64,000 bases of DNA, taken from positions 1 through 64,000 of the forward strand of contig JAIRRJ010000067.1 in assembly GCA_031256035.1 (NCBI GenBank), given 5' to 3'. The notes beneath the pieces are model-generated. The model was not told where the DNA came from. It did not search any database and saw only the letters and a list, made by a program, of their open reading frames with translations. The first letter of the stretch is position 1. Every line of letters starts with the position of its first letter. A program made the position numbers and the translations under genes. This stretch comes from Treponema sp. (GTDB lineage: Bacteria > Spirochaetota > Spirochaetia > Treponematales > Breznakiellaceae). This document shows, piece by piece, positions 1 through 64,000 of this stretch.

Positions 1-210
1 CCATGTTTCCGATTTTACAATGCCTGTAACATACCGTGGATAACCGTGCGCAACGAGAATTGGCACCTCAAGAAAATTAATATGATTCATCGCAAGAATC
101 AAGGGACTGTTTTTTGACAATGCTTCCCTGAATTCACGGCTGTCGATTTTGCAGAGGGTATCCAGTATCCCTTTTAATACAAAGTTGACCGCAGTCCGCC
201 TGAAGCTCAT
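1..210 (-). CDS. 1-acyl-glycerol-3-phosphate acyltransferase-like (PlsC family), N-terminal part
   Basis: Only the first 70 codons are in the window; the gene runs off the left edge. The reading frame begins at ATG 210 and overlaps the stop of the lipid kinase upstream by four bases (ATGA), so the two are probably translationally coupled. Residues 42-47 read NHINFLE, which fits the N-H-x4-(D/E) acyltransferase motif of the PlsC family, preceded by a hydrophobic stretch (PLILAM). Family knowledge: these enzymes acylate lysophosphatidate at the inner membrane. Coupling to a diacylglycerol-kinase-like gene fits a phospholipid job. The C-terminal motifs cannot be checked. Confidence 0.75.
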   Translation of the reverse strand, partial: MSFRRTAVNFVLKGILDTLCKIDSREFREALSKNSPLILAMNHINFLEVPILVAHGYPRYVTGIVKSETW

Positions 211-1139
211 GCCGTCCCAATCAACCGCAGAGCGCCGGGGATGCATGACATTTCCAGTTCCTTGCCGTCATAGCAGACAGTTTCACCATCGCAGTGGGCG
301 GCCATGCCCCCCTCAAGCGCTGTGAGGTGAAAATGTACAGCCTTGCTCATGTATACGCCTTCAAGTTCGCCTTGAGTTCCTTTTGTATAGCGCATGACAG
401 CCTTGATCAGTTTGAACCGGCTGGAAGGACGGCGTACAAAACAAATGTCCAAGAGACCGTCATCCAGCAAGGCATTAGGCCCCATGTAGAAACTGCCGCC
501 CATGCGCCTGCCGTTCACAACGGAGACAAGCACTGCGGGAAGAGTCATTGTTTCATTGTCGTAGGAAATCTTTAACACCGGAGACGGATCGTAGCGCACA
601 ATGTTGATGATTGCGCCTAACGCATAGGCGATGCCGCTTTTTATTTTCATTTTGGCGGCGTCAAATCCCACCTTGGTATCAAAGCCTATGCCCACTCCGT
701 TTACAAAATAACGCCCGTTCGGGAAAAAGCCGCCTTTCACCAGACCCGCGTCCAGAGGCCGTAAATTTCCGGCGGCAAGAACACGCAGGGCTTTTTCCGT
801 GTCCTGAGGTATTCCCGGCGTTGAAGAAAAATCATTGCCTCTGCCAATGGGCAAAATCCCAAATATCGGCGGCTTCGATGGAGCGGGCGTCCTTGTCAAT
901 AAACCATTGATAACCTCATTACATGTCCCGTCCCCTCCGGCGGCAACGGTTACATCATCTTCTCCCGGAGGCAGGTTTCGCACTATTTCCAAAGCATCAC
1001 CCGGCCTTTTTGTCAGGATAATTTCAAAACTGCGCCCGGTTTCGCGCAGAAAACGTTCGATTTTGGGATACTGTTTTGCCGCCTTTCCCTTCCCCGCCGT
1101 AGGATTTAAAATAATCCATATTTTGCCGGATTGTGTCAT
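207..1139 (-). CDS. Diacylglycerol/lipid kinase, YegS-DgkB family
   Basis: 310 residues. The N-terminus shows the family's ILNPTAGKGKA nucleotide-binding loop and, at about residues 68-72, the GGDGT motif followed by NEVINGL. Family knowledge: cytoplasmic or membrane-associated kinases that phosphorylate diacylglycerol or related lipids, recycling lipid headgroup by-products. I place the start at the ATG of MTQSGKIW (1139) because the ORF extension upstream adds 15 residues that precede the usual family start. No clear Shine-Dalgarno is visible for either start. It is divergent from the GH3 gene (48 bp between starts) and coupled downstream to the PlsC-like gene. Confidence 0.88.
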   Translation of the reverse strand: MTQSGKIWIILNPTAGKGKAAKQYPKIERFLRETGRSFEIILTKRPGDALEIVRNLPPGEDDVTVAAGGDGTCNEVINGLLTRTPAPSKPPIFGILPIGRGNDFSSTPGIPQDTEKALRVLAAGNLRPLDAGLVKGGFFPNGRYFVNGVGIGFDTKVGFDAAKMKIKSGIAYALGAIINIVRYDPSPVLKISYDNETMTLPAVLVSVVNGRRMGGSFYMGPNALLDDGLLDICFVRRPSSRFKLIKAVMRYTKGTQGELEGVYMSKAVHFHLTALEGGMAAHCDGETVCYDGKELEMSCIPGALRLIGTA

Positions 1140-1187
1140 AATGATGTTAGTATAAATGATGTTGCGGAAAAAAGAAAGGAGCATTTT

Positions 1188-3269
1188 ATGGACAGGGAAG
1201 CGAGGATAAAAGAGCTAATTTCCAAAATGACACTGGAAGAGAAGGTTTCACAATTAAGTTACACGAGCGCGGCGATTCCGCGCCTTGGGATACCGGAATA
1301 CAACTGGTGGAACGAGTGCCTGCACGGGGTCGCAAGGGCGGGCGTAGCGACAGTTTTTCCGCAGGCTATCGCGCTGGCGGCAACCTTTGATGAAGATTTT
1401 GTCGAACAGACAGCGGACGCTATTTCCGATGAGGCGCGGGCAAAATATAACGAAGCGATTAAACAAGGCAACCGCGGGCAGTACTGGGGTTTGACTTTCT
1501 GGACTCCGAATATCAACATCTTCCGCGATCCGCGCTGGGGACGTGGGCAGGAAACCTACGGTGAAGACCCCCATCTAACCGGACGCATCGGCGCTGCTTT
1601 GGTGCGAGGGCTGCAGGGTGCCGATCCTGAAAATCTGAAAACAGCCGCCTGCGCGAAACATTACGCCGTCCATTCCGGTCCTGAAAAATTACGCCATACT
1701 TTTAACGCGGTTGTTTCAAAAAAAGATTTATTCGAAACTTACCTTCCCGCTTTCAGGATGCTGGTAGAGGCAAATGTCGAAACGGTAATGGGCGCGTATA
1801 ACCGCACTCTTGACGAACCATGCTGCGGCAGTAATTACCTGTTAAAAGATATTTTGCGCGGACGCTGGGGTTTCAAGGGTCATGTGGTTTCTGACTGCTG
1901 GGCAATCCGCGACTTCCATGAAAACCACAAGATAACGAATAGCCCCGAAGAATCAGCGGCTCTTGCGCTTAACGCCGGGTGCGATCTAAATTGCGGCTGT
2001 ACCTATCCCATGTTGACCGTATCCCACAAAAAGGGGCTGGTTAAAGAAGAGGCGATCAATACTTCTCTTGCGCGGTTACTGCGCACACGTTTCAAGCTGG
2101 GAATGTTCGATTCGCCGGCAAGCGGCAAATACGATAAGTTGGGACGCGAAGTAATCAACTGCGAGAAACACCGGCAGCTTGCGCTCAAAGCGGCGGAAAA
2201 ATCCATCGTTCTGCTTAAAAATGACAATGGCATATTGCCCCTTGATTCAAGCGCGAAAAATATCACCGTAACAGGACCGGGTGCGGCTAACGCTCACACT
2301 CTCTTTGGAAATTACTACGGGGTCAGTTCCCGCTTTGTTACCGTGCTTGAAGGGTTAGCTGAAAAGGTTATGGACAAATTCGGCGTCAGTCTTGAATACC
2401 GGCAGGGCTGCCTGATGTACGGCGAAAATACAAACGAAGGGTACGGCGAGGGAAGTTACTCGGAAATTGTTATTGCCGTAATGGGGCTGGACGGCGCAAT
2501 CGAAGGCGAAGAGGGAGACGCAATCGCTTCTGATTCAAACGGAGACCGCGACACTATTGAACTTCCACCCTGGCAGCTAGAATTCCTGAAAAAGCTGCGG
2601 GCTGCCGGTAAAAAAATAATTCTGGTGCTTACCGGAGGCAGCCCGATTGCCTTCCCGGAAGATATTGCCGATGCGATAATCTTCGCATGGTATCCCGGCG
2701 AACAGGGCGGCAAGGCTGTGGCGGACATTATCTTCGGCGATGTTGTCCCATCGGGGAAACTGCCCATCACCTTCCCCGCTTCCACGGATCAGCTTCCGCC
2801 CTACGAAGATTATTCCATGAAGGGACGCACCTACCGCTACATGACAAAAAAACCGCTGTATCCATTCGGCTTCGGTCTTTCCTACACCAGCTTCCGTTTT
2901 GATTCTATTGCCCTGTCTGCGCCCTTAATTTCCGCTAACGGTTCGGTAAAGGTCAAAGTACAGGTAAACAACACCGGCAAACGGGATGCCGATGAAGTAG
3001 TGCAAATTTATATATCGAAAGATGATCGCGGCGAAAACGATCCGTTGTTTTCACTGCGAAGTTTCCGGCGCATCAGCATAACTGCCGGCAAAAGCGCGGC
3101 GGTTGATTTTGAACTTTCCGCCTCCGCCTTCGAGACGGTGAACGATGAAGGAGAATCCGTGCTGCTGCCGGGCAGTTACACAGTGATTGCCGCAGACGCC
3201 GCACCTGTTCCGGTTTCGGCGGAAAAAGGCGCACCGGCTCCCGTATCGGCGAAGATCAAAGTTATGTGA
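1188..3269 (+). CDS. Glycoside hydrolase family 3 (beta-xylosidase/beta-glucosidase-like)
   Basis: 693 residues, starting at ATG 1188 after a good AAAGGAG site; the longer ORF start lacks one. The N-terminal TIM-barrel has the typical YNWWNECLHGVARAG and FRDPRWGRGQETYGEDP segments, AKHY near residue 157, and the catalytic nucleophile Asp in VVSDCW at about residue 236. A fibronectin-III-like C-terminal domain follows. No signal peptide, so it is probably cytoplasmic and acts on imported oligosaccharides. The SDCW context resembles the beta-xylosidase branch more than BglX, but substrate cannot be set from sequence. It converges with the RecQ-like gene, with 8 bases of overlap at the ends. Confidence 0.92.
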   Translation: MDREARIKELISKMTLEEKVSQLSYTSAAIPRLGIPEYNWWNECLHGVARAGVATVFPQAIALAATFDEDFVEQTADAISDEARAKYNEAIKQGNRGQYWGLTFWTPNINIFRDPRWGRGQETYGEDPHLTGRIGAALVRGLQGADPENLKTAACAKHYAVHSGPEKLRHTFNAVVSKKDLFETYLPAFRMLVEANVETVMGAYNRTLDEPCCGSNYLLKDILRGRWGFKGHVVSDCWAIRDFHENHKITNSPEESAALALNAGCDLNCGCTYPMLTVSHKKGLVKEEAINTSLARLLRTRFKLGMFDSPASGKYDKLGREVINCEKHRQLALKAAEKSIVLLKNDNGILPLDSSAKNITVTGPGAANAHTLFGNYYGVSSRFVTVLEGLAEKVMDKFGVSLEYRQGCLMYGENTNEGYGEGSYSEIVIAVMGLDGAIEGEEGDAIASDSNGDRDTIELPPWQLEFLKKLRAAGKKIILVLTGGSPIAFPEDIADAIIFAWYPGEQGGKAVADIIFGDVVPSGKLPITFPASTDQLPPYEDYSMKGRTYRYMTKKPLYPFGFGLSYTSFRFDSIALSAPLISANGSVKVKVQVNNTGKRDADEVVQIYISKDDRGENDPLFSLRSFRRISITAGKSAAVDFELSASAFETVNDEGESVLLPGSYTVIAADAAPVPVSAEKGAPAPVSAKIKVM

Positions 3270-4815
3270 AAACCTGGAAATGTTCAGCGCTGTTGATTGC
3301 GCCTATGGTAATCCTGTTCTTCCAGGGGAACATTTTTAGTTTTTTCAAGTTTCCGGTTTTCAGGAGATAACTTACAATCTGAGCCGATTCTTCTTCTGAC
3401 CAGCGGATTGTTTCATTCATCGCCAAAACTCCGGCGGCTTCATCCGCCGTGAAGCGCCGTTTATTCCGGCGAAAAAATTTGATAATGCCAGCTTCTTCAC
3501 GAAGTCTGTTATCAGCCGTTTTTTCACATACATCACAGCATAATTTTTCGGGGACTTCGCCGCCGGAATCGTAATTGAGGAGAGAAAGCAGCGAATGCCG
3601 CCGGCATTTCTCCGTATCTCTTGCGTACTGCAATAACGCCGAAACCCTGCCGCGGTTTGTTTCATTTCCTGCTCTTGCCAGCGCAATCTCGTCTTCAGGA
3701 CCAAACAGAAGAACCGCTGTGGACTGAGTGCCGTCTCTGCCTGCCCTGCCCGCTTCCTGCAAATAGGCTTCCACAGACGGCGCGCAGTCGCGGTGGATTA
3801 CCGTCCGTATATCCGCCTTGTCAACGCCCATCCCGTAGGCGCAAGTTGCACATAACACAGCTTCGGCATTAATAAAAAACCATTTTTCGGTTTCAGCTTT
3901 TTCTTCCCTGCTTAAACCCGCGTGATAGAACCGGATTTCATTATACCAGTTAAAGTTCATGTCGCGGAATTCATTCCGCAGGTAGCGGGCAAGATTTTCC
4001 GTACCGGCGCGGGACGAGCAAAAGACAATCGCCGGACGGGAATTTTGAATGAGCATATCCCGTACCGTAAGGTCGCGGCAGATGCAGCCTTTCGCTGAAT
4101 AGGAGATGTTGGCGCGATCGGGATTTCCCACAATTTGATGAGCTTCAATATCGCCAAAAATATATTTTCTGATTTTTTCCAGCACAGGAGCGCTTGCGGT
4201 TGCGGTAAAAGCGGTAACAAGAGGCGGGTTTATCGAATTAATAATTGAATTGATTTCCAGGTAGCTTGGCCTGAAACTTTCCCCCCACTCGCTCACGCAA
4301 TGCGCTTCATCAATAACAATGTGAACGACCTTTATTTTCTCCAACTGTGTTTTCACCTGCGGTGTAAGCAATACCTCGGGGTTTGCAATGATAAACTTGC
4401 TCTGCCCGGATTTCAGTTTTTCCCAGATTGCGTCCCTTTCTTCTGTGCTTTGCCCTCCCCTCAGTATTACCGGTGAAAAACCGCGTTCATGCAGGCGGCG
4501 TTCCTGATCTGCCATCAGCGACAGGATTGGATAGATTACTAAGGTCAACCCTTCCATGAGCATTGCGGGTAACTGAAAGCACAGAGATTTTCCCGCTCCG
4601 GTTGGAAGGATAACAATCTGCCTGCCCAAACACTCCCTGTCGGAAAGTTCTGCCTGAGAGGTTTCATCATTCTGCCATTTAAGGGGAATCCCTGCCGCCT
4701 GCGCTGCCTCCAGAATATTTGTAATTACAAGCCGTTGATACGGAAACAAGTAGGAAAGCCCGAACAGGCTGTTTACAGCATCACCCAGGGGGTCAACATA
4801 TTCATTATCAGTCAT
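3262..4815 (-). CDS. recQ: RecQ-family ATP-dependent DNA helicase
   Basis: 517 residues from ATG 4815, which has GGAGG five bases upstream (a GTG six bases earlier also fits). Motifs: FPYQR Q-motif near 25, Walker A LPTGAGKS near 70-77, DEAH in IDEAHCVSEWG, TAFTATA, and GRAGRDG motif VI, followed by a Cys cluster (CRRH...CCDVC) typical of the RecQ zinc-binding domain and a winged-helix-like tail. No HRDC domain. About 40 residues lie between the Q-motif and Walker A, more than in E. coli RecQ, suggesting a divergent subgroup. Expected role: 3'-5' unwinding in recombination and repair. Confidence 0.9.
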   Translation of the reverse strand: MTDNEYVDPLGDAVNSLFGLSYLFPYQRLVITNILEAAQAAGIPLKWQNDETSQAELSDRECLGRQIVILPTGAGKSLCFQLPAMLMEGLTLVIYPILSLMADQERRLHERGFSPVILRGGQSTEERDAIWEKLKSGQSKFIIANPEVLLTPQVKTQLEKIKVVHIVIDEAHCVSEWGESFRPSYLEINSIINSINPPLVTAFTATASAPVLEKIRKYIFGDIEAHQIVGNPDRANISYSAKGCICRDLTVRDMLIQNSRPAIVFCSSRAGTENLARYLRNEFRDMNFNWYNEIRFYHAGLSREEKAETEKWFFINAEAVLCATCAYGMGVDKADIRTVIHRDCAPSVEAYLQEAGRAGRDGTQSTAVLLFGPEDEIALARAGNETNRGRVSALLQYARDTEKCRRHSLLSLLNYDSGGEVPEKLCCDVCEKTADNRLREEAGIIKFFRRNKRRFTADEAAGVLAMNETIRWSEEESAQIVSYLLKTGNLKKLKMFPWKNRITIGAINSAEHFQVFT

Positions 4816-4831
4816 ATACACCTCCGGCTAT

Positions 4832-4865
4832 TATATGGGGCGTACATGTCATTTTGCTTTAGTGA
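4832..4865 (+). repeat. Dispersed repeat, copy A (divergent)
   Basis: TTATATGGGGCG, 14 bases including ATG, then GCTTTAGTGA. It matches the three other copies (46234-46268, 56006-56043, 56106-56141) at both conserved blocks. It lies just upstream of the recQ start. This copy is the least conserved (GGGGC for GGCGC). Confidence 0.6.
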
Positions 4866-4887
4866 TGAAGAAAGAATTTAATTTTTA

Positions 4888-5223
4888 TCAGGCTTCTTCA
4901 AGCCCCAATTCTTCATTGGTATTTGTGCCTTGTCCCGCTTCCTCAGGGCCTGCTACGGATGCAGCCTTTACTTTTTTCAATTTTATCTTTGGTTTTTTGA
5001 TTGCGCGGGGACGGCGATAACTTCTGGCTGCATAAGAGACAATGTATATATACAAAATTACCGCAATGGTTACAGCAATGACCTGCCACGACGTGATTAC
5101 CTGTTTCAGTAACTCAAGAACTTCCGGGGAAAACACATCATTATTATCGGCTGTTTGGGGTTGTTTCTTCAATGGGGATTTTTTCTTGCCATTCTGGGAT
5201 ATGTATGATATTCTTTGGTGCAT
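4888..5223 (-). CDS. Hypothetical single-TM protein
   Basis: 111 residues. A charged, polar N-terminus (about 40 residues) is followed by one hydrophobic segment (around residues 43-68, VITSWQVIAVTIAVILYIYI) and a very basic stretch (RSYRRPRAIKKPKIKLKK), then an acidic C-terminus. This suggests an inner-membrane protein with the basic side in the cytoplasm. Not recognised as a named family. Its ATG (5223) overlaps head-to-head with the ATG of the DUF433 gene on the other strand (5222), and no clear Shine-Dalgarno is seen, so the true start may differ. Confidence 0.55.
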   Translation of the reverse strand: MHQRISYISQNGKKKSPLKKQPQTADNNDVFSPEVLELLKQVITSWQVIAVTIAVILYIYIVSYAARSYRRPRAIKKPKIKLKKVKAASVAGPEEAGQGTNTNEELGLEEA

Positions 5224-5461
5224 GAGTTATTTACGGACGCACATTGTTGTTGATCCTGAAATACGGTTCGGTAAGCCTTGTATAAAGGGAACGCGAATAA
5301 CCGTTGGAGATATTCTGCAATGGCTTTCAGGGGGCATGACCGAACAGGAAATAATAGCTGATTATCCAGAATTGCAGAGGATACACATCAGAGCAGCGCT
5401 TGCCTTTGCTGCAGAACGGGACGCAATGACCAAAGTAATTGTACATGAAACTGTTGCTTGA
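5222..5461 (+). CDS. DUF433 antitoxin (VapB45-like)
   Basis: 79 residues. Contains the typical DUF433 sequence: HIVVDPEIRFGKPCIKGTRI, then a short helix-turn-helix-like part (ITVGDILQWLSGGMTEQEII) and DYPELQ. Family knowledge: DUF433 proteins are DNA-binding antitoxins or regulators paired with DUF5615 PIN-like proteins. The start at ATG 5222 is chosen because the domain begins within eight residues of it; only a weak GGTG precedes. The toxin gene downstream overlaps its end, the usual antitoxin-first order. Confidence 0.85.
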   Translation: MSYLRTHIVVDPEIRFGKPCIKGTRITVGDILQWLSGGMTEQEIIADYPELQRIHIRAALAFAAERDAMTKVIVHETVA

Positions 5462-5777
5462 TGCGAATATATCCTGGCGTTTAATGGCGTTATTATCAGA
5501 ACATTTTGGTGAATGTATTCACGTAAACAAAACTGATCTTCCGAAACCGGCTAAAGATACCGAAATATGGGATTATGCCGCCGCAAAAGGATATACAATA
5601 ATTACTCAAGATGCTGATTTTCTAAACCTTTTTGAAACAAGAGGATTCCCGCCAAAGATAGTTCTGCTCCGGGTAGGAAACATTGACAGAAAAACTCAAG
5701 GAGAAATATTGGTGCAGGCAAAATCATCTATTGTCGATTTAGAGAATGGTGATTATGGATTGCTTGAGATCATATAG
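5445..5777 (+). CDS. DUF5615 PIN-like toxin (VapC45-like)
   Basis: 110 residues from ATG 5445 (a TTG six bases earlier is possible). It begins MKLLLDANISWRL, with the first PIN acidic residue in LLDAN, and has DTEIWDYAAAKGYTIITQDADF, carrying the other acidic residues of the PIN-like core, then PPKIVLLRVGN. Family knowledge: DUF5615 proteins act as putative ribonuclease toxins with DUF433 antitoxins. The 17-base overlap with the antitoxin gene fits coupled synthesis. The pair lies next to a prophage insertion site but outside the prophage. Confidence 0.85.
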   Translation: MKLLLDANISWRLMALLSEHFGECIHVNKTDLPKPAKDTEIWDYAAAKGYTIITQDADFLNLFETRGFPPKIVLLRVGNIDRKTQGEILVQAKSSIVDLENGDYGLLEII

Positions 5778-5843
5778 CGTCAGTCATTTTTGCATTTACT
5801 CGAATAAAGAGGTTCAAGAGGGGTACCGCGAACCGTTCACAAA

Positions 5844-5880
5844 GAAAAAAAGCAGGGAGCTGTTGTCAGCAACCCCTGCT
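5844..5880 (-). terminator. Rho-independent terminator of the split outer-membrane-protein gene
   Basis: Read on the minus strand: AGCAGGG, a 16-base loop region, CCCTGCT, then a run of T's. It lies 33 bases after the stop codon of the minus-strand gene ending at 5913. Confidence 0.85.
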
Positions 5881-5912
5881 TAAAGAAGTGACTAACGCCT
5901 TTGCGTCTCCCT

Positions 5913-6932
5913 CTAAAATCTATACCCTACCGCCAATTTTGCGGTTAAACCGGATTCCCCATAGGAGAGATCCATGCCGAATAATACCCCAAATCTGAGG
6001 AATACATTATCGGTAAAATAAAAATCCGTGCCACCGCCAAGTTTAAACCATAAGGCGCTAAAATCACCGAGGTCTTTTACTTCTTTGCCTTTATAATAAT
6101 GAGCAAGGGCAATATCATACTCAATGCCCAAAAGCGGAAAAACAGAAAGGTTGTCATTAATCCAAAAAGGGTATTTTCCCAACAAGCTGATATCCAAATT
6201 AGTTGTTGAATAATCCTTCCATGTACTGCTGCCGATACCGAAAGAAATTTCAGCATAAGTTAAATCCAGAAAAGCGTAACCTCCGAATTTAAGACCGATG
6301 TCAAAATCACTGCCGAAAAATCCGCCAATACCGGTGCTGATTCCAAAATCCGTTTTGTCCGAATCCCCTTCCGACTTTGTCCTTGCGGTTTTATCAGGTT
6401 CTACTCTTTCTTTAACAGAGGTAATACCGGTAACAATGGTATTCCCGTTAGCAGTTGTTACAGTGATTCCCCACTTTTCAGAGGTTTTGAGCGTAGCTTC
6501 ATCCATAGTGCAATTAATATAGAGTGTACCCCCATAGTTCACTGTAATCAGATCAGGTTGAATTCCCAACAAAAGCTGCGTTTTTAGACCGGGAAACTTT
6601 TGGCTCAAACCTGCTATAAGTTCGTCTGCTTTAATTCTGCCTCCTTTAGAACGAACTAAATCAGAAGCAGCCTTAAAGATTCCCTGTGAAGTTTCTGTCT
6701 CTGTTAAACTTATTTTAACGGAGGCAATGTCCGTTACAATTGATTTTCCTCCTTTGCCTCCGCCCATAATAGAGTTAATGAAGTAACTCTCGCCCTGATA
6801 GGTAAAATAAATAGCACTTCCTTGAATTGCAAATAAAAGCGGCTTTTTCAGACCCGGAAACTTTTTGCCCAACTCTGTTAAAAGATCATCCGCCTTAATC
6901 TCGCCGTTTTGTGAAACTAATTCAGAAGCTGC
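5913..6932 (-). pseudogene. C-terminal part of prophage-split outer-membrane beta-barrel protein
   Basis: 337 host-derived codons (from Ser at 6926) remain in frame; upstream the frame runs into phage end sequence. The first part contains one and most of a second copy of a ~95-residue module (AASELVSQ...FPGLKKPLL and AASDLVRS...FPGLKTQLL), then a beta-barrel region with alternating aromatic residues, ending KLAVGYRF with a C-terminal Phe typical of outer membrane proteins. The missing 5' part is at 43936-44276: joining them at the shared AGCTGC restores TSKAIFEAASELVSQ, which parallels TSQGIFKAASDLVRS of the second module. The intact protein would have about 451 residues. The remnant has no signal peptide and is probably not exported. 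Confidence 0.88.
6927..6932. other. Prophage target-site duplication, left copy
   Basis: AGCTGC, repeated at 43935-43940. Mu-like elements duplicate five bases, so GCTGC (6928-6932 and 43936-43940) is the likely duplication and the sixth base may be chance. Confidence 0.75.
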
Positions 6933-7020
6933 TGTCAATTCTCGCCAAAATTGAACCCGATTTATAACCGAAATTGATATTTTTAGCGGGGCTTAGCGAA
7001 CCTTACCGGGGCTTAGTGAA
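6933..7020. repeat. Left prophage end: transposase-site-like and direct repeats
   Basis: The phage starts TGTCAATTCTCG. At 6962-6976 the minus strand reads CAATTTCGGTTATAA; the right end has CAATTCTGGTTATAA on the plus strand at 43891-43905 (13/15 identical, 29-30 bp from each end, inverted). Farther in, CGGGGCTTAGYGAA occurs twice with a 20-bp period (6987-7000 and 7007-7020). These are candidate transposase binding sites. Confidence 0.7.
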
Positions 7021-7026
7021 ACTAGA

Positions 7027-7371
7027 TTATTCGTTTTTAGGTTTAAGAATTGGTTTATGGAAAACCAGCAATTTTTCAAAAAGAACAATGAGATCGGCGC
7101 GTAGGATAACTTCTTCCCGCGGCGGGTTTATCGGCTCTCCAAACAGGTCAAAGCTGACCGGCTGGGAATCATCGGGGATGTCGGTGAGGGGTAGCTGCCC
7201 TGATTCAATCAGCTTATTAATAACCTTCATGGAAACGCCCAAAACAACAGAACATTCCTTTTTTGACAGGAATGGTGGGACGTTCGGCAGCCGCTCGATA
7301 TGGCAGCCGGAAAGGGCGGCTCTGGCTTCGTCCAGATCAAGCTGCTCTGTATCGAGATTGAATGTATTCAT
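7027..7371 (-). CDS. Prophage helix-turn-helix-like protein, last gene of early operon
   Basis: 114 residues. The middle part, FLSKKECSVVLGVSMKVINKLIESGQLP, looks like an excisionase/MerR-type helix-turn-helix, followed by FDLFGEPINPP and a hydrophobic C-terminal helix. It overlaps the preceding gene by 35 bases and has AGAAGG upstream of ATG 7371. As the operon's last gene beside the left end it could act on end DNA or middle-gene expression, but function is not known. Confidence 0.65.
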   Translation of the reverse strand: MNTFNLDTEQLDLDEARAALSGCHIERLPNVPPFLSKKECSVVLGVSMKVINKLIESGQLPLTDIPDDSQPVSFDLFGEPINPPREEVILRADLIVLFEKLLVFHKPILKPKNE

Positions 7372-7660
7372 CCAAAGCCTTCTCTGTGTCGTCGTCCGTG
7401 TCCAGAATGTATTCAGCGAGAGAATACCAGGGGATACGGTAGATGATTCCGATTGAAAGAGCGTCCATGCGGTAAAAGTGAATCAGATAATCCATGGCGT
7501 CGCGAGAAATAGATAAAATGCCGCAGGCTTCTTTGATTGTGTAGGTGTACCGGGCGCCAAGGCGGGCGGCTTCGACAATGCGGCGCAGTGAGGCTTCTCT
7601 CTGGACTGGAGAAAGCGTGATGCGTAATTCCGGGAGTTCAAAGAGTTCGCCGCTCCGCAT
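7337..7660 (-). CDS. Prophage DNA-binding protein, excisionase-like
   Basis: 107 residues. Central sequence YTIKEACGILSISRDAMDYLIHF resembles a MerR/excisionase-type helix-turn-helix; the C-terminal part IPWYSLAEYIL resembles the wing of such proteins. Its ATG overlaps the GemA stop (TAATG). It is probably a small regulator in the middle-gene position where Mu carries mor, but it does not look like Mor itself. Confidence 0.65.
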   Translation of the reverse strand: MRSGELFELPELRITLSPVQREASLRRIVEAARLGARYTYTIKEACGILSISRDAMDYLIHFYRMDALSIGIIYRIPWYSLAEYILDTDDDTEKALDEYIQSRYRAA

Positions 7661-8067
7661 TATTTTCGAACCCCCTCTTGCTCAAGGCGGGTCAGGAAGC
7701 CGTGGCACTTGCGGATTTCAAAAGGCGAGAGATCATTCACTGACTTTTTGCCGAACTTGCGGATAAAACCGCCGAGTCGCTTGTCCGCATTAGGGCCGAG
7801 TATGCGCTCAGCTCTTTTTACCAGCGGGTATACATCTCGGGAAACCGGCGGCAAAGATCCGCCAAAAATTGTTTTTCCCTGGGCAATGAGTAGGTTATTA
7901 AGCGCGGTGATCACGTCGGAAAATTGTTGAATAGTTTCCAAGTACAATGAAGACTGAACATTAGCCGCGCCCATGAGGATGCAGATGTAGGTTTCGTCAT
8001 CAATACCGGCGAGGGTCTTTTGGGTGTGGATGAGTTTAATCATTTTCTGTTTCTGGATTTCGGTCAT
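7660..8067 (-). CDS. gemA: GemA/gp16-like regulatory protein (DUF1018)
   Basis: 135 residues. The N-terminal MIKLIHTQKTLAGIDDETYICIL closely follows the DUF1018 pattern (K-x-IH-x-x-K-x-x-L-x-x-DDETY), and the C-terminal RLGGFIRKFGKKSVNDL also fits. Family knowledge: Mu gp16/GemA is an early-region protein found in most Mu-like phages, reported to affect host gene expression. It lies in the distal early operon as expected. Confidence 0.85.
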   Translation of the reverse strand: MTEIQKQKMIKLIHTQKTLAGIDDETYICILMGAANVQSSLYLETIQQFSDVITALNNLLIAQGKTIFGGSLPPVSRDVYPLVKRAERILGPNADKRLGGFIRKFGKKSVNDLSPFEIRKCHGFLTRLEQEGVRK

Positions 8068-8079
8068 TCCGGCCTCCTC

Positions 8080-8370
8080 CTAGTTATCATAAAAACATTT
8101 ATCTGCATCCAATACCCTTGGCGCACATTCCCTTAAATACAATTCGTGTTCCCGTTTAGTGTAATTTTCACAGGGTGTACCGTTTTTTAATTCGTACTTC
8201 ATTTGTTCCGAATGAGGGCAGAATTTACCTTTAACGCTTCCAATTCCGCTTAATAGCTCTACAGCATAATGAGCGCACACATGACATTTCCTCCAGTTAT
8301 AGCCTTTTGGAAGTTTCATATTTCTAGCGTGATATAGTAAATCTGAACGACAATCTATGCGTAAGCTCAT
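8080..8370 (-). CDS. Small Cys-rich prophage protein
   Basis: 96 residues with CHVC...FCPH...PCENYTK, four to five Cys and His suitable for one metal site. The start codon directly follows the stop of the upstream gene (TAAATG). It belongs to a run of three small Cys-rich proteins downstream of TnpB. Similar short proteins are common in phage early operons; no function is known. Confidence 0.7.
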   Translation of the reverse strand: MSLRIDCRSDLLYHARNMKLPKGYNWRKCHVCAHYAVELLSGIGSVKGKFCPHSEQMKYELKNGTPCENYTKREHELYLRECAPRVLDADKCFYDN

Positions 8371-8739
8371 TTATTTCGGCCTCCAGTCATCAGGCGGCTT
8401 GCCCCAGGGAGTACAGGCGCAAACTATGTGTACAGGATGGTTTTTTATTGCAGATGCAAATTCTGTTAAATACCAAGGGTTGTACTTTATAGTTTCCATG
8501 TCAATTTTTACAGGTTTGTTTTTCTTATTGCGCTCAACCACCGGATTGTAAGAGTGTCTGTACCAAACGGGCCCGTCATTCGGCCACTCATAGCCATATT
8601 CCTCTTTGAACTGTTCGGGCGTGGGCCATTTGCGGTGGCATTCACCGCAGGAGAGTTCTTCACAGCCGTTACTGACAGCCGCGTCGCAAAAGTCCATTCT
8701 GCCGCAAAATAAATCATCCGAAATTTCTATTGGTTTCAT
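8371..8739 (-). CDS. Small Cys-rich prophage protein
   Basis: 122 residues from ATG 8739, chosen because AAGGAGCG lies upstream and it overlaps the previous stop as ATGA. CGRMDFC, SCGEC and PTPEQFKEEYGYEWPNDGPVWY are seen; the last is a recurrent pattern in small phage proteins. Ends with VCACTPWGKPPDDW. Metal binding is likely; role unknown. Confidence 0.72.
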   Translation of the reverse strand: MKPIEISDDLFCGRMDFCDAAVSNGCEELSCGECHRKWPTPEQFKEEYGYEWPNDGPVWYRHSYNPVVERNKKNKPVKIDMETIKYNPWYLTEFASAIKNHPVHIVCACTPWGKPPDDWRPK

Positions 8740-8939
8740 TTCTCTCGCTCCTTGTATAAAACGCAAGCGGTATTTTTGCATTTTACTTTTTGCAAACCGT
8801 TTGCTGTTCTGTTTGATTTAACAGCATTGCAATAGAAAAAGAATTTGCTGTTGCATTGCCATTTTTCGATGTGAACACACGAACCGCATTTTTCTTTGCG
8901 TTTTACTGAAACCGGTAATGACTGAAATAGCTCCGACAC
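8736..8939 (-). CDS. Small Cys-rich prophage protein
   Basis: 67 residues starting at GTG 8939, with GAGGGGG five bases upstream. Pattern CGSC...FYCNAVKSNRTANGLQ...CKNTACVLY: five to six Cys spaced as in a small zinc-binding protein. It lies 10 bases after tnpB and is coupled (ATGA) to the next gene. Function unknown. Confidence 0.7.
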   Translation of the reverse strand: MSELFQSLPVSVKRKEKCGSCVHIEKWQCNSKFFFYCNAVKSNRTANGLQKVKCKNTACVLYKEREK

Positions 8940-8949
8940 TGCTTCCCCC

Positions 8950-9831
8950 TCAACCTAGTTTCCCGATCATTTCGGGGGTAACGGTGGCGATGCCGGAGGC
9001 GCGGCCCATGCGGGCGAGTGCCAGGGCGTCGTTGACTAATGAGCGCCATGCGCCGCGGGAGCGTTTGGCGAGTGCTTCGGCGGTTTCGAGATCGATTTCG
9101 ATGCCGCAGGCGAGGGCGTAGTAGGCGGCGATGTCTACGGCGCCGACTGAATCGTAGAGGACGACGGGACGGCGTATGCGGGAGCGGAGCCGGGGGACGC
9201 GGTCAATTTTGCTTTTGAGGGCTTCTTCGCCGGCGAGGAGCACCGGCACCTTGCAGCGCTCATTGATACCCCGTATCAATTCCAGGAAGGCGACCGGCAT
9301 TTTGTCAGCCTCATCAATAATGATGAGCCGGCGGCGGTTGTCGCAATGTTCGTGGATAAAATTAAGGCAGTTGCCAAAGGTGATCGGGCGGACATTGGCG
9401 AGGGCTTCGCAGATGTCCCGCAGGAGCTGGACGCAAGTAGATTTTTCGATGAATAGCACATAACATGCGTCCTCGTGGGTTTCGGCGTACCAGCGTGCTG
9501 TGTGGGTTTTTCCCCGCTCGGCGGTTCCGATGACCATGCCCAGGGATGAGCTTTGCGAACCTTCAGGATCAGAGAGGTCGTCGGCGAGGGAATTAAACGC
9601 GGCGACAGAGCGGGTCGGTATGACCACGTCCGTATCGACCGTGAACTCGTCGGGTACAGTTTTGGTGTATCCCTTCTCTTTGAGAAGCGCGATATATTCT
9701 TCTTCCTTTTGCTCCCAGGCAGGGTAGGTCTGGGAGCATATTTTTGAAACTGTGCTTTTGTCGCACCCGAAAATTTTGGCGGCTTTGCCGAGGGACAGCC
9801 GGTTGGCTGTCAGGATTGTCCGTAAACTCAT
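8950..9831 (-). CDS. MuB-like AAA ATPase (transposition target protein), TnpB
   Basis: 293 residues. An N-terminal helix-turn-helix (residues 10-35, SLGKAAKIFGCDKSTVSKIC) precedes an ATPase core with Walker A GTAERGKT (102-109) and Walker B IIIDEADK (about 170-177). Family knowledge: MuB-type ATPases bind target DNA, activate the transposase and give target immunity. The gene overlaps tnpA by four bases (9828-9831). It appears intact, unlike tnpA. Confidence 0.92.
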   Translation of the reverse strand: MSLRTILTANRLSLGKAAKIFGCDKSTVSKICSQTYPAWEQKEEEYIALLKEKGYTKTVPDEFTVDTDVVIPTRSVAAFNSLADDLSDPEGSQSSSLGMVIGTAERGKTHTARWYAETHEDACYVLFIEKSTCVQLLRDICEALANVRPITFGNCLNFIHEHCDNRRRLIIIDEADKMPVAFLELIRGINERCKVPVLLAGEEALKSKIDRVPRLRSRIRRPVVLYDSVGAVDIAAYYALACGIEIDLETAEALAKRSRGAWRSLVNDALALARMGRASGIATVTPEMIGKLG

Positions 9832-10961
9832 GCTAATACTCCTTTTGGTTTGTTTAGTCTGAATTGGCTGGCGAAGTAGGCTTCTTCCTCGTCATCCATT
9901 CCTTCTTCGTATTCCGCCATGAACGCAAGGTCGGCGGCGGAAATCTTTTGGTTATTGCCCAGCGCTATGCGCAATGATTCGTAGCGGTCGCGGGGCGTAA
10001 GGTAAACCAGCTTTGACCGTTCGCGGATGTTCGGCTCGACGGTGATTTTTGCGGCGATGGCGGCGCTGAATTCTTCAGGCGTCATTGCCGGGCTTTCCGG
10101 CGCAGGGAGGCTTGAGGTCTCATTGCGCGTGGTGGGAAGGTTCGCCGCGGCGGCTTTCGCTTCGCGTAACTCGCGGAATTTGTCCGGGTCAAAGAGCATT
10201 TGCGCGCCGCTTGTCATGGTGTTGTAGGCTCCGGTTACCGCTTTCATGTTTCCGCGCTTCTGCTCTATCGCTGCGGACGTGGCTTTTTCGTCAAGCATCG
10301 GGATGGGCGTTACCGGCGTGAGGGGTATTGCCTCATTGGTGCGCGGATCGATTGCCCAGATGCCGTACGGAAGGCGGGTGCGCATGTCCAGCCAGAGGTA
10401 GCACTCCGGCCTGAAATAGACGCCGTTCTCGTCTGTTACCCAGAAGTCGAAGCGGTGCTGATCGCCGACTACGATTTGGAAGGGGCGCAGGCTCGACAGG
10501 TCGCGGGCGATGTAGAACAGGTTGTCCAGGGCGCGGCTGCCGCCTTTGACATAGAGTTTGAGCATCGGGTGGATTGCTTCCCGCGCGTGGACGTACGCCG
10601 ATTGTTCGGAGCCGATCTTCCAGCCGTTTTGCGCGGCCATGAGCGCGGTCTGTTTATAGGCGTTGCGCACCGTACATCGCCCTGCTTCACGGGTTACTTT
10701 GAGGAAAAACATTTTGAAGAAATTGAGCGCTTCGTTATCCCATGCCACAAGCGGCCGCATAGCGGTTTGTTTCGGCTGATAGCCGTTGGTGTCGATGTAG
10801 CCGATATAACGCTTGACCGATGAAACCGATACGCCGTGTTTGCGCGACAGGTTTTCGTACGCCATGTTTAGCGGCTGCAGCGCGTTGCGGCATTTCCAGT
10901 CATGGTGCACGGCGGCCATTTTGGACAGCTTTGAGCCGGACGCGAAGAGGGTGGCGTTCAT
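9828..10961 (-). CDS. MuA-like transposase TnpA with internal catalytic-core deletion
   Basis: 377 residues against about 600-700 in the family. The N-terminal DNA-binding part is present, as is the start of the RNase-H-like core with the first catalytic Asp (VVGDQHRFDFWV, Asp167) and LWLDMRTRLPYGI. At about residues 200-206 the sequence jumps in frame to AIDPRTNEAIPLTPV, which corresponds to the beta-barrel/C-terminal region of family members. The segment carrying the second Asp (usually TDNG) and the catalytic Glu is missing, so the protein should be unable to cut or join DNA. The C-terminal part is otherwise in order and overlaps tnpB. A DNA-binding role may persist. Confidence 0.85.
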   Translation of the reverse strand: MNATLFASGSKLSKMAAVHHDWKCRNALQPLNMAYENLSRKHGVSVSSVKRYIGYIDTNGYQPKQTAMRPLVAWDNEALNFFKMFFLKVTREAGRCTVRNAYKQTALMAAQNGWKIGSEQSAYVHAREAIHPMLKLYVKGGSRALDNLFYIARDLSSLRPFQIVVGDQHRFDFWVTDENGVYFRPECYLWLDMRTRLPYGIWAIDPRTNEAIPLTPVTPIPMLDEKATSAAIEQKRGNMKAVTGAYNTMTSGAQMLFDPDKFRELREAKAAAANLPTTRNETSSLPAPESPAMTPEEFSAAIAAKITVEPNIRERSKLVYLTPRDRYESLRIALGNNQKISAADLAFMAEYEEGMDDEEEAYFASQFRLNKPKGVLA

Positions 10962-11725
10962 TGCGCGGCCTCCGCTTCGGTCAACTGACTGTTTAATTCC
11001 GCAGCCTCGTTGGCTAGATTTTTTGTTTTGAGGGCAAGATTGAAAGCCGCCCGCGCGCGGAGTTCGGAATCGTTGAAAGTATCCAGATACGCTTCGATGT
11101 ATTTGAAAATTTTCAACTGGGCATGTATCTGCGCGGGATTATCCAACTTGAAGTTTACAATGTCTTTTGAACGGCGCATGGTTTCAGAAAAATAGTCCTT
11201 AGTTGTCGCGATAACCGGTGCGTTGATTTTTTCTGCCCATTCCGCGAGCCGGGCGTTTTCCAACCGCCGTTTGGCTTCCGATTCTTCCTCGTCACCCCAA
11301 CCTTTCGGACGCTCGCCGGTGCGTAAAAACTCATCAACACGGGATTGCAAAAGAGCGCGGGCTGCGGTAGTGTCCTCTTTTACCGGGGATTTGATCAGCA
11401 GCACGTCTTTTGTTGTGCCGGCTATTTCACGGGGAACAAATTTTTTGATCCAGTAATCGGCGATCTGGCGGTCAAGGCCAATGTTTCCGCAATAACTATC
11501 CCATGTGTACAGGATATAGTCATCAGCATCAGGGTTACGGTGCTGCCCCTTTTGGCTGGTCAGATGCGCTTTTGCCAGATACAGCTCGCGGGCAACTTCC
11601 GCCGTGATCTTGCTCCATTGCTTGCCGAGCTCCCGCATTTTTTCTACCGATTTGTCGTAATTCCACCGGTGGATTTTATTGGTGAGCTCCAGCGGCATTG
11701 CCCCGGACTCTTGTTGCTTATTCAT
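10958..11725 (-). CDS. Hypothetical early prophage protein
   Basis: 255 residues, largely helical and charged. The N-terminal half (EVARELYLAKAHLTSQKGQ...YTWDSYCGNIGLDRQIADYWIKKF) loosely recalls phage proteins of the DUF3102 kind, but I cannot assign it. The C-terminus is Glu/Ala-rich and could form coiled coil. GGGGGG precedes ATG 11725, and the end overlaps tnpA by four bases. Its place directly before the transposase gene suggests a role in replication or transposition, by position only. Confidence 0.7.
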   Translation of the reverse strand: MNKQQESGAMPLELTNKIHRWNYDKSVEKMRELGKQWSKITAEVARELYLAKAHLTSQKGQHRNPDADDYILYTWDSYCGNIGLDRQIADYWIKKFVPREIAGTTKDVLLIKSPVKEDTTAARALLQSRVDEFLRTGERPKGWGDEEESEAKRRLENARLAEWAEKINAPVIATTKDYFSETMRRSKDIVNFKLDNPAQIHAQLKIFKYIEAYLDTFNDSELRARAAFNLALKTKNLANEAAELNSQLTEAEAAQ

Positions 11726-11728
11726 GGT

Positions 11729-11842
11729 TTACCCCCCATTGTTCCTGCCCTGCGCGTATTTCCATGCGTCAATAAAGTCTCTACGGGTTATTTTTCGTTT
11801 GGCGTAACGGCGTATGGCAAGATAAAATAATTTGAAGTCCAT
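11729..11842 (-). CDS. Small basic prophage protein (37 aa)
   Basis: A 37-codon ORF not requiring any unusual start: ATG 11842 shares its A with the gam stop (TGATG), and GAAGGAG lies upstream within gam. The product (MDFKLFYLAIRRYAKRKITR, then RDFIDAWKYAQGRNNGG) is basic and probably helical. Its stop precedes the next gene by three bases. Tight packing in the operon supports it as real; function unknown. Confidence 0.65.
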   Translation of the reverse strand: MDFKLFYLAIRRYAKRKITRRDFIDAWKYAQGRNNGG

Positions 11843-12354
11843 CAGGCTACCTGCTCCTTCAGCAGTTCCTTGTTGACTTCTTCCTTGTCTGCCTCGCAGA
11901 AGAAGTCGTCTTTGATTTTCCGAACCGAATCGACCTGCGCCAGGGTGTCGTCGTCAAGGTCGGCCATCGCTTCCTTGTCCGGCTCTTCCTTTGTGCGGAT
12001 ACATTTGATCAACTGCAATTTTTTTAACAGTTCGAGCGTTGTTTTTTTAACGCTGATTGACGTGCTTTTCCGATAGCCGAAACTTCCAAAGGAAAGCTGG
12101 ACGCTCTTGCGATCCTTGAAGAGTTCGTCCCGGTTATAGTCGGCGTACGCCCCGATCCGGGCGGAAGCGTCAACGATCCGTTTGCGGATAACTCCGCCTT
12201 GTTTGGCCGCATCTTCCTTGATTTCGGCAATCTGCTTGTGGGCTTCATTGTCGATGCCCTCAAGCTCCCTCTCCAGCAGGCCAATTTCCTTAAGAACCAT
12301 GTTGGCCTGATCCAGAGTTTCAATTTTCCCCATTTGCGGTTTTAACCTTGCCAT
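11842..12354 (-). CDS. gam: Gam-like host-nuclease inhibitor protein
   Basis: 170 residues from ATG 12354 (GAGGGGGAATAAC upstream). The sequence fits Mu Gam: long helical N-terminus (ANMVLKEIGLLERELEGIDNEAHKQIAEIKEDA), then a short beta part YRKSTSISVKK and a helical tail. Family knowledge: Gam binds double-strand DNA ends like Ku and protects them from exonuclease. It starts two bases after the previous stop. Confidence 0.88.
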   Translation of the reverse strand: MARLKPQMGKIETLDQANMVLKEIGLLERELEGIDNEAHKQIAEIKEDAAKQGGVIRKRIVDASARIGAYADYNRDELFKDRKSVQLSFGSFGYRKSTSISVKKTTLELLKKLQLIKCIRTKEEPDKEAMADLDDDTLAQVDSVRKIKDDFFCEADKEEVNKELLKEQVA

Positions 12355-12355
12355 G

Positions 12356-12868
12356 TTATTCCCCCTCTTCAATGTCGATATACTCAAACCCGTACGGGTC
12401 GAGAAAACGGTTTGTAAGTTCCACAACCGCGCGGTTTTCGGCGAGCGATTCTTCTGTGCCTTCGTTGTGGAATTGCGCCAGGCGGGCGATGTAATAACGG
12501 AGTGCTTCAGGAGCCGCGGTAAACAGTTCGGTAAGATCGAGGCTGTCTACCGGCGGCTCGATGTAGACAACCGGGATGTGCAGGTCCTGCGCCAGCTTGA
12601 GTTCAATGGCCGCGCCTTTTGACTTTTGCCAGCCCTGCAGGAGGGCGATGCCACCGCAGTCTGCTAATTCACGGACGCAATCCCGCATTGCCTTACGCCA
12701 ATCGCTGTCAGGCGAACAAAAGCGCAATGGGTTGGATATGACGTAAATAATTGAACGCCCGCTGTTTTTCATTGCCCGGCGGATTGTTTCTTCTACCGAA
12801 AGAAAATGCCCGGCGGTTTCTTTGATTGTCCTGCCGGATACCGGCCCGCATAGATAAATGCTTTTCAT
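12356..12868 (-). CDS. DUF4406/nucleoside 2-deoxyribosyltransferase-like protein
   Basis: 170 residues. The N-terminal MKSIYLCGPVSG and, later, LADCGGIALLQGWQKSKGAAIEL match the DUF4406/nucleoside deoxyribosyltransferase-like fold (nucleotide-binding GPVSG loop; GA-x-E element). The C-terminal half is unrelated and variable. Possible role in phage nucleotide metabolism; substrate unknown. It overlaps the upstream gene by four bases. Confidence 0.78.
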   Translation of the reverse strand: MKSIYLCGPVSGRTIKETAGHFLSVEETIRRAMKNSGRSIIYVISNPLRFCSPDSDWRKAMRDCVRELADCGGIALLQGWQKSKGAAIELKLAQDLHIPVVYIEPPVDSLDLTELFTAAPEALRYYIARLAQFHNEGTEESLAENRAVVELTNRFLDPYGFEYIDIEEGE

Positions 12869-13290
12869 GATTCTCCTCCTGTTTCTGTTATGTGTAATTC
12901 TTCAAAAACTTTTCTGACGACTTCCTGATCGTAGCCAAGCTGGATCGCCATTGATTCAACGGTTACCGGGAACTTTTTTTGCTTGTCGTTAATTACGCAG
13001 CCGATGATCCATTCCACCTGCCGGCGTGTGGCGCCGGTGCGCGAATTCGGGATTGGCTCATCCGGCGGGAAGGCGTGGTAGAAGTTGACCGGGTCTGCGC
13101 CGTTGTCGGCGCAGTATTCTAAAAGCCGTTTGATACTGACAGCCAGCCTGTCTTCCCCGCAGTAAGGGCAAACTTCCACCGTACCGGTGCCGCCCTCTTC
13201 AAACTGCACTGAAAAAAAGTTATTGCATTCTTCGCAGAAATAATTAAAGCCGTTGGCGAAGGCTTTACATTTAACGCTGGTTATGTTCAT
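12865..13290 (-). CDS. Early prophage protein with zinc ribbon
   Basis: 141 residues from ATG 13290, with AGGAG eight bases upstream. The N-terminus has a two-CxxC zinc ribbon: YFCEECNNFFSV...EVCPYCGED. The C-terminal part contains TRRQVEWIIGCVINDKQKKFPVTVESMAIQLGYDQEVVRKVF, a probable winged-helix or helix-turn-helix. It looks like a DNA-binding regulator of the early operon; no family name can be given. It overlaps the gene upstream by 20 bases. Confidence 0.75.
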   Translation of the reverse strand: MNITSVKCKAFANGFNYFCEECNNFFSVQFEEGGTGTVEVCPYCGEDRLAVSIKRLLEYCADNGADPVNFYHAFPPDEPIPNSRTGATRRQVEWIIGCVINDKQKKFPVTVESMAIQLGYDQEVVRKVFEELHITETGGES

Positions 13291-13453
13291 TTTGTTTTCT
13301 CCTTTTTTCACATTCAGGTTTACAAATACCTCCGCGTTTTATGCAGTCGAAGCAAGGAGCATCATTATTCTGTTGATTGCTTAACTGGCTGATAACGCAC
13401 AGCGCCCATTCTTTCAAACGCTCTGTAAAACGCAGTATGCTTTCCTCACTCAT
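13271..13453 (-). CDS. Small Cys-motif prophage protein, paralogue of the next gene upstream
   Basis: 60 residues. Its C-terminal part APCFDCIKRGGICKPECE is nearly identical to that of the gene at 13450-13800, and the preceding helices align (RLKEWALCVISQL with RLKKRAQLLIGWI). The two ORFs therefore arose by local duplication, which supports both as translated on this strand. The Cys motif (C-x2-C-x5-C) may bind metal. Function unknown. Confidence 0.65.
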   Translation of the reverse strand: MSEESILRFTERLKEWALCVISQLSNQQNNDAPCFDCIKRGGICKPECEKRRKQNEHNQR

Positions 13454-13800
13454 GCCTTCCTCCTTCTTTCGCGTTCAGGTTGGCAAATGCCTCCGCGTTT
13501 TATACAATCAAAGCAAGGAGAATTTTTATGCCGCCGATTATTAATCCAACCGATCAAAAGTTGTGCCCGTTTTTTCAAACGGTTTGCAAAAAGCAAGCGT
13601 GCGCCCTTTTCCTTGAGGGGGACAGGGCTTGCGCTATTACCGTAACCGCCATCTTTACCGGGAACATTCTCTACTACACCGAACGCCGCGACTGATTCAG
13701 GGCAGCTCCGGCAGGTTCCTCCTTCAATGTCAAAAGGGCATATTCCCTGCGACCGGGTTCCGTAGCCTTGCTGGCAAGTAGAAGGTTTTTCTTTATCCAT
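13450..13800 (-). CDS. Small Cys-motif prophage protein, possible fusion
   Basis: 116 residues. The N-terminal part has CPFDIEGGTCRSCPESVAAF; the C-terminal 45 residues are a paralogue of the gene at 13271-13453 (SPCFDCIKRGGICQPE). A Gly/Pro-rich linker joins the halves, so this may be two small proteins fused. On the opposite strand (13528-13695) an ORF with a good ribosome site and its own CPFF...C...CALF...CAI pattern overlaps it; I favour this strand because of the paralogy and operon continuity. Confidence 0.55.
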   Translation of the reverse strand: MDKEKPSTCQQGYGTRSQGICPFDIEGGTCRSCPESVAAFGVVENVPGKDGGYGNSASPVPLKEKGARLLFANRLKKRAQLLIGWINNRRHKNSPCFDCIKRGGICQPERERRRKA

Positions 13801-14218
13801 GTAACCCCTCCGCTTTTTCTTTCGCGAGCTGTCTCAATTTCGCCGCCATATCCCTGTCGCGGGCGATGGCTCTCTTCATTGCCCTCCGCTCCCACGTTTG
13901 ATACATTTCCCGCCGCGCTTCCTCCCGCACCGCATCGACCGGCTTGCCCTGCACTTCGCTGCGGGCCTCCAGCACAACCTCGTTCCAGTCCGCCTTGCCG
14001 AGTATCCGCGCAATCTCCGCTTCGATGCGCGCGGATCGGCGGCGGCCTGAGATGACGTTTGCAATGATTTGGTTTGACACCCCTAAACGTTCCTGAATAC
14101 GGACAAAACTGTATCTTTTTCTTTTCAGGCGGTATTGGATGGAAAGACCCTCATCATAATTGGGCCTAAGACGTACTGCCATATCCTTGCGGACTGGCGG
14201 TAATTTTGTTAAAGTCAA
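13793..14218 (-). CDS. Ner-like early regulator, first gene of the early operon
   Basis: 141 residues if the TTG at 14218 is used; it has AGGAGG seven bases upstream, better than the internal ATG 14182. A helix-turn-helix lies at about residues 34-70 (FVRIQERLGVSNQIIANVISGRRRSARIEAEIARILGK), similar to Ner/Nlp-type proteins. The C-terminal half is charged and helical. In Mu, Ner turns down both early and repressor promoters; position as first gene of the leftward operon, divergent from the repressor, supports the same job. Confidence 0.72.
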   Translation of the reverse strand: MTLTKLPPVRKDMAVRLRPNYDEGLSIQYRLKRKRYSFVRIQERLGVSNQIIANVISGRRRSARIEAEIARILGKADWNEVVLEARSEVQGKPVDAVREEARREMYQTWERRAMKRAIARDRDMAAKLRQLAKEKAEGLHG

Positions 14219-14404
14219 AGTATGCCTCCTTCAGTGGTGGTTAGAGAGGGATGTCAATCGGCCAAGATAGGGCATCTCTCTCTTTATCATTTTTGGCTAA
14301 GTTGTATTTCCAACTTGCCGATAATTCGATTAACGACCAGAAATATCGAACATGTCAAGTGGAAAATTCGATATTTCTCAAATATTTTTTTTGGGGGAAA
14401 ATTT
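14219..14404. promoter_or_regulatory. Immunity control region between Ner-like gene and repressor
   Basis: 186 bp between divergent starts. It holds a perfect 12-bp inverted repeat, AGAAATATCGAA (14339-14350) and TTCGATATTTCT (14367-14378); on the minus strand a TTGACA (14358-14353) lies in the space between the arms, followed 18 bp later by GTTAAT, a plausible leftward early promoter. At 14299-14316 is AAGTTGTATTTCCAACTT, whose 14-bp core recurs twice inside the repressor gene in reverse orientation. These are candidate operators for the repressor and Ner. Confidence 0.7.
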
Positions 14405-15154
14405 ATGGATTGGGCTGACAAGATACGATGTATCGAAGTAGAAATGGGAATAGAAAACGATAGGGGAAAGCTTGCCAGCCTTTTAGGTGTCAGACCTGGT
14501 ATTATTTCAGATATAAAGAAAGGAAATTCAAAAAACCCAGGTTCAAACATTACCTTGCTTTTGATTAACAAGCTAGGAGTGAACCCCAAATGGCTAGAAG
14601 GGGAAAATCAGCCCATTTTCTTAAACAAAAAAAGGTTGGAAATACAACCTAATGAAGAAAAAATTTTGCATGAAAAGGTTGGAAATACAACCTCAAAAGG
14701 CCACGGCGGCATACCCCTTGTTTTTGAAGGAGACAAAGAATTTGAGGGCGGGATTATTATTCCCGTGCTGGGGGATAACCCAGTGTCCGCCGGAAATGGG
14801 GCGGGCATTGGCGATGAGGAAATACCCACGCGATTCATTCACGCCCCAAAAGAATTGGCAAAATACCTTCACCTTATCAGCCTGCCGGTCAGGGGCGACA
14901 GTATGGACCCCACCCTGCATGACGGCGACATGGTTGTCTGCGATGGGAGCGGTTGGGACGGCGATGGGATTTACGTCATAAAAACGGATGAAGAAACCTT
15001 TGTAAAAAGGGTGCAATATACCTCGGCAGGGTATCGAATCGTGAGCGATAACCGGATGTACGAAAGCTACACCGAGGATGTTGAAAAAATCGCCGTTGTG
15101 GGCAAAGTGCGAGCGGCGGTTGTAATGATGCCAGGAAGGCGAGGAGGAGTGTGA
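14405..15154 (+). CDS. Prophage repressor with LexA-type (S24) autocleavage domain
   Basis: 249 residues from ATG 14405, after GGGGGA. N-terminal helix-turn-helix at about residues 15-70 (KLASLLGVRPGIISDIKKG...LGVNPKWLEG). The C-terminal S24 domain has Ser166 (RGDSMDPTL) and Lys201 (FVKRV), the catalytic dyad, and a likely cleavage bond Ala129-Gly130 (PVSAGNGAG). Family knowledge: such repressors hold lysogeny and self-cleave on RecA activation after DNA damage. The linker region contains two copies of an 18-bp palindrome that also occurs in the control region. Its end overlaps the next gene (TGATG). Confidence 0.9.
   Translation: MDWADKIRCIEVEMGIENDRGKLASLLGVRPGIISDIKKGNSKNPGSNITLLLINKLGVNPKWLEGENQPIFLNKKRLEIQPNEEKILHEKVGNTTSKGHGGIPLVFEGDKEFEGGIIIPVLGDNPVSAGNGAGIGDEEIPTRFIHAPKELAKYLHLISLPVRGDSMDPTLHDGDMVVCDGSGWDGDGIYVIKTDEETFVKRVQYTSAGYRIVSDNRMYESYTEDVEKIAVVGKVRAAVVMMPGRRGGV
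14633..14650. promoter_or_regulatory. Candidate intragenic operator, copy 2
   Basis: AGGTTGGAAATACAACCT, a 6-bp inverted repeat (AGGTTG/CAACCT). Core GTTGGAAATACAAC is identical to the third copy and to the reverse complement of 14301-14314. It codes R-L-E-I-Q here. Confidence 0.6.
14676..14693. promoter_or_regulatory. Candidate intragenic operator, copy 3
   Basis: Second intragenic copy of AGGTTGGAAATACAACCT, 43 bp after the first and in a different reading frame (V-G-N-T-T), so its conservation is at the DNA rather than the protein level. Confidence 0.6.
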
Positions 15155-15819
15155 TGAGCAGATTTGATGATGGTAATTTTCATCTTCAAAGGGCAAGGCA
15201 ATCCGAAAAAACAGGCGATTTTCTTGCAACTCGTATGAACTATACAAAATGCGTAGAATGTTTTAGGCAGGCTGAAGCGACGACAGAACACGAGGAAGCA
15301 ACCAAAGAATATGAAGCATTTGTAAGTCGCGATCCTATTTTCAAAAAACTGTTTATTGCCCTCAACGCGGGAATAAAAGAAAATCCGGGGATTCTCCAGT
15401 CAGAAATCACAGGCAAATTTGAGGCAATGAATTGGGGGCAATTATACAACTATGACCGCCCGATAGCAAAAGACGATGTATATTACGCCCTCTATTTTGC
15501 TGACAAATTCGGGTACATAACCAGAAATAAAAAGGGGCGCTCTTATGAATTAATTTCAAACGGCGATCCGGTAGATTTAATAAACGAAATAGCAAAAACA
15601 TCTGAATATATTTCTGTTGAAAGCAGCAAACCAGTTATACAAGATTCCCCTGACAGGGTTACGTATGTAAGGGATACAGTAACTCTAAGAATAACCGCGG
15701 AGGATATTCAACAGGCAAGGCAAGAAAAAGTGAAATCTGACAATAGGCGCATGATGATTATTTCTCTTGTTGTAATCGGAATAGTGCTAATTATATGTTT
15801 GAAGGTATGCGGCATCTAA
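15154..15819 (+). CDS. Membrane-anchored protein co-transcribed with the repressor
   Basis: 221 residues from ATG 15154, which overlaps the repressor stop (TGATG) and has GAGGAGGAG upstream. The N-terminal third is helical and TPR-like (FHLQRARQSEKTGDFLATRMNYTKCVECF). The middle resembles a winged helix (LQSEITGKFEAMNWGQLYNY...DKFGYITRNKKGRSYELI). A single C-terminal TM segment follows (MMIISLVVIGIVLIICLKV), giving a tail-anchored cytoplasmic protein. Unknown family. Lower GC than the surrounding late genes. Co-expression with the repressor makes a lysogeny-time role such as immunity or exclusion possible. Confidence 0.75.
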   Translation: MSRFDDGNFHLQRARQSEKTGDFLATRMNYTKCVECFRQAEATTEHEEATKEYEAFVSRDPIFKKLFIALNAGIKENPGILQSEITGKFEAMNWGQLYNYDRPIAKDDVYYALYFADKFGYITRNKKGRSYELISNGDPVDLINEIAKTSEYISVESSKPVIQDSPDRVTYVRDTVTLRITAEDIQQARQEKVKSDNRRMMIISLVVIGIVLIICLKVCGI

Positions 15820-15881
15820 GCATTGTGGGCAGGGTTCGGGCGATATTGGACGTAACGCCGGGAAGGCGAGGCGGGGTGTGA
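15819..15881 (+). pseudogene. Vestige of a second repressor C-terminus
   Basis: In frame this reads SIVGRVRAILDVTPGRRGGV then TGA, matching the true repressor end AVVGKVRAAVVMMPGRRGGV. The fragment follows directly after the membrane-anchored gene, as if that gene had been inserted between a repressor gene and a second copy of its tail by recombination. Confidence 0.75.
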
Positions 15882-15901
15882 GGGATTAAGGGGGTGGAGT
15901 G

Positions 15902-16090
15902 ATGAATGTACCAGAATTGACAAAAGAGGAGTACATACGGCTTGAGTTGACCAAGGCGTTGATAGCGGTAAAATGGGGTGGCCAGACGGCGATCAGGTCT
16001 GATGCCGTTTACCTTGCGGAAGGCATACTGACCGGCACACGCGGCCCGGCAAAGGAACCGGGCGGCGAAGATGCTACTTCGAAATCTTGA
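15902..16090 (+). CDS. Small hypothetical cassette protein
   Basis: 62 residues from ATG 15902, after GGGGGTGGAG. Mostly helical N-terminus (ELTKEEYIRLELTKALIAVKWGGQTAIRSDAVYLAEGIL), then a Gly/Pro tail. It is preceded by the junction sequence GGCGGGGTGTGAGGG...AAGGGGGTGGAGTGATG, shared with the gene at 16346. The last 17 bases overlap a minus-strand gene. No known family. Confidence 0.6.
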   Translation: MNVPELTKEEYIRLELTKALIAVKWGGQTAIRSDAVYLAEGILTGTRGPAKEPGGEDATSKS

Positions 16091-16211
16091 TTTCGATTTC
16101 GATGACTGCAGCGTTATGGTTGTTAGGCGGGGTAACTTCCAGCTTGTCGATGCCGTAACCGAGGGCTTCAAGTGCTTTGATGAGGGCGATAATTTCTTCG
16201 TTTCTTGTCAT
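16074..16211 (-). CDS. Small hypothetical prophage protein (45 aa)
   Basis: 45 residues from ATG 16211, with AGGAG eight bases upstream. N-terminal helix TRNEEIIALIKALEALGYGI, then beta strands KLEVTPPNNHNAAVIEIEIKI, a compact alpha/beta mini-protein. It is the only minus-strand gene in this stretch. Unknown function. Confidence 0.55.
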   Translation of the reverse strand: MTRNEEIIALIKALEALGYGIDKLEVTPPNNHNAAVIEIEIKISK

Positions 16212-16345
16212 GGCGTTTTCTCCTTGGTTCAATTGTCCCACGCGGCGGGGTTTGGCCGCCGTTGCGGGGGTAGGATACGGGGTGTGATAGCGCGTGTGCT
16301 GGCGGCGGGGTGTAGAGGGCTGACGGCGGTCAAGGGGGTGAAGTG

Positions 16346-16576
16346 ATGGGAAAGCCAAAGAAGCGTGTTGAAGACCTCAGCCCGCGCCAGCTAGAGGAAG
16401 CTATGAGGACTATAGAAAGAGCAGCCAAAAGTGGATTCGTCCCGCCTGTTGATTTCATCGGCTGGGACATATCGGAAGCGGACAGGAAAAAACTATCGGG
16501 AATGTTAGCGGCGAAAGAGGTAATTGACCGGCTGCTGGCGGAAGCCAGGGAGGCTCATGGCCGGGGCGGGGTGTAG
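16346..16576 (+). CDS. Small hypothetical cassette protein
   Basis: 76 residues from ATG 16346, with GGGGGTGAAG upstream. Helical; LSPRQLEEAMRTIERAAKSGF and SEADRKKLSGMLAAKEVIDRLLAEA stand out. The C-terminus ends GRGGV-stop, the same three-residue ending and downstream bases (GTGTAGAGGG) as neighbouring cassettes. Function unknown. Confidence 0.6.
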   Translation: MGKPKKRVEDLSPRQLEEAMRTIERAAKSGFVPPVDFIGWDISEADRKKLSGMLAAKEVIDRLLAEAREAHGRGGV

Positions 16577-16635
16577 AGGGCGCCAGGCAGCCCATTTTTG
16601 GGGGTTGGCACCTAGGCGGGGGCTTGACGAGTGGC

Positions 16636-16664
16636 TTTACAGTCCGGTCAAAAAGTGGTAAAAT
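16636..16664 (+). promoter_or_regulatory. Sigma-70-type promoter of the ImmA module
   Basis: TTTACA, 17-bp spacer, TAAAAT. It lies 73 bp before the start of the gene at 16737, with no terminator between. Confidence 0.65.
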
Positions 16665-16736
16665 AACGGTAATAATGGCTTTGTAGGGAAAAGCCGACAA
16701 TAAGGTAGAAATATACCAAAGGATAAGGGTTGAAGA

Positions 16737-16970
16737 ATGGATACGGGAAAAGAAGCCATAAAAACCATGATTGAGTTTTCCGATACATGGGAAGAAGCTG
16801 ACAAAGTTATTATTGAATTCACACCCTGCCGGGCAACCGCCGAGAAGCTTTCTTATTTGTACGGTATGTTCGATGTGTCTATCATTGCCCGTATTGATGG
16901 TGTTACCGACCCCACCGAGTCCGATTATCGGGCCGTACTCTCAGCTATAGTAAATCAGAAGTGGCGTTAA
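16737..16970 (+). CDS. Hypothetical protein upstream of ImmA-like peptidase
   Basis: 77 residues, acidic, alpha/beta: MIEFSDTWEEADKVIIEFTP, then YLYGMFDVSIIARIDGVTDPTESDYRAVLSAIV. Two bases separate it from the peptidase gene, so the two form a unit under the promoter at 16636-16664. Not recognised; it could be the partner or inhibitor of the peptidase, by position only. Confidence 0.65.
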   Translation: MDTGKEAIKTMIEFSDTWEEADKVIIEFTPCRATAEKLSYLYGMFDVSIIARIDGVTDPTESDYRAVLSAIVNQKWR

Positions 16971-16972
16971 AG

Positions 16973-17548
16973 ATGACTGATGCAGAAATAAAAGAGAAGG
17001 CCTTCGAAGTTGATAAAATCTCCTATGACTATCATCTGACACATGCCGTTTTTGCCTGCGATAAAATGCTATCTGATAGTTTTAGGAAAGCTGGCAGAGA
17101 AAAAACCAAAAAGATGAATTCTGAGCTGCAAGAAGCTTACCGGAAAAAGGATACAGCTAAAATAACAAAAATCATGGATGGAATAAAGTCACACAAAGTG
17201 AGGAAATACCACATTTTCGTTGACTACATTAACATAGACGACCCAGATGCTGGCAGGGTAATAAAAGCTGAAAACAAACTGATAATTTCATTGCCGATTA
17301 CGCTAGCTGTAGAAGCAAGGGATGAAAGTGGCTTATTCCAACCGGGTGGTGTAAAAAAACTGCGAAGAGTGATGGCACATGAGCTTGGTCACATTGTCTT
17401 GCATACGGAATCACTTATTGAAACTGACAACTTGAATGGTTCTCGAGATCTACAGGGTCGCCCTGAACAGGAAGCTGAAATATTTGCGAAAGAATTGCTC
17501 CGCTTGCGTGAAAAGCGAAATGAACTTTTCAGAAAAGCTGTCGGATAA
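16973..17548 (+). CDS. ImmA/IrrE-type metallopeptidase (DUF955)
   Basis: 191 residues from ATG 16973. Zinc motif HELGH at 136-140 (RVMAHELGHIVLHT) and a likely third ligand in the helix EQEAEIFAKELL (about 166-175), the classic ImmA/IrrE layout. Family knowledge: these soluble peptidases cut phage or ICE repressors (ImmA-ImmR) or antitoxin-like regulators. In this prophage it is an alternative route to inactivate a repressor, though the repressor here already has its own S24 protease. The N-terminal 80 residues are charged and unassigned. Lower GC than the structural genes. Confidence 0.85.
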   Translation: MTDAEIKEKAFEVDKISYDYHLTHAVFACDKMLSDSFRKAGREKTKKMNSELQEAYRKKDTAKITKIMDGIKSHKVRKYHIFVDYINIDDPDAGRVIKAENKLIISLPITLAVEARDESGLFQPGGVKKLRRVMAHELGHIVLHTESLIETDNLNGSRDLQGRPEQEAEIFAKELLRLREKRNELFRKAVG

Positions 17549-17550
17549 AA

Positions 17551-17774
17551 TCATCTATTTGGATCAGGACGATATGTGACGCTCACTGTCCGTTTTGGAT
17601 ATGCCCTGATTGAAAGAGCGCCGGGATACCCTCCGTGCATATTATTTTCACCATACTTCTGATGCCCCGAATCCGCGTGAACCACATAAAACCCGTTTTC
17701 CTCAAGCAACCTTACCGCTTTCATTAAATCCGAATCGCCTGTAAATCCTTCATTGGTCTTTTTTGATCAGTCAT
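17551..17774 (-). pseudogene. Small frameshifted ORF
   Basis: ATG 17774 has a strong GGAGG seven bases upstream but the frame stops after 15 codons. A one-base change at the A6 run (about 17758-17763) restores 74 residues: MTDQKKTNEGFTGDSDLMKA, then VRLLEENGFYVVHADSGHQK and a beta-rich end PGALSIRAYPKRTVSVTYRP. The helix-GF-strand-GH pattern recalls HicA-like small proteins, weakly. Either a mutated gene or a sequencing slip in a homopolymer. Confidence 0.55.
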
Positions 17775-17884
17775 AAACAATCCTCCATGCCGCCATTATC
17801 CCCCACACATCAATCCGTCCGCCTTATCAGGCGCGCCGTCCCCCGGTACGGCTGCGCATAACGCCCGCATAGTAACCTGTACCC

Positions 17885-18103
17885 ATGCCACGGGTACGGA
17901 TCATCGGAAATATTGATCTCTCAACGGCGGAATACGACGCGCTTGCCGCATGGGCGGCGGGCAAGTCGCAGAAAGCGATTGCCATCGAGGCCGGAGTTTG
18001 CGCGTCATGCATCTCGCAGCGGATAACGCGGGCGGTGAAGCGCAACAAGTTTGAAAGCCGCGCGGCGCTTCTGGCGCACATTAGGCAAATGTCAACTAAT
18101 TAA
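17885..18103 (+). CDS. LuxR/GerE-type helix-turn-helix protein, candidate late activator
   Basis: 72 residues. After VRIIGNIDLSTAEYDALAAWAAGKSQKAIAIEAGVCASCISQRITRAVKRNKFESRAALLAHI the whole chain is a GerE-like tetrahelical domain, with no receiver domain. It lies directly before the long rightward late operon, where Mu carries its late activator C, so a role as late-gene activator is plausible but only from position. No strong Shine-Dalgarno precedes ATG 17885. Confidence 0.72.
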   Translation: MPRVRIIGNIDLSTAEYDALAAWAAGKSQKAIAIEAGVCASCISQRITRAVKRNKFESRAALLAHIRQMSTN

Positions 18104-18218
18104 CGCTGCTGTGAAAAACTTGCCGCCGTTTTGAAAATGTTGATGATCTTGTGAACCGGAATCGCGCTAGCTTCGGATGTATCCCTTAAAAGGGAAATAC
18201 ATTTTGAGGAGGCCGATT

Positions 18219-18671
18219 ATGGCTGAATTTGCAAGCAAGGGCGTCGCGGGTACGGCGCTCGGCGTAGGGGTGGGCGCATTGGCGCTTGAGTTGTTCCGGG
18301 GCGGTTTCGACGGGCTGTTCGGGGGCAGAGGGGACAGGGGCGCCGCCGCAGCGATACCCGCAGAACTGGCGCTGCTATCGCTGGCGGACCGGGAGCCGCG
18401 CTGTTCAGAGAACACGCGCTGCATCCGTTTCGATCTTACGCAGGCGGATAAAATCGGAAAGCTGGAAGCGGAACTCGCCTCGGCGAAGTTCGAGAAGTAC
18501 ACGGACTGCAAGGTGAACGGGCTGGAAAAACAGCTCTTCCACATGCAGCGCGAGATCGACAAGGTCGGCGGCGAAAACCATGCCCTGAAGGAATGGGTCA
18601 AGGCCCACTATGTGCCCGGCACAATGGTGATGCCTTCCAGCCTCGTGGTTGACGTTCCCGTTACCGAGTAA
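18219..18671 (+). CDS. Hypothetical phage protein with glycine-rich membrane-like N-terminus
   Basis: 150 residues from ATG 18219 (GAGGAGG upstream). An N-terminal Gly/Ala-rich hydrophobic stretch (GVAGTALGVGVGALALELF) is followed by coiled coil (DKIGKLEAELASAKFEKYTD...GLEKQLFHMQREIDKVGGE) and a short C-terminal tail. First gene of the late-side operon. A hairpin (CCCTT/AAGGG, 18183-18194) lies in its leader. Not recognised. Confidence 0.68.
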   Translation: MAEFASKGVAGTALGVGVGALALELFRGGFDGLFGGRGDRGAAAAIPAELALLSLADREPRCSENTRCIRFDLTQADKIGKLEAELASAKFEKYTDCKVNGLEKQLFHMQREIDKVGGENHALKEWVKAHYVPGTMVMPSSLVVDVPVTE

Positions 18672-18679
18672 CGCTTTTT

Positions 18680-18709
18680 CGGGGCGGCTAAAAACTGCCC
18701 CGGATTTTT
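18680..18709 (+). terminator. Intrinsic terminator or attenuator
   Basis: CGGGGC/GCCCCG stem with an 11-base loop, followed by GATTTTTA. It lies between two plus-strand genes, so probably partial. Confidence 0.65.
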
Positions 18710-18721
18710 AAGGAGGAATTT

Positions 18722-19081
18722 ATGATGGTGCCGATTGCACAGGTCAAGGCGGGGCTGGAAACGTATATCCAGCAGGAAATTTTGAGCAAAACATCGGGGC
18801 TGCCCCGCTGGTGCGTGGGAGCTTTGCTGGGGATCGTGTTCAAAAAGTCGGATACCCTCATCGAGAGTATCCGCTCGAACAAACTGGTCAAGGCGTTAGG
18901 TTTGATTGACGAATCCGGCGGCGTTGATGTCGAGACAATTATCGGCGAACTGAAAAAGCAGGCAGCCAAAGAGGACGCGGTGGTAGACCTTAGCATGATG
19001 TGCCTTCCGCTGGGCACGCTGGCGCTCAAGGCGGCGGATGTTGAAGCGCTGCACCAGGCGATCCGCGCTGCGGCGGCATAG
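18722..19081 (+). CDS. Hypothetical phage protein
   Basis: 119 residues, AGGAGG upstream. Helical, with a moderately hydrophobic stretch LPRWCVGALLGIVF and a C-terminal LSMMCLPLGTLALKAADVEALHQAI. No family recognised. Co-oriented with neighbours and separated from the next gene by eight bases. Confidence 0.68.
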   Translation: MMVPIAQVKAGLETYIQQEILSKTSGLPRWCVGALLGIVFKKSDTLIESIRSNKLVKALGLIDESGGVDVETIIGELKKQAAKEDAVVDLSMMCLPLGTLALKAADVEALHQAIRAAAA

Positions 19082-19089
19082 GGGGAGTT

Positions 19090-19407
19090 ATGGAAAATAA
19101 AATGGAACGGCTTCGCCTCTGGGTTGAAGCCGCCGCCGAGGACATGCGGGACGTTGAGGAGCTGTGCGAGATTGCCGGCAAAATGAAAACTCACGGCGAC
19201 GATTCTGACGCGCGCAAATTCGCGGCCAGGGCGAAAAAACACCTTGAGTATCTTGAAGAGGACGAACGCGAAATTGAAGAGCTTGTTTGCGAGCTGGACA
19301 AAGAAGGGCTGGCGCAGCACGGCGTTCACTCCGTGAAAGTCAAAATCATGGAAGAGGAACAGGACCGGCGCATTGCCAAACTCAAGGCTCATCTTGACGC
19401 GCTGTGA
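19090..19407 (+). CDS. Hypothetical coiled-coil phage protein
   Basis: 105 residues, strongly acidic and helical throughout (LEYLEEDEREIEELVCELDKEG; EEEQDRRIAKLKAHLDAL). GGGGGAG upstream of ATG 19090. No domain recognised. Ends just before a terminator-like hairpin. Confidence 0.65.
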   Translation: MENKMERLRLWVEAAAEDMRDVEELCEIAGKMKTHGDDSDARKFAARAKKHLEYLEEDEREIEELVCELDKEGLAQHGVHSVKVKIMEEEQDRRIAKLKAHLDAL

Positions 19408-19414
19408 TGTGTGT

Positions 19415-19439
19415 GCCCCGGACGGCTCCGGGGCGTTTT
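19415..19439 (+). terminator. Intrinsic terminator or attenuator
   Basis: Eight-bp stem GCCCCGGA/TCCGGGGC with a four-base loop, followed by GTTTTC. Confidence 0.65.
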
Positions 19440-19472
19440 CATTTGCTACGATTCAAGCAGAGGAGAAATGTT

Positions 19473-20093
19473 ATGGACAATAATTTTTTTGAAGAAACAC
19501 TTCAGGAAATTGATTTGAAAGAGCAGTGCGAAAAACGGTCGTACAAGGTCAAGCCAGGATCGTCAAGCAACGCCGCCGCAATGGTCGCGGCGCTTGAGGC
19601 GGCGCATTGGCCTGTCGGGGACATGGCTCCCGCGGGAGAAAATCCGGTTGACGCGCTGACGCGGTTCATAATGACCGACCCGGTAACGCTGAACCGCTGG
19701 AGGCAACTTGACCCGGGCGGAAGGCGTGCGCCGTTTGAATGGGATGAGGTTCTTGCCTTCGGCACAAACCGGTTCCTGCGCAATTTCGGCATTGACCATT
19801 CGCCGGTAACGTTTTATGGCGCAGTCAGCCGCAAGGAAATTGACGCCGCGCTTGATGCGGGCGGCGCGGCGGTTGTTTCGGGAATCATTCCGCCGTTTGA
19901 AGCGCCAAAAACCCCGGTTGAACACGCGGTGGCGGTAACCGGGCGTGAAGCCGATTCAGGTTATGCGGTTGTCGATCCGTGGCGGGACTCCGGCGGGAGC
20001 GTCAGATTAACATTGGCAGACTTCAACGCTTTCATTAGCCCGATAACGCTTGGGAAAAAACGGGCGCATATAATAAAGACACTTGACCAGTAA
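19473..20093 (+). CDS. C39-like (papain-fold) protein lacking the usual catalytic Cys
   Basis: 206 residues from ATG 19473, AGGAG upstream. The C-terminal half reads EHAVAVTGREADSGYAVVDPW, the His and Asp segments of C39/papain-like peptidases (GHAVVVTGY...INDPW). Where the family has C-G-P-T/A-S before a helix, this has KPGSSSNAAAMVAALEAAHW, so no Cys nucleophile is visible. It may be an inactive fold, a Ser variant, or a structural protein. It lies before a one-TM/coiled-coil gene, so a lysis role is possible. Confidence 0.62.
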   Translation: MDNNFFEETLQEIDLKEQCEKRSYKVKPGSSSNAAAMVAALEAAHWPVGDMAPAGENPVDALTRFIMTDPVTLNRWRQLDPGGRRAPFEWDEVLAFGTNRFLRNFGIDHSPVTFYGAVSRKEIDAALDAGGAAVVSGIIPPFEAPKTPVEHAVAVTGREADSGYAVVDPWRDSGGSVRLTLADFNAFISPITLGKKRAHIIKTLDQ

Positions 20094-20117
20094 ACGGGAA
20101 TTGTGGGAGGGCATGGC

Positions 20118-20426
20118 ATGACAATGGAAACAGTTGCGGTATGCAGCGCGGGATTAACAGTTATTGGTTTTATTGCGGTATGGATTAAAATCGGCGGGCG
20201 GATCGGGAAGCAAGAGAACCGGCTGGACATGGTTGAAAAGCAGCAGAGCAAAGCCGAGGGGGAGATTGCGTCGCTAAAAAACGAGACAGGCAGCATACAA
20301 GTTGAGATGGCGCGTTCAATGGGGGTTATTGAAACCAAGCTGGATTACATCAAAGAAACGCTTGCCTCATTGCGGGGCGGGCGCCGTGCGGTGGAGACAG
20401 GAGGGCGACGTGCCGCGGAGAAGTAA
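20118..20426 (+). CDS. One-TM coiled-coil protein, holin/accessory-lysis-like
   Basis: 102 residues from ATG 20118, after GGGAGGG. N-terminal TM segment ETVAVCSAGLTVIGFIAVWIKIG, then coiled coil (RIGKQENRLDMVEKQQSKAE...IETKLDYIKETLASL) and a basic tail. The topology is common in phage holin-like or DUF-type accessory proteins placed before the terminase small-subunit gene. The end overlaps the next gene by 17 bases. Confidence 0.65.
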   Translation: MTMETVAVCSAGLTVIGFIAVWIKIGGRIGKQENRLDMVEKQQSKAEGEIASLKNETGSIQVEMARSMGVIETKLDYIKETLASLRGGRRAVETGGRRAAEK

Positions 20427-20934
20427 GATCGGCCTGCAGGGCCTTGTCGAAACAATTATCCAGATGTACTACCAGCAGGGCAAGCGGCAGGCGGACATTG
20501 CCGCCGAGCTTGCCAAAAAGGGCTATCAGGTCAGCAAAGGGCAGGTACACCGGACGCTCAAAAGCCACTCCAGACAGCTCAAGGAACTGAAAGAAAAACA
20601 GGACTGGGCAAAAGTTTTAACCGAAGCGACTAACAAAACGCCGCGGCTGGAAATTGCTGACGCCGCGTTGCAGATAACGGCGATGAAGCTGCTTGAGGAA
20701 GTGTCCGAAATTGACAATTTCCGCAAGATGGAGATTGACGAGAAAGTAGTCCTCCTGACCAAGGTAACCCGCGCCATCGGGCTGGCATCCAATGTGGAGT
20801 TGAACTTTGAGCGGGGGCGCAAGCAGGGGCTGCTGGACGCGGAGAAAAAGCTTGATGAAAAAGCGGAAGCGCTGGGCCTTTCCAGAGAAACAAAAGCGCG
20901 CATTAGAGACGAGATATTCGGGCTTAATAAATGA
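20410..20934 (+). CDS. Mu gp27-like protein (DUF3486), terminase small-subunit-like
   Basis: 174 residues, starting at GTG 20410 with AGGAGG five bases upstream. After PRRSKIGLQGLVETIIQMYYQQ comes a helix-turn-helix (RQADIAAELAKKGYQVSKGQVHRTL), then a long helical C-terminus. This is the DUF3486 pattern (gp27 in Mu), next to the gp28 terminase gene as in Mu. Expected role: DNA recognition for packaging. It overlaps terL by four bases (ATGA). Confidence 0.85.
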   Translation: MPRRSKIGLQGLVETIIQMYYQQGKRQADIAAELAKKGYQVSKGQVHRTLKSHSRQLKELKEKQDWAKVLTEATNKTPRLEIADAALQITAMKLLEEVSEIDNFRKMEIDEKVVLLTKVTRAIGLASNVELNFERGRKQGLLDAEKKLDEKAEALGLSRETKARIRDEIFGLNK

Positions 20935-22337
20935 AAGCCGCAAAAAACAAAACCCAAACGGCGGAGATACTGCTTCCTTACCAGAAAGCCTGGATAGAGG
21001 ACGAAAGCAAGCTCAAGATATGGGAGAAGAGCCGCCGTATCGGCGCTTCGTGGACGGAGGCACTCAATTCAGTTTTTCATACCCAGGGAGCAGGAAGCCA
21101 GAGCACCTACTATCTTTCATATAACAAAGACATGACCCGCCAGTTTGTCGCGGACTGCAAATTCTGGGCAGGGATTATCAACATCGCGGCAGGGGAACTG
21201 CAGGAAGAGATCATCAAAGAAAACGGCAAGGCGTTTACGGTTTACCGGATTACATTTCCAAACGGCAAAGAAATTGTAGGGCTGCCCAGTGTGCCGTATG
21301 CGATACGGAGCAAGCAAGGGCGCATTATTTTTGACGAGGCGGCGTTTGCTGACGAATTTGAAGAGGTCAAAAAAGCGGCTCTTGCCATGCTCATCTGGGG
21401 CGGTTCATTCTCAATCATATCAACCCATAACGGTGATGACAGCGAGTTTTATACTTTCCTGAAAGAAATCCGGGACGGCAAAGAAAATGATTGGAGTGTG
21501 CACCGGACTACCTTTAACGAAGCAATACAGCAGGGGTTGTATAAACAAATCTGCATCAAAAAGAAAATTAAGTGGACTGAAAAAGGCGAAACGGATTTTA
21601 TCAAGGAAATACGCGGCATATACAAATCAAAAGCCGAGGAAGAGCTTGATGTTATCCCATCGCGATCCGGCTCGAAATACTTCCCCTACGGGATGCTGTC
21701 AGCCTGCGCGGCTGATTCATCAAAGCTGCCTATAGTCCGGCTTGACTGCCCAGACAGCTTCATGTGGGAGCTGCCTGAAAAATGTACGAAAAAAATTGAC
21801 GACTGGTTCAATGTCGAAGTTGCGCCCTTGTTACGGCAGATTAAAGGGACGTGTTTCTACGGCCAGGACTTTGCCCGTTCAGGCAACCTTTCGCTTATCT
21901 GGCTCGGCGAGGAGCGGAGCAAACAAGAGTTGGCCAGCCGCCTTATTATTGAGCTGGACAATGTGCCCTTTGATCAGCAGTGGCAGATACTCTGGCTCAT
22001 AAATTTGCATTGCAAGCTGGGAGGAGCCGCGATTGATGCCCGTGGCAACGGCCAGGCGTTAGCTGAAGCGGCGGCGCGGCGGCTGTCCTGTAACTCGGAA
22101 ATGGTGATGATCACCAGCGCATGGTATGCGGGAATTTTCCAGAGGCTTAAAAATCTCCTTGAGAACCGTGATTTTATAGTTCCCGATGACCTGTATATTC
22201 TTTCGGACTTCGGGATCGTAACCCTTAAAAACGGCAAGCCGGCTGTGCCTGATACCACAAGAAAGGATCGGGACGATAAAAAAGCGAAGCGGCACGGGGA
22301 CGGCGCGGTGGCGGCGGCGATGTGCCTGTACGCCTGA
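20931..22337 (+). CDS. Mu gp28-like terminase large subunit
   Basis: 468 residues. ATPase part: LLPYQKAWIEDESKLKIWEKSRRIGASW (Walker A variant) and GRIIFDEAAF (Walker B). Nuclease part: acidic residues in YGQDFARSGN, AIDARGNG and a late HGDGAVAAA, typical of the RNase-H-like terminase nuclease. Family knowledge: packages DNA headful-wise starting from the integrated end. Directly follows the DUF3486 gene. Confidence 0.93.
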   Translation: MKAAKNKTQTAEILLPYQKAWIEDESKLKIWEKSRRIGASWTEALNSVFHTQGAGSQSTYYLSYNKDMTRQFVADCKFWAGIINIAAGELQEEIIKENGKAFTVYRITFPNGKEIVGLPSVPYAIRSKQGRIIFDEAAFADEFEEVKKAALAMLIWGGSFSIISTHNGDDSEFYTFLKEIRDGKENDWSVHRTTFNEAIQQGLYKQICIKKKIKWTEKGETDFIKEIRGIYKSKAEEELDVIPSRSGSKYFPYGMLSACAADSSKLPIVRLDCPDSFMWELPEKCTKKIDDWFNVEVAPLLRQIKGTCFYGQDFARSGNLSLIWLGEERSKQELASRLIIELDNVPFDQQWQILWLINLHCKLGGAAIDARGNGQALAEAAARRLSCNSEMVMITSAWYAGIFQRLKNLLENRDFIVPDDLYILSDFGIVTLKNGKPAVPDTTRKDRDDKKAKRHGDGAVAAAMCLYA

Positions 22338-22416
22338 GAAGAAGGCTCAAGCAACGCCCCGCCTGTGATCGCCTTCACCGGCTCGCGCGATGCTAACATA
22401 TTTTACGGGTACTGAA

Positions 22417-23622
22417 ATGGCAAGAAAAAAAGAAGCGTTAACCACGCAAATCGTTGACATCTCCTCGTCGATGCGCTCGATTATTGGCTACTTGGACGAT
22501 ACGAATAGCTGGCTGTCGTCAGTGGGCGAAAGCCAGGAGATGTTCACCAAGATGATGAACGATCCGAAAATAGAATCGCTCATTGAAAACCGCAAAGACC
22601 GCGTACAGGAAATGTACGGAAGCATCAGCGACTCCGGCAACGCAATGGTAGACAATGCCTGTCGGGAACATCTGACGTTCAATCTCATGTATAAATTGAA
22701 TACGATTTTACTCAACGCGATTCCGTACGGCATCGCGCTCTGCGAAATCGTCTGGGAGAAAAAAGGAGGCATTTATGCGCCGGTAGATTTTATCCCCGTT
22801 CCAAGAACAGCAATCAATTTCCCCCAGAACGGCAAATACGGCGTTCCCTATCTTTCCGCGCTCAATAAGCCGCTGGACGAGCCGTACAAGTGGATCATCC
22901 ACCGCAACGATAAAGGGGACGGCAACCTCTGGGGTACACCGGCGCTGCGGAGCTGCTATTGGCCGTGGAAGTTCAAACAGCTAGGCTTCAAGTTTTGGAT
23001 TATGGCGGCGGAGCGGCTTGGCGTACCTTCGATACTCGCCATCTTTGAAACCAAGAACGCCGAGGACGCGGCGAAGCAGGCGGAAAAAATAAACGGCATG
23101 CTCCGCAATATGCGTTCGGGATCGTCAGGCGCGTTCGCCAACATTAAAGAAATCAAAGTAGTTGACGGCGCGATCAAAGATTTTGAGACCATCGTCAGGG
23201 TGTGCAATGAGGAAATTTCCTACGGCATCACGGCGCAGTCGCTGATGACGAGCCAGGCGGAGTACGGCACTAAGAGCCAGGGCACGCTGCACAAGGAAAC
23301 GTACAAATACACCACAGTTCACGATGCCTACCTCATCCAGCAGTCCGATCAACAGCTTTACAATTATTTTGTCGAGGTGAATTTTCCCGGCGCGGTTCCG
23401 CCGAGTTTCGACATCGACAGCACCGACTTCGCTGAATGGGAAGTGATCCGCGAAGCCATTGACCGCAATATTCCGGTATCGCTTAGGGCGTTATATGACA
23501 AGGTGCACCTGCCCGAGCCTGAAAGTGAAAAAGATGCGTTTGTGAAAACCAGCCCAACAGGCTTTGATTTCGGCGACAAGGGAAAGAGCAGTTTTTTTTT
23601 GCGGAAAAGACGGCGCGGGTAG
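22417..23622 (+). CDS. Mu gp29-like portal protein (DUF935)
   Basis: 401 residues from ATG 22417 (MARKKEALTTQIVDI fits the family start; the ORF opens earlier at 22390; neither has a clear Shine-Dalgarno). DUF935 features: DPKIESLIENRKDRVQE, CEIVWEKKGG, HRNDKGDGNLWGTPALRSCYWPWKFK. Mu gp29 is about 110 residues longer. The zero frame ends within 20 codons of a T9 run, whereas the -1 frame stays open through EKTARVETSNARALDR into the MuF gene. So the natural product may be longer or fused to MuF. Confidence 0.9.
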   Translation: MARKKEALTTQIVDISSSMRSIIGYLDDTNSWLSSVGESQEMFTKMMNDPKIESLIENRKDRVQEMYGSISDSGNAMVDNACREHLTFNLMYKLNTILLNAIPYGIALCEIVWEKKGGIYAPVDFIPVPRTAINFPQNGKYGVPYLSALNKPLDEPYKWIIHRNDKGDGNLWGTPALRSCYWPWKFKQLGFKFWIMAAERLGVPSILAIFETKNAEDAAKQAEKINGMLRNMRSGSSGAFANIKEIKVVDGAIKDFETIVRVCNEEISYGITAQSLMTSQAEYGTKSQGTLHKETYKYTTVHDAYLIQQSDQQLYNYFVEVNFPGAVPPSFDIDSTDFAEWEVIREAIDRNIPVSLRALYDKVHLPEPESEKDAFVKTSPTGFDFGDKGKSSFFLRKRRRG

Positions 23623-23641
23623 AAACCTCAAACGCCCGCGC
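23595..23641 (+). other. Candidate -1 programmed frameshift signal
   Basis: Slippery heptamer T TTT TTG (23595-23601) in the portal frame (AGT TTT TTT TTG). An 11-base spacer leads to a stem GCGCGGG (23613-23619)/CCCGCGC (23635-23641) with a 15-base loop that holds the portal stop TAG (23620-23622). A -1 shift enters the MuF frame and gives an 875-residue portal-MuF fusion. Confidence 0.6.
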
Positions 23642-23651
23642 GCTTGACCGC

Positions 23652-25043
23652 ATGGAAGCGCCGTACCGCTACCGGCTCACCGAAAGCTTGTTGAAGCGCA
23701 CCCGTGATTGGATACAATCAGCGGCTGACAAGCCCGATCTGCTTAAAGACGAACACGCAATCCTTCCGCCGGATTATGACGCGATTGAAGCAGTCCATGA
23801 AATGTTCATGCGCTCTTTTTTAATGGGAATTGACCACGCGCTTGCCGGAAGCAAAAAGTCGAAAAAGAATTTCGCGGACGATATGCCGGTGGACGCGCTG
23901 CCGTTCGAGCAGGCGGTCCAGTTTCTGAAAACTAAAATTCCCCTGACCAAAAAAGAATACTACGCGCTTGACGACCGGCTGCGCCTGCGGGCGTTCACCG
24001 TAGGGCGGCTCAATGATGCGGACGCGGTGAACCGCATGAAAGGGATTATGCTCGAAAACCTTGAGCAGGGCGGCACGTTCGCCAAATTTATGCAAAAGAC
24101 CGATAACGAAATTTTGAACGGCATCGGGTTCGGCAGGGGGGACGGCGCGTACTACGAAACGGTATATCGTACCAATCAAACCACGATCTACAACGCCGGG
24201 CGCGCTAAGGCGTATGAGGAAACGCCGCCCATCGCGCTGGAGCTTCTCGGCATTGACGACACGCGCCAGACCGATATTTGCCATTCGTTGACGGTGCCGC
24301 CGTTCAGGCGAAAGTATAACGACCCAGTCTGGGAAACACTCTGGCCGCCTTTTCATTTTAACTGCCGTACAACCGTACGCGCCATTTACGATGAAGCCGA
24401 GATTGAGGAAGCGGGCGGAGAAAATAAATTTTATACGCAGGGTGATCGGGGCTTCAAACCGGAAAAAGGGTTCGGGCGTTACCCGCTAGACCACGAAAGC
24501 TACTGGCGGCTCACGCCGGAAATGCTCGACCGCGCCCGGCAGTACGGCATCGATGGTGAAATTGCCGAGGCGGCTATCCAGCTGGGCATGAGCAATTACG
24601 CGAATCAGGTGGTCAGGGGCGGCTTTGAAACCTTGTACCCGGCAGGCGGAAAGCCCATGTCCGAACTGGCATCGGGCGGGTATGTGCGGAGAGCGAAAAT
24701 GGCAGCGCCGAGCGAAAAGGAAATCGAGTTGGCAATGCGGGCGGCTGACGAAGGGCACCGGGTTTTCTTTATGAAAAAAGATGATAGGGAAATAAGTCCT
24801 GATGTTATAATCGACCGTCATACAGCGGAAATCAAACACGTTAGCGGCACCAAAAAATATACGATTGAAAACAGGATAAACGCGGGAAGGAAACAGCACG
24901 CGACATTTATATTGATTGAGGTGCCGGATGCTTATCAGCAGGAGGAAATAACAAGGCAAGTTAAAAGCCGCTTGCGGCAAATCGAACATTTGCAAAATGT
25001 ATTGGTTTCATGGAGGGGTAGGATTCTGCCTTATGCAAAATAA
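23652..25043 (+). CDS. MuF/gp30-like head protein with C-terminal nuclease-like toxin domain
   Basis: 463 residues from ATG 23652, which has no Shine-Dalgarno; entry by -1 frameshift from the portal gene is the likely alternative. MuF core at about 165-245 (YYETVYRTNQTTIYNAGRAKA; PPFHFNCRTTV). The C-terminal 110 residues (about 355-463) differ: EIELAMRAADEGHRVFFMKK, then SPDVIID and TAEIKHVSG, giving Pro383-Asp384...Glu393-x-Lys395, a PD-(D/E)xK layout as in CdiA-type nuclease domains. This end (24714-25040) is more AT-rich. Family knowledge: MuF polymorphic toxins carry such exchangeable tails. No immunity gene is evident. Confidence 0.85.
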   Translation: MEAPYRYRLTESLLKRTRDWIQSAADKPDLLKDEHAILPPDYDAIEAVHEMFMRSFLMGIDHALAGSKKSKKNFADDMPVDALPFEQAVQFLKTKIPLTKKEYYALDDRLRLRAFTVGRLNDADAVNRMKGIMLENLEQGGTFAKFMQKTDNEILNGIGFGRGDGAYYETVYRTNQTTIYNAGRAKAYEETPPIALELLGIDDTRQTDICHSLTVPPFRRKYNDPVWETLWPPFHFNCRTTVRAIYDEAEIEEAGGENKFYTQGDRGFKPEKGFGRYPLDHESYWRLTPEMLDRARQYGIDGEIAEAAIQLGMSNYANQVVRGGFETLYPAGGKPMSELASGGYVRRAKMAAPSEKEIELAMRAADEGHRVFFMKKDDREISPDVIIDRHTAEIKHVSGTKKYTIENRINAGRKQHATFILIEVPDAYQQEEITRQVKSRLRQIEHLQNVLVSWRGRILPYAK

Positions 25044-25128
25044 AGCGGCTCCGTTATCAACGAGGCACCTCTCTTGCGGAAAAGAACATCCTTGCCGCAA
25101 CAGAGGTGCCGGGCTGACGGAACCGCTT
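25043..25128. ncRNA. Large hairpin directly after MuF (terminator or structured RNA)
   Basis: Four stacked helices: AAGCGG/CCGCTT, TCCGT/ACGGA, GGCACCTCT/AGAGGTGCC, TTGCGG/CCGCAA, about 26 bp in total with small internal loops and a 15-base apex. No T-run follows, so a terminator is uncertain; it may protect mRNA ends or act as a recombination border. Confidence 0.6.
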
Positions 25129-25387
25129 ATAGTTCAAATATGGGGCTTGACCGGGGAAAAGTCAAGAGAAAAAATTGACGTTCCGGCAAATCGCCTAAAA
25201 CTGCGCCACTGACCCATTTCTAAAATCGATTCTAAGGCGTTGAATAGGGGTTGAATTTTGATCATATCCCCTTACCCCGAGTCATTTTACCTTTTACCCC
25301 GAAGCGGCCTGTTTTAAGGGCGTTTTTGCGAGTCTGCCCCTATGCTGGAAACGTCCCCGCAAATATCCGCCGTGGGAAAATCGGGGC
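25129..25387. other. Non-coding stretch between MuF and methyltransferase
   Basis: No convincing gene. It contains CTTGACCGGGGAAAAGTCAAG (an inverted CTTGAC/GTCAAG, 25144-25164) and TTACCCCGA/TTTTACCCCGAA direct repeats near 25272-25303. An immunity gene for the MuF tail was looked for here and not found. Confidence 0.5.
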
Positions 25388-26194
25388 ATGAAGCAACGAG
25401 TGGAAATAATCGGCAATTGCACGCTGTATTTGGGCGACTGCCTTGCAGTCCTGCCGACGCTTGGCAAGGTAGACGCTGTTGTTACCGATCCGCCCTATTC
25501 ATCCGGCGGTTTTACACGTGGAGACCGTACGCTTGAAACCTCAAGAAAATATCAACAAACGGGTTTAGAAAAATACTTTGACAATTTTTCAGGGGACAGC
25601 CGCGATCAGCGTTCATGGGTTTATTGGATGTCCTTTTGGATTAGCCTTGCCCTGCGTGTCCTTGAACCGGGGGCTATGTTTTGCCTTTTTACGGATTGGC
25701 GGCAGTTACCAGCAACCACAGATGCTCTGCAGTGCGGCGGGGGTGTTTGGAGAGGTATTGCGGTATGGGATAAACAGAATGGCCGTCCTTTCCCAGACAG
25801 ATTTAAGTCGAGCGCAGAATACATTGTCTGGGGCAGAAACGGCCCGCGAAAAATCGACATGAAAGACAAGGATAGTGTTTATTTGCCGGGAGTCTTTTCC
25901 TTTCCATTTCCTAGCCCTTTAAAACGTGAGCATTCAACACAAAAACCTATTGAACTTATGAAAAACCTTGTTCAAGTAGCAAGGCCAGGGAAAACAATCC
26001 TTGATCCTTTTATGGGCAGTGGAACAACCGGCGTGGCATGCGTGGAGCAAGGGCGGTGTTTTGTTGGTATTGAACTCAATGAAAAGTATTTTGCCGTCGC
26101 CTGCAAGCGCATCGAAGAGGCTTGGCGCGCGCAGGAAAAACAGCCGGGGCTCTTCCCTGATACGGCTGGACGCGCCGCCGCTGTGGGAGAATAG
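25388..26194 (+). CDS. Beta-class DNA N4/N6 methyltransferase
   Basis: 268 residues. DPPY motif IV at 34-37 (VVTDPPYSSGG) and the SAM-binding motif I late in the chain (LDPFMGSGTTGVAC), i.e. the beta-class order. HSTQKPIELM is the typical motif X region before it. Family knowledge: solitary phage methyltransferases protect DNA from host restriction; no restriction enzyme is nearby. The late position, between head and lysis genes, is a moron-like place. Confidence 0.92.
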   Translation: MKQRVEIIGNCTLYLGDCLAVLPTLGKVDAVVTDPPYSSGGFTRGDRTLETSRKYQQTGLEKYFDNFSGDSRDQRSWVYWMSFWISLALRVLEPGAMFCLFTDWRQLPATTDALQCGGGVWRGIAVWDKQNGRPFPDRFKSSAEYIVWGRNGPRKIDMKDKDSVYLPGVFSFPFPSPLKREHSTQKPIELMKNLVQVARPGKTILDPFMGSGTTGVACVEQGRCFVGIELNEKYFAVACKRIEEAWRAQEKQPGLFPDTAGRAAAVGE

Positions 26195-26198
26195 GGGC

Positions 26199-26459
26199 AT
26201 GAAACATCTTAACAATTTATCAAAAGGCAAGGCGTATGTAATATGCCTCTGCATGATCGCGTTCATTTTTGGCGCGATGTGCGTAACGGGTTATCTGTCA
26301 GACGATTATTCGCTTGTCCCGGCAGGGGCCTGCTTGGCTGCTTTAGTTACCATAACCACAACGTATATGGGGATACAAACGGCAAACAACGGCGTGAAGG
26401 GCAAGTACTGGAACAGCGACATGGCTGAATTTGAAAATAAAGAAAAGGAGGGGAAGTAA
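26199..26459 (+). CDS. Two-TM small membrane protein, holin candidate
   Basis: 86 residues. Two TM segments (AYVICLCMIAFIFGAMCV and LVPAGACLAALVTITTTYMGI) joined by a short acidic loop, then a charged C-terminal tail ending in ENKEKEGK. This is a class-II-holin-like topology. It is directly followed by a peptidoglycan-enzyme-like gene and spanin-like genes, which supports a holin. Confidence 0.7.
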   Translation: MKHLNNLSKGKAYVICLCMIAFIFGAMCVTGYLSDDYSLVPAGACLAALVTITTTYMGIQTANNGVKGKYWNSDMAEFENKEKEGK

Positions 26460-26933
26460 ATGAGAATTACCGCTGACTTAACAAAAGGCGAGCTGCTGGT
26501 GAACGGCGCGAAATTTTCCGTGAGCTGCAAAGTGCGGACTGTCCGGGACGGAACGCGCAGGGGCCACGAAGTAGTGCGCTCCATACCGGATAATTTGCCC
26601 TACGATCCCCGGTCGTTTCCTTCTGGCTTGTGGAATGTTACCGGCGTTGAATGGCAGAAAGACAAAGGCTTTGATGTGAAAACATACGGCCCTGTAAAAA
26701 TCCGCACAGACGCCTGGCAAAAAGTAAAAGCCTGGGAACTTGACGCGGACGGCGATTATCGCAAAGAAACCGATCAGCAGGTAAAAGACGCGGGGTATCT
26801 TTTGCATTACTCGGACAGCAGTACCACGCTCGGGTGCATACGCATTGACAGCCCTGCTGATGCCGAAAGGGTCGCCAATTTCATCCAACGCCTGTTTGAA
26901 AAAAGCGAAGCTGTACAACTGGAGGTGTTATGA
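26460..26933 (+). CDS. YkuD-like (L,D-transpeptidase fold) peptidoglycan enzyme, candidate endolysin
   Basis: 157 residues. Near the C-terminus: GYLLHYSDSSTTLGCIRIDSP, a His plus GCIRI motif with the catalytic Cys as in YkuD/DUF2778-type proteins (usual S-x-GC-I-R). No signal peptide. The neighbours are a two-TM protein before and spanin-like genes after, so it is the most likely lysis enzyme of the phage, acting on peptide cross-links. Family placement rests on the short motif. Confidence 0.68.
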   Translation: MRITADLTKGELLVNGAKFSVSCKVRTVRDGTRRGHEVVRSIPDNLPYDPRSFPSGLWNVTGVEWQKDKGFDVKTYGPVKIRTDAWQKVKAWELDADGDYRKETDQQVKDAGYLLHYSDSSTTLGCIRIDSPADAERVANFIQRLFEKSEAVQLEVL

Positions 26934-27037
26934 TCGCCCAATTTTTCTTTGTTCAGTTAGTGGTGCCGCTGCTTGTGCCGTCCGTTTTTTTTCTTATCGG
27001 GTATTTATTCAATTTATATTCTAAGGAGGGATCATGA
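26930..27037 (+). CDS. Small TM protein in lysis cassette (35 aa)
   Basis: 35 residues from ATG 26930, overlapping the previous stop (ATGA) and preceded by GGAGG. One TM segment, QLVVPLLVPSVFFLIGYLF. Its stop overlaps the start of the next gene, so translation appears coupled. Possible holin accessory or antiholin; no family recognised. Confidence 0.62.
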   Translation: MIAQFFFVQLVVPLLVPSVFFLIGYLFNLYSKEGS

Positions 27038-27447
27038 ATGAAAAAAATCGTTTTGTTCTTAATCTTGCTATCGTTATTGTCGCCGTCATTTCTGTCGGCG
27101 CAATCGGCTTCTTCATTGGGAGAGGAAATCTACAGCGACCTGCTCAACTTGCAGATGTTGATAGACGAATTGAATTCGCGCTTGAAGAAAGTAAACGAGA
27201 GCTTGAACAGGAGCGAGCAATCAGTAACGGACTTAGGGCTGTTAGGGAACGAGAAAGATCTGTTATTGACGGAATTGCAGAATCTACTCGACAGGCGCGA
27301 ATGGACACTCAAGCAGCTATCAATGCTGGTGGAGGAGCAGCAGACAGCCTACAAAAAATCATTGTTCAAATGGAAATTTACAACCGTTACGTTGGCAATA
27401 TCGAGCGTCAGCTTGCTGAGTATAGCGATCTACCAGGGGCTGAATAA
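27034..27447 (+). CDS. i-Spanin-like protein, overlapping pair member A
   Basis: 137 residues from ATG 27034; AGGAGGG five bases upstream. N-terminal TM anchor FVLNLAIVIVAVISVGAIGF followed by a long charged periplasmic coiled coil (DRRIEFALEESKRELEQERA...GIAESTRQARMDTQAAI) and a short end. This is the classic Rz/i-spanin layout, in a lysis cassette. Nearly its whole length is overlapped in the +1 frame by member B (27038-27451). Confidence 0.65.
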   Translation: MNEKNRFVLNLAIVIVAVISVGAIGFFIGRGNLQRPAQLADVDRRIEFALEESKRELEQERAISNGLRAVRERERSVIDGIAESTRQARMDTQAAINAGGGAADSLQKIIVQMEIYNRYVGNIERQLAEYSDLPGAE

Positions 27448-27451
27448 ATAA
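27038..27451 (+). CDS. Spanin-like secreted/membrane protein, overlapping pair member B
   Basis: 137 residues from ATG 27038, four bases after member A's ATG, sharing its ribosome site. Sec signal MKKIVLFLILLSLLSPSFLS with a plausible AQS cleavage, then coiled coil (DLLNLQMLIDELNSRLKKV; LLLTELQNLLDRREWTLKQL) and a C-terminal TM segment TTVTLAISSVSLLSIAIY. No lipobox Cys, so not a standard o-spanin. Its stop overlaps the start of the protease gene (TAATG). Both frames of this stretch look like real proteins. Confidence 0.65.
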   Translation: MKKIVLFLILLSLLSPSFLSAQSASSLGEEIYSDLLNLQMLIDELNSRLKKVNESLNRSEQSVTDLGLLGNEKDLLLTELQNLLDRREWTLKQLSMLVEEQQTAYKKSLFKWKFTTVTLAISSVSLLSIAIYQGLNK

Positions 27452-28434
27452 TGCCGGTGCGGAAAATCAGGGTGCTTGAGCTTGCCCGTGTGGGTAGGTG
27501 GGGTCTGGACGGCAGCGAGATCACGCAAGCGGACATCATCGAGATGGCACAGACTATGGCGGGCAAACGCCCGGTGATTATCGGGCATAACACAGACCGC
27601 GCTCCCAAGTTCGGGGACGTGCTTGACTGCTGGCCGTCCAGCAACGGGAATGCTCTTATTGGCCCTGTTATGTTTAGCGAAGCAGGCGACAAGCTCTACG
27701 AGGGGAATTATTACGATGGCTGGTCAATATCCATGCCGAGGAGGGACAGTGACAACAAACGGGTGCTGCACCATCTTGCGATACTCGGCGCGATGCCGCC
27801 GAAAATTCCCGGCCTTGCGGAGCTTGAGCAAGTAACGATCAATTTCGGCGAAGGCGGGTCATCTGCCGCCGCTGAAAAAGATAATTTCAAATTTTCCGGG
27901 GCAATCCCGGAAAGGGAGGATAACGAGACTATGACCGAAGAAGAAAAAAAGGCTATGGCCGACAAGGATGCGAAGATCAAGGAACTTGAAGCAGAAAACA
28001 AGTCTTTGACGGAAGCGGCCAAAGCAGCGCCAGCAGCGCAAACTCCGCCGACAGCAGAGCCGAAAGCGGACGTGCCGCCTGCGGCTGGCGCGGCGACCGG
28101 CAGCACTGAGTTTGCTGACATGCAAAACAGGGTCAACGAACTTGAGGCCGCTCGCCGGAAGGAACGGCTGGAAGTTTTTGCCCGGGACATCGCGGGGAAA
28201 ATCCCTGCGGGGATTACCGCGAAAGCAAATGCTTTGGCTGGACAAATTGAGCATGTCGGCTCATTCGATTTTTCCGATAACGGGAAAACCGAAAAGCGGG
28301 ACGCACTGTGGTTGTTAGGTGAAGTCCTACGGGATTGGCCGCAGCCGAAACTCGGGGCGTCGGGAATCAATTTCAGCGATGGCGCGGACGGCGAAAAGTC
28401 AGTCAATTGGGCCGCCACCGCACAAAAAATGTAG
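27451..28434 (+). CDS. Mu I-like head maturation protease with C-terminal scaffold
   Basis: 327 residues. N-terminal protease part: MPVRKIRVLELARVGRWG, RPVIIGHNTDRAPKFGDV, and DGWSISMP (the Ser of the family's Ser protease region), then LHHLAILGAMPPKIPGL. From about residue 160 it becomes a coiled-coil, Ala/Pro-rich scaffold. In Mu the I gene carries protease and, from an internal start, scaffold Z; the same is likely here (see 27931). Confidence 0.88.
   Translation: MPVRKIRVLELARVGRWGLDGSEITQADIIEMAQTMAGKRPVIIGHNTDRAPKFGDVLDCWPSSNGNALIGPVMFSEAGDKLYEGNYYDGWSISMPRRDSDNKRVLHHLAILGAMPPKIPGLAELEQVTINFGEGGSSAAAEKDNFKFSGAIPEREDNETMTEEEKKAMADKDAKIKELEAENKSLTEAAKAAPAAQTPPTAEPKADVPPAAGAATGSTEFADMQNRVNELEAARRKERLEVFARDIAGKIPAGITAKANALAGQIEHVGSFDFSDNGKTEKRDALWLLGEVLRDWPQPKLGASGINFSDGADGEKSVNWAATAQKM
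27931..28434 (+). CDS. Internal in-frame scaffold start (Mu Z-like)
   Basis: ATG 27931 (MTEEEKKAMADKDAKIKELE) is in frame with the protease gene, with GGGAGG 13 bases upstream. It would give a 167-residue scaffold protein, mirroring gene Z inside I in Mu. The spacing to GGGAGG is long, so this is an inference by analogy. Confidence 0.5.
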   Translation: MTEEEKKAMADKDAKIKELEAENKSLTEAAKAAPAAQTPPTAEPKADVPPAAGAATGSTEFADMQNRVNELEAARRKERLEVFARDIAGKIPAGITAKANALAGQIEHVGSFDFSDNGKTEKRDALWLLGEVLRDWPQPKLGASGINFSDGADGEKSVNWAATAQKM

Positions 28435-28446
28435 GGGGTAAACAAT

Positions 28447-28821
28447 ATGGTAGTTTATCAGGACGGGCCGGTTACCAAAAATGCGGAAGTGGTGCATCCC
28501 GGCCATCCGGCAATTATCGACACGGGGCTTCTTGTTGACAAAACCGCAAAGCTCAAATCGGGAACGATTCTGAAATTCAATGCCGCAGGAGACGCGCTGC
28601 AGGCTGCCGCACCGGCTGACACGCCCATCGGCGTATTGGCTCAGGATTCTGACGGCATAAACGCCGAGGTGCTGGTACTCTGGCACGGTATGGTTGTTAA
28701 AGGGCGGCTTCTGGATTCCAGTGGAGCCAATCCGGCGGAAGCGACAGCAGCCATGACGGCAAAGCTGCGGACGGCGGGGATTTATCCCGTCCAGCTCTTC
28801 ACGAGCGCGAAGAAGGGGTAG
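28447..28821 (+). CDS. Head decoration protein (lambda D-like)
   Basis: 124 residues between the protease and capsid genes. VHPGHPAIIDTGLLVDKTAKLKSGTILKFNAAG and IGVLAQDSDG...VLVLWHGMVVKGRLL match small capsid-stabilising decoration proteins. The position supports it. GGGGG upstream of ATG 28447. Confidence 0.78.
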   Translation: MVVYQDGPVTKNAEVVHPGHPAIIDTGLLVDKTAKLKSGTILKFNAAGDALQAAAPADTPIGVLAQDSDGINAEVLVLWHGMVVKGRLLDSSGANPAEATAAMTAKLRTAGIYPVQLFTSAKKG

Positions 28822-28825
28822 GCTT

Positions 28826-29776
28826 ATGGCAATCATTATAAAACCTCAAGACATCGAACGGATTGTCGCAAATAACGCGCCGGAAGTATCAAACGCGATG
28901 GATTATTTCAAAAGCCGACCGCTTAAAAATTCCACCCACATCGCGGTGGCAGAGATTGAACGGGAAATCGGCAACGTGCCGGTAATCAAACGCGGCGGGG
29001 TCGGCGTGCGTCCTGAAAGCAGCGCATCGGTCAAATTACTTGAGCCGCAGCCGATTGAGATCGATGATACGTTCTCCGCAGTAGAAGTTGATGACTGGGA
29101 GCGGGCAACCGACCAGGGCAAGCAACAGATGATCGATGATAAGATCAGTGGTCACCTCCGTATCGTGCGGGAAACGACCCGCGCGCTCTGCGCCCAGGCG
29201 CACCGCGGCACTATCGACTACATGATGCAGGCCGGGACGGCCATGAGCCGCTACGAAGTGGAGTATGGCAATGTTACCGGCTTGAACCGTTCCGTGAGTC
29301 TGGCAAGCCTGACCGTCGCCCAGCTTATCACAGAGATGCAGGGAATGGTTACCGCGATCCGGGATCGCGGTATCGGTGGGCCGGTCGAGTTTATCGCGTC
29401 TCCCGAATTCTTCATGGCGGCCATTACCGCCGCGCAAAATCAGAAAGCGTATGCCGTAACCACGGGGCCGGGCAGGATAGGCATTGCCGGGTTTGAAATC
29501 CTCGTGAACAACGATTACTGGGTGGACATCTCGACTACTGGTGTTAAGAGTACCAAGTCTATGGTCGAGGAACGGGAACTGATGGCCCGCGCGGTCAACG
29601 CGGGGCAGAAAATGCCGTACCTCAAACTCGATGACGTGGTGATGAATCAGGCGGTGCCGCTCTATACGTTCACCAAAGTGCGCAGCGACCAGCGGGGTGA
29701 GGACTTGTACGTCAAGAGCAAGCCCTTCCCGCTTGTCAACTGCAAAGGGATCGTGATCGCGAAATTCGCGGCTTAG
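28826..29776 (+). CDS. Major capsid protein
   Basis: 316 residues directly after the decoration gene. Features of the gpE/T-type capsid: VPVIKRGGVGVRPESSASVKLLEPQPIEIDDTFSAVEVDDWERA, then GGPVEFIASPEFFMAAI and a late FTKVRSDQRGEDLYVKSKPFPLVNCKGIVIAKF. Likely HK97 fold. A strong terminator follows, as is common after the capsid gene. Confidence 0.85.
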   Translation: MAIIIKPQDIERIVANNAPEVSNAMDYFKSRPLKNSTHIAVAEIEREIGNVPVIKRGGVGVRPESSASVKLLEPQPIEIDDTFSAVEVDDWERATDQGKQQMIDDKISGHLRIVRETTRALCAQAHRGTIDYMMQAGTAMSRYEVEYGNVTGLNRSVSLASLTVAQLITEMQGMVTAIRDRGIGGPVEFIASPEFFMAAITAAQNQKAYAVTTGPGRIGIAGFEILVNNDYWVDISTTGVKSTKSMVEERELMARAVNAGQKMPYLKLDDVVMNQAVPLYTFTKVRSDQRGEDLYVKSKPFPLVNCKGIVIAKFAA

Positions 29777-29791
29777 TTTTTGACAGGATTG

Positions 29792-29823
29792 CCGCCGGGT
29801 AAACTATCCGGCGGTATTTTTTT
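29792..29823 (+). terminator. Rho-independent terminator after the capsid gene
   Basis: CCGCCGG/CCGGCGG stem with a nine-base loop, then a T-rich run to 29823. It may separate head from tail gene expression. Confidence 0.85.
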
Positions 29824-29837
29824 ATGAAGGATAGATC

Positions 29838-30215
29838 ATGCCGGAAACAATTATAACCACAGATGACCTCAAAAAAGAATTGACCGCGCAGGATTACGGC
29901 ACTTTGTCGTTTGACGATGCGGCGGTATCAGAGCGGGCAATTCAAAAAGCGGTAATCTGGGTTTACGGCAAAGTCAAATCTACCGGGAACGATTACAACG
30001 AAGAAAACGAAGTGATCCGCGACATCGTGCTTAAACGCGCGGTGTATGAGTTGTTTTCATACATCGGTCAGGAAAGCCGGGCCAAGATGAAAGAAAAGGA
30101 TGCTGCAGACCTCATCGAAACCTATTTCGGCAGCATCAGCACCAAATATAACGAAGGCCCCGGCCCCGCCGCCGGCGCTGTTTCTGTAGCGGAGATTCCC
30201 CCGTATGGGAGTTAA
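29838..30215 (+). CDS. Head-tail connector (Mu gp36-like, DUF1320)
   Basis: 125 residues. TTDDLKKELTAQDYGTLSFDDAAVSERAIQKAVIWVYGKVKS and the helical AVYELFSYIGQESRAKMKEKDAADLI fit DUF1320 head-completion proteins. The position after the capsid agrees. Starts at ATG 29838 after GAAGGA. Overlaps the next gene by 11 bases. Confidence 0.82.
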   Translation: MPETIITTDDLKKELTAQDYGTLSFDDAAVSERAIQKAVIWVYGKVKSTGNDYNEENEVIRDIVLKRAVYELFSYIGQESRAKMKEKDAADLIETYFGSISTKYNEGPGPAAGAVSVAEIPPYGS

Positions 30216-30839
30216 GGTTATATCGCGCCCGCCGGATTACGCGGCGCGGTTTGGCGCTGGCTTGGCTCCTACGATGCGCAAGGTTTCAATGTATTTACAA
30301 AGCAGCGCAAATAAAAAAATCAACGCGGGTATCAGCCCGGCAAACGCGCCGTTGACGCAGGAGGTCAAGGGCGGCAGCCAGACCCTGCGTGATATGGGAA
30401 CGCTGGCGCAAAGCATCGCGCCGCATTCCGGCGATTTGTGGGCGGACGCTTCACTAACTTGGAATACGCCCGCGTTTTGCAAGAGGGTAAAGTTATTAAC
30501 GCGAAAAAAGCGTCTGGCCTCTGGATTCCGGCAAGCGCGAAAACGCGGCAGCTTATGCGCCAATACAACGCGTGGACTCCGGGGCGGCTCATCATGGCGC
30601 TGCGGGATGCCGGTTACGCCGGTTACAAAAAGGGCAAAAAGTTTGTCGTGTACAAAAAAGGCAGGGAATTGAAAAGCGGTAAACGCGGCAAGAGGGGTGA
30701 GGAGATCGACCTGTTTATTATCAAAAGTTCGGTAGAAATAAAAGCGCGACCGTTTTTATACATTGACGACAAAGACGAAACGTTTTTGATGAAGCTGGTA
30801 CAGGACGGCGTGATGAAAGCGCTGGGAGGGAAATCATAA
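30205..30839 (+). pseudogene. Virion morphogenesis protein (Mu gpG-like), frame-broken
   Basis: The first frame (start 30205) reads TMRKVSMYLQSSANKKINAG...TLRDMGTLAQSIAPHSGDLWADA, the Phage_tail_S pattern, to about 30446. The family sequence continues in the -1 frame: FTNLEYARVLQEGKVINAKK...SGLWIPASAKTRQLMRQY to 30839. One extra or missing base near 30440-30450 splits a gene of about 211 codons. No classic slippery site is seen, so mutation or sequencing error is favoured over recoding. Needed for head-tail joining in relatives. Confidence 0.72.
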
Positions 30840-31285
30840 TGCAAAAAATTCTAAACGCCCTGGTGAAAGGAATTAGCGATCTGGGGCTGGAAGGGATCAT
30901 CATGCCGCAGCAGGCAATAGCGAACCGCCCGCGGATCGAGCTGTACCTCGCCGGCATTGAACCGGCGGGTATCGACAATAAAAATCCAGAGACCGGAAAT
31001 CTCGGCTGGGAGCGGATAACATTCAACGCAGTGTTCAAATCAGAGGGCAGTCATATCCAGTGGGTTACCGATGCGATCCTCGCGCTGCGCAAGCTACAGC
31101 CGCTGACTGAAAAGACGATGCGCCTAATGGTCGAAGCGGATAAAACATATTACCTTGAGGCTGCCTGGGTACGGCGGACTCCGGGGCGCTTCGAGTATCC
31201 TAATGAGGAAGAGTCATCAATGCCGTTGCGATATACCGAAGGCTGGGAGGTTTCGGTGGCGTATCCGGCGCATATTATCGGGTAA
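30839..31285 (+). CDS. Tail terminator/minor tail protein-like
   Basis: 148 residues from ATG 30839, overlapping the preceding stop. Alpha/beta, with AIANRPRIELYLAGIEPAG and ITFNAVFKSEGSHIQWVTDAILALRKL; ends VSVAYPAH. Placed between the morphogenesis and tail tube genes, where tail terminators sit in lambda-type modules. Family assignment is mainly positional. Confidence 0.65.
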   Translation: MQKILNALVKGISDLGLEGIIMPQQAIANRPRIELYLAGIEPAGIDNKNPETGNLGWERITFNAVFKSEGSHIQWVTDAILALRKLQPLTEKTMRLMVEADKTYYLEAAWVRRTPGRFEYPNEEESSMPLRYTEGWEVSVAYPAHIIG

Positions 31286-31303
31286 AAACCCGCAGGAGGA
31301 AAT

Positions 31304-31993
31304 ATGAAAGTTACAGGAAAAGACGGTTATCTGTACGATGTAAAATTTGGGCCGGTTTTAGTTGGAGGCGCGGGCGTTACTGTTCCTAAAGACGGCTTTT
31401 ACAAAATTCAAAGCTGTGCTTCAACCGGCAGCGGAATCCCGGGTGTCGATCCGGCTAAAAAGGGAGAGAGGGGACTCAAGGCCGGCGATTTTTATTTCGC
31501 CCGCAAAGATCAAGAGGTAGCCGAGGGCGACAGCCTCATCCCGATGAATCTTACCAAAGTTTCATTTGTAACCGATGTCGGCGCCAGCGCCCAGGGGCAG
31601 GTTTTTGATGTTACTACCCAAATCGACGTGGAGCGCGGCGCGCGCGCTTATGTCGCGTCCGTTTTCAAAGAACGGTCGGGAACCATTAACGGTTATTTTG
31701 ATGTTGGCAGCCTCGCGCAACAGGAACTTATTAACGAGTTTAACGCGGTGATAACCGATGACGGCACGCACATCTCCCTGAAGCCTGCGCAGTCGGGAAC
31801 CCACCATTTCATGCTCTCGCGGCGGGAAACCATCACCGAAGGCGAGGTTGAGGCATGGGAATATTTTCCCGTGGTTATTGAATCGTTCCAAACCGACAAA
31901 CCGATTGAAGGAGTCTGCCCCTTCAATTTCAACTACCGCGTAGACGGAACGCACAACCCCGGCATCTATTACCGGACGGTAGAGGCGGCATAG
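31304..31993 (+). CDS. Major tail tube protein
   Basis: 229 residues. Beta-rich: FDVTTQIDVERGARAYVASVFKERSGTINGYFDVGS is typical of the long-tail tube subunit, and the gene precedes the G/GT frameshift pair and the tape measure. GGAGG upstream of ATG 31304. Confidence 0.8.
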   Translation: MKVTGKDGYLYDVKFGPVLVGGAGVTVPKDGFYKIQSCASTGSGIPGVDPAKKGERGLKAGDFYFARKDQEVAEGDSLIPMNLTKVSFVTDVGASAQGQVFDVTTQIDVERGARAYVASVFKERSGTINGYFDVGSLAQQELINEFNAVITDDGTHISLKPAQSGTHHFMLSRRETITEGEVEAWEYFPVVIESFQTDKPIEGVCPFNFNYRVDGTHNPGIYYRTVEAA

Positions 31994-32002
31994 GGGGAGC
32001 TT

Positions 32003-32470
32003 ATGAAATTTACCGCGCGGAAAAATTACTGCTTCTATCCTGACATTAACGGCAACCTTGATCTGCCGGAAAGCGAACGGCTGTCAATTGAAATAATCCG
32101 CCCGACAGCGGAGGATTATCAGACCCTTGCCTCTGTGGAAATGGCGCCGCAGCTCCATAAAGACGATGCGGAAAGATGTGTCTACAGGCACAACGCGCCA
32201 AAAATCCTGCGCCGCCATGTCGGGGAGATCAAAAATCTTGTTATTGCCGACGAGAACGATCCAAAGAAAGAAAGGCCGATTACAAACGGCGAGGAACTGG
32301 CGGCCGCGAGTTTTGCCGGAATGTTCCTTTTGGTAAGCGCTATCTGTATTGAGGTTGTTTCCGACAAAATAACAGATACGCAAAAAAAAATCTCCGAATC
32401 GGGCTCGGGCTTATCTGGGGCGGATGGCACGGGCGGAAACCCCAGCCCCTCTACGAAGCCGAAAAAATAG
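32003..32470 (+). CDS. Tail assembly chaperone (lambda gpG-like)
   Basis: 155 residues. MKFTARKNYCFYPDINGNLD then helical middle, ending in a Gly/Ser/Pro tail (SGSGLSGADGTGGNPSPST) that is only made if no frameshift occurs. The A9 run at 32382-32390 lies 27 codons before its stop. Placed before the tape measure, as in lambda. Confidence 0.85.
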   Translation: MKFTARKNYCFYPDINGNLDLPESERLSIEIIRPTAEDYQTLASVEMAPQLHKDDAERCVYRHNAPKILRRHVGEIKNLVIADENDPKKERPITNGEELAAASFAGMFLLVSAICIEVVSDKITDTQKKISESGSGLSGADGTGGNPSPSTKPKK

Positions 32471-32712
32471 TCCTGCGCGAGTGGGCGATCAGGCGGGGTG
32501 AGGTGCAAAATTACCTCACCCCTGAATTCTATGAGGCTTACAATCTTTGGGCGAAAATAAAGCGCTACGGCTGGCCGCACGGCCCTGACTGGATACGCGA
32601 GCCTGCCGCGCTGGTCGAAATGGTAGAGTTATTCGACATCGAGCTTGAGCTGCTGAAGGAAAAGGACGAGGATGCAGGTAAAAGACGAGCTGCGGGTACT
32701 GGTCGAAGCTGA
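32003..32712 (+). CDS. Tail assembly chaperone fusion (gpGT-like) by -1 frameshift
   Basis: The zero frame CAA AAA AAA ATC contains A AAA AAA slippery sites (A9, 32382-32390). A -1 shift continues as KKNLRIGLGLIWGGWHGRKP, then LYEAEKIVLREWAIRRGEVQ and on to 32712, giving about 236 residues; the T part overlaps the tape-measure start. Family knowledge: the G/GT ratio is set by a conserved -1 frameshift in long-tailed phages. Confidence 0.85.
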
Positions 32713-35611
32713 AGTCGCCCGCGCTATTGAAAACTTCAAGAAACTCGGCGGCAGCGTTGACGACGCGGAAAAGAAAACTAAAACGTTAGGCGAAGCCATT
32801 GACGCTGTATCAAAAAAATCTGTCCTTGTTTCGGCGGCTATCGGCGGCGCGGGAGTCGCCGCGATCAAGTTCGCGGGCGAAAACGAAAAGCTTAAAGTCT
32901 CATTAAAAAACATGCTCGGCTCCGCAGAGGAAGCGTCCGCCGTGTTCGAGGAATGGCGGCGGCTGGGCAATTCCCCCGGCCTTTCCTCCGGCGAAGTGTT
33001 TGAGCTTGGCCGCGCGATGGTGAACATGGGGCACGATACCGCCTACGCGACCAAGACGATTCAAATGCTGGGAAATGTCGCCGCCGGGACCGGCAAGTCG
33101 TTCGGGACTATCAGCGGCGCGTTTGAGCATGTGCGCGCTTTGGGCAAGCTCACAACACGCGATCTTAACAGCCTCCAGCAGCAGGGAATCCCCGTACTCA
33201 AACAGCTCGCGAAAGATTTGAACACCTCCGAAGAGGGCGTGCGCCGCCTTGCCGCCGAAGGTAAGATCGGTTTTTCCGATATTGAAAAAGCATTCAAAAA
33301 CATGACCGGCCCTGGCGGGCAGTTCGCCGGCATGATGGACGAGCTTTCAGGCACCGCACTTGAAAAATTCAGCACCGCCGCGGCAGACGCGAAACACGCC
33401 CTTGCCTCGTTCGGCGAACTCATGCTGCCGATGGCAACCGAACTCCTGGGCAGCGCAAGCTCAATACTTCGCGGCATTACCGACATGGACGAGGGAACGA
33501 AACGGTTCGTCATTGGTATGGGCGGAGTGGTCGCAATATCGGGTCCCGCAATTATGGCGATTAAGGGCGTGAGCGCAGCGATGGCGTTAGTTGCGGCTAA
33601 CCCTTACATACTGGTAATCGGCGGGGCTATTGCCGGAACCGCGGCGCTTGTGGGGCTTATCAGCAAACAGGCTAATGCGTATAACGATCTGAATACCCAG
33701 ATTCAAAAAACTAAAACAGAAGCCGACAGGCTTTTAAGCTCTTATGCGGACGGCAACACAGAAAAAACAATTGACGCGCAAACAACCGCAGAACTCATCA
33801 AATTATACCCAAAATTGGCCAAAGAAATTCAAACATACGGGTTGACAGTTGGCGGAGTCACCAAGCTTATCAAAGAAAATACCGAAACCGAAATTGAAAA
33901 CGCCGCATTGAAGCGGATTAAAGCGCTGCGGGAAGAAACGGCGGCTGTTGAGTATGCAAACGAAGCATGGAGGCAGCGCGAGGCGGAATTTGAAAACGCT
34001 CTTGCTAATTCCAGAAAATGGGGGGATGTCTTTGACGAAACCGACTCAAGGGTCGAACTCGCCATGGAAAAACTAAATTACGACAAGATAGCAAATAAAC
34101 ACATGGCGAAAGCCGAGCAATTACAGCGCGAGATAAACGCGGAGCTGGCAAAAATCGGCAAAACTTTGGGCGAAGGTTTCGGCATTATTGACATCCCCAT
34201 AACGCTGTCCGTTGATCCGGCAAGCATTGATCCGCCAGATGTTCCTGCCGCCGCCAAGAAAAAATGGCAGGAATGGTACGGCGAGATAACAAAAATCGAT
34301 CCTGAACTGTTCAAAGACTCAGGCGCCATGGCGGCGGAATTGTACCTTGCAGAATTCAGCCGGTCTTTTGAAGCGGGGAAAACCGTGTTCGCCGCGTTAG
34401 GCGAAGATTTCGGCATTGTTGATTCTTTGAAAAGCCAGCAGGCGGACATCCAAAAAGCGTTAGTGGAGCTTTTCTCGATCAACCCGGCGGATATAGATAA
34501 GCCGTTTACTGCCATCGGCGATCAAATACAGCCGCTCATCGAGCAGTATAAACGCCTGGGCGAGGCGGCCAAGGAAGCGGCGGACGCCCAGAAATACGAT
34601 GCCGCCTATCAGGAATACGCCAAAACCATCAGCGATCTCCGGCAGAAACTAGATGATTTCGGCAAATCCGAAGCGCAGCTTGCCCGCGAGGCGGCAGTCG
34701 CGAACGGCGCGCTGTCCAGCCAGGCTGACCAAATCAGAGGCCTGATGAACGAGTACCGCCGGAAAGAAATTGTTGCAGAATACGAACGGCAGATAAAAGA
34801 GCTTACGCTCTCGGAACGGGAATTGGCAATTGCAACATACGAAGCAACCGGGGCTACCAAAGGTCAACTCGCCGCGTTTACCGAGACGCTTGATCTGCGC
34901 GATGAAGCAGAAAAGGCGAAGGAACTTGAAAGGACGCTTAAAGGCATCAAAGATTCATTGATACAGCTCGGCGCGGGGGCCGCATTGAGCGGCTTGAAAG
35001 AATTGGGCAAGGGGTTCGGCGAAGGCCGGGACGCGGCGCAATCGTTTCAGGATGCGCTTGTTGTTATGAGCAGGGAAATTCTCAACGCGCTGCCGAATTT
35101 ATTTTTACAGGCAGGCCTCCAGCTTATCGCCCAGGGTCAATGGGCGCTGGGCCTCGGTTTTGTAGCCGCCGCCGGTTCAAGCGCGTTTGTTGCGGGCCTT
35201 ACGGAAGGGCTGACACCAAACGCCCACGGCAATGCGTATAACGCCGATGGTGTCCGGGCTTTCGCTCATGGCGGCACATTTACAAACCAGATCGTCAGCC
35301 AGCCCACGCTGTTCAAGTTCGCGCGGGGGACAGGGCTTATGGGCGAAGCGGGACCGGAAGCGATAGTGCCGCTTAAGCGGATGGCGTCCGGCAATCTCGG
35401 CGTAGAGACTTCCGGCGGTGGCGGGGCAAATGTTACGGTGCAAATTCATAACTATTCCGGCGCCGAGGTGCGTCAGGAAGAGCGCGAGGACGGCGAAGGC
35501 AACGTGCAGATTGACGTTATAATCGGCGAGATGGTCAACCGGCACATCACTTCAGGCAAAGCCGACCGCGCCTTGAGCGGCCGCTACAACCTGCGGCCGG
35601 CGGGGGTATAG
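32672..35611 (+). CDS. Tail tape measure protein
   Basis: 979 residues. The N-terminal tape-measure domain has EEWRRLGNSPGLSSGEVFELG, GTGKSFGTISGAFEHVRALGKLTTRDLNSLQQQGIPVLKQL and a hydrophobic segment AAMALVAANPYILVIGGAIAGTAALVGLI. Long coiled coil follows, then a Gly-rich end with GEAGPEAIVPL, a usual tape-measure tail. GACGAGG upstream of ATG 32672. The length sets tail length in relatives. Confidence 0.93.
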   Translation: MQVKDELRVLVEAEVARAIENFKKLGGSVDDAEKKTKTLGEAIDAVSKKSVLVSAAIGGAGVAAIKFAGENEKLKVSLKNMLGSAEEASAVFEEWRRLGNSPGLSSGEVFELGRAMVNMGHDTAYATKTIQMLGNVAAGTGKSFGTISGAFEHVRALGKLTTRDLNSLQQQGIPVLKQLAKDLNTSEEGVRRLAAEGKIGFSDIEKAFKNMTGPGGQFAGMMDELSGTALEKFSTAAADAKHALASFGELMLPMATELLGSASSILRGITDMDEGTKRFVIGMGGVVAISGPAIMAIKGVSAAMALVAANPYILVIGGAIAGTAALVGLISKQANAYNDLNTQIQKTKTEADRLLSSYADGNTEKTIDAQTTAELIKLYPKLAKEIQTYGLTVGGVTKLIKENTETEIENAALKRIKALREETAAVEYANEAWRQREAEFENALANSRKWGDVFDETDSRVELAMEKLNYDKIANKHMAKAEQLQREINAELAKIGKTLGEGFGIIDIPITLSVDPASIDPPDVPAAAKKKWQEWYGEITKIDPELFKDSGAMAAELYLAEFSRSFEAGKTVFAALGEDFGIVDSLKSQQADIQKALVELFSINPADIDKPFTAIGDQIQPLIEQYKRLGEAAKEAADAQKYDAAYQEYAKTISDLRQKLDDFGKSEAQLAREAAVANGALSSQADQIRGLMNEYRRKEIVAEYERQIKELTLSERELAIATYEATGATKGQLAAFTETLDLRDEAEKAKELERTLKGIKDSLIQLGAGAALSGLKELGKGFGEGRDAAQSFQDALVVMSREILNALPNLFLQAGLQLIAQGQWALGLGFVAAAGSSAFVAGLTEGLTPNAHGNAYNADGVRAFAHGGTFTNQIVSQPTLFKFARGTGLMGEAGPEAIVPLKRMASGNLGVETSGGGGANVTVQIHNYSGAEVRQEEREDGEGNVQIDVIIGEMVNRHITSGKADRALSGRYNLRPAGV

Positions 35612-35965
35612 ATGGCGAACATCAATTGGCCGGCAGAACTGCCCGCTACTTTACTCATGGCGGGGCTTTCCAAGCAGCCGCAGAATAACGTTATCCGCAC
35701 ATCAATGGACGCGGGGCCTAAAAAAGCGCGCCGCCGTTATACCGCGCGGTCAGTAAAGTTTTCCGGCAGGCAGGTATTCAGTGCATTGGAATTGGACGTA
35801 TTTGAACAATTCTACCAAACAATACTCGCGGACGGCGTGCTGCGGTTTAACTTCACCGATCCCGTTTCCCTTGAAACAGGCGAGTTCCGTTTCGCCGCCG
35901 ACTACACAGTCAACGCGCTTGACGGCTACTTTGAGGTCGGCATGCAACTGGAAAGGATGCAATGA
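35612..35965 (+). CDS. Distal tail protein
   Basis: 117 residues, beta-rich. RRRYTARSVKFSGRQVFSALELDVFEQFYQTILADGVLRFNFTDP and RFAADYTVNALDGYFEVGMQLERM fit small minor tail proteins placed between tape measure and DUF1833 (lambda M-like position). Directly abuts the tape measure stop. Confidence 0.7.
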   Translation: MANINWPAELPATLLMAGLSKQPQNNVIRTSMDAGPKKARRRYTARSVKFSGRQVFSALELDVFEQFYQTILADGVLRFNFTDPVSLETGEFRFAADYTVNALDGYFEVGMQLERMQ

Positions 35966-36450
35966 GCCGCTTGACGCGAGGGGCAACAGCCGCCGTAACC
36001 GCGCCGGAAACAGAACAGGTATTCCTGCACCTGCTCACCATCGAAACATCAAGTGACCATGGGTCACACGGGGCTGTACTTCGTTTCGTTGACAATAACC
36101 AGAATATCACCTCACGGGGGAATGAATTTAACGCCGCGGGGTTTACCGTAATACTGCCCGAGCAGACCGACAACGCGCCGAAACCGTGCCGCCTGGCAAT
36201 AGACAATACAGACCTTGCGATTTTCCAAACCATAAAGCAGGCCGTGGGGCAGGACGTTACCGTAACGGTCTGCGTCATCATGGCCGAGACTCCTGATGTG
36301 TACGAGCGCGGGCCGCTTAAATACCGGCTGCGCAATGTGCGGGCTACCAAAGAAACCATATCGGGCGAGGTGTACGACCTCTACCTGATTGACCGCAAGT
36401 TTCCAAAAGATACTTACTCGCCGCAGGATTTTGAGGGGATGTTTTTTTGA
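35962..36450 (+). CDS. DUF1833 minor tail protein
   Basis: 162 residues. EFNAAGFTVILPEQTDNAPKPCRLAIDNTD, TVCVIMAETPDVYERGPLKYRLRNVRAT and the end FPKDTYSPQDFEGMFF match DUF1833. It holds the place of lambda L (tail tip). Overlaps the previous gene by four bases and the next by one. Confidence 0.82.
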   Translation: MSRLTRGATAAVTAPETEQVFLHLLTIETSSDHGSHGAVLRFVDNNQNITSRGNEFNAAGFTVILPEQTDNAPKPCRLAIDNTDLAIFQTIKQAVGQDVTVTVCVIMAETPDVYERGPLKYRLRNVRATKETISGEVYDLYLIDRKFPKDTYSPQDFEGMFF

Positions 36451-36848
36451 TGTACGGATGGGTGAAAAAATATATCGGCATCCCCTTTGTGTCCAACGGC
36501 AGGGCGATGGAAGGTGCGGACTGCTACGGCCTTGTGCGATTAGATTTGCATAACGAATTCGGAATCTGCCTGCCGGAACTGTCAAACGATTACGAAAACG
36601 CATTGAACGTAGCTGAAACGGCGAAACTTTTTGCCTCTCTTCGCCCGCTTCTTGCCGGTCTTAAATTACAGTGTCCCGAAGAAGGCGCTGTCGCCGTTAT
36701 CACAGAACACGGCGTACCGGCCCATATCGGCATTGCTGCCGGCAGCGGGTATATCCTGCATACCGGCGTAAAAACAGGCTCCGTCTGCCAGAGGGCGTCC
36801 CACCCAGGCTTGCGGGGCCGCATTGAGGGGTACTACCGTGTCAGTTAA
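36450..36848 (+). CDS. NlpC/P60 tail-tip peptidase (lambda K-like)
   Basis: 132 residues from ATG 36450 (TGATG overlap with the previous stop). Catalytic Cys25 in EGADCYGLVRLDLHNEFG and His92 in VPAHIGIAAGSGYILHTG, with a following polar position. Family knowledge: cuts peptidoglycan cross-links for DNA entry and assembles the tail tip. Between L- and J-type genes as in lambda. Confidence 0.88.
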   Translation: MYGWVKKYIGIPFVSNGRAMEGADCYGLVRLDLHNEFGICLPELSNDYENALNVAETAKLFASLRPLLAGLKLQCPEEGAVAVITEHGVPAHIGIAAGSGYILHTGVKTGSVCQRASHPGLRGRIEGYYRVS

Positions 36849-39800
36849 CGTTATCGCGGAATTAAGCCCGCACCGGCCTGCCCGTACAAAACTCGTTGTT
36901 GAATCAAAACCAATCGCGGATATAATCGCGGAGCTTAACTCCGGCTTCCCGCTCTCCCAGGCGCGGGTCTGCCGTAACGGCGAAATAATAAAAGATTTTT
37001 CGCTAACGGCAAATGACGGCGACACGCTGTGGATCAAATTCGTACCCTATGGCGCCGGCGAGGGGATGAAGGCCGGCGGCTGGGCGCTCATGATCCTTGG
37101 CGCCGTTGCCATAGGTCTGTTCGGCTGGACGGGCATCGGCGGTTTTGCCGGCACCGCGCTAATCGGCGCCGGGCTCTCAATGGCCCTGGGCGGCACAATC
37201 TTAATGAATGTCAGCGCCCAGCCATTCAAAGACAGCGAGAAACCTAAAAACGATCCTTCAATCCGCGGCGGGAAAAACCAGGCAAGGCCGGGCGGAAGGA
37301 TACCCGTCCTCTTTGGCCGCCACAGGCTCTACCCCGACCTCGCGGCAAACCCGTATACGTGCATCATCGGCAATAGCCAGTACTATACCCAGCTCTTCTG
37401 CGGCGGTTACAAGGATTGCTCCATCGACCTTTCAAGCTTTAGGCTCGGCGAAACGCCGCTGGTGCAATTCTCCCGCACAAAGGACATCAAAGCAATCCTG
37501 TCCGGAGGCGACCCGGTTGTCAGCATGGAAATACTCCAGAACGGCGAACCTTCAAGACTGTACCCGTTCTGCATCCATGAAGACGCCATTAACGCCCCGC
37601 TGCAAAATAAAATTGACGACGGGGACGGCAATAAAATACCGGGGGAAGTAATCCGCACCACGCCGGATAAAACCGACAGGATCAATGTTGACGTCTTTTT
37701 TTATAACGGCATCGGCAAGTACAACGATGACGGCGGCCTCGTGCCTACAATGGTGGAATTAAGGGCATCCTACAGAAAAACAGGCAGCTCCACATGGCTG
37801 GTATTTTGGCAAATCACTATCTCCGCATCAGGGCTTAAAACAAAACGCTATCAGGCTGAAATGCCCGGCCTTCCTCCGGGCCAGTACGATGTTAAGATAG
37901 AGCGCGTAACCAAAGACTCAACCGACAGCAAGGTCATCGACCAGGCGCACGTCGGCTCCATACGCTCGATTAAGTCAAAGCTCCCCGATGATACCCCGGT
38001 GCGGCCTGTCAGCGCCGAGCGGCAAAAAGATTTGACTATCATCGCATTGCGCGTAATGGCAACTGGGAAACTTAACGGCGTAGTTGACTCCTTCAATTAT
38101 GTGGCAACTTCAAAACTGCCGGTATACGCCGGCACGGGCTCCGGAGCTCTATACTGGCTCAATTCCGCAGAAACGCGCAATCCCGCGTTGATGCTCCTTT
38201 GCGCCCTGCGCGGGCGCGCCGCCCAGGAACAGGCCGATCCGGGCGACATCGACTGGGAATCTTTTGAGCGCTTCTACCTGTGGTGCGAAAAGCATAAATA
38301 TTACTGCGACGCATATCTCTCTGAATCCGTTACTATCGCAGAACTCCTGCGGATGATAGGCGGAACAGCCCGCGCGGACGTTCTGCGCATCGATTCAAAA
38401 ATATCCGTAGTGCAGGACATTGAACGGCCAAGCCCCATGCAGTTGTTTACCCCGAAAATACCAAGGGCTACAGCGTTACGATGTTCAACGCCGATGCCCC
38501 CGACGCCATCGCCCTGCGCTTCATTGATGAAAAATCAGGTTACGCGCAAAACGAGCTGGAAGTTTTTAACACGCCGGACGGCAACAAAGGCAATGCCGAA
38601 CCGGAAACTATTCAAAAAGCCGACCTATGGGGCGTTACAGGTTCTGTGCAGGCGCGCCGTATCGGCATGTACAACTATGCCTGCATCAAAAACCGCCCCT
38701 TTGTGCATACCATCGAAGCAGACATCGAATACCTACTGTGCAACAAGGGCGACTGGATACAGTACGCCGGAGACCTCGCCCTCACCGGCGCCGCGCAGGG
38801 GCGCATAACAGGGCTATTTTACAACGAAGGCCGCTGCGTGGGCATCCGCGTTGACGAGCCGGTCGGGATGGCGCCAGAAAAACAGTATGCCGTGCGCCTG
38901 CGCCGATCTGACGGGGCTATACAGTTAAAAGACGTTGCGGTAATTAATGAGCCGGATGAAATCTATTTCACAGAGCCTTTCCCCGCCGCCGACATTCCAA
39001 AAACAGGCGACATTTACGCTTACGGCATCCGCGGGCAGGAAGTTATCGACCTCATAATAACAGACATCGCGCCGCAGGCTGATTTGTCCGCTGCCCTGAC
39101 CTGCGTTGAATACAGCCCCGCGATCTTCGCCGTTGACGATCCCAATTTTATCCTGCCCGAATTTGACAATAAAATTACCCCCGTTTCAGGCGCAATTGAT
39201 TCAGGGCTTATAGGCATTGCCGCATGGAAACTCTTTGTTACTTACCACGACGATGAGGAGGAGCCGATGCGGCCTCAAGGGGATGGGCAGGAAAACGGCT
39301 GGCATTACGCGCATACGTCCCAGGCGCTATGGCAGTCCTCCAAAATGGCGGAATCTGTCGACTCCGGCGAATGGGGGAATCCGGCGCGCATCAAAGCCGA
39401 GAGGGGCAATGCCAACATAACCGCGGTGTACCTTGCCCTTTCGCCGCAATCAAAAATTCTTGAGACCGACAGCGAAGGCAGCCTCCTTGCAGGGCTTTTG
39501 CCTTTCACCGTAACGGCGGAACTGTTCAAGTGGAGTTATAAAATCCCAATCACCAGCGATATTGTCAGGTTTCCGGGAAGCGGCGGCGATTTATTCGATC
39601 CCATGCTGGGGGATTTCCTTCCCACGGATCGGGACATTGAATTTTCGCTTGTTGACGCGCCAAGCGGCGTAACAATAAATCAGGAAGGTCTTATCACTGT
39701 TGCCGCAGACGCGGAGCTTGAGGATGAGCACAGCATAACCGTGCAGGCGGAATATGAGGGCGGAATATACACGCAGATACTTTTTATCCAGGTGAAACAA

Positions 39801-40751
39801 CGCGCCGGAGAAGCGCGGTATTTGGGGACAATCGACACGCTGCCGGAAACGCCGGAAGTGTTTATCCTCAAAGGCCCGATCCTGGGCCGCGTCCGCGCCC
39901 TGCAGGGGGACTATGTTCTTGCTGTCGCGGACGGCACGGTAGGCAGCCTTGTCTGGAAAGCCGGAAGGGTTTACCGGTGGGGCGGGATCGCGTGGGAGTA
40001 CCGAGAGCCTGAGCGTTACTCGGAACTGTATATCCGATGCTTCAAGGACGGGCTTGCGGTAGAAGGCTTGAAAAAAGACATGGAATGGTTCGGCGCGGTT
40101 TTTGCTGAACTTATTGTCGCCCAGAATGCGTTTATTGAGAAACTTCAGACGCAGCTCATCGAACTGCAGGACGGCGGGGCGATACAGAGCAAAAATTACA
40201 ATTCCGGTTCGGCTGGGTTCCGCATAGAAGGCAATACCGGCGATGCGGAATTTAATAAATTCACCGCTAGGGGAGATTCGTTTTTTTATGGCAATATAAT
40301 TTCAGGGCCGGTAATTATTTCTAACCAAATTGTGGGAACAACAGCAACGCCGAAAACATTTACAATTGGGCAGAACGCCAAGGCCGTGTGCGATTATATG
40401 GGGATTGGGGTTTTTGGAGTGACTTCTACAGCAGCAAGTTTTGGCGGCAGGGCTTTATCTGTTATAAAAACATTCAAGGATACCGTAATTTCAACGGGCG
40501 TTGGTTTGCCTACCTATATTGACCGCTGGAATGTTGAAATGACATACGCAGAAACACGCAATACAATTACACGGAGCTGGGCTGATTATTCAGGCGGCAG
40601 AAACACTCTAGGCTCGGAGCTTGTAATAGGCGGGGCAAAACCAGGAAAAACATTTATAATAGCTGATCTGCCCGAAAGCAGAAACCTTGTTGCTACAGGG
40701 CAGGTGTACATAGACGTAGCCAGCGAAACATTAAGAATTAGGCGAAACTAA
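36838..40751 (+). pseudogene. Tail tip/host-specificity protein J-like, frame-broken
   Basis: Starts at GTG 36838 with GAGGGG upstream. The first frame has an I-like N-terminus (AGGWALMILGAVAIGLFGW; GGKNQARPGGRIPVLFGRHRLYPDL) and J-like middle until about 38449 (SPMQLFT). The family sequence then continues in the -1 frame from PENTKGYSVTMFNADAPDAI to 40751. Adding one C to the C4 run (38450-38453) restores about 1304 codons. The C-terminal part is a fibre with a cadherin/Ig-like stretch and trimeric-looking tip. As it stands, host binding should be lost; homopolymer sequencing error is possible. Confidence 0.82.
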
Positions 40752-41218
40752 TTTATTTTGTCAAATATCAAACCGTCTAAGAATTCATTGCCTGTAGAAA
40801 TGTCAGGCCAATGAATAAACCATACCTTTTCACCGTTTGTATAATTAACACCGTCAAAATTAAAATTATATGTTATACTGCCATTTGCTTCAGGTGTAGA
40901 TGATAAACAGGTTATTATTTTATTTTGCCTTTCGCCGTCTGACAATGAATAAGTCCCTGTGGAGGTTTTTTCATACACTGTTTCTTGGTGTGGGTAATCA
41001 GCCATTTCATAAAATGAAAATGTATCGTTTGTAAAAGATATTTTTTTATAGTGTAGAACTTTTGTATTATCGTTATTTCTATACACCCACTCCCACGCAT
41101 TGCCAGCAAAAACATTTTCCGGTGTTTCTTCGTCAGGAACTTCATCGCAACTCATGGTAAAGATTATATTCGAAATCAGCAGTAAAGCAACGCTCAGGGA
41201 AAAGAGTGTTTTTTTCAT
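40748..41218 (-). CDS. Prophage-borne lipoprotein (moron)
   Basis: 156 residues. Signal peptide MKKTLFSLSVALLLISNIIF with lipobox FTMSC (Cys about 24), then an acidic EVPDEETPENVFAG and a beta-rich body (WEWVYRNNDNTKVLHYKKISF). AT-richer than the tail genes and on the opposite strand, the usual marks of a cargo gene expressed from lysogens. It has the general form of host lipocalin-like lipoproteins; function unknown. Likely changes the lysogen surface. Confidence 0.8.
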   Translation of the reverse strand: MKKTLFSLSVALLLISNIIFTMSCDEVPDEETPENVFAGNAWEWVYRNNDNTKVLHYKKISFTNDTFSFYEMADYPHQETVYEKTSTGTYSLSDGERQNKIITCLSSTPEANGSITYNFNFDGVNYTNGEKVWFIHWPDISTGNEFLDGLIFDKIN

Positions 41219-41278
41219 AGCCAGCCTCCGGTTTAATTATTGGTGTAGTTATATTAATATTAAGCCTATAAGACAGTA

Positions 41279-41307
41279 TTGACAAGCTGGGAAATGTATA
41301 ATAAAAT
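41279..41307 (+). promoter_or_regulatory. Sigma-70-type promoter of the ORF6N gene
   Basis: TTGACA, 17-bp spacer, TAAAAT, ten bases before ATG 41317. The short leader has no obvious Shine-Dalgarno, so translation may be near-leaderless. Confidence 0.7.
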
Positions 41308-41316
41308 AATACAGAA

Positions 41317-41832
41317 ATGGCAAACAAGCTGACGCAAATACAAAAAATGATATACGAAATTCGCGGGCAAAAGGTCATGCTCGACAGCGACCTTGCGGCT
41401 TTATATGAAGTTGAATTAAAAGCAATGAATCAGGCTGTCAAGCGCAATATTGGGCGTTTCCCTTCTGAATTTATGTTTCAATTGACTGATGGTGAATGGA
41501 AAAATCTAAGGTCACAAATTGTGACCTTTGGCAAAGATACCAGAAAATATAAACCTTATGCCTTTACTGAACACGGAATACTCATGCTATCAAGTGTTTT
41601 GAATTCTGACAGAGCAATAAAAATAAATATCCAGGTAATGAGAATTTTTGTACAAATGCGGCATTTTGTACTTTCAAAAAATGAAACTAATGATCAAATT
41701 GCTGAATTGCGAAAACTGCTCATGCTCTACATTGAAAAGAACGATAGACGCGTTAATGATATTATCATCGTCTTAAACAACCTTATAGGACAGCCGTCAA
41801 AAACCAAAAGGATAGGTTTCCGTACAGACTAA
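41317..41832 (+). CDS. ORF6N-domain protein (phage antirepressor-like)
   Basis: 171 residues. IQKMIYEIRGQKVMLDSDLAALYEVELKAMNQAVKRNIGRFP...FMFQLT and YAFTEHGILMLSSVLNSDRAIKINIQVMRIFV are the full ORF6N pattern. Family knowledge: a DNA-binding domain in phage regulatory proteins, often moron genes. It has its own promoter and is AT-rich, set between tail fibre genes. Confidence 0.88.
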   Translation: MANKLTQIQKMIYEIRGQKVMLDSDLAALYEVELKAMNQAVKRNIGRFPSEFMFQLTDGEWKNLRSQIVTFGKDTRKYKPYAFTEHGILMLSSVLNSDRAIKINIQVMRIFVQMRHFVLSKNETNDQIAELRKLLMLYIEKNDRRVNDIIIVLNNLIGQPSKTKRIGFRTD

Positions 41833-41883
41833 GCCTTTATCCCCTTTAGGGTTGCCGCCGTTAACAGGCTGTATACTCTCCTC

Positions 41884-43278
41884 ATGGCATACGAAAAACA
41901 AGAATGGAAGCCGAGGGTTGGAACCGGCAAGAACAGGTTCCGCAAGGACAAGGAAACCGAGGAATACGTCTATTTAACCAACGAGCCGGAATCCATCGCC
42001 GAACCGGGGACGCCGTTTTCCGCCGAACGGATGAACCACATCGAGCAGGGGATATTTAACGCGCATGTGGGGCTGGCTGAAGAAACCGGGTACCGCGAAG
42101 CCGCTGTCCAGGCGCTGGAAGAGGGGTTGAAGGCCGAAGCCGAAGCGCTGGAGGGGCGGCTGGCTGCGAAGGGAGCGGAGGTTGAAAATAGCCTCAATGG
42201 AAAAATTGAAGCAGCAAACAGTGTATTAGCCGGGGTTCATGCTATCACTTTAACAGGCGCATTTTTAACCCGTGTAATAAACGGGACAACGCCTGCAGCA
42301 AAAAATCTTTTTGATCCGGATACCGTTTTTGCTGCCGGGAAAACGCTCATAAACGATGAAAACGGGACAATAGGCGTTTACATAAGAGACATAGACAGCG
42401 CAACAATAGAAATTGAAACAAAAACTGTTTCGCCAATCGCTCCGAACGAGCCGACTTTACTGGGGCAGGTTGCCTATTTTTCTGATTTGCCCCTGACAGT
42501 TAACGGTGCTGTAGAGGCGGGCTGGAATACCCCAAGGATTGACGATTACGCGAGGGTTCTGAATGACGAAACAAACAATGGCCAGGCTGTCGAATGGTAC
42601 ATATCAGCAATTGAAGACGGAAATATAGCATGGTCAAACCCTGTAATCCTAAACACGTCAGATTATCAGGCGCAGTCAACCGCGGCGGACGCTGGGAGGG
42701 TTTTAACCGGCGGCGCGGCCGCGGGGACATTCGGGCAGTCTTTAGGGATAGATTCAAAGCCCGCAGAGGGAAGCGGTAATTTGATAACATCGGGGGCGGT
42801 TTACAATTTATTTCCCGTTGGCAGCATATTTTCAACAGATTATCAAAACGCAGAAAATGATCTAAACGGGCGGCTGGGCGGTGTATGGTATAAATATCCC
42901 TGGGGTACGGATAACAGAAACCGTCGCCAAGTACAATCTTCATTTACTATATCAAAATCAGGGCGTGTTTCAAGCATTGTAATATGGGACGGTACCGAGG
43001 GGCCAAGAACAATAACAATAGGGTATAACGCCAATGGAGAAACCTATTCAGGAGCAACTACGTTTTATTTAACTTCAAATAAGAGAGGCATCTTAAAATC
43101 GTATGCGAGAACAGGGCAACCATCTCGGCGAACATTCCCGCCCGTTACAACATTGCCAGAGGAGACCCTTACGGTTTCAACGAACCGCCCGCAGCAGTCT
43201 TTGGCTGCTTCAGACACTTTAGAGGCAGATTTTACTGTGCCAGTTTCTTATGAATATTTGTACTCAAGGTATGAATAA
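41884..43278 (+). CDS. Tail fibre protein
   Basis: 464 residues. N-terminus NRFRKDKETEEYVYLTNEPESIAEPGTPFSAERMNHIEQGI is a common attachment part in phage fibres; Ala/Glu-rich coiled coil follows (EALEEGLKAEAEALEGRLAAKG), then beta-rich tip sequence. The first frame is intact. It may be the second receptor-binding protein beside J. Confidence 0.78.
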   Translation: MAYEKQEWKPRVGTGKNRFRKDKETEEYVYLTNEPESIAEPGTPFSAERMNHIEQGIFNAHVGLAEETGYREAAVQALEEGLKAEAEALEGRLAAKGAEVENSLNGKIEAANSVLAGVHAITLTGAFLTRVINGTTPAAKNLFDPDTVFAAGKTLINDENGTIGVYIRDIDSATIEIETKTVSPIAPNEPTLLGQVAYFSDLPLTVNGAVEAGWNTPRIDDYARVLNDETNNGQAVEWYISAIEDGNIAWSNPVILNTSDYQAQSTAADAGRVLTGGAAAGTFGQSLGIDSKPAEGSGNLITSGAVYNLFPVGSIFSTDYQNAENDLNGRLGGVWYKYPWGTDNRNRRQVQSSFTISKSGRVSSIVIWDGTEGPRTITIGYNANGETYSGATTFYLTSNKRGILKSYARTGQPSRRTFPPVTTLPEETLTVSTNRPQQSLAASDTLEADFTVPVSYEYLYSRYE

Positions 43279-43784
43279 TGAAACCCACAGTGTTGAATCT
43301 ATTGCTTTATTTGTGGCAATTGCCGCAGCATTTAGTGGCATTGGTTGTCTGGGAGGTGTTGAAATGCGCCAGAAAAGTTATGTCTGTTTTAAGAGGGCAT
43401 GATTCTACAATAATCTATGCCTTGCCTAAAATGGGCTTATCGCTTGGCAGATATATATTTGTTCATTATGGATGTTCGCCGTTGACAATAAAGCATGAAA
43501 TGGGGCACAGCAGGCAATCATTAATTTTTGGGCCGTTTTATTTACTGCTGGTAGGCATCCCTTCGGCGGTGTTCGCTAATATCTGGGATAGATTATTTCA
43601 CAAAAAATGGTCATCTGAAAAACGGCATGATTGGTATTACAACCGTTACCCTGAAAAATGGGCTGACAAGTTAGGCGGTGTTGACCGTATTAGCCTGCTT
43701 GAGAAAACAGATAATGAAACAGCGAGTTTCCAGCAGGGCAAGGTGAAGGATAAAACACAAAAAGACATGGTAAAACAAGGATAA
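43278..43784 (+). CDS. Membrane-associated HExxH-like protein at the right end
   Basis: 168 residues. LTIKHEMGHSRQSLIFGPFYLLLVGIPSAVFANIWDRLF contains H-E-M-G-H, a zinc-metallopeptidase-like motif leading into a TM segment, and the end DWYYNRYPEKWADKLGGV is a recurring pattern in uncharacterised bacterial proteins with the same motif. The N-terminal hydrophobic helix LLLYLWQLPQHLVALVVW may be a second membrane contact. It overlaps the fibre stop by one base. Function unknown. Confidence 0.7.
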   Translation: MKPTVLNLLLYLWQLPQHLVALVVWEVLKCARKVMSVLRGHDSTIIYALPKMGLSLGRYIFVHYGCSPLTIKHEMGHSRQSLIFGPFYLLLVGIPSAVFANIWDRLFHKKWSSEKRHDWYYNRYPEKWADKLGGVDRISLLEKTDNETASFQQGKVKDKTQKDMVKQG

Positions 43785-43793
43785 AAAGCACCT

Positions 43794-43935
43794 TTTTGCC
43801 AAACTAAAAGATTATTTTTGCCAAACTGCGTGTGCGGTTACAGCAGCAGAAAAGCAGGGATCATCGGTTAATTTTATATTTTATTTGTGTCAATTCTGGT
43901 TATAATTCTTGGGTCATTTCTGGGTATAAATAATA
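43794..43935. repeat. Right prophage end: transposase-site-like and direct repeats
   Basis: TTTTGCCAAACT occurs at 43794-43805 and 43815-43826 (21-bp period). CAATTCTGGTTATAA at 43891-43905 mirrors the left end; ATTCTTGGGTCA and TTTCTGGGTATAAA continue the series up to the end at 43935. Confidence 0.7.
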
Positions 43936-44276
43936 GCTGCCTCAAAAATTGCCTTTGAAGTTTCTGTTACACCCTTTGTGCTTTCATCACCAGCCGCAGC
44001 ATTGGCCTGTGCGTTTTCCTGCACAGCCGCAGCGCCGGCATTGATAATTTCAGTAGTGCCGTTCTCGTACTTGATAGAAAGCACCCCTGCTATGGGAATG
44101 ACCACTGTAGGCCCGTCCAAATGATTATGACGCTTGTACTTTATCTCCTGAGGAGTTATCTCCAGCACTTTTGCCTCAATAGTATTCCCGTCTTTCATGA
44201 TAATAAGGTCTTGCGCGGCAACGGAAATTATCCCCGCAAAGAAAAACACAGCAACAATAAATCCAAACTGTTTCAT
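43936..44276 (-). pseudogene. N-terminal part of prophage-split outer-membrane protein
   Basis: 114 host codons from ATG 44276, then phage sequence adds IIYTQK and a stop (43914). Sec signal MKQFGFIVAVFFFAGIISVA with an AQD-type end, then LIIMKDGNTIEAKVLEITPQ and YKRHNHLDGPTVVIPIAGVL, a small beta domain often found in Bacteroidota and Treponema surface proteins, then Ala-rich linker and TSKAIFEAA, which joins to SELVSQ at 6926. The truncated product could still be exported. Confidence 0.88.
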
Positions 44277-44407
44277 TTAATCCTCACTTTACACTGCGCC
44301 GTTACGAAACAACGAAGCGGTTGTTTAATCAAAGCCGCCAACGGTGGCTTGTACGGGCTGTTTTTCCTGAATTACGCCAAACGGGTGTAATACAGTTCAA
44401 TTATTAG

Positions 44408-44481
44408 CCTTTAAGAATAATATATTATTCAAATGGTCAATTAGTCAAGTAATAAAAAGCAATTATCTTATTCTTAAAGGC
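44408..44481. promoter_or_regulatory. Inverted 14-bp operator pair before the XRE gene
   Basis: GCCTTTAAGAATAA (44408-44421) and its exact reverse complement TTATTCTTAAAGGC (44468-44481), 46 bp apart in an AT-rich region; the second ends three bases before ATG 44485. Likely autoregulatory operator. Confidence 0.68.
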
Positions 44482-44484
44482 AAA

Positions 44485-44805
44485 ATGGCAAATATAAGAG
44501 CCATATTGGCAAACAATATAAAAGAACACCGCCGTAAATGCGGTTTTTCGCAGGACGGGCTGGCTGAAATAGCCAACATTTCCTCACAGTATCTGGCTAC
44601 CGTTGAAACATGCCGTAAATTTCCAACACCGGAAGTGCTGGATCGACTTGCAGGCGCATTGGGTATTGAAACTCATGAACTTTTTACAGTTGCCCCTACC
44701 CCTCATGATGAACTACAGCGGTTAAGGAATGACATTATAGGTGAAGTTGTAGAGGCGGTGAAACAGTCATTTGCAGAAGAAAGCAAGAAACAAAGAAAAA
44801 AATAA
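44485..44805 (+). CDS. XRE-family transcriptional regulator
   Basis: 106 residues. The helix-turn-helix is ILANNIKEHRRKCGFSQDGLAEIANISSQYLATVETCRKFPTPEVLDRLAGALGIETHELF (residues 6-70), followed by a charged C-terminal tail. Lies just outside the prophage, divergent from the split gene. A perfect 14-bp inverted repeat pair covers its upstream region, pointing to autoregulation. Targets unknown. Confidence 0.85.
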   Translation: MANIRAILANNIKEHRRKCGFSQDGLAEIANISSQYLATVETCRKFPTPEVLDRLAGALGIETHELFTVAPTPHDELQRLRNDIIGEVVEAVKQSFAEESKKQRKK

Positions 44806-44874
44806 CTTTCCCTCTTTATGATAAACTTACCAAGCGCCTGAAAGATATGATTGTTAATTGCAGGCTGCGTACCT

Positions 44875-45531
44875 TCACTCGATATTCAGCGACAAACACG
44901 CCGCCGCTTCCTTCCAGACAACCTGATCTTTTTCACTCAGAGCGGCAAATTCTTTCTGCCTGCCGTATGCGGAAAGTTCGATAAATACGCCAAGCCTTGT
45001 CAGCAGTTCCTTGAATTTTTTTTCCTGAAACGTCCTGATCCAGCGCGGCACGATCCTTTTCCAGCCGGACTGACCAAAAAGAAGGGCGTTGTAATGGGGA
45101 GCGCACAATCCGTCCGAGGCGGTAAAGAATTCGCGCAGCTCACGTTCTTCGGGTGAGTTTCCGCCGGAGTTGTTCAGAAAATCCAGATATTCGTGTTCAA
45201 TTTTTTCCCGTTCAACACAGACGGGGCATCGGCCTTTGGGGCGCCATGCCCTGATGCTTTCAAAGTTTTCGATCCGGTCTTCCAGAATATCCTGGCTTAA
45301 GATTGCCACCGCAAGTCCGTCCCGGAAGGAAACCAGATGCCGCGAATGAAAGGAACAGAATCCGCCCGCGGCGCGGTGCAGGGCGCGGAAGCCCCGGTCG
45401 GCGACATGCTCAAATAATGTGTTGTCTATGTACCTGTTAGCGCGGTCGCTCACAATACGGCAGAGCGGGCAGCCCGGTTTTTCAGAAGCTTTCTGAAGTT
45501 CAAAAAAGTTTATATGTTTTTCTATTGCCAT
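44875..45531 (-). CDS. DUF6062-type protein
   Basis: 218 residues. Two Cys-pair motifs, PGCPLCRIV near residue 20 and GRCPVCVERE near 105, plus GFCSFHSRHLV and GLCAPHYNALL, each a Cys-x-x-His: a symmetric two-half, metal-binding layout as in DUF6062. Function unknown. Follows the HIT gene by ten bases in the same operon. Confidence 0.75.
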   Translation of the reverse strand: MAIEKHINFFELQKASEKPGCPLCRIVSDRANRYIDNTLFEHVADRGFRALHRAAGGFCSFHSRHLVSFRDGLAVAILSQDILEDRIENFESIRAWRPKGRCPVCVEREKIEHEYLDFLNNSGGNSPEERELREFFTASDGLCAPHYNALLFGQSGWKRIVPRWIRTFQEKKFKELLTRLGVFIELSAYGRQKEFAALSEKDQVVWKEAAACLSLNIE

Positions 45532-45541
45532 ACAAATTCCT

Positions 45542-45883
45542 TCAACCCGGAGGCCAGCTTAAAGAGCGCCCTCCGAGGACATGAATGTGCAGATGATCGA
45601 CAGTCTGCCCGCCGTCTCTTTTGGCGTTGATCACAAAACGCCCTCCCCTTTCTTCACAACGCTGCTTTGCCAAATCCTGCGCCTTGAACAACAAGCGGCC
45701 AAGGAGCGCCGCGTCCGTATTCTCAACTTCCATGAGGCTTTTTATGTGCTTTTTCGGGATGACCAGAAAATGCACCGGCGAAACGGGGTTGATGTCGTGA
45801 AAAGCCAGCATATCATCGTCTTCGTAAACCTTTTTGCATGGAATGTCACCGGCAATTATTTTACAAAAAAGGCAATCGCTCAT
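45542..45883 (-). CDS. HIT-family (histidine triad) nucleotide-binding protein
   Basis: 113 residues. CLFCKIIAGDIPCKKVYEDD at the N-terminus and the triad DHLHIHVLGG near the C-terminus (HxHxH) are diagnostic of HINT-type proteins, which hydrolyse AMP conjugates. Overlaps the upstream gene by four bases. Confidence 0.93.
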   Translation of the reverse strand: MSDCLFCKIIAGDIPCKKVYEDDDMLAFHDINPVSPVHFLVIPKKHIKSLMEVENTDAALLGRLLFKAQDLAKQRCEERGGRFVINAKRDGGQTVDHLHIHVLGGRSLSWPPG

Positions 45884-46221
45884 TTTCCCAGTATAGCATT
45901 CCCTACCGCTTCAAGAAAGCCCCTGCTGGATTCTGTCGCACCGGAGATTGCGTCAATATCCGTGGTGTTGTATAGAATCACCAAATCCAGCAATTCTTCG
46001 ATGGCTTCACCGCCGACAAAATGATCTTCTTCGGATTCAAGGATTTCAATTTCCGTGATGTTTCCACCGGCAACGCGCACCCGCACGCTAATCGGCCCCC
46101 GGTAACCAGAGCCGCTTCCTTCATAATAGCCGTCAGAAGCGGTTATTCTGCTGCCGCCCAGTACCGCACATCCGGTTATGACAATGGCCAGAATCAATAA
46201 TGAAATGAAAACATATTTCAT
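45880..46221 (-). CDS. FMN-binding-domain lipoprotein
   Basis: 113 residues from ATG 46221 (GGAGG seven bases upstream). Signal peptide and lipobox VITGC (Cys about 17). Then DGYYEGSGSGYRGPISVRVRVAGGNITEIEI and DAISGATESSRGFLEAV, where SGAT-x-S is the flavinylation motif of FMN-binding domains (Thr bound FMN, made by ApbE). An extracytoplasmic electron carrier is likely. First gene of the HIT/DUF6062 operon. Confidence 0.88.
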   Translation of the reverse strand: MKYVFISLLILAIVITGCAVLGGSRITASDGYYEGSGSGYRGPISVRVRVAGGNITEIEILESEEDHFVGGEAIEELLDLVILYNTTDIDAISGATESSRGFLEAVGNAILGK

Positions 46222-46233
46222 AGATACCTCCAA

Positions 46234-46268
46234 CATATATATGGCGCGGCTATGAAGTATGCTTTAGT
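46234..46268 (+). repeat. Dispersed repeat, copy B
   Basis: CATATATATGGCGC, 13 bases with ATG, then GCTTTAGT. Lies in the 46-bp gap between the histidine kinase stop and the lipoprotein start, overlapping the kinase stop codon region. Confidence 0.7.
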
Positions 46269-49200
46269 CAGGACGGATTTTTGTTGTGATTTTCTACAGC
46301 GCTTGCGGCTTCTTCAAAATTGCTGTGAAGTATATGGTTGGCAATGTTATCCAGCATTTCCTTGATCGGGCGCGGCCATGTCTTTGTTTTAAGTTCGGTC
46401 AGCGTATCTTCGGCGATTCTGCTGTCATACGCCGCGCACGCCGCCTGTATAACCGCCAGCTTTTCGCGAAGATGTTCCTGCGCTTCGCCGGAGACTTCAT
46501 CAGGATACTCGACCGCGGCTTCACTTTCCTTTACTACCAGCTTTGCTTTTTCGATTACAGCCTTCAGCGCGGTAAGAAACGCGGGGGTTTCATCCATTAT
46601 CAGGGTAACATTCCCCTCCCTCGCCGCCTTTTCCAGTTTGAGCGCAAAGCCGGAAAGATCATTCTCGCCGGTATTCGCAAGCGCGCTTTTCATCGCATGG
46701 ATGTTGATGATGTACATTTGAATGTCATTGTCCCTGCGATAATTATTCTCTATTACCGCTTCCAGCGCCGCAACAGCGATTTCAGCGTCCCTGATGAAAA
46801 GCTCCGCCATTTGCACGTCTACAGACTGCAAGCTTGAAGCCTGCCGTACTGCACTTTGAGGGGCAAACTTTCTAAGGCTCTCCTTTTGCCGCCGGGCGGC
46901 TTCAACTACTTCAGGCGGGTATTTGTCGCGGATAAATCTGTTGAGAAAAGCATTCATCTGGCGTATGTCAATAGGTTTTGAGATAAACTCATCGAAACCG
47001 TTCTCCATAAACATTTCCGCCTGCCCCGCAATGGCGTTAGCTGTCAACGCAATAATATGCCCCTTATACCCCATGCCGCGTATGATACCTGTCGCTTCAA
47101 CGCCGTCCATGTTGGGCATAAAATGATCCATGAAAATGATGTCATAAGTCGAACCATCATTGATTTTATCGATGGCTTCAAATCCGCTTATGGCAGTTTC
47201 AATCGACAAGCCATAAGGAGACAACAGCCCCCTTGCTACATAAAGATTCGTCGATACATCGTCTACTACAAGAACCCTGCCATAAGGCATAAACTCGCGG
47301 ACAATTTGCGGCGCTTTCTTCATCTGTGATTCGCTGCCGGTGCGGAAACGTTTTATATTTTCTACCAATTCCTTTCCCAATACGCTGCTGCCGACCCTTA
47401 CCTGCGGCAGCCGCACGGTAAACACCGACCCCCTGAGGGGTTCGCTCTCCACCGAAATATCACCGTTCATCATACTGACAAGGTTGTTTGTAATACTCAT
47501 GCCCAGCCCTGTCCCTGAAATCATGCTGCTGGTTTCTGTCGTCTTAAAACGGGTAAATTCGTCAAACAGAATAGCGACCTGCTCGCGGGTCATGCCGTAT
47601 CCGGTATCGGTTACACGGAAAACAAGCGTTACCTGTGTATCTCGCAACGAAGTTTCCAGCGCAGCATCCTGCTGCGCATGTTCGACTGAAACCGCCAGTG
47701 TAATCTCGCCCTTCTCCGTATATTTGAAAGCGTTTGAAATCAGGTTGTTCAGAATTTGTTTGATGCGCAGTTCATCGCCAAACAACAATGAGGGGCTGTT
47801 TTCGTCTAACTGTAGATTAAACCCAAGCGGTTTGCTGTCAAACAGCATCAGGTTCAGATGTACGGTGTCGTAGATCAGACTCGCAAGATCGTATTTGACC
47901 GGCGTTAGTTCCAGCTTACCCGCCTCTATCTTGGACAGATCCAATATGTCGTTGATGATGCTCAACAGCAGATAACCGGAATCGTAAATTTTACCAAGCG
48001 CTTCCTGCATCTCCGGCGAAAGCTGTTCATTCTGCATTTGAATTTCGGTAATGCCCAATATCGCGTTCATCGGTGTACGCAGTTCGTGGCTTACTTTTGC
48101 AAGGAATCTCGTCTTTGCTCCGCTTGCCTGAATCGCCTGCTCTTTCGCTTCATTCAGTTCGGTTATGTCAACGGAATATTGAAGATGAGCCGTTTGACCG
48201 CCCGGCCATTCAATATAATTGTCCGTATTACGGTAAACTTTGTTCGTTAAGGTGCTGTGTTCAGTCCATACAACAATACTTTTGGGGTCTTTATCCAACT
48301 GATGGCAGGGGCAGAAACTGCATCTGTCATCCATTCCTTTCTGAAGAACTTTATAACAAAACTGCCCGATGCAATCACCTTCGATGTTATAATGTTTCTT
48401 CATAACTTCGTTTATAAAGAGTATTTCCCCGGTCTGCGGAACAGTAACATAGATCATTTCGTCAAGGCCGTTCAGTATGTTTTCAAGGATTTTTCCGCTT
48501 TTTTCTGCAACTTCCGTTTCACGTATTTTTGCATCAGATTTGTATTTTGCCGCAATGATACGGAAGAGGATAACGCTGACTATTAACGCAAGCGCAGTTC
48601 CCAGCGCAATGAGGATCAGCCTCATTCGTGATATTTTTTCATAATATGTATTTAAGGGCAAAATAACGCCTATTGACCATCCGTTTTCAAGCTGCCGGAA
48701 AAAAGCTACGGCATCTTCATTCAGATGATTTTTAACCCTGCGTTCTGTTATTGGCATCCCCTGTTCCAGTTCATCCGCCAAATCGGAAATGCCGATATTG
48801 AGATCGCGCAGCATTTTACCTTCCAGCGTGGTGATGGTGTGGGCAAGTATTTCAAGCTGACTGCTCAACAGCACCCCGCAGCCGTCTTCGGCGAAGTATG
48901 TGTTGACAACATAACCTCTGAACTTTTCAATATCCACATCCAGACACACTACGCCGAGGGGACGGCCTTCATCATCAAAAATGCGGCGTGCAAATGTAAC
49001 GACAACCGTGTCCCGTATTGCGCTTAAGAACGGTTCTGTAACTCCTATTTCTCCGTTTGCTTCAACGGCTGCCTTGTACCACGGGCGTTCCGTTGGCACA
49101 AAACCTTCCGGCGGCGTCCAGTCAAAGCCGGTATGCAGCCTGCCGTTATACACATAAAACAACCCGTAAATGCCGGCATTGTAGTGCGGTAAAAACCTCT

Positions 49201-49525
49201 TGTCGGCAAGCATATATCCGGTGAGGGATGTCATAAAGGCTTTAAGTTTTTCAAAATCTTCGCCCTGCAGAATCATTATACGGATAGTTTCTGAAACACT
49301 GCCGACCAGCATTTCCAGTTCTCTCAAGTCAGCGGTAATGCGCGCCTGTGTAGAGCCAAGTTCGGCTTCCGCATCGCTCACCATATTCCTGTGTACAATG
49401 CTTCCCATAAATAAATAGCTTAAGATTATCATCACCGCGAAGGCGAGCGCCACGACCAGTATCTGCGCATACAACGGATGAGTTATCCGTCTTTTCGTGC
49501 CTTTGATAAAACGTTTTATTGTCAT
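46268..49525 (-). CDS. Hybrid sensor histidine kinase (Cache-PAS-HisKA-HATPase-REC-HPt)
   Basis: 1085 residues. TM1 about 18-42, a Cache-like periplasmic domain (45-298), TM2 302-324, a PAS-like part (345-455) with a Cys cluster, phospho-accepting His480 in KVSHELRTPMNAILG, ATPase boxes NNLISNAFKYT (about 593-603), DTGYGMT (640-646) and GTGLGMSI (671-678), a receiver with VVDD (753-756) and Asp800 in DIIFMDHFMP, and an HPt His943 in IHAMKSALANTGE. Complete phosphorelay in one chain. The next gene downstream in transcription terms is its own; it is coupled by ATGA to the HD-GYP regulator upstream, its likely partner. Confidence 0.93.
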   Translation of the reverse strand: MTIKRFIKGTKRRITHPLYAQILVVALAFAVMIILSYLFMGSIVHRNMVSDAEAELGSTQARITADLRELEMLVGSVSETIRIMILQGEDFEKLKAFMTSLTGYMLADKRFLPHYNAGIYGLFYVYNGRLHTGFDWTPPEGFVPTERPWYKAAVEANGEIGVTEPFLSAIRDTVVVTFARRIFDDEGRPLGVVCLDVDIEKFRGYVVNTYFAEDGCGVLLSSQLEILAHTITTLEGKMLRDLNIGISDLADELEQGMPITERRVKNHLNEDAVAFFRQLENGWSIGVILPLNTYYEKISRMRLILIALGTALALIVSVILFRIIAAKYKSDAKIRETEVAEKSGKILENILNGLDEMIYVTVPQTGEILFINEVMKKHYNIEGDCIGQFCYKVLQKGMDDRCSFCPCHQLDKDPKSIVVWTEHSTLTNKVYRNTDNYIEWPGGQTAHLQYSVDITELNEAKEQAIQASGAKTRFLAKVSHELRTPMNAILGITEIQMQNEQLSPEMQEALGKIYDSGYLLLSIINDILDLSKIEAGKLELTPVKYDLASLIYDTVHLNLMLFDSKPLGFNLQLDENSPSLLFGDELRIKQILNNLISNAFKYTEKGEITLAVSVEHAQQDAALETSLRDTQVTLVFRVTDTGYGMTREQVAILFDEFTRFKTTETSSMISGTGLGMSITNNLVSMMNGDISVESEPLRGSVFTVRLPQVRVGSSVLGKELVENIKRFRTGSESQMKKAPQIVREFMPYGRVLVVDDVSTNLYVARGLLSPYGLSIETAISGFEAIDKINDGSTYDIIFMDHFMPNMDGVEATGIIRGMGYKGHIIALTANAIAGQAEMFMENGFDEFISKPIDIRQMNAFLNRFIRDKYPPEVVEAARRQKESLRKFAPQSAVRQASSLQSVDVQMAELFIRDAEIAVAALEAVIENNYRRDNDIQMYIINIHAMKSALANTGENDLSGFALKLEKAAREGNVTLIMDETPAFLTALKAVIEKAKLVVKESEAAVEYPDEVSGEAQEHLREKLAVIQAACAAYDSRIAEDTLTELKTKTWPRPIKEMLDNIANHILHSNFEEAASAVENHNKNPS

Positions 49526-50544
49526 AGCAGCACTGATACTTCCTTAAACAGATCGTTTACCTGATAAAATACTTCCGCGATTTTTGGATCGTAATGTGTG
49601 CCGGATTTTTCCATAATGGTACTCATCGCTTCTTCATGTGTGAGCGCCGCTTTGTAGGGGCGTTCTGAGATGAGCGCGTCATACACATCAACAATAGCCA
49701 TGATACGCCCCTGCAGCGGAATATCAGTCCCTTTAAGCCCGTACGGATAGCCCGAACCGTCCCAGTGTTCGTGGTGATACCCCGCAAACAATTTCGCGTT
49801 ACGCAAAAATTCTACCTGCCCTGTCTGCTCAACGATATTATCGATGATCCTTTCGCCCTCCATGGCATGAGTCTTCATCGTTGCGAATTCCGTCTCATCC
49901 AGTTTGCCGGGCTTGTTCATGATAACGTCCGAAACCGTGATTTTCCCAAGATCATGCATACGCGCCGATGAAACAACCATGTCCAAATCCCATTTGCTTA
50001 TTTCAGCGGCATACACTTTGCGTTCAAGCATTGCGTTAATCAATATTTTAATATACCTCGTTACGCGCACAACATGCCCGCCTGTTTTTTTGTCCCGGTT
50101 CTCGACAATATCAGCCAAAACGAAAACGATACCGTTTTCCAGCCGCTGCAACTGCGCCGTCCGCTCCCGGATTATTTCTTCGATATTCAAATGAGTTTTT
50201 ATACGGTTAATCAGCACAGGAGGGGAAAACGGCTTTGTTATAAAATCAATCGCGCCCAGCTCAAAGCCGCGGGCTTCAATGCCGACATCAGTGTACGATG
50301 TCAGAAATATGACAGGAATGGCAGCGTATGTCTTGTTGGATTTCAGAAGCTGCAATGCCTTAAATCCGCTCATCTCCGGCATTTCAATGTCCAGCAAAAT
50401 CAAATCAGGCGTTACCTTTTCCAGAAGCTCGAACATCTTCGCCCCGGAAGACATTGTCATCAAACGGTAATTTTTATCCTTAAAAACCTCTCTCACTTTT
50501 GAAAGGTTTACATCGCTGTCGTCAACTACAAAGAGTGTTTTCAT
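49522..50544 (-). CDS. Response regulator with HD-GYP c-di-GMP phosphodiesterase domain
   Basis: 340 residues. Receiver domain with Asp52 (LILLDIEMPEMSG) and KPF at 103-105; HD-GYP output with HD at 196-197 (ARMHDLGKI), HAMEGERI, and HHEHWDGSGYPYGLKG at 256-271. Family knowledge: hydrolyses cyclic di-GMP, often tied to motility. All metal ligands seem present. It overlaps the hybrid kinase gene by four bases, so the pair is a two-component unit. Confidence 0.93.
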   Translation of the reverse strand: MKTLFVVDDSDVNLSKVREVFKDKNYRLMTMSSGAKMFELLEKVTPDLILLDIEMPEMSGFKALQLLKSNKTYAAIPVIFLTSYTDVGIEARGFELGAIDFITKPFSPPVLINRIKTHLNIEEIIRERTAQLQRLENGIVFVLADIVENRDKKTGGHVVRVTRYIKILINAMLERKVYAAEISKWDLDMVVSSARMHDLGKITVSDVIMNKPGKLDETEFATMKTHAMEGERIIDNIVEQTGQVEFLRNAKLFAGYHHEHWDGSGYPYGLKGTDIPLQGRIMAIVDVYDALISERPYKAALTHEEAMSTIMEKSGTHYDPKIAEVFYQVNDLFKEVSVLL

Positions 50545-50564
50545 TTACTCAATTATAATCTATA

Positions 50565-51410
50565 TTATCTGGTTTTACACCATCCTAAGGCTCTGAATAC
50601 GGAAAAACCGAGAAAAATGATCCCGGCAATGATTACCGTTACGGCGCCGATTGGCAGATTGAAAAGCCAGCCCAGAACAAGCCCGCCGGCGGAAAACAGA
50701 ACGGAGAAAATGCAGCTTGAAAGCATCATTACGCCGAGGCTTCTTGAAAAAACACCGGCGCAGCCTGATGGAAGGGTCAGCATGGCGATAACCATCACAA
50801 TGCCCACAAATGTCTGGAGCAAAACGATGGCAACGGCGGTCAATCCAAGGAGAACCAGAAACAGCCTTTCAACGGGTACACCGCGGGTGCGGGCAAATTC
50901 TTCATCAAATGATGAAGCTTCAATCTGTGGGTAAAAGCGCCATGCCAGAAAAAGGACGATGATGTCAAGGATCGCGAGAAAAAGTAAGTCCCTGCCGGAA
51001 ATGAGAAGAATGTTTCCAAAAAGCCATGTTGAGGGATCGGCGTACCCGGGAGTTTTTGCCATAAAAACCACCCCAAGGCTCATACCGATTGCCCAGATTG
51101 CGTTGATCACCGTATCCTCCCGCTGTTTTGCCTTCAGGGACACAACGCCGATAACAAGGGCGGAAAGAACCGCAAACAAAAGCGCTCCCGCTATCGGAGG
51201 AACAGGGAAAACGCGGGCAGTAAAAAAAAGCGCAAGACCGATGCCGCCAAACACAGCGTGAGAAACCGCTCCGGCAAGACTGCCTATCCGGCGCACCGTT
51301 ACCACCGAGCCGATTATTCCGAACAAAACAGAAGACAGCAGCCCAGCAAAAAGGGCGTTCCTGAGAAACGGAAAATCTGCATTAATCAACGCTTCAATAA
51401 AACTCTGCAT
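50565..51410 (-). CDS. znuB: Zinc/manganese ABC transporter permease (ZnuB-like)
   Basis: 281 residues from ATG 51410 with AAGGAG three bases upstream; the longer ORF is a run-on antisense to znuC. About eight TM segments in the ABC-3 family pattern: LLSSVLFGIIGSVVTVRRIG, SLAGAVSHAVFGGIGLAL, GYADPSTWLFGNILLI, TFVGIVMVIAMLTLPSGCA. Inner membrane, partner of the adjacent ATPase and substrate-binding protein. Confidence 0.92.
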   Translation of the reverse strand: MQSFIEALINADFPFLRNALFAGLLSSVLFGIIGSVVTVRRIGSLAGAVSHAVFGGIGLALFFTARVFPVPPIAGALLFAVLSALVIGVVSLKAKQREDTVINAIWAIGMSLGVVFMAKTPGYADPSTWLFGNILLISGRDLLFLAILDIIVLFLAWRFYPQIEASSFDEEFARTRGVPVERLFLVLLGLTAVAIVLLQTFVGIVMVIAMLTLPSGCAGVFSRSLGVMMLSSCIFSVLFSAGGLVLGWLFNLPIGAVTVIIAGIIFLGFSVFRALGWCKTR

Positions 51411-51417
51411 ATACTCC

Positions 51418-52203
51418 TTACTCGCAACAATCATCGGCGGGAATATTTTCGCCGTGCAGCACCCGCGCCGCTTGACCAAAACCTCCGTGACGGGCAGCAT
51501 TGCTTGCCTCAATCCGGTGCTGCACAATTCCGCCGGCATCTCCCAGGCACAAAACCCTGTCAGTGAGGGCGGTAACATATTCAGTATCATGTGTAACGAT
51601 AATGATTGTCGTCTTTCCCTTGTATGACCCCAGATTTTCATAGAGCCGCGTTTCACTTTCGGCGTCCATGTTGGCGGTCGGCTCATCAAGGACAAGGAGA
51701 TCGGGCTTTGAAGCCAGCGCACGCGCCACAAGCGCACGCCGCTTCTGCCCGCCGGAAAGCGAACGGTACGGCCTTGCCGCCAAATCCGCGATGCCCGCCT
51801 GTTCCATCGCTTCAGCAATCGCAGTCTTATCATGCGCGGGAAACTTCGTTGCAATAGGCGAATATCTGTTAAAAGAAGTTAACATTCCCATTCTGACAAT
51901 GCCCCGTACCGTTATGGGAAACATTTGATCGGACGGAAGATGCTGCGGCACATACGCCAAGTTCCCCTTTCTGGCGGGCAGTTTGCAAATAACATCAAAA
52001 AGTTCGATACTTCCGGCGGATGGCGTTTCAAGACCGAAAAGAAGTTTCAGCACTGTAGTTTTTCCCGAACCGTTAGGACCGACTATGGCCACAAATTCTC
52101 CACGGTGGATATGAAAAGACGCGTTTTCAAGAACCCGCACATCGCCGTAGGAAAAAGAAACAGTATCGAACCTTACCGCGATGCTCCTGTCCGAATGACT
52201 CAT
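51418..52203 (-). CDS. znuC: Zinc/manganese ABC transporter ATPase (ZnuC-like)
   Basis: 261 residues. Walker A GPNGSGKTT (about 38-46), Q-loop AYVPQHLPSD, signature LSGGQKRRALVARALAS, Walker B LLVLDEPTANMD, switch His in IVTHDTEYV. Overlaps znuA by four bases and ends seven bases before znuB. Confidence 0.93.
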   Translation of the reverse strand: MSHSDRSIAVRFDTVSFSYGDVRVLENASFHIHRGEFVAIVGPNGSGKTTVLKLLFGLETPSAGSIELFDVICKLPARKGNLAYVPQHLPSDQMFPITVRGIVRMGMLTSFNRYSPIATKFPAHDKTAIAEAMEQAGIADLAARPYRSLSGGQKRRALVARALASKPDLLVLDEPTANMDAESETRLYENLGSYKGKTTIIIVTHDTEYVTALTDRVLCLGDAGGIVQHRIEASNAARHGGFGQAARVLHGENIPADDCCE

Positions 52204-53192
52204 GGCGCCGCCTTTTGAAGAGCATCACCCATGCGTCGTATATTATCGAGCCAGTTCCCGGCAAGGGGATCAAGCGCAATTAATTCAGCGTCAACAGCGG
52301 CGGCAAGAGTTTTCGCGGCATTGGCGGGAAACTGAGCCTGCACAAACAACGCCGCCGCCTGCTCCTCTTTCAGCCTTAAAATCAAAAACTGTAAATCTCT
52401 GGGACCCGGTTCCTTGCCGCCTGTTTCCACCGCTTCCTGATGTATGCCGAATTCATCAAGAAAATATCCGAAGCTAGGATGATAAACAAAAACACTCCTG
52501 CCCTCAAGCGGCGCAAGAATAATTTTAAGCTTGTCAAATTCATCGTCAATTTCACGGACAAGAATTTCGTATTGTTCAAAATAATAATCCGCGTTTGCGC
52601 CGTCCAGCAGGGAAAGAGTATCCGTTATATGAGCCGCCAAAATCTTTGCCGGTTCCCGCCCAAGCCAAGTGTGTTTGTCAATTTCAAGAGAGGAATGATC
52701 GTCATCGCCGTCATGATCGTGATCTACCGGAGGGGAACCTTCGCTCACATTCGTTCGCTCGGCGGCAGGTTCGAGAAGCCTGAACCGCACGCCTTCCGTT
52801 CCGTCAACAAGGAGCAGATTCGGAAAAAGGGAGGCAACTTTACCCCTCAGGCTTATCTCAAACTCGGAGCCGGAAAGCACCCATGCGCGGGCGGCGGCTA
52901 AACTCTGTATCTGTTTGGGAGTTGGTTCATAGTTGTGGGGATTCTGCCCCTGCCCGGCAAGCACCAGAGTAGCGGCTTTGTCTCCGGCAATGCGCGACAC
53001 AAACCATTCCTGCGGCGGAATGCTCACGGCGATCAAAAGCCCCTGCTGAGATGTTTGCCGGGAACAGGCGGCGAACAGCAGGGAACAAACAACAGCAATC
53101 AACAACCACGCCCTGAAGGGACGGGGTATGTTGTTCTTAAAAGGTATTTGCATTCGGGGTTTAAACCCCTCAGCACGAATAATCTTTTTCAT
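52200..53192 (-). CDS. znuA: Zinc ABC transporter substrate-binding lipoprotein (ZnuA-like)
   Basis: 330 residues if begun at ATG 53192. Lipobox LLFAAC with Cys43; the N-terminus before the hydrophobic core is long, so ATG 53153 is an alternative. GQNPHNYEPTPKQIQSLAAA, a His/Asp-rich metal loop (DHDHDGDDDH), VYHPSFGYFLDEFGI and the late LIALDPLAG fit the ZnuA/TroA family (metal ligands His, His, His/Asp). The His-rich loop favours zinc. A palindrome GGGGTTTAAACCCC (53156-53169) lies in its first codons. Confidence 0.9.
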   Translation of the reverse strand: MKKIIRAEGFKPRMQIPFKNNIPRPFRAWLLIAVVCSLLFAACSRQTSQQGLLIAVSIPPQEWFVSRIAGDKAATLVLAGQGQNPHNYEPTPKQIQSLAAARAWVLSGSEFEISLRGKVASLFPNLLLVDGTEGVRFRLLEPAAERTNVSEGSPPVDHDHDGDDDHSSLEIDKHTWLGREPAKILAAHITDTLSLLDGANADYYFEQYEILVREIDDEFDKLKIILAPLEGRSVFVYHPSFGYFLDEFGIHQEAVETGGKEPGPRDLQFLILRLKEEQAAALFVQAQFPANAAKTLAAAVDAELIALDPLAGNWLDNIRRMGDALQKAAP

Positions 53193-53199
53193 TTTGTTC

Positions 53200-54048
53200 T
53201 CAATTGCCTATTTCATTCAAAAGTTTCCGGCCTAAATTTTTGGCGTTCAGTTTACTGACAGCACTCTTGCCCGTGCTTTTTTCGATTTGTTTGCGGGCAA
53301 CTTTTGCAGCCCTAGCGCCTTCTGTTGCGACTGCCGCGCTTTCGCGTAATCCGCTTGGTTGACGGACGATGGAAATGTCTGTAGCGGCAACTTCGGCCAG
53401 CATATTGAGTACGAGTTCGGTGTTGGTCATGTTGTCGCGCAGATTTTCCTTCTTTAAGCCTTTGTGTTTTTTATATTCGCGGGTAGTCATACCGCTCCAT
53501 GTCTTACTCATCAAATCGGTGAGTAAGGCGTATTCGTTGTCTTTTTTAACACCGCTTTTGTCCCATTCATCCGTCAGGGCTTTACGGACTTCGATAGACT
53601 TGATTCGCTGGTTAATCCAGTTTTCGCTGTAGCCTAAACGGCGGTAATTGTGTATTGCGCGGTCTATTGACTGCTCAGGATCAATAGTTTCATCAATTCG
53701 CTCGTTTCCGGTTTTTGCAAGCCACATTTTGAACGGTTCGGCCTTTTTACTGGGTATTGATTGTATAAGGCGTAGAACCTGTTCCGTATCGGCAGCATCG
53801 GTAAGGTACTTCTTGCCGTCAGCGGCTTCCATTTTCAGTTGACTACAAATTGTAGTCAACTCACAGCCTTCCATCTTAAGACGTGTTTTCAACACACTCC
53901 AGTATTTCCGCCCGTCTGTACTGTCTGCCAATACAGCGCACACGTCAGCAACCGAAAAATACCATTTTTCGGCATCTTCATCCCATACGGCGCGAACCTG
54001 CTGTTTTTCAAAAAGTTTTATTTTATTTTTTTTCACATCACCTGACAT
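53200..54048 (-). CDS. BRO-N family protein (chromosomal antirepressor-like)
   Basis: 282 residues. BRO-N domain at 1-115: VRAVWDEDAEKWYFSVADVCAVL, RKYWSVLKTRLKMEG, YLTDAADTEQVLRLIQSIPS. A conserved C-terminal part follows: GYSENWINQRIKSIEVRKALTDEW...TWSGMTTREYKKHKGLKKENLRDNMTNTELVLNMLAE, typical of a large stand-alone family found in many genomes. Proposed to bind DNA; true role unknown. It ends eight bases before znuA and runs the same way. Confidence 0.88.
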   Translation of the reverse strand: MSGDVKKNKIKLFEKQQVRAVWDEDAEKWYFSVADVCAVLADSTDGRKYWSVLKTRLKMEGCELTTICSQLKMEAADGKKYLTDAADTEQVLRLIQSIPSKKAEPFKMWLAKTGNERIDETIDPEQSIDRAIHNYRRLGYSENWINQRIKSIEVRKALTDEWDKSGVKKDNEYALLTDLMSKTWSGMTTREYKKHKGLKKENLRDNMTNTELVLNMLAEVAATDISIVRQPSGLRESAAVATEGARAAKVARKQIEKSTGKSAVSKLNAKNLGRKLLNEIGN

Positions 54049-54135
54049 CTCAATAATAATTAATAAAGCAAAACAAGTGTTTATGCAAGGTTAAGAACGC
54101 GCTAGCGTGATTTGGACATTTTTTCGTTCGCATGG
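54049..54135. promoter_or_regulatory. AT-rich promoter region of the BRO-N gene
   Basis: On the minus strand TTGCAT, 17 bases, TATTAA lies shortly before ATG 54048, a possible promoter for the BRO-N gene and for znuABC beyond it. Confidence 0.4.
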
Positions 54136-55332
54136 TTAATTCTTGTTCCTTTTCTTTCCCAAAAAGAACCGTGCGCACGCGCCAACGAACCTTAACCACA
54201 ACGGCTCCATCCGCCGCCTGACTCTTCCGAGTTCCTTCATGATCGGAATGTGCTGAGGGCAATGGGATTCGCATTTGCCGCATTTTACGCAAAGGCTCGG
54301 AGCGCTTCCCTTTTCCGACATAAGACCGATACTTGTAACAAATTGCTGCATCCCCGCCACATAGCCAAGCGAATAACTTGCGTTGTACGCTGTAAAACAG
54401 CCAGGAATGTTGACACCCTTAGGGCAGGGCATACAGTAATTACAGCCGGTACAGCGAATCTTGCAGGCGCGGTTCACTGACTCAATCACATCGGCGTACA
54501 CGGCTTTCTGCGCTTCACCTAACATTCCGACAGCAGCTTTGTCAGCAAGGCGCACGTTTTCTTCAAGCTGATCTATGCCGTTCATTCCCGAAAGGAGCAG
54601 GGTTACTTCTTCCTGATTCCAAATCCAGTTCAGCGCCCAGCCCACGGGCGACAAATTTGCATCGGCTTTTTGGAAGATTTTCACCGCATCCTTCGGAAGG
54701 CCGGTCGCGAGCTTTCCGCCAAGCAGAGGTTCCATCACAACCACGGGCATTTTCGGCGCAGCCGCGCGAAGCCCCGTAACGCCCGCCTGAAAATTTTCAT
54801 CCGAATAATTGTATTGAATCTGGCAGAATTCCCAGTTGTAATCATCAAGGATTTTCAGGAATTCATTTTGAGCGCCGTGAAAAGAAAAACCAATCCATTT
54901 GATTTGACCTGATTTCTTTTTTTGGGCAATCCAGTCCTCTATCCCCCATTTTTTTAACTTTGCCCATTGCTCAAAATCCATCAGCATGTGCATCAGGTAG
55001 TAGTCGATGCATCCGGTTTTCAGGCGTTCAAGCTGCTGATTAAAATATTTGTCAAAATCAGCGGCGCTTTTTAGCATCACGAGGGGCAGCTTGCTTGCGA
55101 TAAAAACCTTTTCGCGCGCGCTGTTTTTGTCCAGAATTGCGCCTAACGTCTCTTCGCTGCCGGGATATATCCACGCGGTATCAAAATAATTAACGCCCAT
55201 TTCAATGGAACGCATGATCAATTCTTCGGACTTTTGCATGTCAATTCTGCCGAAAGTCCTCGGAAAACGCATGCACCCGAAACCCAAAACCGAAAGTTTA
55301 TTGCCGGAAATTTTATCAATCCTATATTGCAT
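54136..55332 (-). CDS. Aldo/keto reductase with C-terminal [4Fe-4S] domain
   Basis: 398 residues from ATG 55332 (GGGGC upstream). Aldo/keto reductase barrel: LSVLGFGCMRFPRT, NYFDTAWIYPGSEETLG (catalytic Asp and Tyr), SKLPL, DYYLMHML and GFSFHG. The C-terminal part carries CTGCNYCMPCPKGVNIP and a second cluster CVKCGKCESHCPQHIP, two [4Fe-4S] sites of the ferredoxin-like extension. A redox enzyme of anaerobes; substrate unknown. The next upstream gene ends within its longer ORF start. Confidence 0.92.
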   Translation of the reverse strand: MQYRIDKISGNKLSVLGFGCMRFPRTFGRIDMQKSEELIMRSIEMGVNYFDTAWIYPGSEETLGAILDKNSAREKVFIASKLPLVMLKSAADFDKYFNQQLERLKTGCIDYYLMHMLMDFEQWAKLKKWGIEDWIAQKKKSGQIKWIGFSFHGAQNEFLKILDDYNWEFCQIQYNYSDENFQAGVTGLRAAAPKMPVVVMEPLLGGKLATGLPKDAVKIFQKADANLSPVGWALNWIWNQEEVTLLLSGMNGIDQLEENVRLADKAAVGMLGEAQKAVYADVIESVNRACKIRCTGCNYCMPCPKGVNIPGCFTAYNASYSLGYVAGMQQFVTSIGLMSEKGSAPSLCVKCGKCESHCPQHIPIMKELGRVRRRMEPLWLRFVGACARFFLGKKRNKN

Positions 55333-55339
55333 TTTGCCC

Positions 55340-55954
55340 CTACCATTCACGGGGAATGAATCCCTCAGGTATATTTATTTCTACCGTATCGCCTGTCTGC
55401 TCAAGCACATACATCCCTGTCCGAAGGGCATACTTGCGTACAGAATCGTCCATTACCGCTCCGGCAATCGCGCCGCAGAATTTACGGGTATCATGCCGCT
55501 GATCCGCCCTGCGGCGCAGCACTTCCATCCGCTTAACATGATCGTCCACATCAGACTTTACCGGCTTTGATTTGACTTCCACAGCAATCACAATCTCTCC
55601 GTTTTCCAGCAGAATATCAATTTCCGTACAGGCATTGGGGTTATCCGGCTCAAAAATTTTCTTGTCCTGAGATTGTTCGGTAAAATGAAACCCCAGCTTA
55701 TTGAACTTTTCAATGGTACCCGGAGCTACCAGATGTTCCACCAGCTCGCCAAAACGGTTGCCTAGCCTGCTAATCTTGCGGTCAGTCTCCTGCATCCGCC
55801 GGTCAGTTTCTTTCATCTGCTCCTTGATTTCCTTCGTTAGCTTGTCGTTTTCCTGCATTCGCTTGTCAAAGTCTTCTCTGGATTTTCTGAGCCACTCCCA
55901 AGCCTGCTCAGGCGTCCAAATCTGCTGGTAATCGGAAAGCATTGCTGTTTCCAT
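55340..55954 (-). CDS. PD-(D/E)XK nuclease-superfamily protein (DUF3782-like)
   Basis: 204 residues. N-terminal coiled coil (EDFDKRMQENDKLTKEIKEQMKETDRRMQETDRKISRL), then LGNRFGELVEHLVAP and a nuclease core with Glu-Ile-Asp in TEIDILLENGEIVIAVEVKSK (D...E-x-K). Family knowledge: such proteins are common in cyanobacteria and treponemes, often repeated; function unknown. Divergent repeat copies lie just upstream. Confidence 0.82.
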   Translation of the reverse strand: METAMLSDYQQIWTPEQAWEWLRKSREDFDKRMQENDKLTKEIKEQMKETDRRMQETDRKISRLGNRFGELVEHLVAPGTIEKFNKLGFHFTEQSQDKKIFEPDNPNACTEIDILLENGEIVIAVEVKSKPVKSDVDDHVKRMEVLRRRADQRHDTRKFCGAIAGAVMDDSVRKYALRTGMYVLEQTGDTVEINIPEGFIPREW

Positions 55955-56005
55955 TTTCTTCTCCTTAAAAAATCAGTATAGCGCAGCCTGTAATCTAAGG
56001 CTACA

Positions 56006-56043
56006 TCATATATATGGCGCATAGATGCGCTTCTGCTTTAGTA
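56006..56043 (+). repeat. Dispersed repeat, copy C (left arm of inverted pair)
   Basis: CATATATATGGCGC then ATAGATGCGCTTCT and GCTTTAGTAA. GCGCAT/ATGCGC within it can pair. Inverted with respect to copy D 62 bp away. Confidence 0.75.
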
Positions 56044-56105
56044 ACACAAACAAAAAACATGACTACTCACGGTGGTCAGTCACTCTTTTTTAAGTAATTT
56101 TCTAT

Positions 56106-56141
56106 TTCACTAAAGCGCCACACATACTCGCGCCATATATG
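56106..56141 (-). repeat. Dispersed repeat, copy D (right arm of inverted pair)
   Basis: On the minus strand: CATATATGGCGC, 13 bases with ATG, GCTTTAGTGA. Together with copy C it brackets a 136-bp segment with terminal inverted similarity, MITE-like. Confidence 0.75.
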
Positions 56142-56227
56142 GGTATGAAATCAAAGAATTTTCCAACCTCACACAAAGACACCAGAGTTCGTGAGAGGAA
56201 TAGGAAGATTTGCTTTATGTAATCTAG

Positions 56228-56296
56228 ATGGGTATCCCGAAAGAGCAAATAGCAGAAGGCACCGGGCTTTCACACGATGAAATAGAAAAACTCTAA
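56228..56296 (+). pseudogene. Remnant of an Rpn/PD-(D/E)XK transposase-family C-terminus
   Basis: 22 codons: MGIPKEQIAEGTGLSHDEIE then KL and stop. This is the characteristic tail of Rpn-family proteins (x-GxxxExIAxxTGLSxEEIxxL). A stop lies directly before it and no nuclease core is found upstream, so only the tail remains. Confidence 0.65.
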
Positions 56297-56297
56297 C

Positions 56298-56326
56298 AAA
56301 AAAAGCCCCCGGTTTCCCGGGGGCTT
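56298..56326 (-). terminator. Rho-independent terminator of the lipoprotein gene
   Basis: On the minus strand AGCCCCCGG/CCGGGGGCT hairpin followed by T7, 20 bases after the stop of the gene ending at 56346. Confidence 0.88.
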
Positions 56327-56345
56327 TCAGCGTGCAAAAGAAAAA

Positions 56346-57578
56346 CTACTTTGCTTTGCTGAGATCGTACATTTCATTGATGAATGCTTTTGACGCATCC
56401 CTGATCTTGTCTATATCGGCGGCAGGCAACGTGGCGTCCAAAACCAGATAAATGACTGCTGACTTTTGCTCTGTTCTGGTTTTGTTCCTGGTGGCGGCAC
56501 CCGTTCCGGTCATTTCATTCCACTGGCTACTCCCATAAGTATATGCTTTTACATTCTCATTAGCAGGAAACCCGCCAATTCCGGGAAAACTGAAATCTAC
56601 CTTGACACCGTGATGTCTTCTGACTTCCACCGCTTCTGTCTTGCTGTAGGTAACACCGGTTTTTTCAATACCGGTTATTTTCCATTTCCCGCCCGGTTGC
56701 TCCATTTTACCTTTCAAAAAATATCCTGAAGGATTAGAACCATCAAGAGGTTTTTTACCGTCAAATGAAATTGCGAAATTACAGTTATCACTGTCTTCAT
56801 CTCCCCCTACCGAAGGACCGGCGACAGTTACTACATAATCCGATGAATATTTAACGCTGTTAAGCCCGCTTGCAATGCCTTTAAATACATTACTTATGCC
56901 TGTCCAGTCACTTTGTATCATGACATAGGGATTGTCAGCATTCCACGCAGTGTCCCAATCGCCGCTTGATACACGGTTTAAGGTCTTTTTCTGTTCATCT
57001 TCGTTAGAAGATAATTTTACAGCTACCGCATAAGCGTCAATAGTTATGCCATTTATGTCTATCTGCCCGCTGCCGCTTGCATTTCCGCCACGAATCTTCT
57101 TTTTTACTTTATCGCCATAATCATTATTATTAGCTTCACCGGCTAAACTATTAGAACCCTGATCACGACCGGCGGTAAAGCTGACAATTGTAACGTTGTC
57201 CACCGACTTGGGAAGCCATTGTTTATACCCCTCCATATCATTAATTACTCCGTTCACCGCATAATACAACGGGGTAGTATCTGTTTTGCTGCTTCTTCGA
57301 TAACTTCCCAAAACATAGAGCAAATCGTCAAGATCCTGCTGTTTGCCAAGGTACATAAGTTTCTGGCTGGAAAGTGCATTCGACATACGGGACTGTTCAA
57401 CCAAATCCGTGTATCCTTTGTTAATGCCGTTGGTAGTACCGTCAAAGGAAACGACACCAACATAAATGCCTTTTGGTCCGATAGATGCAATAAAATCATC
57501 CCATTCATCGCAGGCATCCAATACAAGGAAAGCCGGCATTAGCAATGCAATAAGCAAAGCTGACCATATACGTTTCAT
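56346..57578 (-). CDS. Lipoprotein with von Willebrand A-like domain
   Basis: 410 residues from ATG 57578 (GGAGG five bases upstream). Signal peptide WSALLIALLMPAFLVL with lipobox LDAC (Cys 23). GPKGIYVGVVSFDGTTNGI, TPLYYAVNGVINDMEGY and DNVTIVSFTAGRDQGSNS follow the VWA pattern (D-x-T-x-G..., T, then FTDGxDxxS), though MIDAS residues are not classic. The C-terminal half is beta-rich and unassigned. Probably surface- or periplasm-facing. Ends at a strong terminator. Confidence 0.78.
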   Translation of the reverse strand: MKRIWSALLIALLMPAFLVLDACDEWDDFIASIGPKGIYVGVVSFDGTTNGINKGYTDLVEQSRMSNALSSQKLMYLGKQQDLDDLLYVLGSYRRSSKTDTTPLYYAVNGVINDMEGYKQWLPKSVDNVTIVSFTAGRDQGSNSLAGEANNNDYGDKVKKKIRGGNASGSGQIDINGITIDAYAVAVKLSSNEDEQKKTLNRVSSGDWDTAWNADNPYVMIQSDWTGISNVFKGIASGLNSVKYSSDYVVTVAGPSVGGDEDSDNCNFAISFDGKKPLDGSNPSGYFLKGKMEQPGGKWKITGIEKTGVTYSKTEAVEVRRHHGVKVDFSFPGIGGFPANENVKAYTYGSSQWNEMTGTGAATRNKTRTEQKSAVIYLVLDATLPAADIDKIRDASKAFINEMYDLSKAK

Positions 57579-57690
57579 AAAAACCTCCATCATTTGATTA
57601 CTTCCGGTAAAAAACCGTTTTAATCAGTTATATTAATGCCAATATACCCCGCATAGGGGATTTTGTCAATAATTGGGGGGAAATACCCTG

Positions 57691-57719
57691 TTAACAAATC
57701 ATTAAAAATCCGTTAGAAT
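57691..57719 (+). promoter_or_regulatory. Sigma-70-type promoter of the amino acid ABC operon
   Basis: TTAACA, 17-bp spacer, TAGAAT; the gene start is 32 bases downstream with GGAGG. Confidence 0.65.
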
Positions 57720-57750
57720 ACTGAAAGAACGAAAACATATGGAGGAAAAA

Positions 57751-58563
57751 ATGAAGAAAATTGCGATTTTAGTGTTGTGCGTACTGGCGGCGGGGACTGT
57801 TTTTGCCCGCGGTATCAGGGATGGGAATACCGGAGAAGATAATTCCCTTCAAGTTGTCCTTTCAGCAAAGAAATTTGTCATGGGTCTGGATGATTCTTTC
57901 CCGCCCATGGGTTTCCGCAACGAAAGGAACGAGATCGTTGGCTACGATGTGGATTTGGCGAAAGAGGTGGCAAAGCGGATGGGCGTCGAGCTGGTTCTGC
58001 AGCCCATTGACTGGGCAGCCAAAGAGCAGGAACTCAACACCCGCCAGATTGACTGTGTCTGGAACGGGTTTACTATCACCGAAGAACGCAAGAAAAACGT
58101 ACTTTTCACCCCGCCATATCTGAGGAATGCGCAGGTTATAGTCGTTAAATCGAATTCTCCGGTACAGAAGCTGGCGGATTTGGCGGGCAAGATAGCGGGG
58201 ACACAGGCGGGGTCAGCTTCAATCGGTGCGATTGATGACGCTCCCGCATTCAAGGCAAGCCTGAAAGACCTTATCCAATACAAGGACTTCCTGACTGCCC
58301 TGATGGACCTTGATGTCGGCGGGATCGATGCGGTAGTCATCGACCTTGTTGTGGCAAATGACAATATCAACCGCTCCGGCAAACCTTTCCGCATTTTGGG
58401 AGAAACCCTCGGCGATGAAGAGTTCGGCGTCGGTTTCCGTTTCAACGACAAAGCCCTTGCAAACAAGGTTTGGGAAATTCTGCTTGACATGGCAAAAGAC
58501 GGCACAGTCGCCAGAATTGCCACACAATGGCTGGGCGCGGATATTTCTGTAATCGGTAAGTAA
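57751..58563 (+). CDS. Polar amino acid ABC transporter substrate-binding protein
   Basis: 270 residues from ATG 57751; GGAGG lies six bases upstream and the earlier in-frame ATG 57739 is part of it. Signal peptide MKKIAILVLCVLAAGTVFAR. KFVMGLDDSFPPMGFRNERNEIVGYDVDLAKEVAKRMGVELVLQPIDW and WNGFTITEERKKNVLFTPPYLRNAQVIVV are the SBP_bac_3 signature. No lipobox. Ligand unknown, probably a polar amino acid. First gene of a three-gene operon. Confidence 0.92.
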   Translation: MKKIAILVLCVLAAGTVFARGIRDGNTGEDNSLQVVLSAKKFVMGLDDSFPPMGFRNERNEIVGYDVDLAKEVAKRMGVELVLQPIDWAAKEQELNTRQIDCVWNGFTITEERKKNVLFTPPYLRNAQVIVVKSNSPVQKLADLAGKIAGTQAGSASIGAIDDAPAFKASLKDLIQYKDFLTALMDLDVGGIDAVVIDLVVANDNINRSGKPFRILGETLGDEEFGVGFRFNDKALANKVWEILLDMAKDGTVARIATQWLGADISVIGK

Positions 58564-59265
58564 ATGCTGCGTCTGCTGGGCATAATGCTCAAAGGGGCAG
58601 GGGTCTCTCTGGAAATATTTTTCCTTACCCTCGTCTTCTCCCTGTCCCTTGCATTGCCAGTCGCCTTCGGGCGTATGTCGCGTAACAGGGCGGTCAGCAG
58701 TATTTTCAAATTTTACATTTTGATAATGCGCGGAACGCCCCTCATTTTACAAATAATATTTATTTACTTTGCCCCCAAGTACCTGTACGCCTTTTTGAGC
58801 AACAGCCTTTATTATGTGATTACCTCTGCTGGTTTCTGGAACGGTCTAAAACTCATCCTTTCCTACAACCGTTTTAGCGCGGTGATAATTGCCTTTTCGC
58901 TGAATTACGCCGCCTATTTCGCAGAGATTTACCGGGGCGGCATAGAGTCCATTTCCGTAGGACAGTACGAAGCCGCAAAAGTTCTGGGGTTTACAGGCCC
59001 TCAAACATTCGGCAGAATTGTCCTGCCGCAGGTGGTCAAGCGGATACTTCCCGCCGCAGGAAACGAAATCATCACCCTGGTCAAGGACACAGCCCTTGCG
59101 CAGGTAATCGGCGTAGCGGAACTTTTTCACGCTGCCCAAAATGCCGCAGCCCGCGAATTCTCAACTATGCCGATTTTCATGGCGGGACTTTTCTACCTTG
59201 TTATGAACTGGGTGGTTACGCTCGCCCTGAGCCGCGGCGAAAAAGCGCTTTCGTATTACAGGTGA
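58564..59265 (+). CDS. Amino acid ABC transporter permease (HisM/GlnP type)
   Basis: 233 residues, ATG directly after the previous stop. About five TM segments; the EAA loop is present: EIYRGGIESISVGQYEAAKVLGFTGPQTFGRIVLPQVVKRILP. ATG context lacks its own strong site, so translation is probably coupled. Confidence 0.92.
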   Translation: MLRLLGIMLKGAGVSLEIFFLTLVFSLSLALPVAFGRMSRNRAVSSIFKFYILIMRGTPLILQIIFIYFAPKYLYAFLSNSLYYVITSAGFWNGLKLILSYNRFSAVIIAFSLNYAAYFAEIYRGGIESISVGQYEAAKVLGFTGPQTFGRIVLPQVVKRILPAAGNEIITLVKDTALAQVIGVAELFHAAQNAAAREFSTMPIFMAGLFYLVMNWVVTLALSRGEKALSYYR

Positions 59266-59272
59266 GCCATTT

Positions 59273-60019
59273 ATGGAAATTATCAAAGTACGGGAACTGG
59301 CTAAATCTTTTGGAAGTCTTCAGGTACTGAAAAATATTTCCTTTTCCGTAAATCAGGGTGAAATAGTCGCGGTTATCGGTCCTTCGGGTTCGGGAAAATC
59401 CACTCTGCTGCGCTGTGTTACCCACCTTGAACTGGTGGACGGAGGGAGCATCACCCTGACAGGAAGGGACATGGTCAAAGACGGCGTTTATGCTCCGCCG
59501 GAAGCGCTGCGGGAAATATGCCTCAAAGTCGGGCTTGTTTTCCAGAACTTCAATTTGTTTCCCCATTTTTCAACAGAGCGCAATATCACAGAGGCGCAAA
59601 TGCACGTACTGCGCAGAACAAAAACCGAAGCGCGGGAACGGGCATCGGCGCTGCTTGAAAAGATGGGGCTTTCCGATAAGGCAAAATCCTATCCCTTTGA
59701 ACTTTCCGGCGGTCAGCAGCAGCGCGTTTCCATTGCGCGCGCACTCGCCCTTGACCCGCAGGTGCTTTTTTTTGATGAACCCACCAGCGCGCTTGATCCT
59801 GAATTAACCGGAGAAATCCTCAGCGTTATACGAAACCTTGCAAACGATAAAATGACCATGGTCATCGTTACCCACGAAATTCCCTTCGCCCGCGAACTTG
59901 CAGACCGGGTTCTGTTCATGGACGGCGGCGTTATTATCGAAGAAGGCACAGCCGCCGACATAATCGACAATCCGCGCATGGAACGCACAAAAACATTCCT
60001 GGCGCGGCTGTCGCGTTAA
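59273..60019 (+). CDS. Amino acid ABC transporter ATPase (GlnQ type)
   Basis: 248 residues. Walker A IGPSGSGKSTLL, Q-loop LVFQNFNLFPH, signature LSGGQQQRVSIARALA, Walker B VLFFDEPTSALDPE, His in VTHEIPFA. Typical polar-amino-acid importer ATPase. It converges with rpoC; the two stops are adjacent (60019/60020). Confidence 0.94.
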   Translation: MEIIKVRELAKSFGSLQVLKNISFSVNQGEIVAVIGPSGSGKSTLLRCVTHLELVDGGSITLTGRDMVKDGVYAPPEALREICLKVGLVFQNFNLFPHFSTERNITEAQMHVLRRTKTEARERASALLEKMGLSDKAKSYPFELSGGQQQRVSIARALALDPQVLFFDEPTSALDPELTGEILSVIRNLANDKMTMVIVTHEIPFARELADRVLFMDGGVIIEEGTAADIIDNPRMERTKTFLARLSR

Positions 60020-63000
60020 TCAATCATCATTATCATCAGTGACGGTATTGGTATAATCTTCCTGATAGGATGCCTCCGCTTCAGCAAGTTCCAAGGCTTC
60101 CTGCTTGCGCCTTTCAAGAATTTCGTGCATATACTCGTCCAAGTCCTGACTATCCTCGTCAAAGAGTTTGATGTCGCGGTAGCGTTTCATGCCTGTCCCT
60201 GCGGGGATGGGATGCCCAATGATGATGTTTTCTTTCAGTCCCCGAAGATAGTCGGTAGAGCCTGCAATCGCCGCATTGGTGAGTACCCGTGTCGTTTCCT
60301 GGAAGCTTGCCGCCGAAAGGAACGAATCAATATTGAGAGACGCCTTGGTTATGCCTTGGAACATCGGCTGGGCGATAGCGGGTTGTCCGCCTTCGGCAAT
60401 TACGCGGGCATTTTCTTCGTGGAAGCGGTATTTGTCTACTGTTGAGCCGTAAATAAACTTTGTGTCGCCGACAAAGCGGATTTCCACTTTACGCATCATC
60501 TGCCGGATAATAACGCCGATGTGCTTATCGTTGATTGTTACACCCTGCAGGCGGTAAACCTGCTGGATTTCATCCATCAAGTAACGCTGCAGTGTGCTTT
60601 CACCCAGTATATGGAGCACGTCATGAGGATTGGTCGCACCCATGCAGAGCGCTTCTCCGGCTTCCACCGAGTCACCGTCACGCACCAGAAGCCGTTTGCT
60701 CATGGGAATTAAATGCGAGAACTCTTTTCCGAAGGCGTCAGTTACTATGACTTTCCGCTTGCCTTTGGCAATGCCCCGGAAATAAACAGTTCCTGAAACC
60801 AGCGCCAGAACGGCGGGGCTTTTGGGTTTGCGGGCTTCGAAAAGCTCGCTGACTCTGGGAAGACCGGAAGTAATGTCCATAGCTTTTGCGGACTCTTTCA
60901 GGGTCTTGGCAATTGTCCGTCCTGCCTTGATCTTTTCTCCTTCATCAACCTGGATGTAAGCGCCGCCGGGGAGGAAATAAGACGCCATTTCATTGCCGTG
61001 TTCATCAACAATAAAAATGCGCGGCTGTTTGCTTTCATGCTGGAACTCGGTTATAAGCTTTTCAATATTGCCGGTATCTTCGTCAATTTCCTCTTTCATT
61101 GTTGTGCCAAGAATAATATCTTCGTACTTAACAATTCCGCTTGCTTCCGCGATAATCGGGTCGGAGAACGGATCGAAAGTAGCGATTGTTTTTTCAGCAT
61201 CAACAACGGTTCCCTTCTGCACTTCAAAATCGGAGCCGTTCCTGATTTCAATTTTTTGATCCTGTCCGATAAGGCAAAGAGTGTCGCCTTCCGGTTTTTT
61301 CAAAACCAAGGCATAAGCGATTTCGGGTGAAATAATTTCCTTTCCGCCGCGGTTAATGATTATGTCGCCGCGGTTGACTCTCTTGCCGTCCGCAGTCAGC
61401 AGCTTGTCGCCTTTTTCAAGCTTGTACTCTCTCATAACCTTGTTGACAATAGCATGACCGCGCCTGGTAAAGAGCCAATGTCCGTTTTCAAGCCGTATGT
61501 GAGTCCCGGCAACATCCCTGATGTAGACCGGATATTTCAACATGATACGGCTTTCTTCACTGACCTTGGTGGCGACACCGCCGATGTGGAAGGTGCGCAT
61601 GGTAAGCTGAGTACCGGGCTGGCCGATTGACTGCGCCGCAATCGTTCCCACCGCTTCACCGATGTCCACCGCGCGGTTTGTGGCAAGGTTGCGTCCGTAA
61701 CACTTACGGCAGACTCCGTATTTCGCTTCACAGGTAAGTACCGTCCTGATTCGCACGGTGTCGACTCCGGCGGCGTCAATGATGGCGGCAACCTCTTCGG
61801 TGATTTCTTCGTTCACATCGACAATGATTTCGCCTGTGATAGGCTGCCTTACCCGTTCCAGGGTAAACCGCCCGATGATACGATCGCTTAACGGTTCAAC
61901 AATATCTTCGCCGCTCTTGATTGCCGTATAGGTAATTCCGTTTATGGTTCCGCAATCGTCCTCGTTCACCACCATATCCTGTGCAATATCCACAAGGCGG
62001 CGGGTAAGGTAACCTGCCTCGGCGGTTTTAAGAGCCGTGTCGGCAAGCCCCTTGCGCGCGCCGTTGGTGGAAATAAAGAATTCAATAACGGAGAGGCCTT
62101 CCTTAAAGTTTGAACGGATGGGAAGTTCAATGATTTCCCCCGAAGGTTTTGCCATAAGGCCGCGCATACCCGCAAGCTGGCGGATCTGGTTGCGGCTTCC
62201 GCGCGCGCCGGAGTTCGCCATCATATAAATGGAGTTGAAACCGTCTCTGTCCGATTCAAGCGTCTTCATTGTAATACCGGTAAGGTCTTCGTTGGTTTTT
62301 GTCCAGACTTCAACAACGCGGTTATAACGCTCTTCCTGTGTGATGTGCCCCTGCCGCCATTGTTTTTGAATTGACTCAACATCCTTGTTTGCCTTTTCGA
62401 TCATATCCGGTTTTTCTTTGGGCACAACAATGTCGTCTACGCCGATGGTGGCGCCGAATATTGTCGCATAACGATAGCCGGTAGACTTAATGGTGTCCAG
62501 CATCCTTACCGTAGTCCAGGAACCTTTTTCCTTGAACACATGCTCAATAAGTGCGCGCAATTCCTTGTCTTTAAGTTCGTAATTTATAAATGGAAGATCA
62601 CGCGGCATTTCTTCGTTAAAAACAAGTCTTCCGGCGGAGGTAACGATTGTGCCATCTTCGCGGGGTTCCGCTGCATGGCCAACCTTGTCCCAGACAGTTC
62701 GCTTAACCGGCGGTTTTACCCTGATAGCCGCTTCCCAGTCCAGGGCCTTGCTTTCCACCGCCATCATAACTTCATCGGTGGTGGAATAATATGGTATTCT
62801 GTCTCTGGTTTCCGCTTTTGATGAACCGGGGCGCTTTGCGTGGGTTTTGATCCTTGTAAGGAAGTTGATCCCCAAAACCATATCCTGAGAGGGGAATACT
62901 ATTGTCTTTCCGTTGGCGGGGTTAAGGAGGTTTCTTGCCGAAAGCATCAATGTCCAGCACTCCATCTGGGCTGCTTGGGTAAGAGGCACATGTACCGCCA

Positions 63001-64000
63001 TCTGGTCGCCGTCAAAGTCGGCGTTAAAAGCGTGGCAGACAAGGGGATGCAGCTTGATAGCCTTTCCCTCAACCAGCACTGGTTCAAACGCCTGAATACC
63101 CAGCCGGTGCAGGGTCGGAGCGCGGTTCAGCAGCACCGGATGCTCCTGCACAACTTCATCAAGAATTGCAAAGACTTCGGGAGTTTCCTGTTCAACCAGC
63201 ATCTTGGCTTTTTTGATATTGAAGACAACATCCTTGTCTACAAGTTTTTTCATGATGAAAGGCTTAAACAATTCCAGCGCCATTTTTGTGGGAAGCCCGC
63301 ACTGCCACATTTTAAGATCAGGCCCGACTGTAATAACCGAGCGGCCTGAGTAGTCAACACGCTTTCCCAAGAGGTTCTGACGGAACCGTCCTTGTTTTCC
63401 CTTGAGCATATCGCTGATCGATTTAAGTGGCCTGTTCGATGAACCTTTGACCACTTTCTTTTTCTTGGAATTGTCAAAGAGAGCGTCCACAGCTTCCTGC
63501 AGCATACGCTTCTCGTTGCGGATAATGATGTCGGGTGCATTGAGGGTTTGCAGTCTTTTAAGCCGGTTGTTCCGGTTGATGACCCTGCGGTACAGATCGT
63601 TTAGATCGCTTGTTGCAAAACGCCCGCCGTCAAGCTGCACCATGGGGCGCAGTTCGGGAGGAATTACCGGAATTACGGTGAGGATCATCCACTGGGGTTT
63701 GTTTTTTGAGTTGCGGAAATTTTCGACAATATCGATTCGTTTAAGAAGCCGTTTGTCGCTCTTTGCGCCCTTTTCGATCATTTTTGCGCGTAACTCAGCC
63801 GCCATTTGATCCATGTCAATATTTTCCAAAAGGGTGCTGATCGCCTCGGCGCCCATGCCGGCTGTGAACGCTCCGCCGTAACGATCCTGAACATCATTGT
63901 ATTCTTCTTCCGAAAGAAGCTGCCCTTTTTTCAGGTTTGTATCGCCGGAATCAATGACAATGTATTTTTCATAGTAAAGCACCGAACGCAGAGCAGTGGT
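60020..64000 (-). CDS. rpoC: RNA polymerase beta' subunit, C-terminal part
   Basis: 1327 codons are present and the frame is still open at the right edge ([20 protein letters not shown]), so about the first 100 residues are missing. The active-site motif [14 protein letters not shown] is intact, as is the second zinc site ([14 protein letters not shown]), the [30 protein letters not shown] bridge/trigger region and the C-terminal [29 protein letters not shown]. An acidic C-terminal tail ([15 protein letters not shown]) follows. Essential; its presence shows this is chromosome. Confidence 0.97.

Follow-up and report, generated by a model that had tools for sequence, protein, structure and literature searches.

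A Mu-like prophage of a Treponema-related bacterium, probably grounded by an in-frame deletion in its transposase gene

The 64,000-nucleotide stretch of Treponema sp. DNA analysed here (contig JAIRRJ010000067.1, positions 1 to 64,000; hereafter the window) carries a Mu-like prophage whose transposase gene, tnpA, is 267 codons (801 bp) shorter through an in-frame deletion at 10360-10365. We consider it very probable that a Treponema-related gut bacterium here carries a recently grounded prophage, one that could transpose only with help. Loss of the transposase is an ordinary route by which prophages become stranded, and the present prophage adds a clear example, the cause of which can be read unusually well: a single in-frame deletion at a short repeat, the prophage ends and target repeat being intact. 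No report of a Treponema Mu-like prophage with this deletion was found in the open-access literature searched.

A transposase without most of its catalytic core

The tnpA remnant (9828..10961, minus strand) starts with ATG and encodes 377 residues, comprising an end-binding domain, a stub of the catalytic core and a C-terminal domain. Its sole retained catalytic residue is D167, in the motif VVGDQH (codon at 10461..10463, minus strand). The protein matched phrog_310 (phage transposases; E 3.6e-21), over profile positions 125-317 only, and the Mu transpososome structure 4fcy (E 1e-5). Within residues 74-148, the Pfam domain HTH_Tnp_Mu_2 scored 19.1 bits, just under its cut-off of 20.5 bits. Overlapping tnpA by 4 bases is tnpB (8950..9831, minus strand), which encodes a complete, MuB-like AAA+ ATPase of 293 residues that aligned to its relatives across 1-292 or 1-293 (2-292 in one relative). 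The two genes, adjacent and overlapping, match phrog_310 and phrog_296 and show the order expected of a Mu-like prophage, with an AAA+ ATPase gene after a MuA-type transposase gene. Judged by its sequence, the remnant is a MuA-family protein.

To define the deletion, we read 11 relatives base by base (L001-L009, L052 and L053), taking as edges the codon for Gly in YG(I/V) and its counterpart ahead of (W/Y/F)A(I/V)(D/E). The spacing between these edges was 801 bp in nine relatives, 807 bp in one and 798 bp in one, and is 0 in the window, where the protein reads ...LPYGIWAIDPR... across the join. In the numbering of the intact relative L006 (635 residues), residues 202-468 are absent. A search with the window protein yielded 72 related loci (47 on viral contigs and 25 on genome contigs), and each of the 72 carries the full set of D, D and E at the catalytic columns of the HMM alignment, although they cannot be counted as independent (L003 and L080 come from a single 23,332-base contig), one (L095) is divided over two frames and 8 of the 72 frames are cut by a contig end. 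The window has the first D only. D167, D232 and E309 are invariant in a 23-sequence alignment of intact relatives. As the search peptides came from the retained N- and C-parts only, deleted forms were not selected against. A relative was present in 10 of the 146 genomes searched, including the window's own; six of them (G005, G044, G083, G091, G117 and G120) have both parts on one contig with intact spacing (coordinates read by eye). Of the other three, G015 and G016 are interrupted by contig ends and G062 has just the C-part.

With the missing segment went two of the three catalytic residues (the second Asp and the Glu), most of the RNase-H-like core and all but a little of the beta-barrel; the Pfam domain Mu-transpos_C, found in L006 (409-476) and in L001, is absent from the window protein. 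The remnant thus has neither the DDE triad nor the core and barrel of an active MuA-family transposase. An earlier note on this DNA had described a 377-residue TnpA that retains its first Asp and lost the second Asp and the Glu in frame at 10340-10375, an interval that contains the join, and a TnpB that looks complete. The alignment with related transposases that it proposed bears out each of these points.

The same note had named a family of naturally short transposases as the finding that would speak against a deletion. We give almost no credence to the remnant belonging to such a natural, core-less group of MuA-like proteins. It does match phrog_14727 (409 positions, function not known) at 3.5e-8, but in intact relatives that profile continues beyond the join, to profile position 350, so phrog_14727 is not core-less. 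No short form occurs among the 72 related loci, all of which have the core residues, and degenerate and exact searches across the join found the same join or the same DNA in 0 viral contigs. A candidate second lesion, REAIH in the window where close relatives read REIH, was rejected, as the insertion is common in the family: 42 of the 72 rows passing over this place carry an insertion relative to the model, the window included (41 of one residue and 1 of three).

AlphaFold models built from family alignments gave a predicted structure for the remnant and for L006. The L006 model has a pLDDT of 87-92 over 161-220 and places the barrel strands at about 412-483. In the remnant model, pLDDT is 85-94 over most of 11-140 and falls to 41-61 in the core stub (161-210); helices are predicted at 225-250 (82-92) and 323-370 (70-88). 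The top Foldseek match of both models was the Mu transpososome (L006, E 5.7e-18 over 530 columns; remnant, E 8e-4 over 202 columns), with low TM-scores to whole transpososome chains (0.13-0.45), perhaps reflecting domain arrangement. The remnant also matched the Mu I-gamma domain 2ezh (TM 0.78 by target, E 0.22), which, with the sub-threshold HTH_Tnp_Mu_2 hit, points to a retained end-binding domain. Structure prediction, which the earlier note had also proposed, therefore suggests an unfolded catalytic core beside a folded end-binding domain. In MuA, as far as the available text of PMC3362531 describes it, I-beta and I-gamma bind the ends, II-alpha holds the DDE residues D269, D336 and E392, and III-beta makes the MuB and ClpX contacts. 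The remnant probably still binds phage ends but would be unable to cut or join DNA.

Prophage ends and gene content

The prophage spans 6933-43935 (37,003 bp), its ends having been located via their repeats. The left end (6933..6978, plus strand) starts TGTCAATTC and the right end (43889..43935, plus strand) finishes AATAATA; each has two binding-site-like repeats, those on the right in inverse orientation. Copies of the target repeat GCTGC lie immediately outside, at 6928..6932 and 43936..43940 (both plus strand). The insertion site is inside a host gene, and joining the host flanks restores a frame, AIFEAASELVSQNGEIKADDLL (AIFEAASELVS), that is similar to a repeat found in the host ORF 5913-6938. 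In two relatives the ends are arranged alike, each prophage being flanked by a 5-bp repeat of its own (GTACG and ATAGC, read by eye). The ends had been thought to look complete, and these features agree. Matched ends and a 5-bp target repeat indicate that the prophage arrived by transposition. An intact transposase, its own or a helper's, would have inserted it, with grounding coming after insertion.

All three prophages for which both ends were observed start with TG, finish with TA and have target repeats of 5 bp (positions 6933 and 43935 here; L076, L077, L078 and L079 in relatives). We rejected the idea that TA is a mutated CA: two relatives also end in TA, which is thus the normal end of the group. 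The right end of G149 (L074) was looked for and not found. Leptospira prophages are reported to have TG-CA and TA-TA ends and 6-bp repeats, and whether TA-TA occurs elsewhere is posed as a question in the available part of PMC8705779. The present ends establish where the prophages of a Mu-like group in Treponema-related bacteria begin and end, with termini TG...TA. Just inside the left end, at 6983-7022, are direct repeats with 10-base spacing (TTAGCGGGGC, TTAGCGAACC, TTACCGGGGC and TTAGTGAAAC).

The gene content is also Mu-like. A Gam-like end-protection protein (11842..12369, minus strand) gave a strong match, and a GemA-like protein (7660..8067, minus strand; phrog_286) a weak Pfam match. 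Terminase, portal, capsid and tail genes are present, the portal and terminase being Mu-type head genes, and the length of 37,003 bp agrees with the 37-38 kb or so expected of a Mu-like transposable prophage. A CI-like repressor gene (phrog_4; 14222..15154, plus strand) is divergent from the transposition block. Two ORFs, 27034-27447 and 27038-27451, overlap almost fully in different frames and are both open in G147 too, an arrangement like that of nested lysis genes.

Two virion genes have frame breaks. The neck/tail-completion gene (30205..30839, plus strand) is broken near 30453 and is a single frame in the relative G147; the J-like central tail gene (36823..40751, plus strand) is broken near 38450-38480, where G147 and G149 are unbroken. 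These breaks may fit a prophage starting to decay, one that looks defective beyond transposition, but as base-call errors are possible they are weak proof of decay.

Origin of the deletion

The join is marked by GGCATC (10360..10365, minus strand), which, to judge from the relatives, was common to both edges of the missing 801 bp; the DNA at the join is TACGGCATCTGG. GGCATC is found at the left edge in five relatives (L004, L006, L007, L009 and L052) and at the right edge in two (L003 and L053), and most relatives encode Gly-Ile or Gly-Val at both edges in one frame (YGI on the left, SGI on the right). A perfect GGCATC on both sides occurs in none of these 11 relatives; compared in register, the two edges are identical over at most 6 positions (L001), followed by 5 (L006 and L053). 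An ancestral repeat of 6-7 bases would be consistent with these edges. The earlier note had suggested looking for short direct repeats at the join in intact relatives, and GGCATC at either edge, in the same frame, is such a repeat. Slippage between short, in-frame direct repeats at both edges accounts for the clean join and the preserved frame. In the mechanism we propose, replication or repair machinery would have slipped between two Gly-Ile-coding repeats of 6-7 bases, removing 801 bp in frame. The nearest prophage relatives found are about 80% identical in portal and TnpB, not close enough to date the deletion.

It is highly unlikely that the join is a library or assembly artefact and that the bacterium carries an intact gene. 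The host assembly is a draft of 120 contigs (completeness 94.9%), the closest relatives on genome contigs are MAGs named Treponema, and the two other frame breaks in the prophage could be base-call errors. But a search of the assembly with an intact relative as query (E up to 10) found no copy of the missing segment, the frame is clean on either side of the join, and a repeat of 6-7 bases should be far below any usual assembly word. Nor was another MuA-family member found among the 120 contigs; one phrog_310 match, on contig C12, was rejected as a family member, its 259-residue frame being read by eye as an IS-type transposase. As the assembly is a draft at this completeness, a helper transposase could be missing from it.

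Consequences for the prophage and comparison with known elements

With the second Asp, the Glu and most of the core lost, the prophage would be unable to transpose or replicate unless a related phage supplied a transposase. The earlier note had called it probably locked in place. That description holds for autonomous movement, as the lost residues suggest, but not in an absolute sense, because the intact ends would still be a possible substrate for a related phage. A prophage otherwise in place that has apparently lost its mobility function is what the term grounded denotes.

We asked whether the remnant has drifted since the deletion. In trees of nine phages, the tip branch leading to the window measures 0.226 in the tree of retained TnpA parts and 0.154 in that of TnpB (ratio 1.5; five close relatives, 1.3-3.8). 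Within a close set of six, among positions that are invariant in the other five, the window differs at 9 of 135 in the N-part, 8 of 72 in the C-part and 17 of 209 in TnpB. By neither measure was clearly faster evolution of the remnant than of TnpB seen, suggesting that the deletion is recent or that the remnant is still constrained or used.

The second possibility bears on a different reading, which we consider unlikely: that the remnant is a selected, dominant-negative transposase that binds the ends of its own and related phages, enters or obstructs transpososomes, and may contact TnpB via its C-terminal domain, silencing the prophage and protecting the cell from related phages. The earlier note had raised a dominant-negative protein of this kind as a possibility. 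The start codon, the frame and the tnpB overlap are all retained, as are the repeats at the prophage ends; the end-binding helices are predicted to be folded and the C-terminal helices partly so; and the retained parts evolve no faster than TnpB. However, this form is a single copy in a single genome, present in 0 of the 72 related loci, and shows no sign of selection. One in three deletions stays in frame by chance, and here the in-frame repeat accounts for the frame. Two virion genes are broken as well, as general decay predicts. With the beta-barrel mostly gone and the core stub not predicted to fold, assembly into mixed complexes may fail. We find it decidedly unlikely that the core-less transposase is a phage-encoded immunity factor that sits on the ends of related transposable phages, and perhaps on TnpB. 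If it were, a grounded prophage would shield its host by both repressor and transpososome poisoning, a phage counterpart of the Drosophila KP element.

KP and other internally deleted Drosophila P elements have an internally deleted transposase gene while the ends of the element remain. The prophage, too, has an internally deleted transposase gene and retains its ends; the remnant's frame is kept and its end-binding domain is predicted to fold. KP offers a precedent for a dominant-negative role (PMC6917496), but it is multi-copy and shown to inhibit, at least as partly described in PMC6917496, whereas the remnant is one copy in its assembly and occurs in 0 of 72 related loci.

The preferred reading, a grounded prophage, has precedents of its own. 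Mutation of a recombinase is a described route to grounded (cryptic, defective) prophages, which, in the available sections of PMC6379469, have lost recombinase function, keep complete ends and cannot leave, as here. Compared with the grounded E. coli prophages DLP12, e14, Rac, CPZ-55 and Qin, as outlined there (PMC6379469), this case involves a MuA-type transposase and a single in-frame deletion. In incomplete prophages more generally, transposase genes are enriched, not lost, a large share being IS transposases, according to the accessible part of PMC7744054. With MuA and the Leptospira prophage TnpA, as partly described in PMC8705779, the remnant shares the I-beta/I-gamma end-binding region, the first-Asp region, the C-terminal helices and an adjacent AAA+ TnpB, and it is without the enhancer-binding N-terminal domain, as that text reports for Leptospira TnpA. 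It differs from the MuA family in having neither the second Asp nor the Glu and little of the beta-barrel, and is therefore not an active member.

As a natural core-less MuA-family protein, the remnant could serve to ask whether such remnants poison transposition. The Tn5 inhibitor protein is a transposase variant that acts without catalysis, a functional regulator made from a second start in the same gene; the TnpA remnant, in contrast, arises from a lesion.

Follow-up and report, generated by a model that had tools for sequence, protein, structure and literature searches.

Dyads inside the repressor gene of Mu-like Treponema prophages as candidate operators of a Ner-like regulator

Introduction

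In phage lambda, the repressors CI and Cro bind the same operators. Phage Mu has a known Ner site between its divergent regulatory genes; Mu Ner lowers early transcription, and the transposition enhancer of this phage overlaps its operators. The operator of phage phi105 is GACGGAAATACAAG. For transposable phages more generally, Ner is described as shutting off transcription of the repressor in a study on phage Fc02 (PMC9936078), and in the lac system LacI roadblocks lacI by using auxiliary operators (PMC3711431). Here we describe a switch region in which dyads of one type lie both between the divergent genes and within the repressor coding sequence.

Results

The window, a 64,000-nucleotide stretch of a Treponema sp. 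genome, carries a Mu-like prophage with a MuA-type transposase, MuB, Gam, and head and tail genes. Judging from named relatives, whose isolates are deduced to come from termites, the host is probably a termite-gut Treponema, and the phages described here are a Mu-like family of such bacteria. The transposase gene (9828-10961, minus strand; 377 aa) is incomplete and, because about 265 residues found in relatives are missing internally and in frame, the window prophage is probably incapable of transposition, unless the gap is an assembly fault. The ner-like gene (13793-14218, minus strand) is the first of the early operon and is divergent from the repressor gene (14405-15154, plus strand), whose product matched PF00717 (4e-15) and phrog_4 (6e-36) and is made of an HTH domain (HTH_19, residues 22-64), a linker and a peptidase domain (Peptidase_S24, residues 127-235). 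The gene directly after the repressor (15151-15819, plus strand) codes for a protein with a C-terminal hydrophobic stretch, and similar genes occupy this position in the related loci L201 and L012. Two small neighbouring open reading frames share an 83-nt repeat (13296-13378 and 13457-13539, 80% identical) and a cysteine-rich C-terminal stretch (CFDCIKRGGIC).

Profile searches with nine members of the ner-like family gave weak matches to the Ner-type profile HTH_35 in five (best E 0.003) and matches to the "transcriptional repressor" profiles phrog_1468/769 in six (best 1e-6). The modelled structure of the protein has a lambda-type HTH (pLDDT 92.6), which speaks for the fold only and not for the family. 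Residues 38-45 of the model form the recognition helix, and residues 83-129 a long C-terminal helix that could join dimers. VIA-align gave a Z of 8.1 to EnrR (rmsd 2.4, 62 aligned) and of 6.6-7.5 to other lambda-type HTH proteins, and the best Foldseek match had an E of 0.018; there was no PDB Ner entry among the matches listed in these structure searches, and tblastn against annotated phages returned no match to the protein.

The 14-bp palindrome GTTGGAAATACAAC, which an earlier sequence-only reading of this DNA had placed in the control region and twice within the repressor gene, was found as exact copies at 14301-14314 (minus strand), 14635-14648 (plus) and 14678-14691 (plus). No others were present in the window or in the 3,122,661-bp genome, where matches to RRGTTG-N6-CAACYY were likewise restricted to these three places; the motif is thus not the genome-wide repeat that would have divorced it from the prophage. 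Each copy belongs to an 18-bp dyad whose two perfect arms, 6 bp each, enclose a spacer of equal length. The intergenic dyad O1 (14299-14316, AAGTTG-TATTTC-CAACTT) begins at about +6 of the predicted early transcript, whereas O2 (14633-14650, AGGTTG-GAAATA-CAACCT) and the identical O3 (14676-14693) lie at about repressor residues 77-97, in the linker between HTH_19 and Peptidase_S24. The O1 arms differ from those of O2 and O3 by a symmetric change, both arms being altered together. O3 is 43 bp, or about four helical turns, downstream of O2, and the two are identical across 21 bp (14630-14650 and 14673-14693), so that the longer identical palindromes of the earlier reading were confirmed, as were the linker location and the translation of the two copies in different frames (RLEIQ and VGNTT). 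The DNA between O2 and O3 (14651-14675, about AAAATTTTRCATGAAA, coding for the peptide KILHEK) is kept among several phages with differing operators, namely L026, L029, L030 and L033.

Related switch regions were gathered by searches with the repressor and with the ner-like protein, giving 18 distinct ner-repressor loci whose ner is of the same type as in the window; a 19th, L201, was found independently via its transposase. One intergenic dyad and two dyads in the repressor linker were present in 18 of 18 loci and also in L201, mostly of the form ARGNNN-6-NNNCYT, and the arms differed between phages: AAGCCG in L026, AAGCCC in L030, AAGGCA in L033 and L034, AAGCAA in L051 and L091, AAGTCA in L050 and AGGCTA/G in L029. 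L201 has the window's arms, with AAG in O1 and AGG in O2 and O3. The linker pair is spaced by 42, 43, 45 or 47 bp in the main set and by 44 bp in L201, which places 18 of the 19 loci within 42-47 bp, the exception being L028 (32 bp); the distance from O1 to O2 varies from 297 to 448 bp, with no fixed helical phase. Within a phage the arm distance between O1 and the linker sites was 0.69, against 2.40 between phages (permutation p 5e-5), the O2 and O3 of three loci with weak sites (L025, L028 and L031) having been chosen by similarity to O1.

The repressor genes of the 18 loci contain 32 O1-like sites, compared with 6.7 expected from synonymous-codon shuffles (300 per locus), and therefore neither chance nor protein constraint accounts for the sites. 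This bears out the earlier contention that the protein could not explain the intragenic copies, and their operator-like character is supported; the trait is conserved in the related loci. A peptide repeat is not the general cause, because a 43-bp spacing puts the two copies in different frames and a 45-bp spacing in the same frame. In L025 the linker contains a further pair of dyads, spaced by 43 bp (positions 652 and 695 of the repressor-oriented upstream stretch), whose AAGCCG arms mismatch that phage's O1 (AAGCAA) and which is perhaps a relic of a specificity change. In L059, a dyad pair 44 bp apart lies between the genes, and the repressor gene, a shorter one, ends with a second pair at 45 bp.

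Among 57 distant ner loci, pairs with exact arms were found in three, spaced 43-44 bp and located outside the repressor coding region wherever the genes could be placed, and none in the control stretch; the other 54 had no such pair. Apart from L201, more distant Mu-like phages had no exact-arm pair near 43 bp. As far as these sequences go, the intragenic arrangement is established for the window's ner branch only.

A predicted early promoter, Pe (14329-14358, minus strand), is made of TTGACA (14358-14353), an 18-nt spacer and GTTAAT (14334-14329), with a start near 14322. Pe has a strong match in all 18 loci, and in 17 of them 3-6 nt separate the predicted start from O1, which extends from about +6 to about +24 on the early transcript. 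Over Pe lies an inverted pair, AGAAATATCGAA...TTCGATATTTCT (14339-14378), which we propose as operators of the repressor.

Covariation of the sites with the two regulators was examined by Mantel tests over 17-18 related loci, whose kinship was not corrected for. The arm sequence follows the recognition helix of Ner (r 0.427, p 0.0001, and p 0.0005 with permutation restricted to repressor types) more closely than it follows the DNA-binding domain of the repressor, for which r was 0.154 with the N-terminal domain (p 0.046) and 0.219 with the recognition helix (p 0.012); once L201 is included, the repressor too gives a weak correlation. The linker sites alone track the Ner helix (r 0.404, p 0.0001) despite their position beyond the repressor HTH, on its far side from ner. 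Ner and repressor separate only when the comparison is confined to the HTH region and recognition helix; whole proteins leave them together (r 0.16 vs 0.15). The best-correlated Ner column falls within the modelled recognition helix, although as a single column it is not significant after family-wise correction (p 0.07), whereas in the repressor one column, which is not part of the recognition helix, is (p 0.03). By eye, a Ner lysine before a conserved valine accompanies CC arms (5 loci) and an arginine GCA arms (2 loci). The early-promoter spacer, in contrast, tracks the repressor N-terminal domain (r 0.558, p 0.0002) and not the Ner HTH (r 0.107, p 0.11). The two sets of sites thus covary oppositely, which is not the pattern of a shared operator of the CI/Cro type; sites of the repressor itself are more likely to be those over Pe, and the binder of O1-O3 is probably a protein other than the repressor.

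Upstream of O1 on the plus strand, and in the same order in the 18 loci, a promoter-like site in the start of ner (14187-14215, TTGCGG-17-TAAAGT; weak here and stronger in relatives) is followed after about 75 nt by a terminator-like RNA hairpin with a T-rich tail (approximately 14243-14295), which lies past the ner ribosome site and stops just short of O1. The 75-nt stretch holds the antisense of that ribosome site (CCTCC). Ten of the 12 hairpin pairs show changes on both sides across the 18 loci, and the hairpin matched no Rfam family. From O1 to the repressor gene, the related loci yielded no conserved promoter on the plus strand.

Discussion

On balance we consider it probable that O1-O3 are operators of the Cro-like Ner, with O2 and O3 serving as intragenic auxiliaries that shut off the repressor gene by a roadblock or a loop. 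The sites recur with conserved spacing and with arms that match within a phage, and they track Ner better than the repressor; from this we infer that Ner dimers would bind the three 18-bp dyads. Bound at O1, just past the Pe start, Ner would autorepress the early operon; with the predicted start 3-6 nt away in 17 of 18 loci, it should do so by stopping promoter clearance, and it would also stop transcripts that come from upstream into the repressor gene. Inside that gene, O2 and O3 would form a roadblock to transcription, to which contact between the Ner proteins on the two sites, about four helical turns apart, and a loop of about 330-380 bp to O1 would probably add strength. Looping or roadblock over about 330-390 bp, with Ner as the binder, appears the likeliest mechanism, and the resulting shut-off of the repressor gene would lock in lytic growth.

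The sequence-only reading had ascribed the looping or roadblock to autoregulation by the repressor. Such a role fits sites that flank and lie within the repressor gene, and the arms do correlate weakly with the repressor recognition helix, but we judge it unlikely: the correlation is weaker than that of Ner, whose signal survives permutation within repressor type; near-identical repressor helices (GVRPGIISDIKK in the window and GVRSGIISDIKS in L051) go with different arms (AAGTTG in the window and L201, AAGCAA in L051); and it is the early-promoter sequence that tracks the repressor. All of the evidence on the binding side would serve equally if Ner bound the intragenic pair for another end, such as keeping Ner near O1 and so tuning autorepression of the early operon, and Mu Ner too lowers early transcription. 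This is a minor possibility in our estimation, control of the repressor being the simplest reading of a pair located inside the repressor gene in all loci.

We give still less weight to a transposition enhancer bound by the transposase, like the internal activation sequence of Mu. The Mu enhancer overlaps the operators of that phage and lies in the corresponding genome region, but here the arms track Ner and the N-terminal, enhancer-binding part of the transposase appears to be absent, its phrog_310 match extending only from profile position 125 onward and intact relatives beginning at the same place. Each dyad, being a short inverted repeat, might instead form an RNA hairpin in the repressor and early transcripts, and a covarying hairpin does lie just before O1. 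We regard this as very improbable, since independent hairpins would not need arms common to the three sites of a phage and A-C mismatches in several sites break the RNA stem. The T-tract of O2 occurs on the minus strand only and is not kept in relatives, and O2 was rejected as a minus-strand terminator on that account. A dispersed repeat or neutral duplication, finally, would explain the identical 21-bp copies, yet it is scarcely credible when nothing similar occurs elsewhere in the genome and unrelated arm sequences occupy the same places in relatives.

With the promoter-like site located where ner begins, transcripts of the repressor gene may need to cross the hairpin, O1, O2 and O3. The promoter-hairpin unit is possibly an antisense RNA or an attenuated repressor leader. 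We suggest, tentatively and with more doubt than conviction, a two-tier switch: the lytic regulator would have private operators, partly in the repressor gene and apart from those of the repressor, and a short structured RNA from the promoter antisense to the ner start would either silence ner translation or serve as an attenuated leader of the repressor transcript.

If the proposal is true, the lytic regulator of this lysis-lysogeny switch would act inside the sequence coding for its rival, at sites whose place and spacing are conserved and whose recognition sequence varies between phages; the 19 phages, with their paired Ner helices and operators, offer a ready specificity code to test. No comparable arrangement was found in the open literature, most subscription journals being outside that coverage. 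The main operator's recognition sequence recurs inside a coding region, as with lac O2. The lac system, with its main operator and auxiliaries O1, O2 and O3, one of them in coding sequence about 400 bp away, also resembles the present locus in its roadblock, though there the LacI tetramer acts on its own gene and lacZ (PMC3711431), whereas the binder proposed here would act on the gene of its rival through a fixed pair of sites. The B3-like transposable phage Fc02 has divergent repc and ner genes, a repressor transcript that begins antisense to the ner side and a Ner described as switching repc off, and the parts of that account considered here show no intragenic Ner sites (PMC9936078). As in lambda, two opposing HTH repressors face each other across divergent promoters, but their two sets of sites appear separate in these phages. 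A further likeness is to the transposable phages Mu and D108, with a repressor gene divergent from ner and a Ner that acts as lytic-side repressor of Pe and of repressor transcription, from which the present phages differ in the two extra sites inside the repressor gene and in the long C-terminal helix added to the ner-like protein.

Follow-up and report, generated by a model that had tools for sequence, protein, structure and literature searches.

Results

Two genes share almost all of their DNA in a Mu-like prophage

The window, a stretch of 64,000 nucleotides from Treponema sp. (assembly GCA_031256035.1, contig JAIRRJ010000067.1, positions 1 to 64,000), carries a Mu-like prophage with recognizable portal (phrog_113), minor head (phrog_220) and protease (phrog_976) genes. 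Between a presumed endolysin gene and the gene for the head maturation protease lie two genes, designated A and B, which are read from the same strand (Table 1). The initial annotation had described them as two 137-codon frames opened by a single ribosome-binding site, and both frames proved to lie exactly as it placed them. The 410 nt from 27038 to 27447 are common to both genes, i.e. about 99% of the 414 nt of each. The AGGAGG sequence lies 4 nt from the start codon of A and 8 nt from that of B, and the heptamer ATGAATG contains both start codons, with the TGA of an upstream 35-aa ORF between them. Translation of A and B would thus draw on a common 410 nt, with starts 4 nt apart and one ribosome-binding site. 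We infer that B is produced in excess over A, since B begins with ATG at the better spacing, whereas TTG is the start codon of many A genes.

Table 1. The overlapping genes and neighbouring features in the window
Feature	Position	Strand	Description and basis
Holin-like small membrane protein	26199-26459	+	86 aa; two hydrophobic stretches by eye
Presumed endolysin	26460-26933	+	157 aa; position, plus GCIR motif
Single-TM ORF	26930-27037	+	35 aa; TGA at 27035-27037, between the A and B start codons
Ribosome-binding site AGGAGG	27024-27029	+	Common to A and B; sequence, spacing and recurrence in relatives
Gene A	27034-27447	+	137 aa; N-terminal TM without Cys, long periplasmic helix; sequence, AlphaFold2 and selection
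Gene B	27038-27451	+	137 aa, +1 frame relative to A; signal peptide (no lipobox), long helices and C-terminal TM; sequence, AlphaFold2 and selection
Mu-like head maturation protease/scaffold	27451-28434	+	phrog_976, E 4.7e-8; ATG overlaps the stop codon of B

The holin-like protein gave no Pfam match and no useful PHROG match; it has a motif, NNGVKGK(Y/F), in common with a 76-aa protein encoded beside the pair at locus L137, for which the match to a holin family is itself weak (phrog_1299, E 0.0055). The presumed endolysin matched nothing in Pfam, PHROGs or PDB sequences, and a homologue with 78% identity occupies the same place at locus L084. Its GCIR motif is one that we take to be reminiscent of L,D-transpeptidase folds. 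The 35-aa ORF, which has a weak PHROG match of unknown function and no separate counterpart at the equivalent place in L084, may be a chance ORF or a pinholin-like peptide.

Relatives of A and B are found at the same loci

As single queries, the A and B proteins of the window found no match among IMG/VR viral contigs, and tblastn searches of INPHARED phage records were likewise negative. The first relatives came from the window's own genus, and both frames were open in each. Profiles of A (A1) and B (A2), run separately against 200 genomes of the family, matched 44 and 53 genomes, respectively, and the matches, each significant separately, fell largely at the same places, so that homologues of each product were found in other genomes at the same loci. 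A wider B profile (A4) extended the reach to another family of the same order and, in a different part of the phylum, to a single genome (L219); weak A4 matches (E near 1e-4) within long ORFs were disregarded as generic coiled coils, and locus L169 was rejected as a false relative. The A/B pair is also carried by IMG/VR contigs (L168, L223-L226), and termite-gut Treponema and Spirochaetaceae MAGs make up most of the named records that possess it. Neither protein matched a known spanin family. The similarity of A to DUF2514 is weak, sub-threshold (E 0.001) and of a kind to which coiled coils are prone, and PDB sequence searches returned generic coiled coils only.

For further analysis we assembled a set of 67 loci at which B is complete and intact, leaving out those truncated at the end of a contig or showing visible decay. 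These loci are diverse, with identity between branches often near 20%. The start of A lies exactly 4 nt 5′ of the ATG of B in 40 of them. Among the excluded loci, L094 retains an intact B with one stop codon in A, and L105-L107 are broken; these four loci carry stop codons or frameshifts, in a single frame or in both, which shows that decay of the pair occurs and makes them useful as a neutral comparison. At L111 (L131), frame A continues past the stop codon of B into a downstream phage gene to give a 290-aa product, an apparent fusion with a head/tail protein.

Both frames are under purifying selection

Frame A is open across the overlap in all 67 complete loci from spirochaete genomes, which are related to one another and thus do not represent 67 independent trials; none of them has an open third frame. 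With the B protein held fixed, an open A would arise by chance at a mean frequency per locus of 6.4% (codons shuffled) or 4.3% (codons resampled); at the window locus alone, the corresponding figures for synonymous recoding of B are 1.5% with shuffled codons and 0.5% with pooled codon usage. The recurrence of an open A from locus to locus is much stronger evidence than the chance figure at the window by itself.

Selection was assessed with overlap-aware rates, in which all possible and all observed changes were classed by their effect in both frames, using 18 pairs of related loci; the A1 and A2 alignments were rejected for pattern scans as too diverged. Differences per site amounted to 0.135 for changes nonsynonymous in both frames, 0.226 for those synonymous in A only, 0.305 for those synonymous in B only and 0.66 for those synonymous in both. 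The resulting dN/dS of A was 0.55 (0.45-0.66) where B changes are nonsynonymous (NN/NS) and 0.25 (0.11-0.57) where they are synonymous (SN/SS), while that of B was 0.38 (0.32-0.45; NN/SN). The same pseudo-frame in 42 single-coding control genes gave 1.14 (1.05-1.25) and 1.02 (0.72-1.41); these controls were neighbouring homologous ORF pairs chosen by ORF length and similarity, and any few spurious ORFs among them would have blurred the contrast and not created it. By subset, the dN/dS of A was 0.46 (0.37-0.55) at orphan loci and 0.64 (0.49-0.80) at phage loci. Purifying selection thus acts on A and on B beyond the level of single-frame controls, and on this basis it is virtually certain that both are genes. 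The initial annotation had considered both frames plausible and had allowed that homologues or selection might be confined to one, marking the other as a chance ORF. Instead, open frames at every complete locus, selection on each frame and separate homologues for each support the two of them.

A and B differ in their predicted membrane anchors

Protein A has an N-terminal hydrophobic segment and no other at all 67 loci. At the same 67 loci, B has a signal peptide, no hydrophobic segment in its middle and a C-terminal hydrophobic segment, so that the anatomy first noticed in the window (signal peptide, rod and C-terminal TM) is present throughout. AlphaFold2 models of the window proteins consist of helices 3-31 and 37-131 in A (mean pLDDT 80.8) and helices 2-66 and 71-136 in B (mean pLDDT 73.9). 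According to the positive-inside rule, the basic residues that precede the C-terminal TM of B do not obviously favour a C-in orientation.

To be scored as having a lipobox, a protein needed a lipobox-like triplet before a Cys, a hydrophobic stretch before it and polar sequence after it. None of the B proteins has one. The A proteins of L120, L197-L201, L206, L209 and L226 do, and that of L216 is marginal; L197-L200 and L226 are near-copies, so that the number of separate cases is about five or six. Many of the A proteins encoded by chromosomal copies contain AGC inside the TM, and were not called lipoproteins because the sequence stays hydrophobic after it. The A protein of the window contains no Cys, nor is any other outer-membrane anchor visible in it. 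An outer-membrane lipoprotein partner with a lipobox Cys is therefore missing from the window pair and is found in a minority of relatives only, where it is A, and for this reason we have not filed the pair as an Rz/Rz1 spanin. Nor is the pair a unimolecular spanin, which would combine an N-terminal lipobox and a C-terminal TMD on one protein, as B is without a lipobox. The initial annotation had called A a textbook i-spanin. The N-terminal TMD (type II) and periplasmic rod on which that assignment was based are indeed present in A, but the lipobox that occurs in its place in a minority of relatives is found in A and never in B.

Phage copies of the pair accompany unrelated hydrolases

In phage relatives the pair lies directly or nearly directly downstream of a hydrolase gene. 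Pfam or PHROG matches identify CHAP (L131), Amidase_2 (L139), Peptidase_M15_4/PHROG endolysin (L135) and DUF261 (L128, L129) proteins in this position, and CHAP-, M15- and C39-like genes were recognized by motif or by eye at L168, L197-L201, L203, L204, L207-L209, L213, L216 and L223-L226. A lysis cassette is thus defined by Pfam/PHROG matches at L128, L129, L131, L135 and L139, and by position only in the window. The placement of the pair among lysis genes by the initial annotation therefore holds in phage relatives, although in the window itself the endolysin is assigned from its position and the holin-like gene from hydrophobicity. The association of the same pair with unrelated hydrolases in otherwise different phages is our main argument that the phage copies very likely function in lysis, and a spanin-like role for them appears well supported by position.

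Two side observations concern the presumed endolysins. At L128 and L129 the gene immediately before the pair, where an endolysin would be expected, encodes a DUF261 (PF03196) protein; this family is known from Borrelia, and its members may be phage peptidoglycan hydrolases or other lysis proteins. At L203, L204, L207, L208, L213 and L223-L225, C39-peptidase-like presumed endolysins (YYTQRNN...GACNVT) precede the pair and a small terminase-like gene follows it, a recurring phage type in treponemes.

One branch of pairs resides in the chromosome

At L068-L083 and L085-L101 no phage genes were seen in the flanks examined, and the pair is surrounded by housekeeping genes. These chromosomal copies group together in a single branch (support 0.948), inside which the phage locus L168 is nested, and within the branch the start codon of A is usually TTG and that of B is ATG. 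Some copies from different species share their chromosomal site (L071/L072, L085/L095/L096, L097/L098), while others have a downstream gene (L075/L082) or upstream genes (L068/L076) in common. Dual selection persists at the same-site copies, with a dN/dS of A of 0.63 (0.42-0.88). The genome of the window itself has a second, solitary chromosomal pair (G000:C111:14821-15231). The chromosomal branch is probably a domesticated derivative of the phage pair. A role of the DLP12 lysis module in envelope turnover or vesicle release has been proposed (PMC7918800), and a similar role for the chromosomal copies is suggested here only as an analogy.

One genome (G112) contains at least five near-identical copies or ends of the pair (L081, L103, L121-L123), several of them at contig breaks and flanked by intergenic repeats (GTCATTGCGAG...GAAGCAATCC). 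Integron cassettes were rejected as carriers of the multi-copy orphans, the repeats being dispersed between genes and not attC-like by eye. A mobile unit with fixed ends was also rejected, in that homology is mostly confined to the pair and near-identical copies within one genome run into the 3′ flank.

Discussion

It is reasonably probable that A and B together constitute a two-component, spanin-like lysis complex. In the arrangement that we envisage, the C-terminal TM would fix B in the inner membrane (type I, N-out), A would be anchored by its N-terminus, and the rods of the two proteins would pair in the periplasm; upon removal of peptidoglycan by the endolysin, the A/B complex would disrupt the outer membrane. 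The charge pattern before the C-terminal TM of B and the many family members that lie outside phages count against this view. Where A is a lipoprotein, its place would be the outer membrane and that of B the inner one. Based on the lipobox found in A of some relatives and in no B, A possibly represents the outer side and B a type I inner-membrane i-spanin. This reversal of the roles first assigned to the two proteins is a tentative one, for which the case comes close to even. In the window and most relatives the TM of A looks uncleaved, so a candidate link to the outer membrane is provided only by those A proteins that bear a lipobox.

Other readings concern the status and the origin of the pair. 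It is extremely improbable that just one of the two frames, be it B or A, is a gene, and that composition or nucleotide-level constraint has produced the other as a by-product. Closely related frames may be conserved passively, and the decayed copies (L094, L105-L107) could be read in this sense, but such an explanation is opposed by the calibrated control genes, by frame A being open at 67 of 67 loci despite very low identity and by a hydrophobic topology that is constant in both frames. The fast evolution of doubly synonymous sites, at 0.66 differences per site, excludes a general nucleotide constraint, which we rejected also in view of a third frame that is full of stops. A quite improbable origin for the pair is an ancestral host envelope function that phages later picked up. 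The many solitary chromosomal copies, some vertically inherited and under dual selection, are what such a history would leave; the greatest diversity and all outer branches are nevertheless found in phages, and the chromosomal copies make up a single branch (0.948) that includes a phage member, L168.

The roles of the two proteins could also be those of the initial annotation, with A serving as a type II i-spanin by virtue of its N-terminal TM and B acting in some manner at the outer membrane. In the window and at most loci A does have a plain N-terminal TM and rod like those of lambda Rz, and the frame of B is +1 to that of A, the same relation as between Rz1 and Rz; we nevertheless consider this assignment unlikely, as every B lacks a lipobox and ends in a C-terminal TM, while A is a predicted lipoprotein at several phage loci. 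It is improbable, too, that A and B are inner-membrane lysis regulators of the antiholin, releasin or pinholin-like kind. Both proteins could be anchored in the inner membrane, their position in a lysis cassette would fit, and Mu possesses an inner-membrane lysis regulator, gp25 (PMC9239132). On the other hand, separate holin-like genes are often present, and the long periplasmic rods and the lipobox of some A proteins would better suit a task at the outer membrane. We therefore regard a pair of spanin type as the more probable identity of A and B.

In the full-text literature covered, which included few subscription papers, we found nothing relevant on Treponema spanins or on an architecture of this sort, and no description of how phages open the spirochaete envelope. 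If correct, the spanin-like complex would suggest how this may be accomplished, add to the four architectures described for spanins, offer a candidate for a type I i-spanin, so far named as no more than a possibility, and raise the question of why termite-gut treponemes retain a solitary copy. The pair is also an unusually clear and deeply conserved case of gene overlap over 99% of length, diverse enough for studying the co-evolution of two proteins. We tentatively propose that A and B represent a distinct class of spirochaete phage spanin, with near-fully overlapping genes, a type I inner subunit with a C-terminal TM and an outer anchor on the other subunit, one lineage of which has been domesticated as a solitary pair with both frames kept.

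Among known spanins, the embedded class is that of lambda Rz/Rz1, and the overlapped class that of P2 LysB/LysC and Mu gp23/23.1. As in these two-component systems, A and B are two small envelope proteins encoded in overlapping frames of a lysis cassette, one frame is +1 to the other and a helical periplasmic rod with an N-terminal anchor is present. Unlike them, B combines a signal peptide and C-terminal TM and lacks a lipobox, which in some members is located on the other protein, A. In the embedded class, the start codon of about 70% of o-spanins falls at 0.4-0.5 of the i-spanin gene (Kongari et al. 2018, PMC6139136), whereas the overlap of A and B is near-total, with starts 4 nt apart. A and B would thus fall outside the embedded, overlapped, separated and unimolecular classes described by these authors, in agreement with the suggestion of a new spanin architecture in the initial annotation. 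A type I inner-membrane protein with a C-terminal TMD lay outside their search criteria and was nonetheless named by them, with no example given, as a possible i-spanin, for which B is now a candidate. The unimolecular spanin T1 gp11, predicted to be mainly beta (PMC6139136), resembles the lipobox-bearing members in joining an N-terminal lipoprotein signal to a C-terminal TM, but in A/B these anchors are split over two proteins from two frames, and the rods are helical. Finally, the chromosomal branch recalls DLP12 SRRz/Rz1 of E. coli (PMC7918800), in which spanin-type genes are likewise kept in the chromosome outside an active phage, and differs from it in being a solitary pair without an adjoining holin or endolysin gene.
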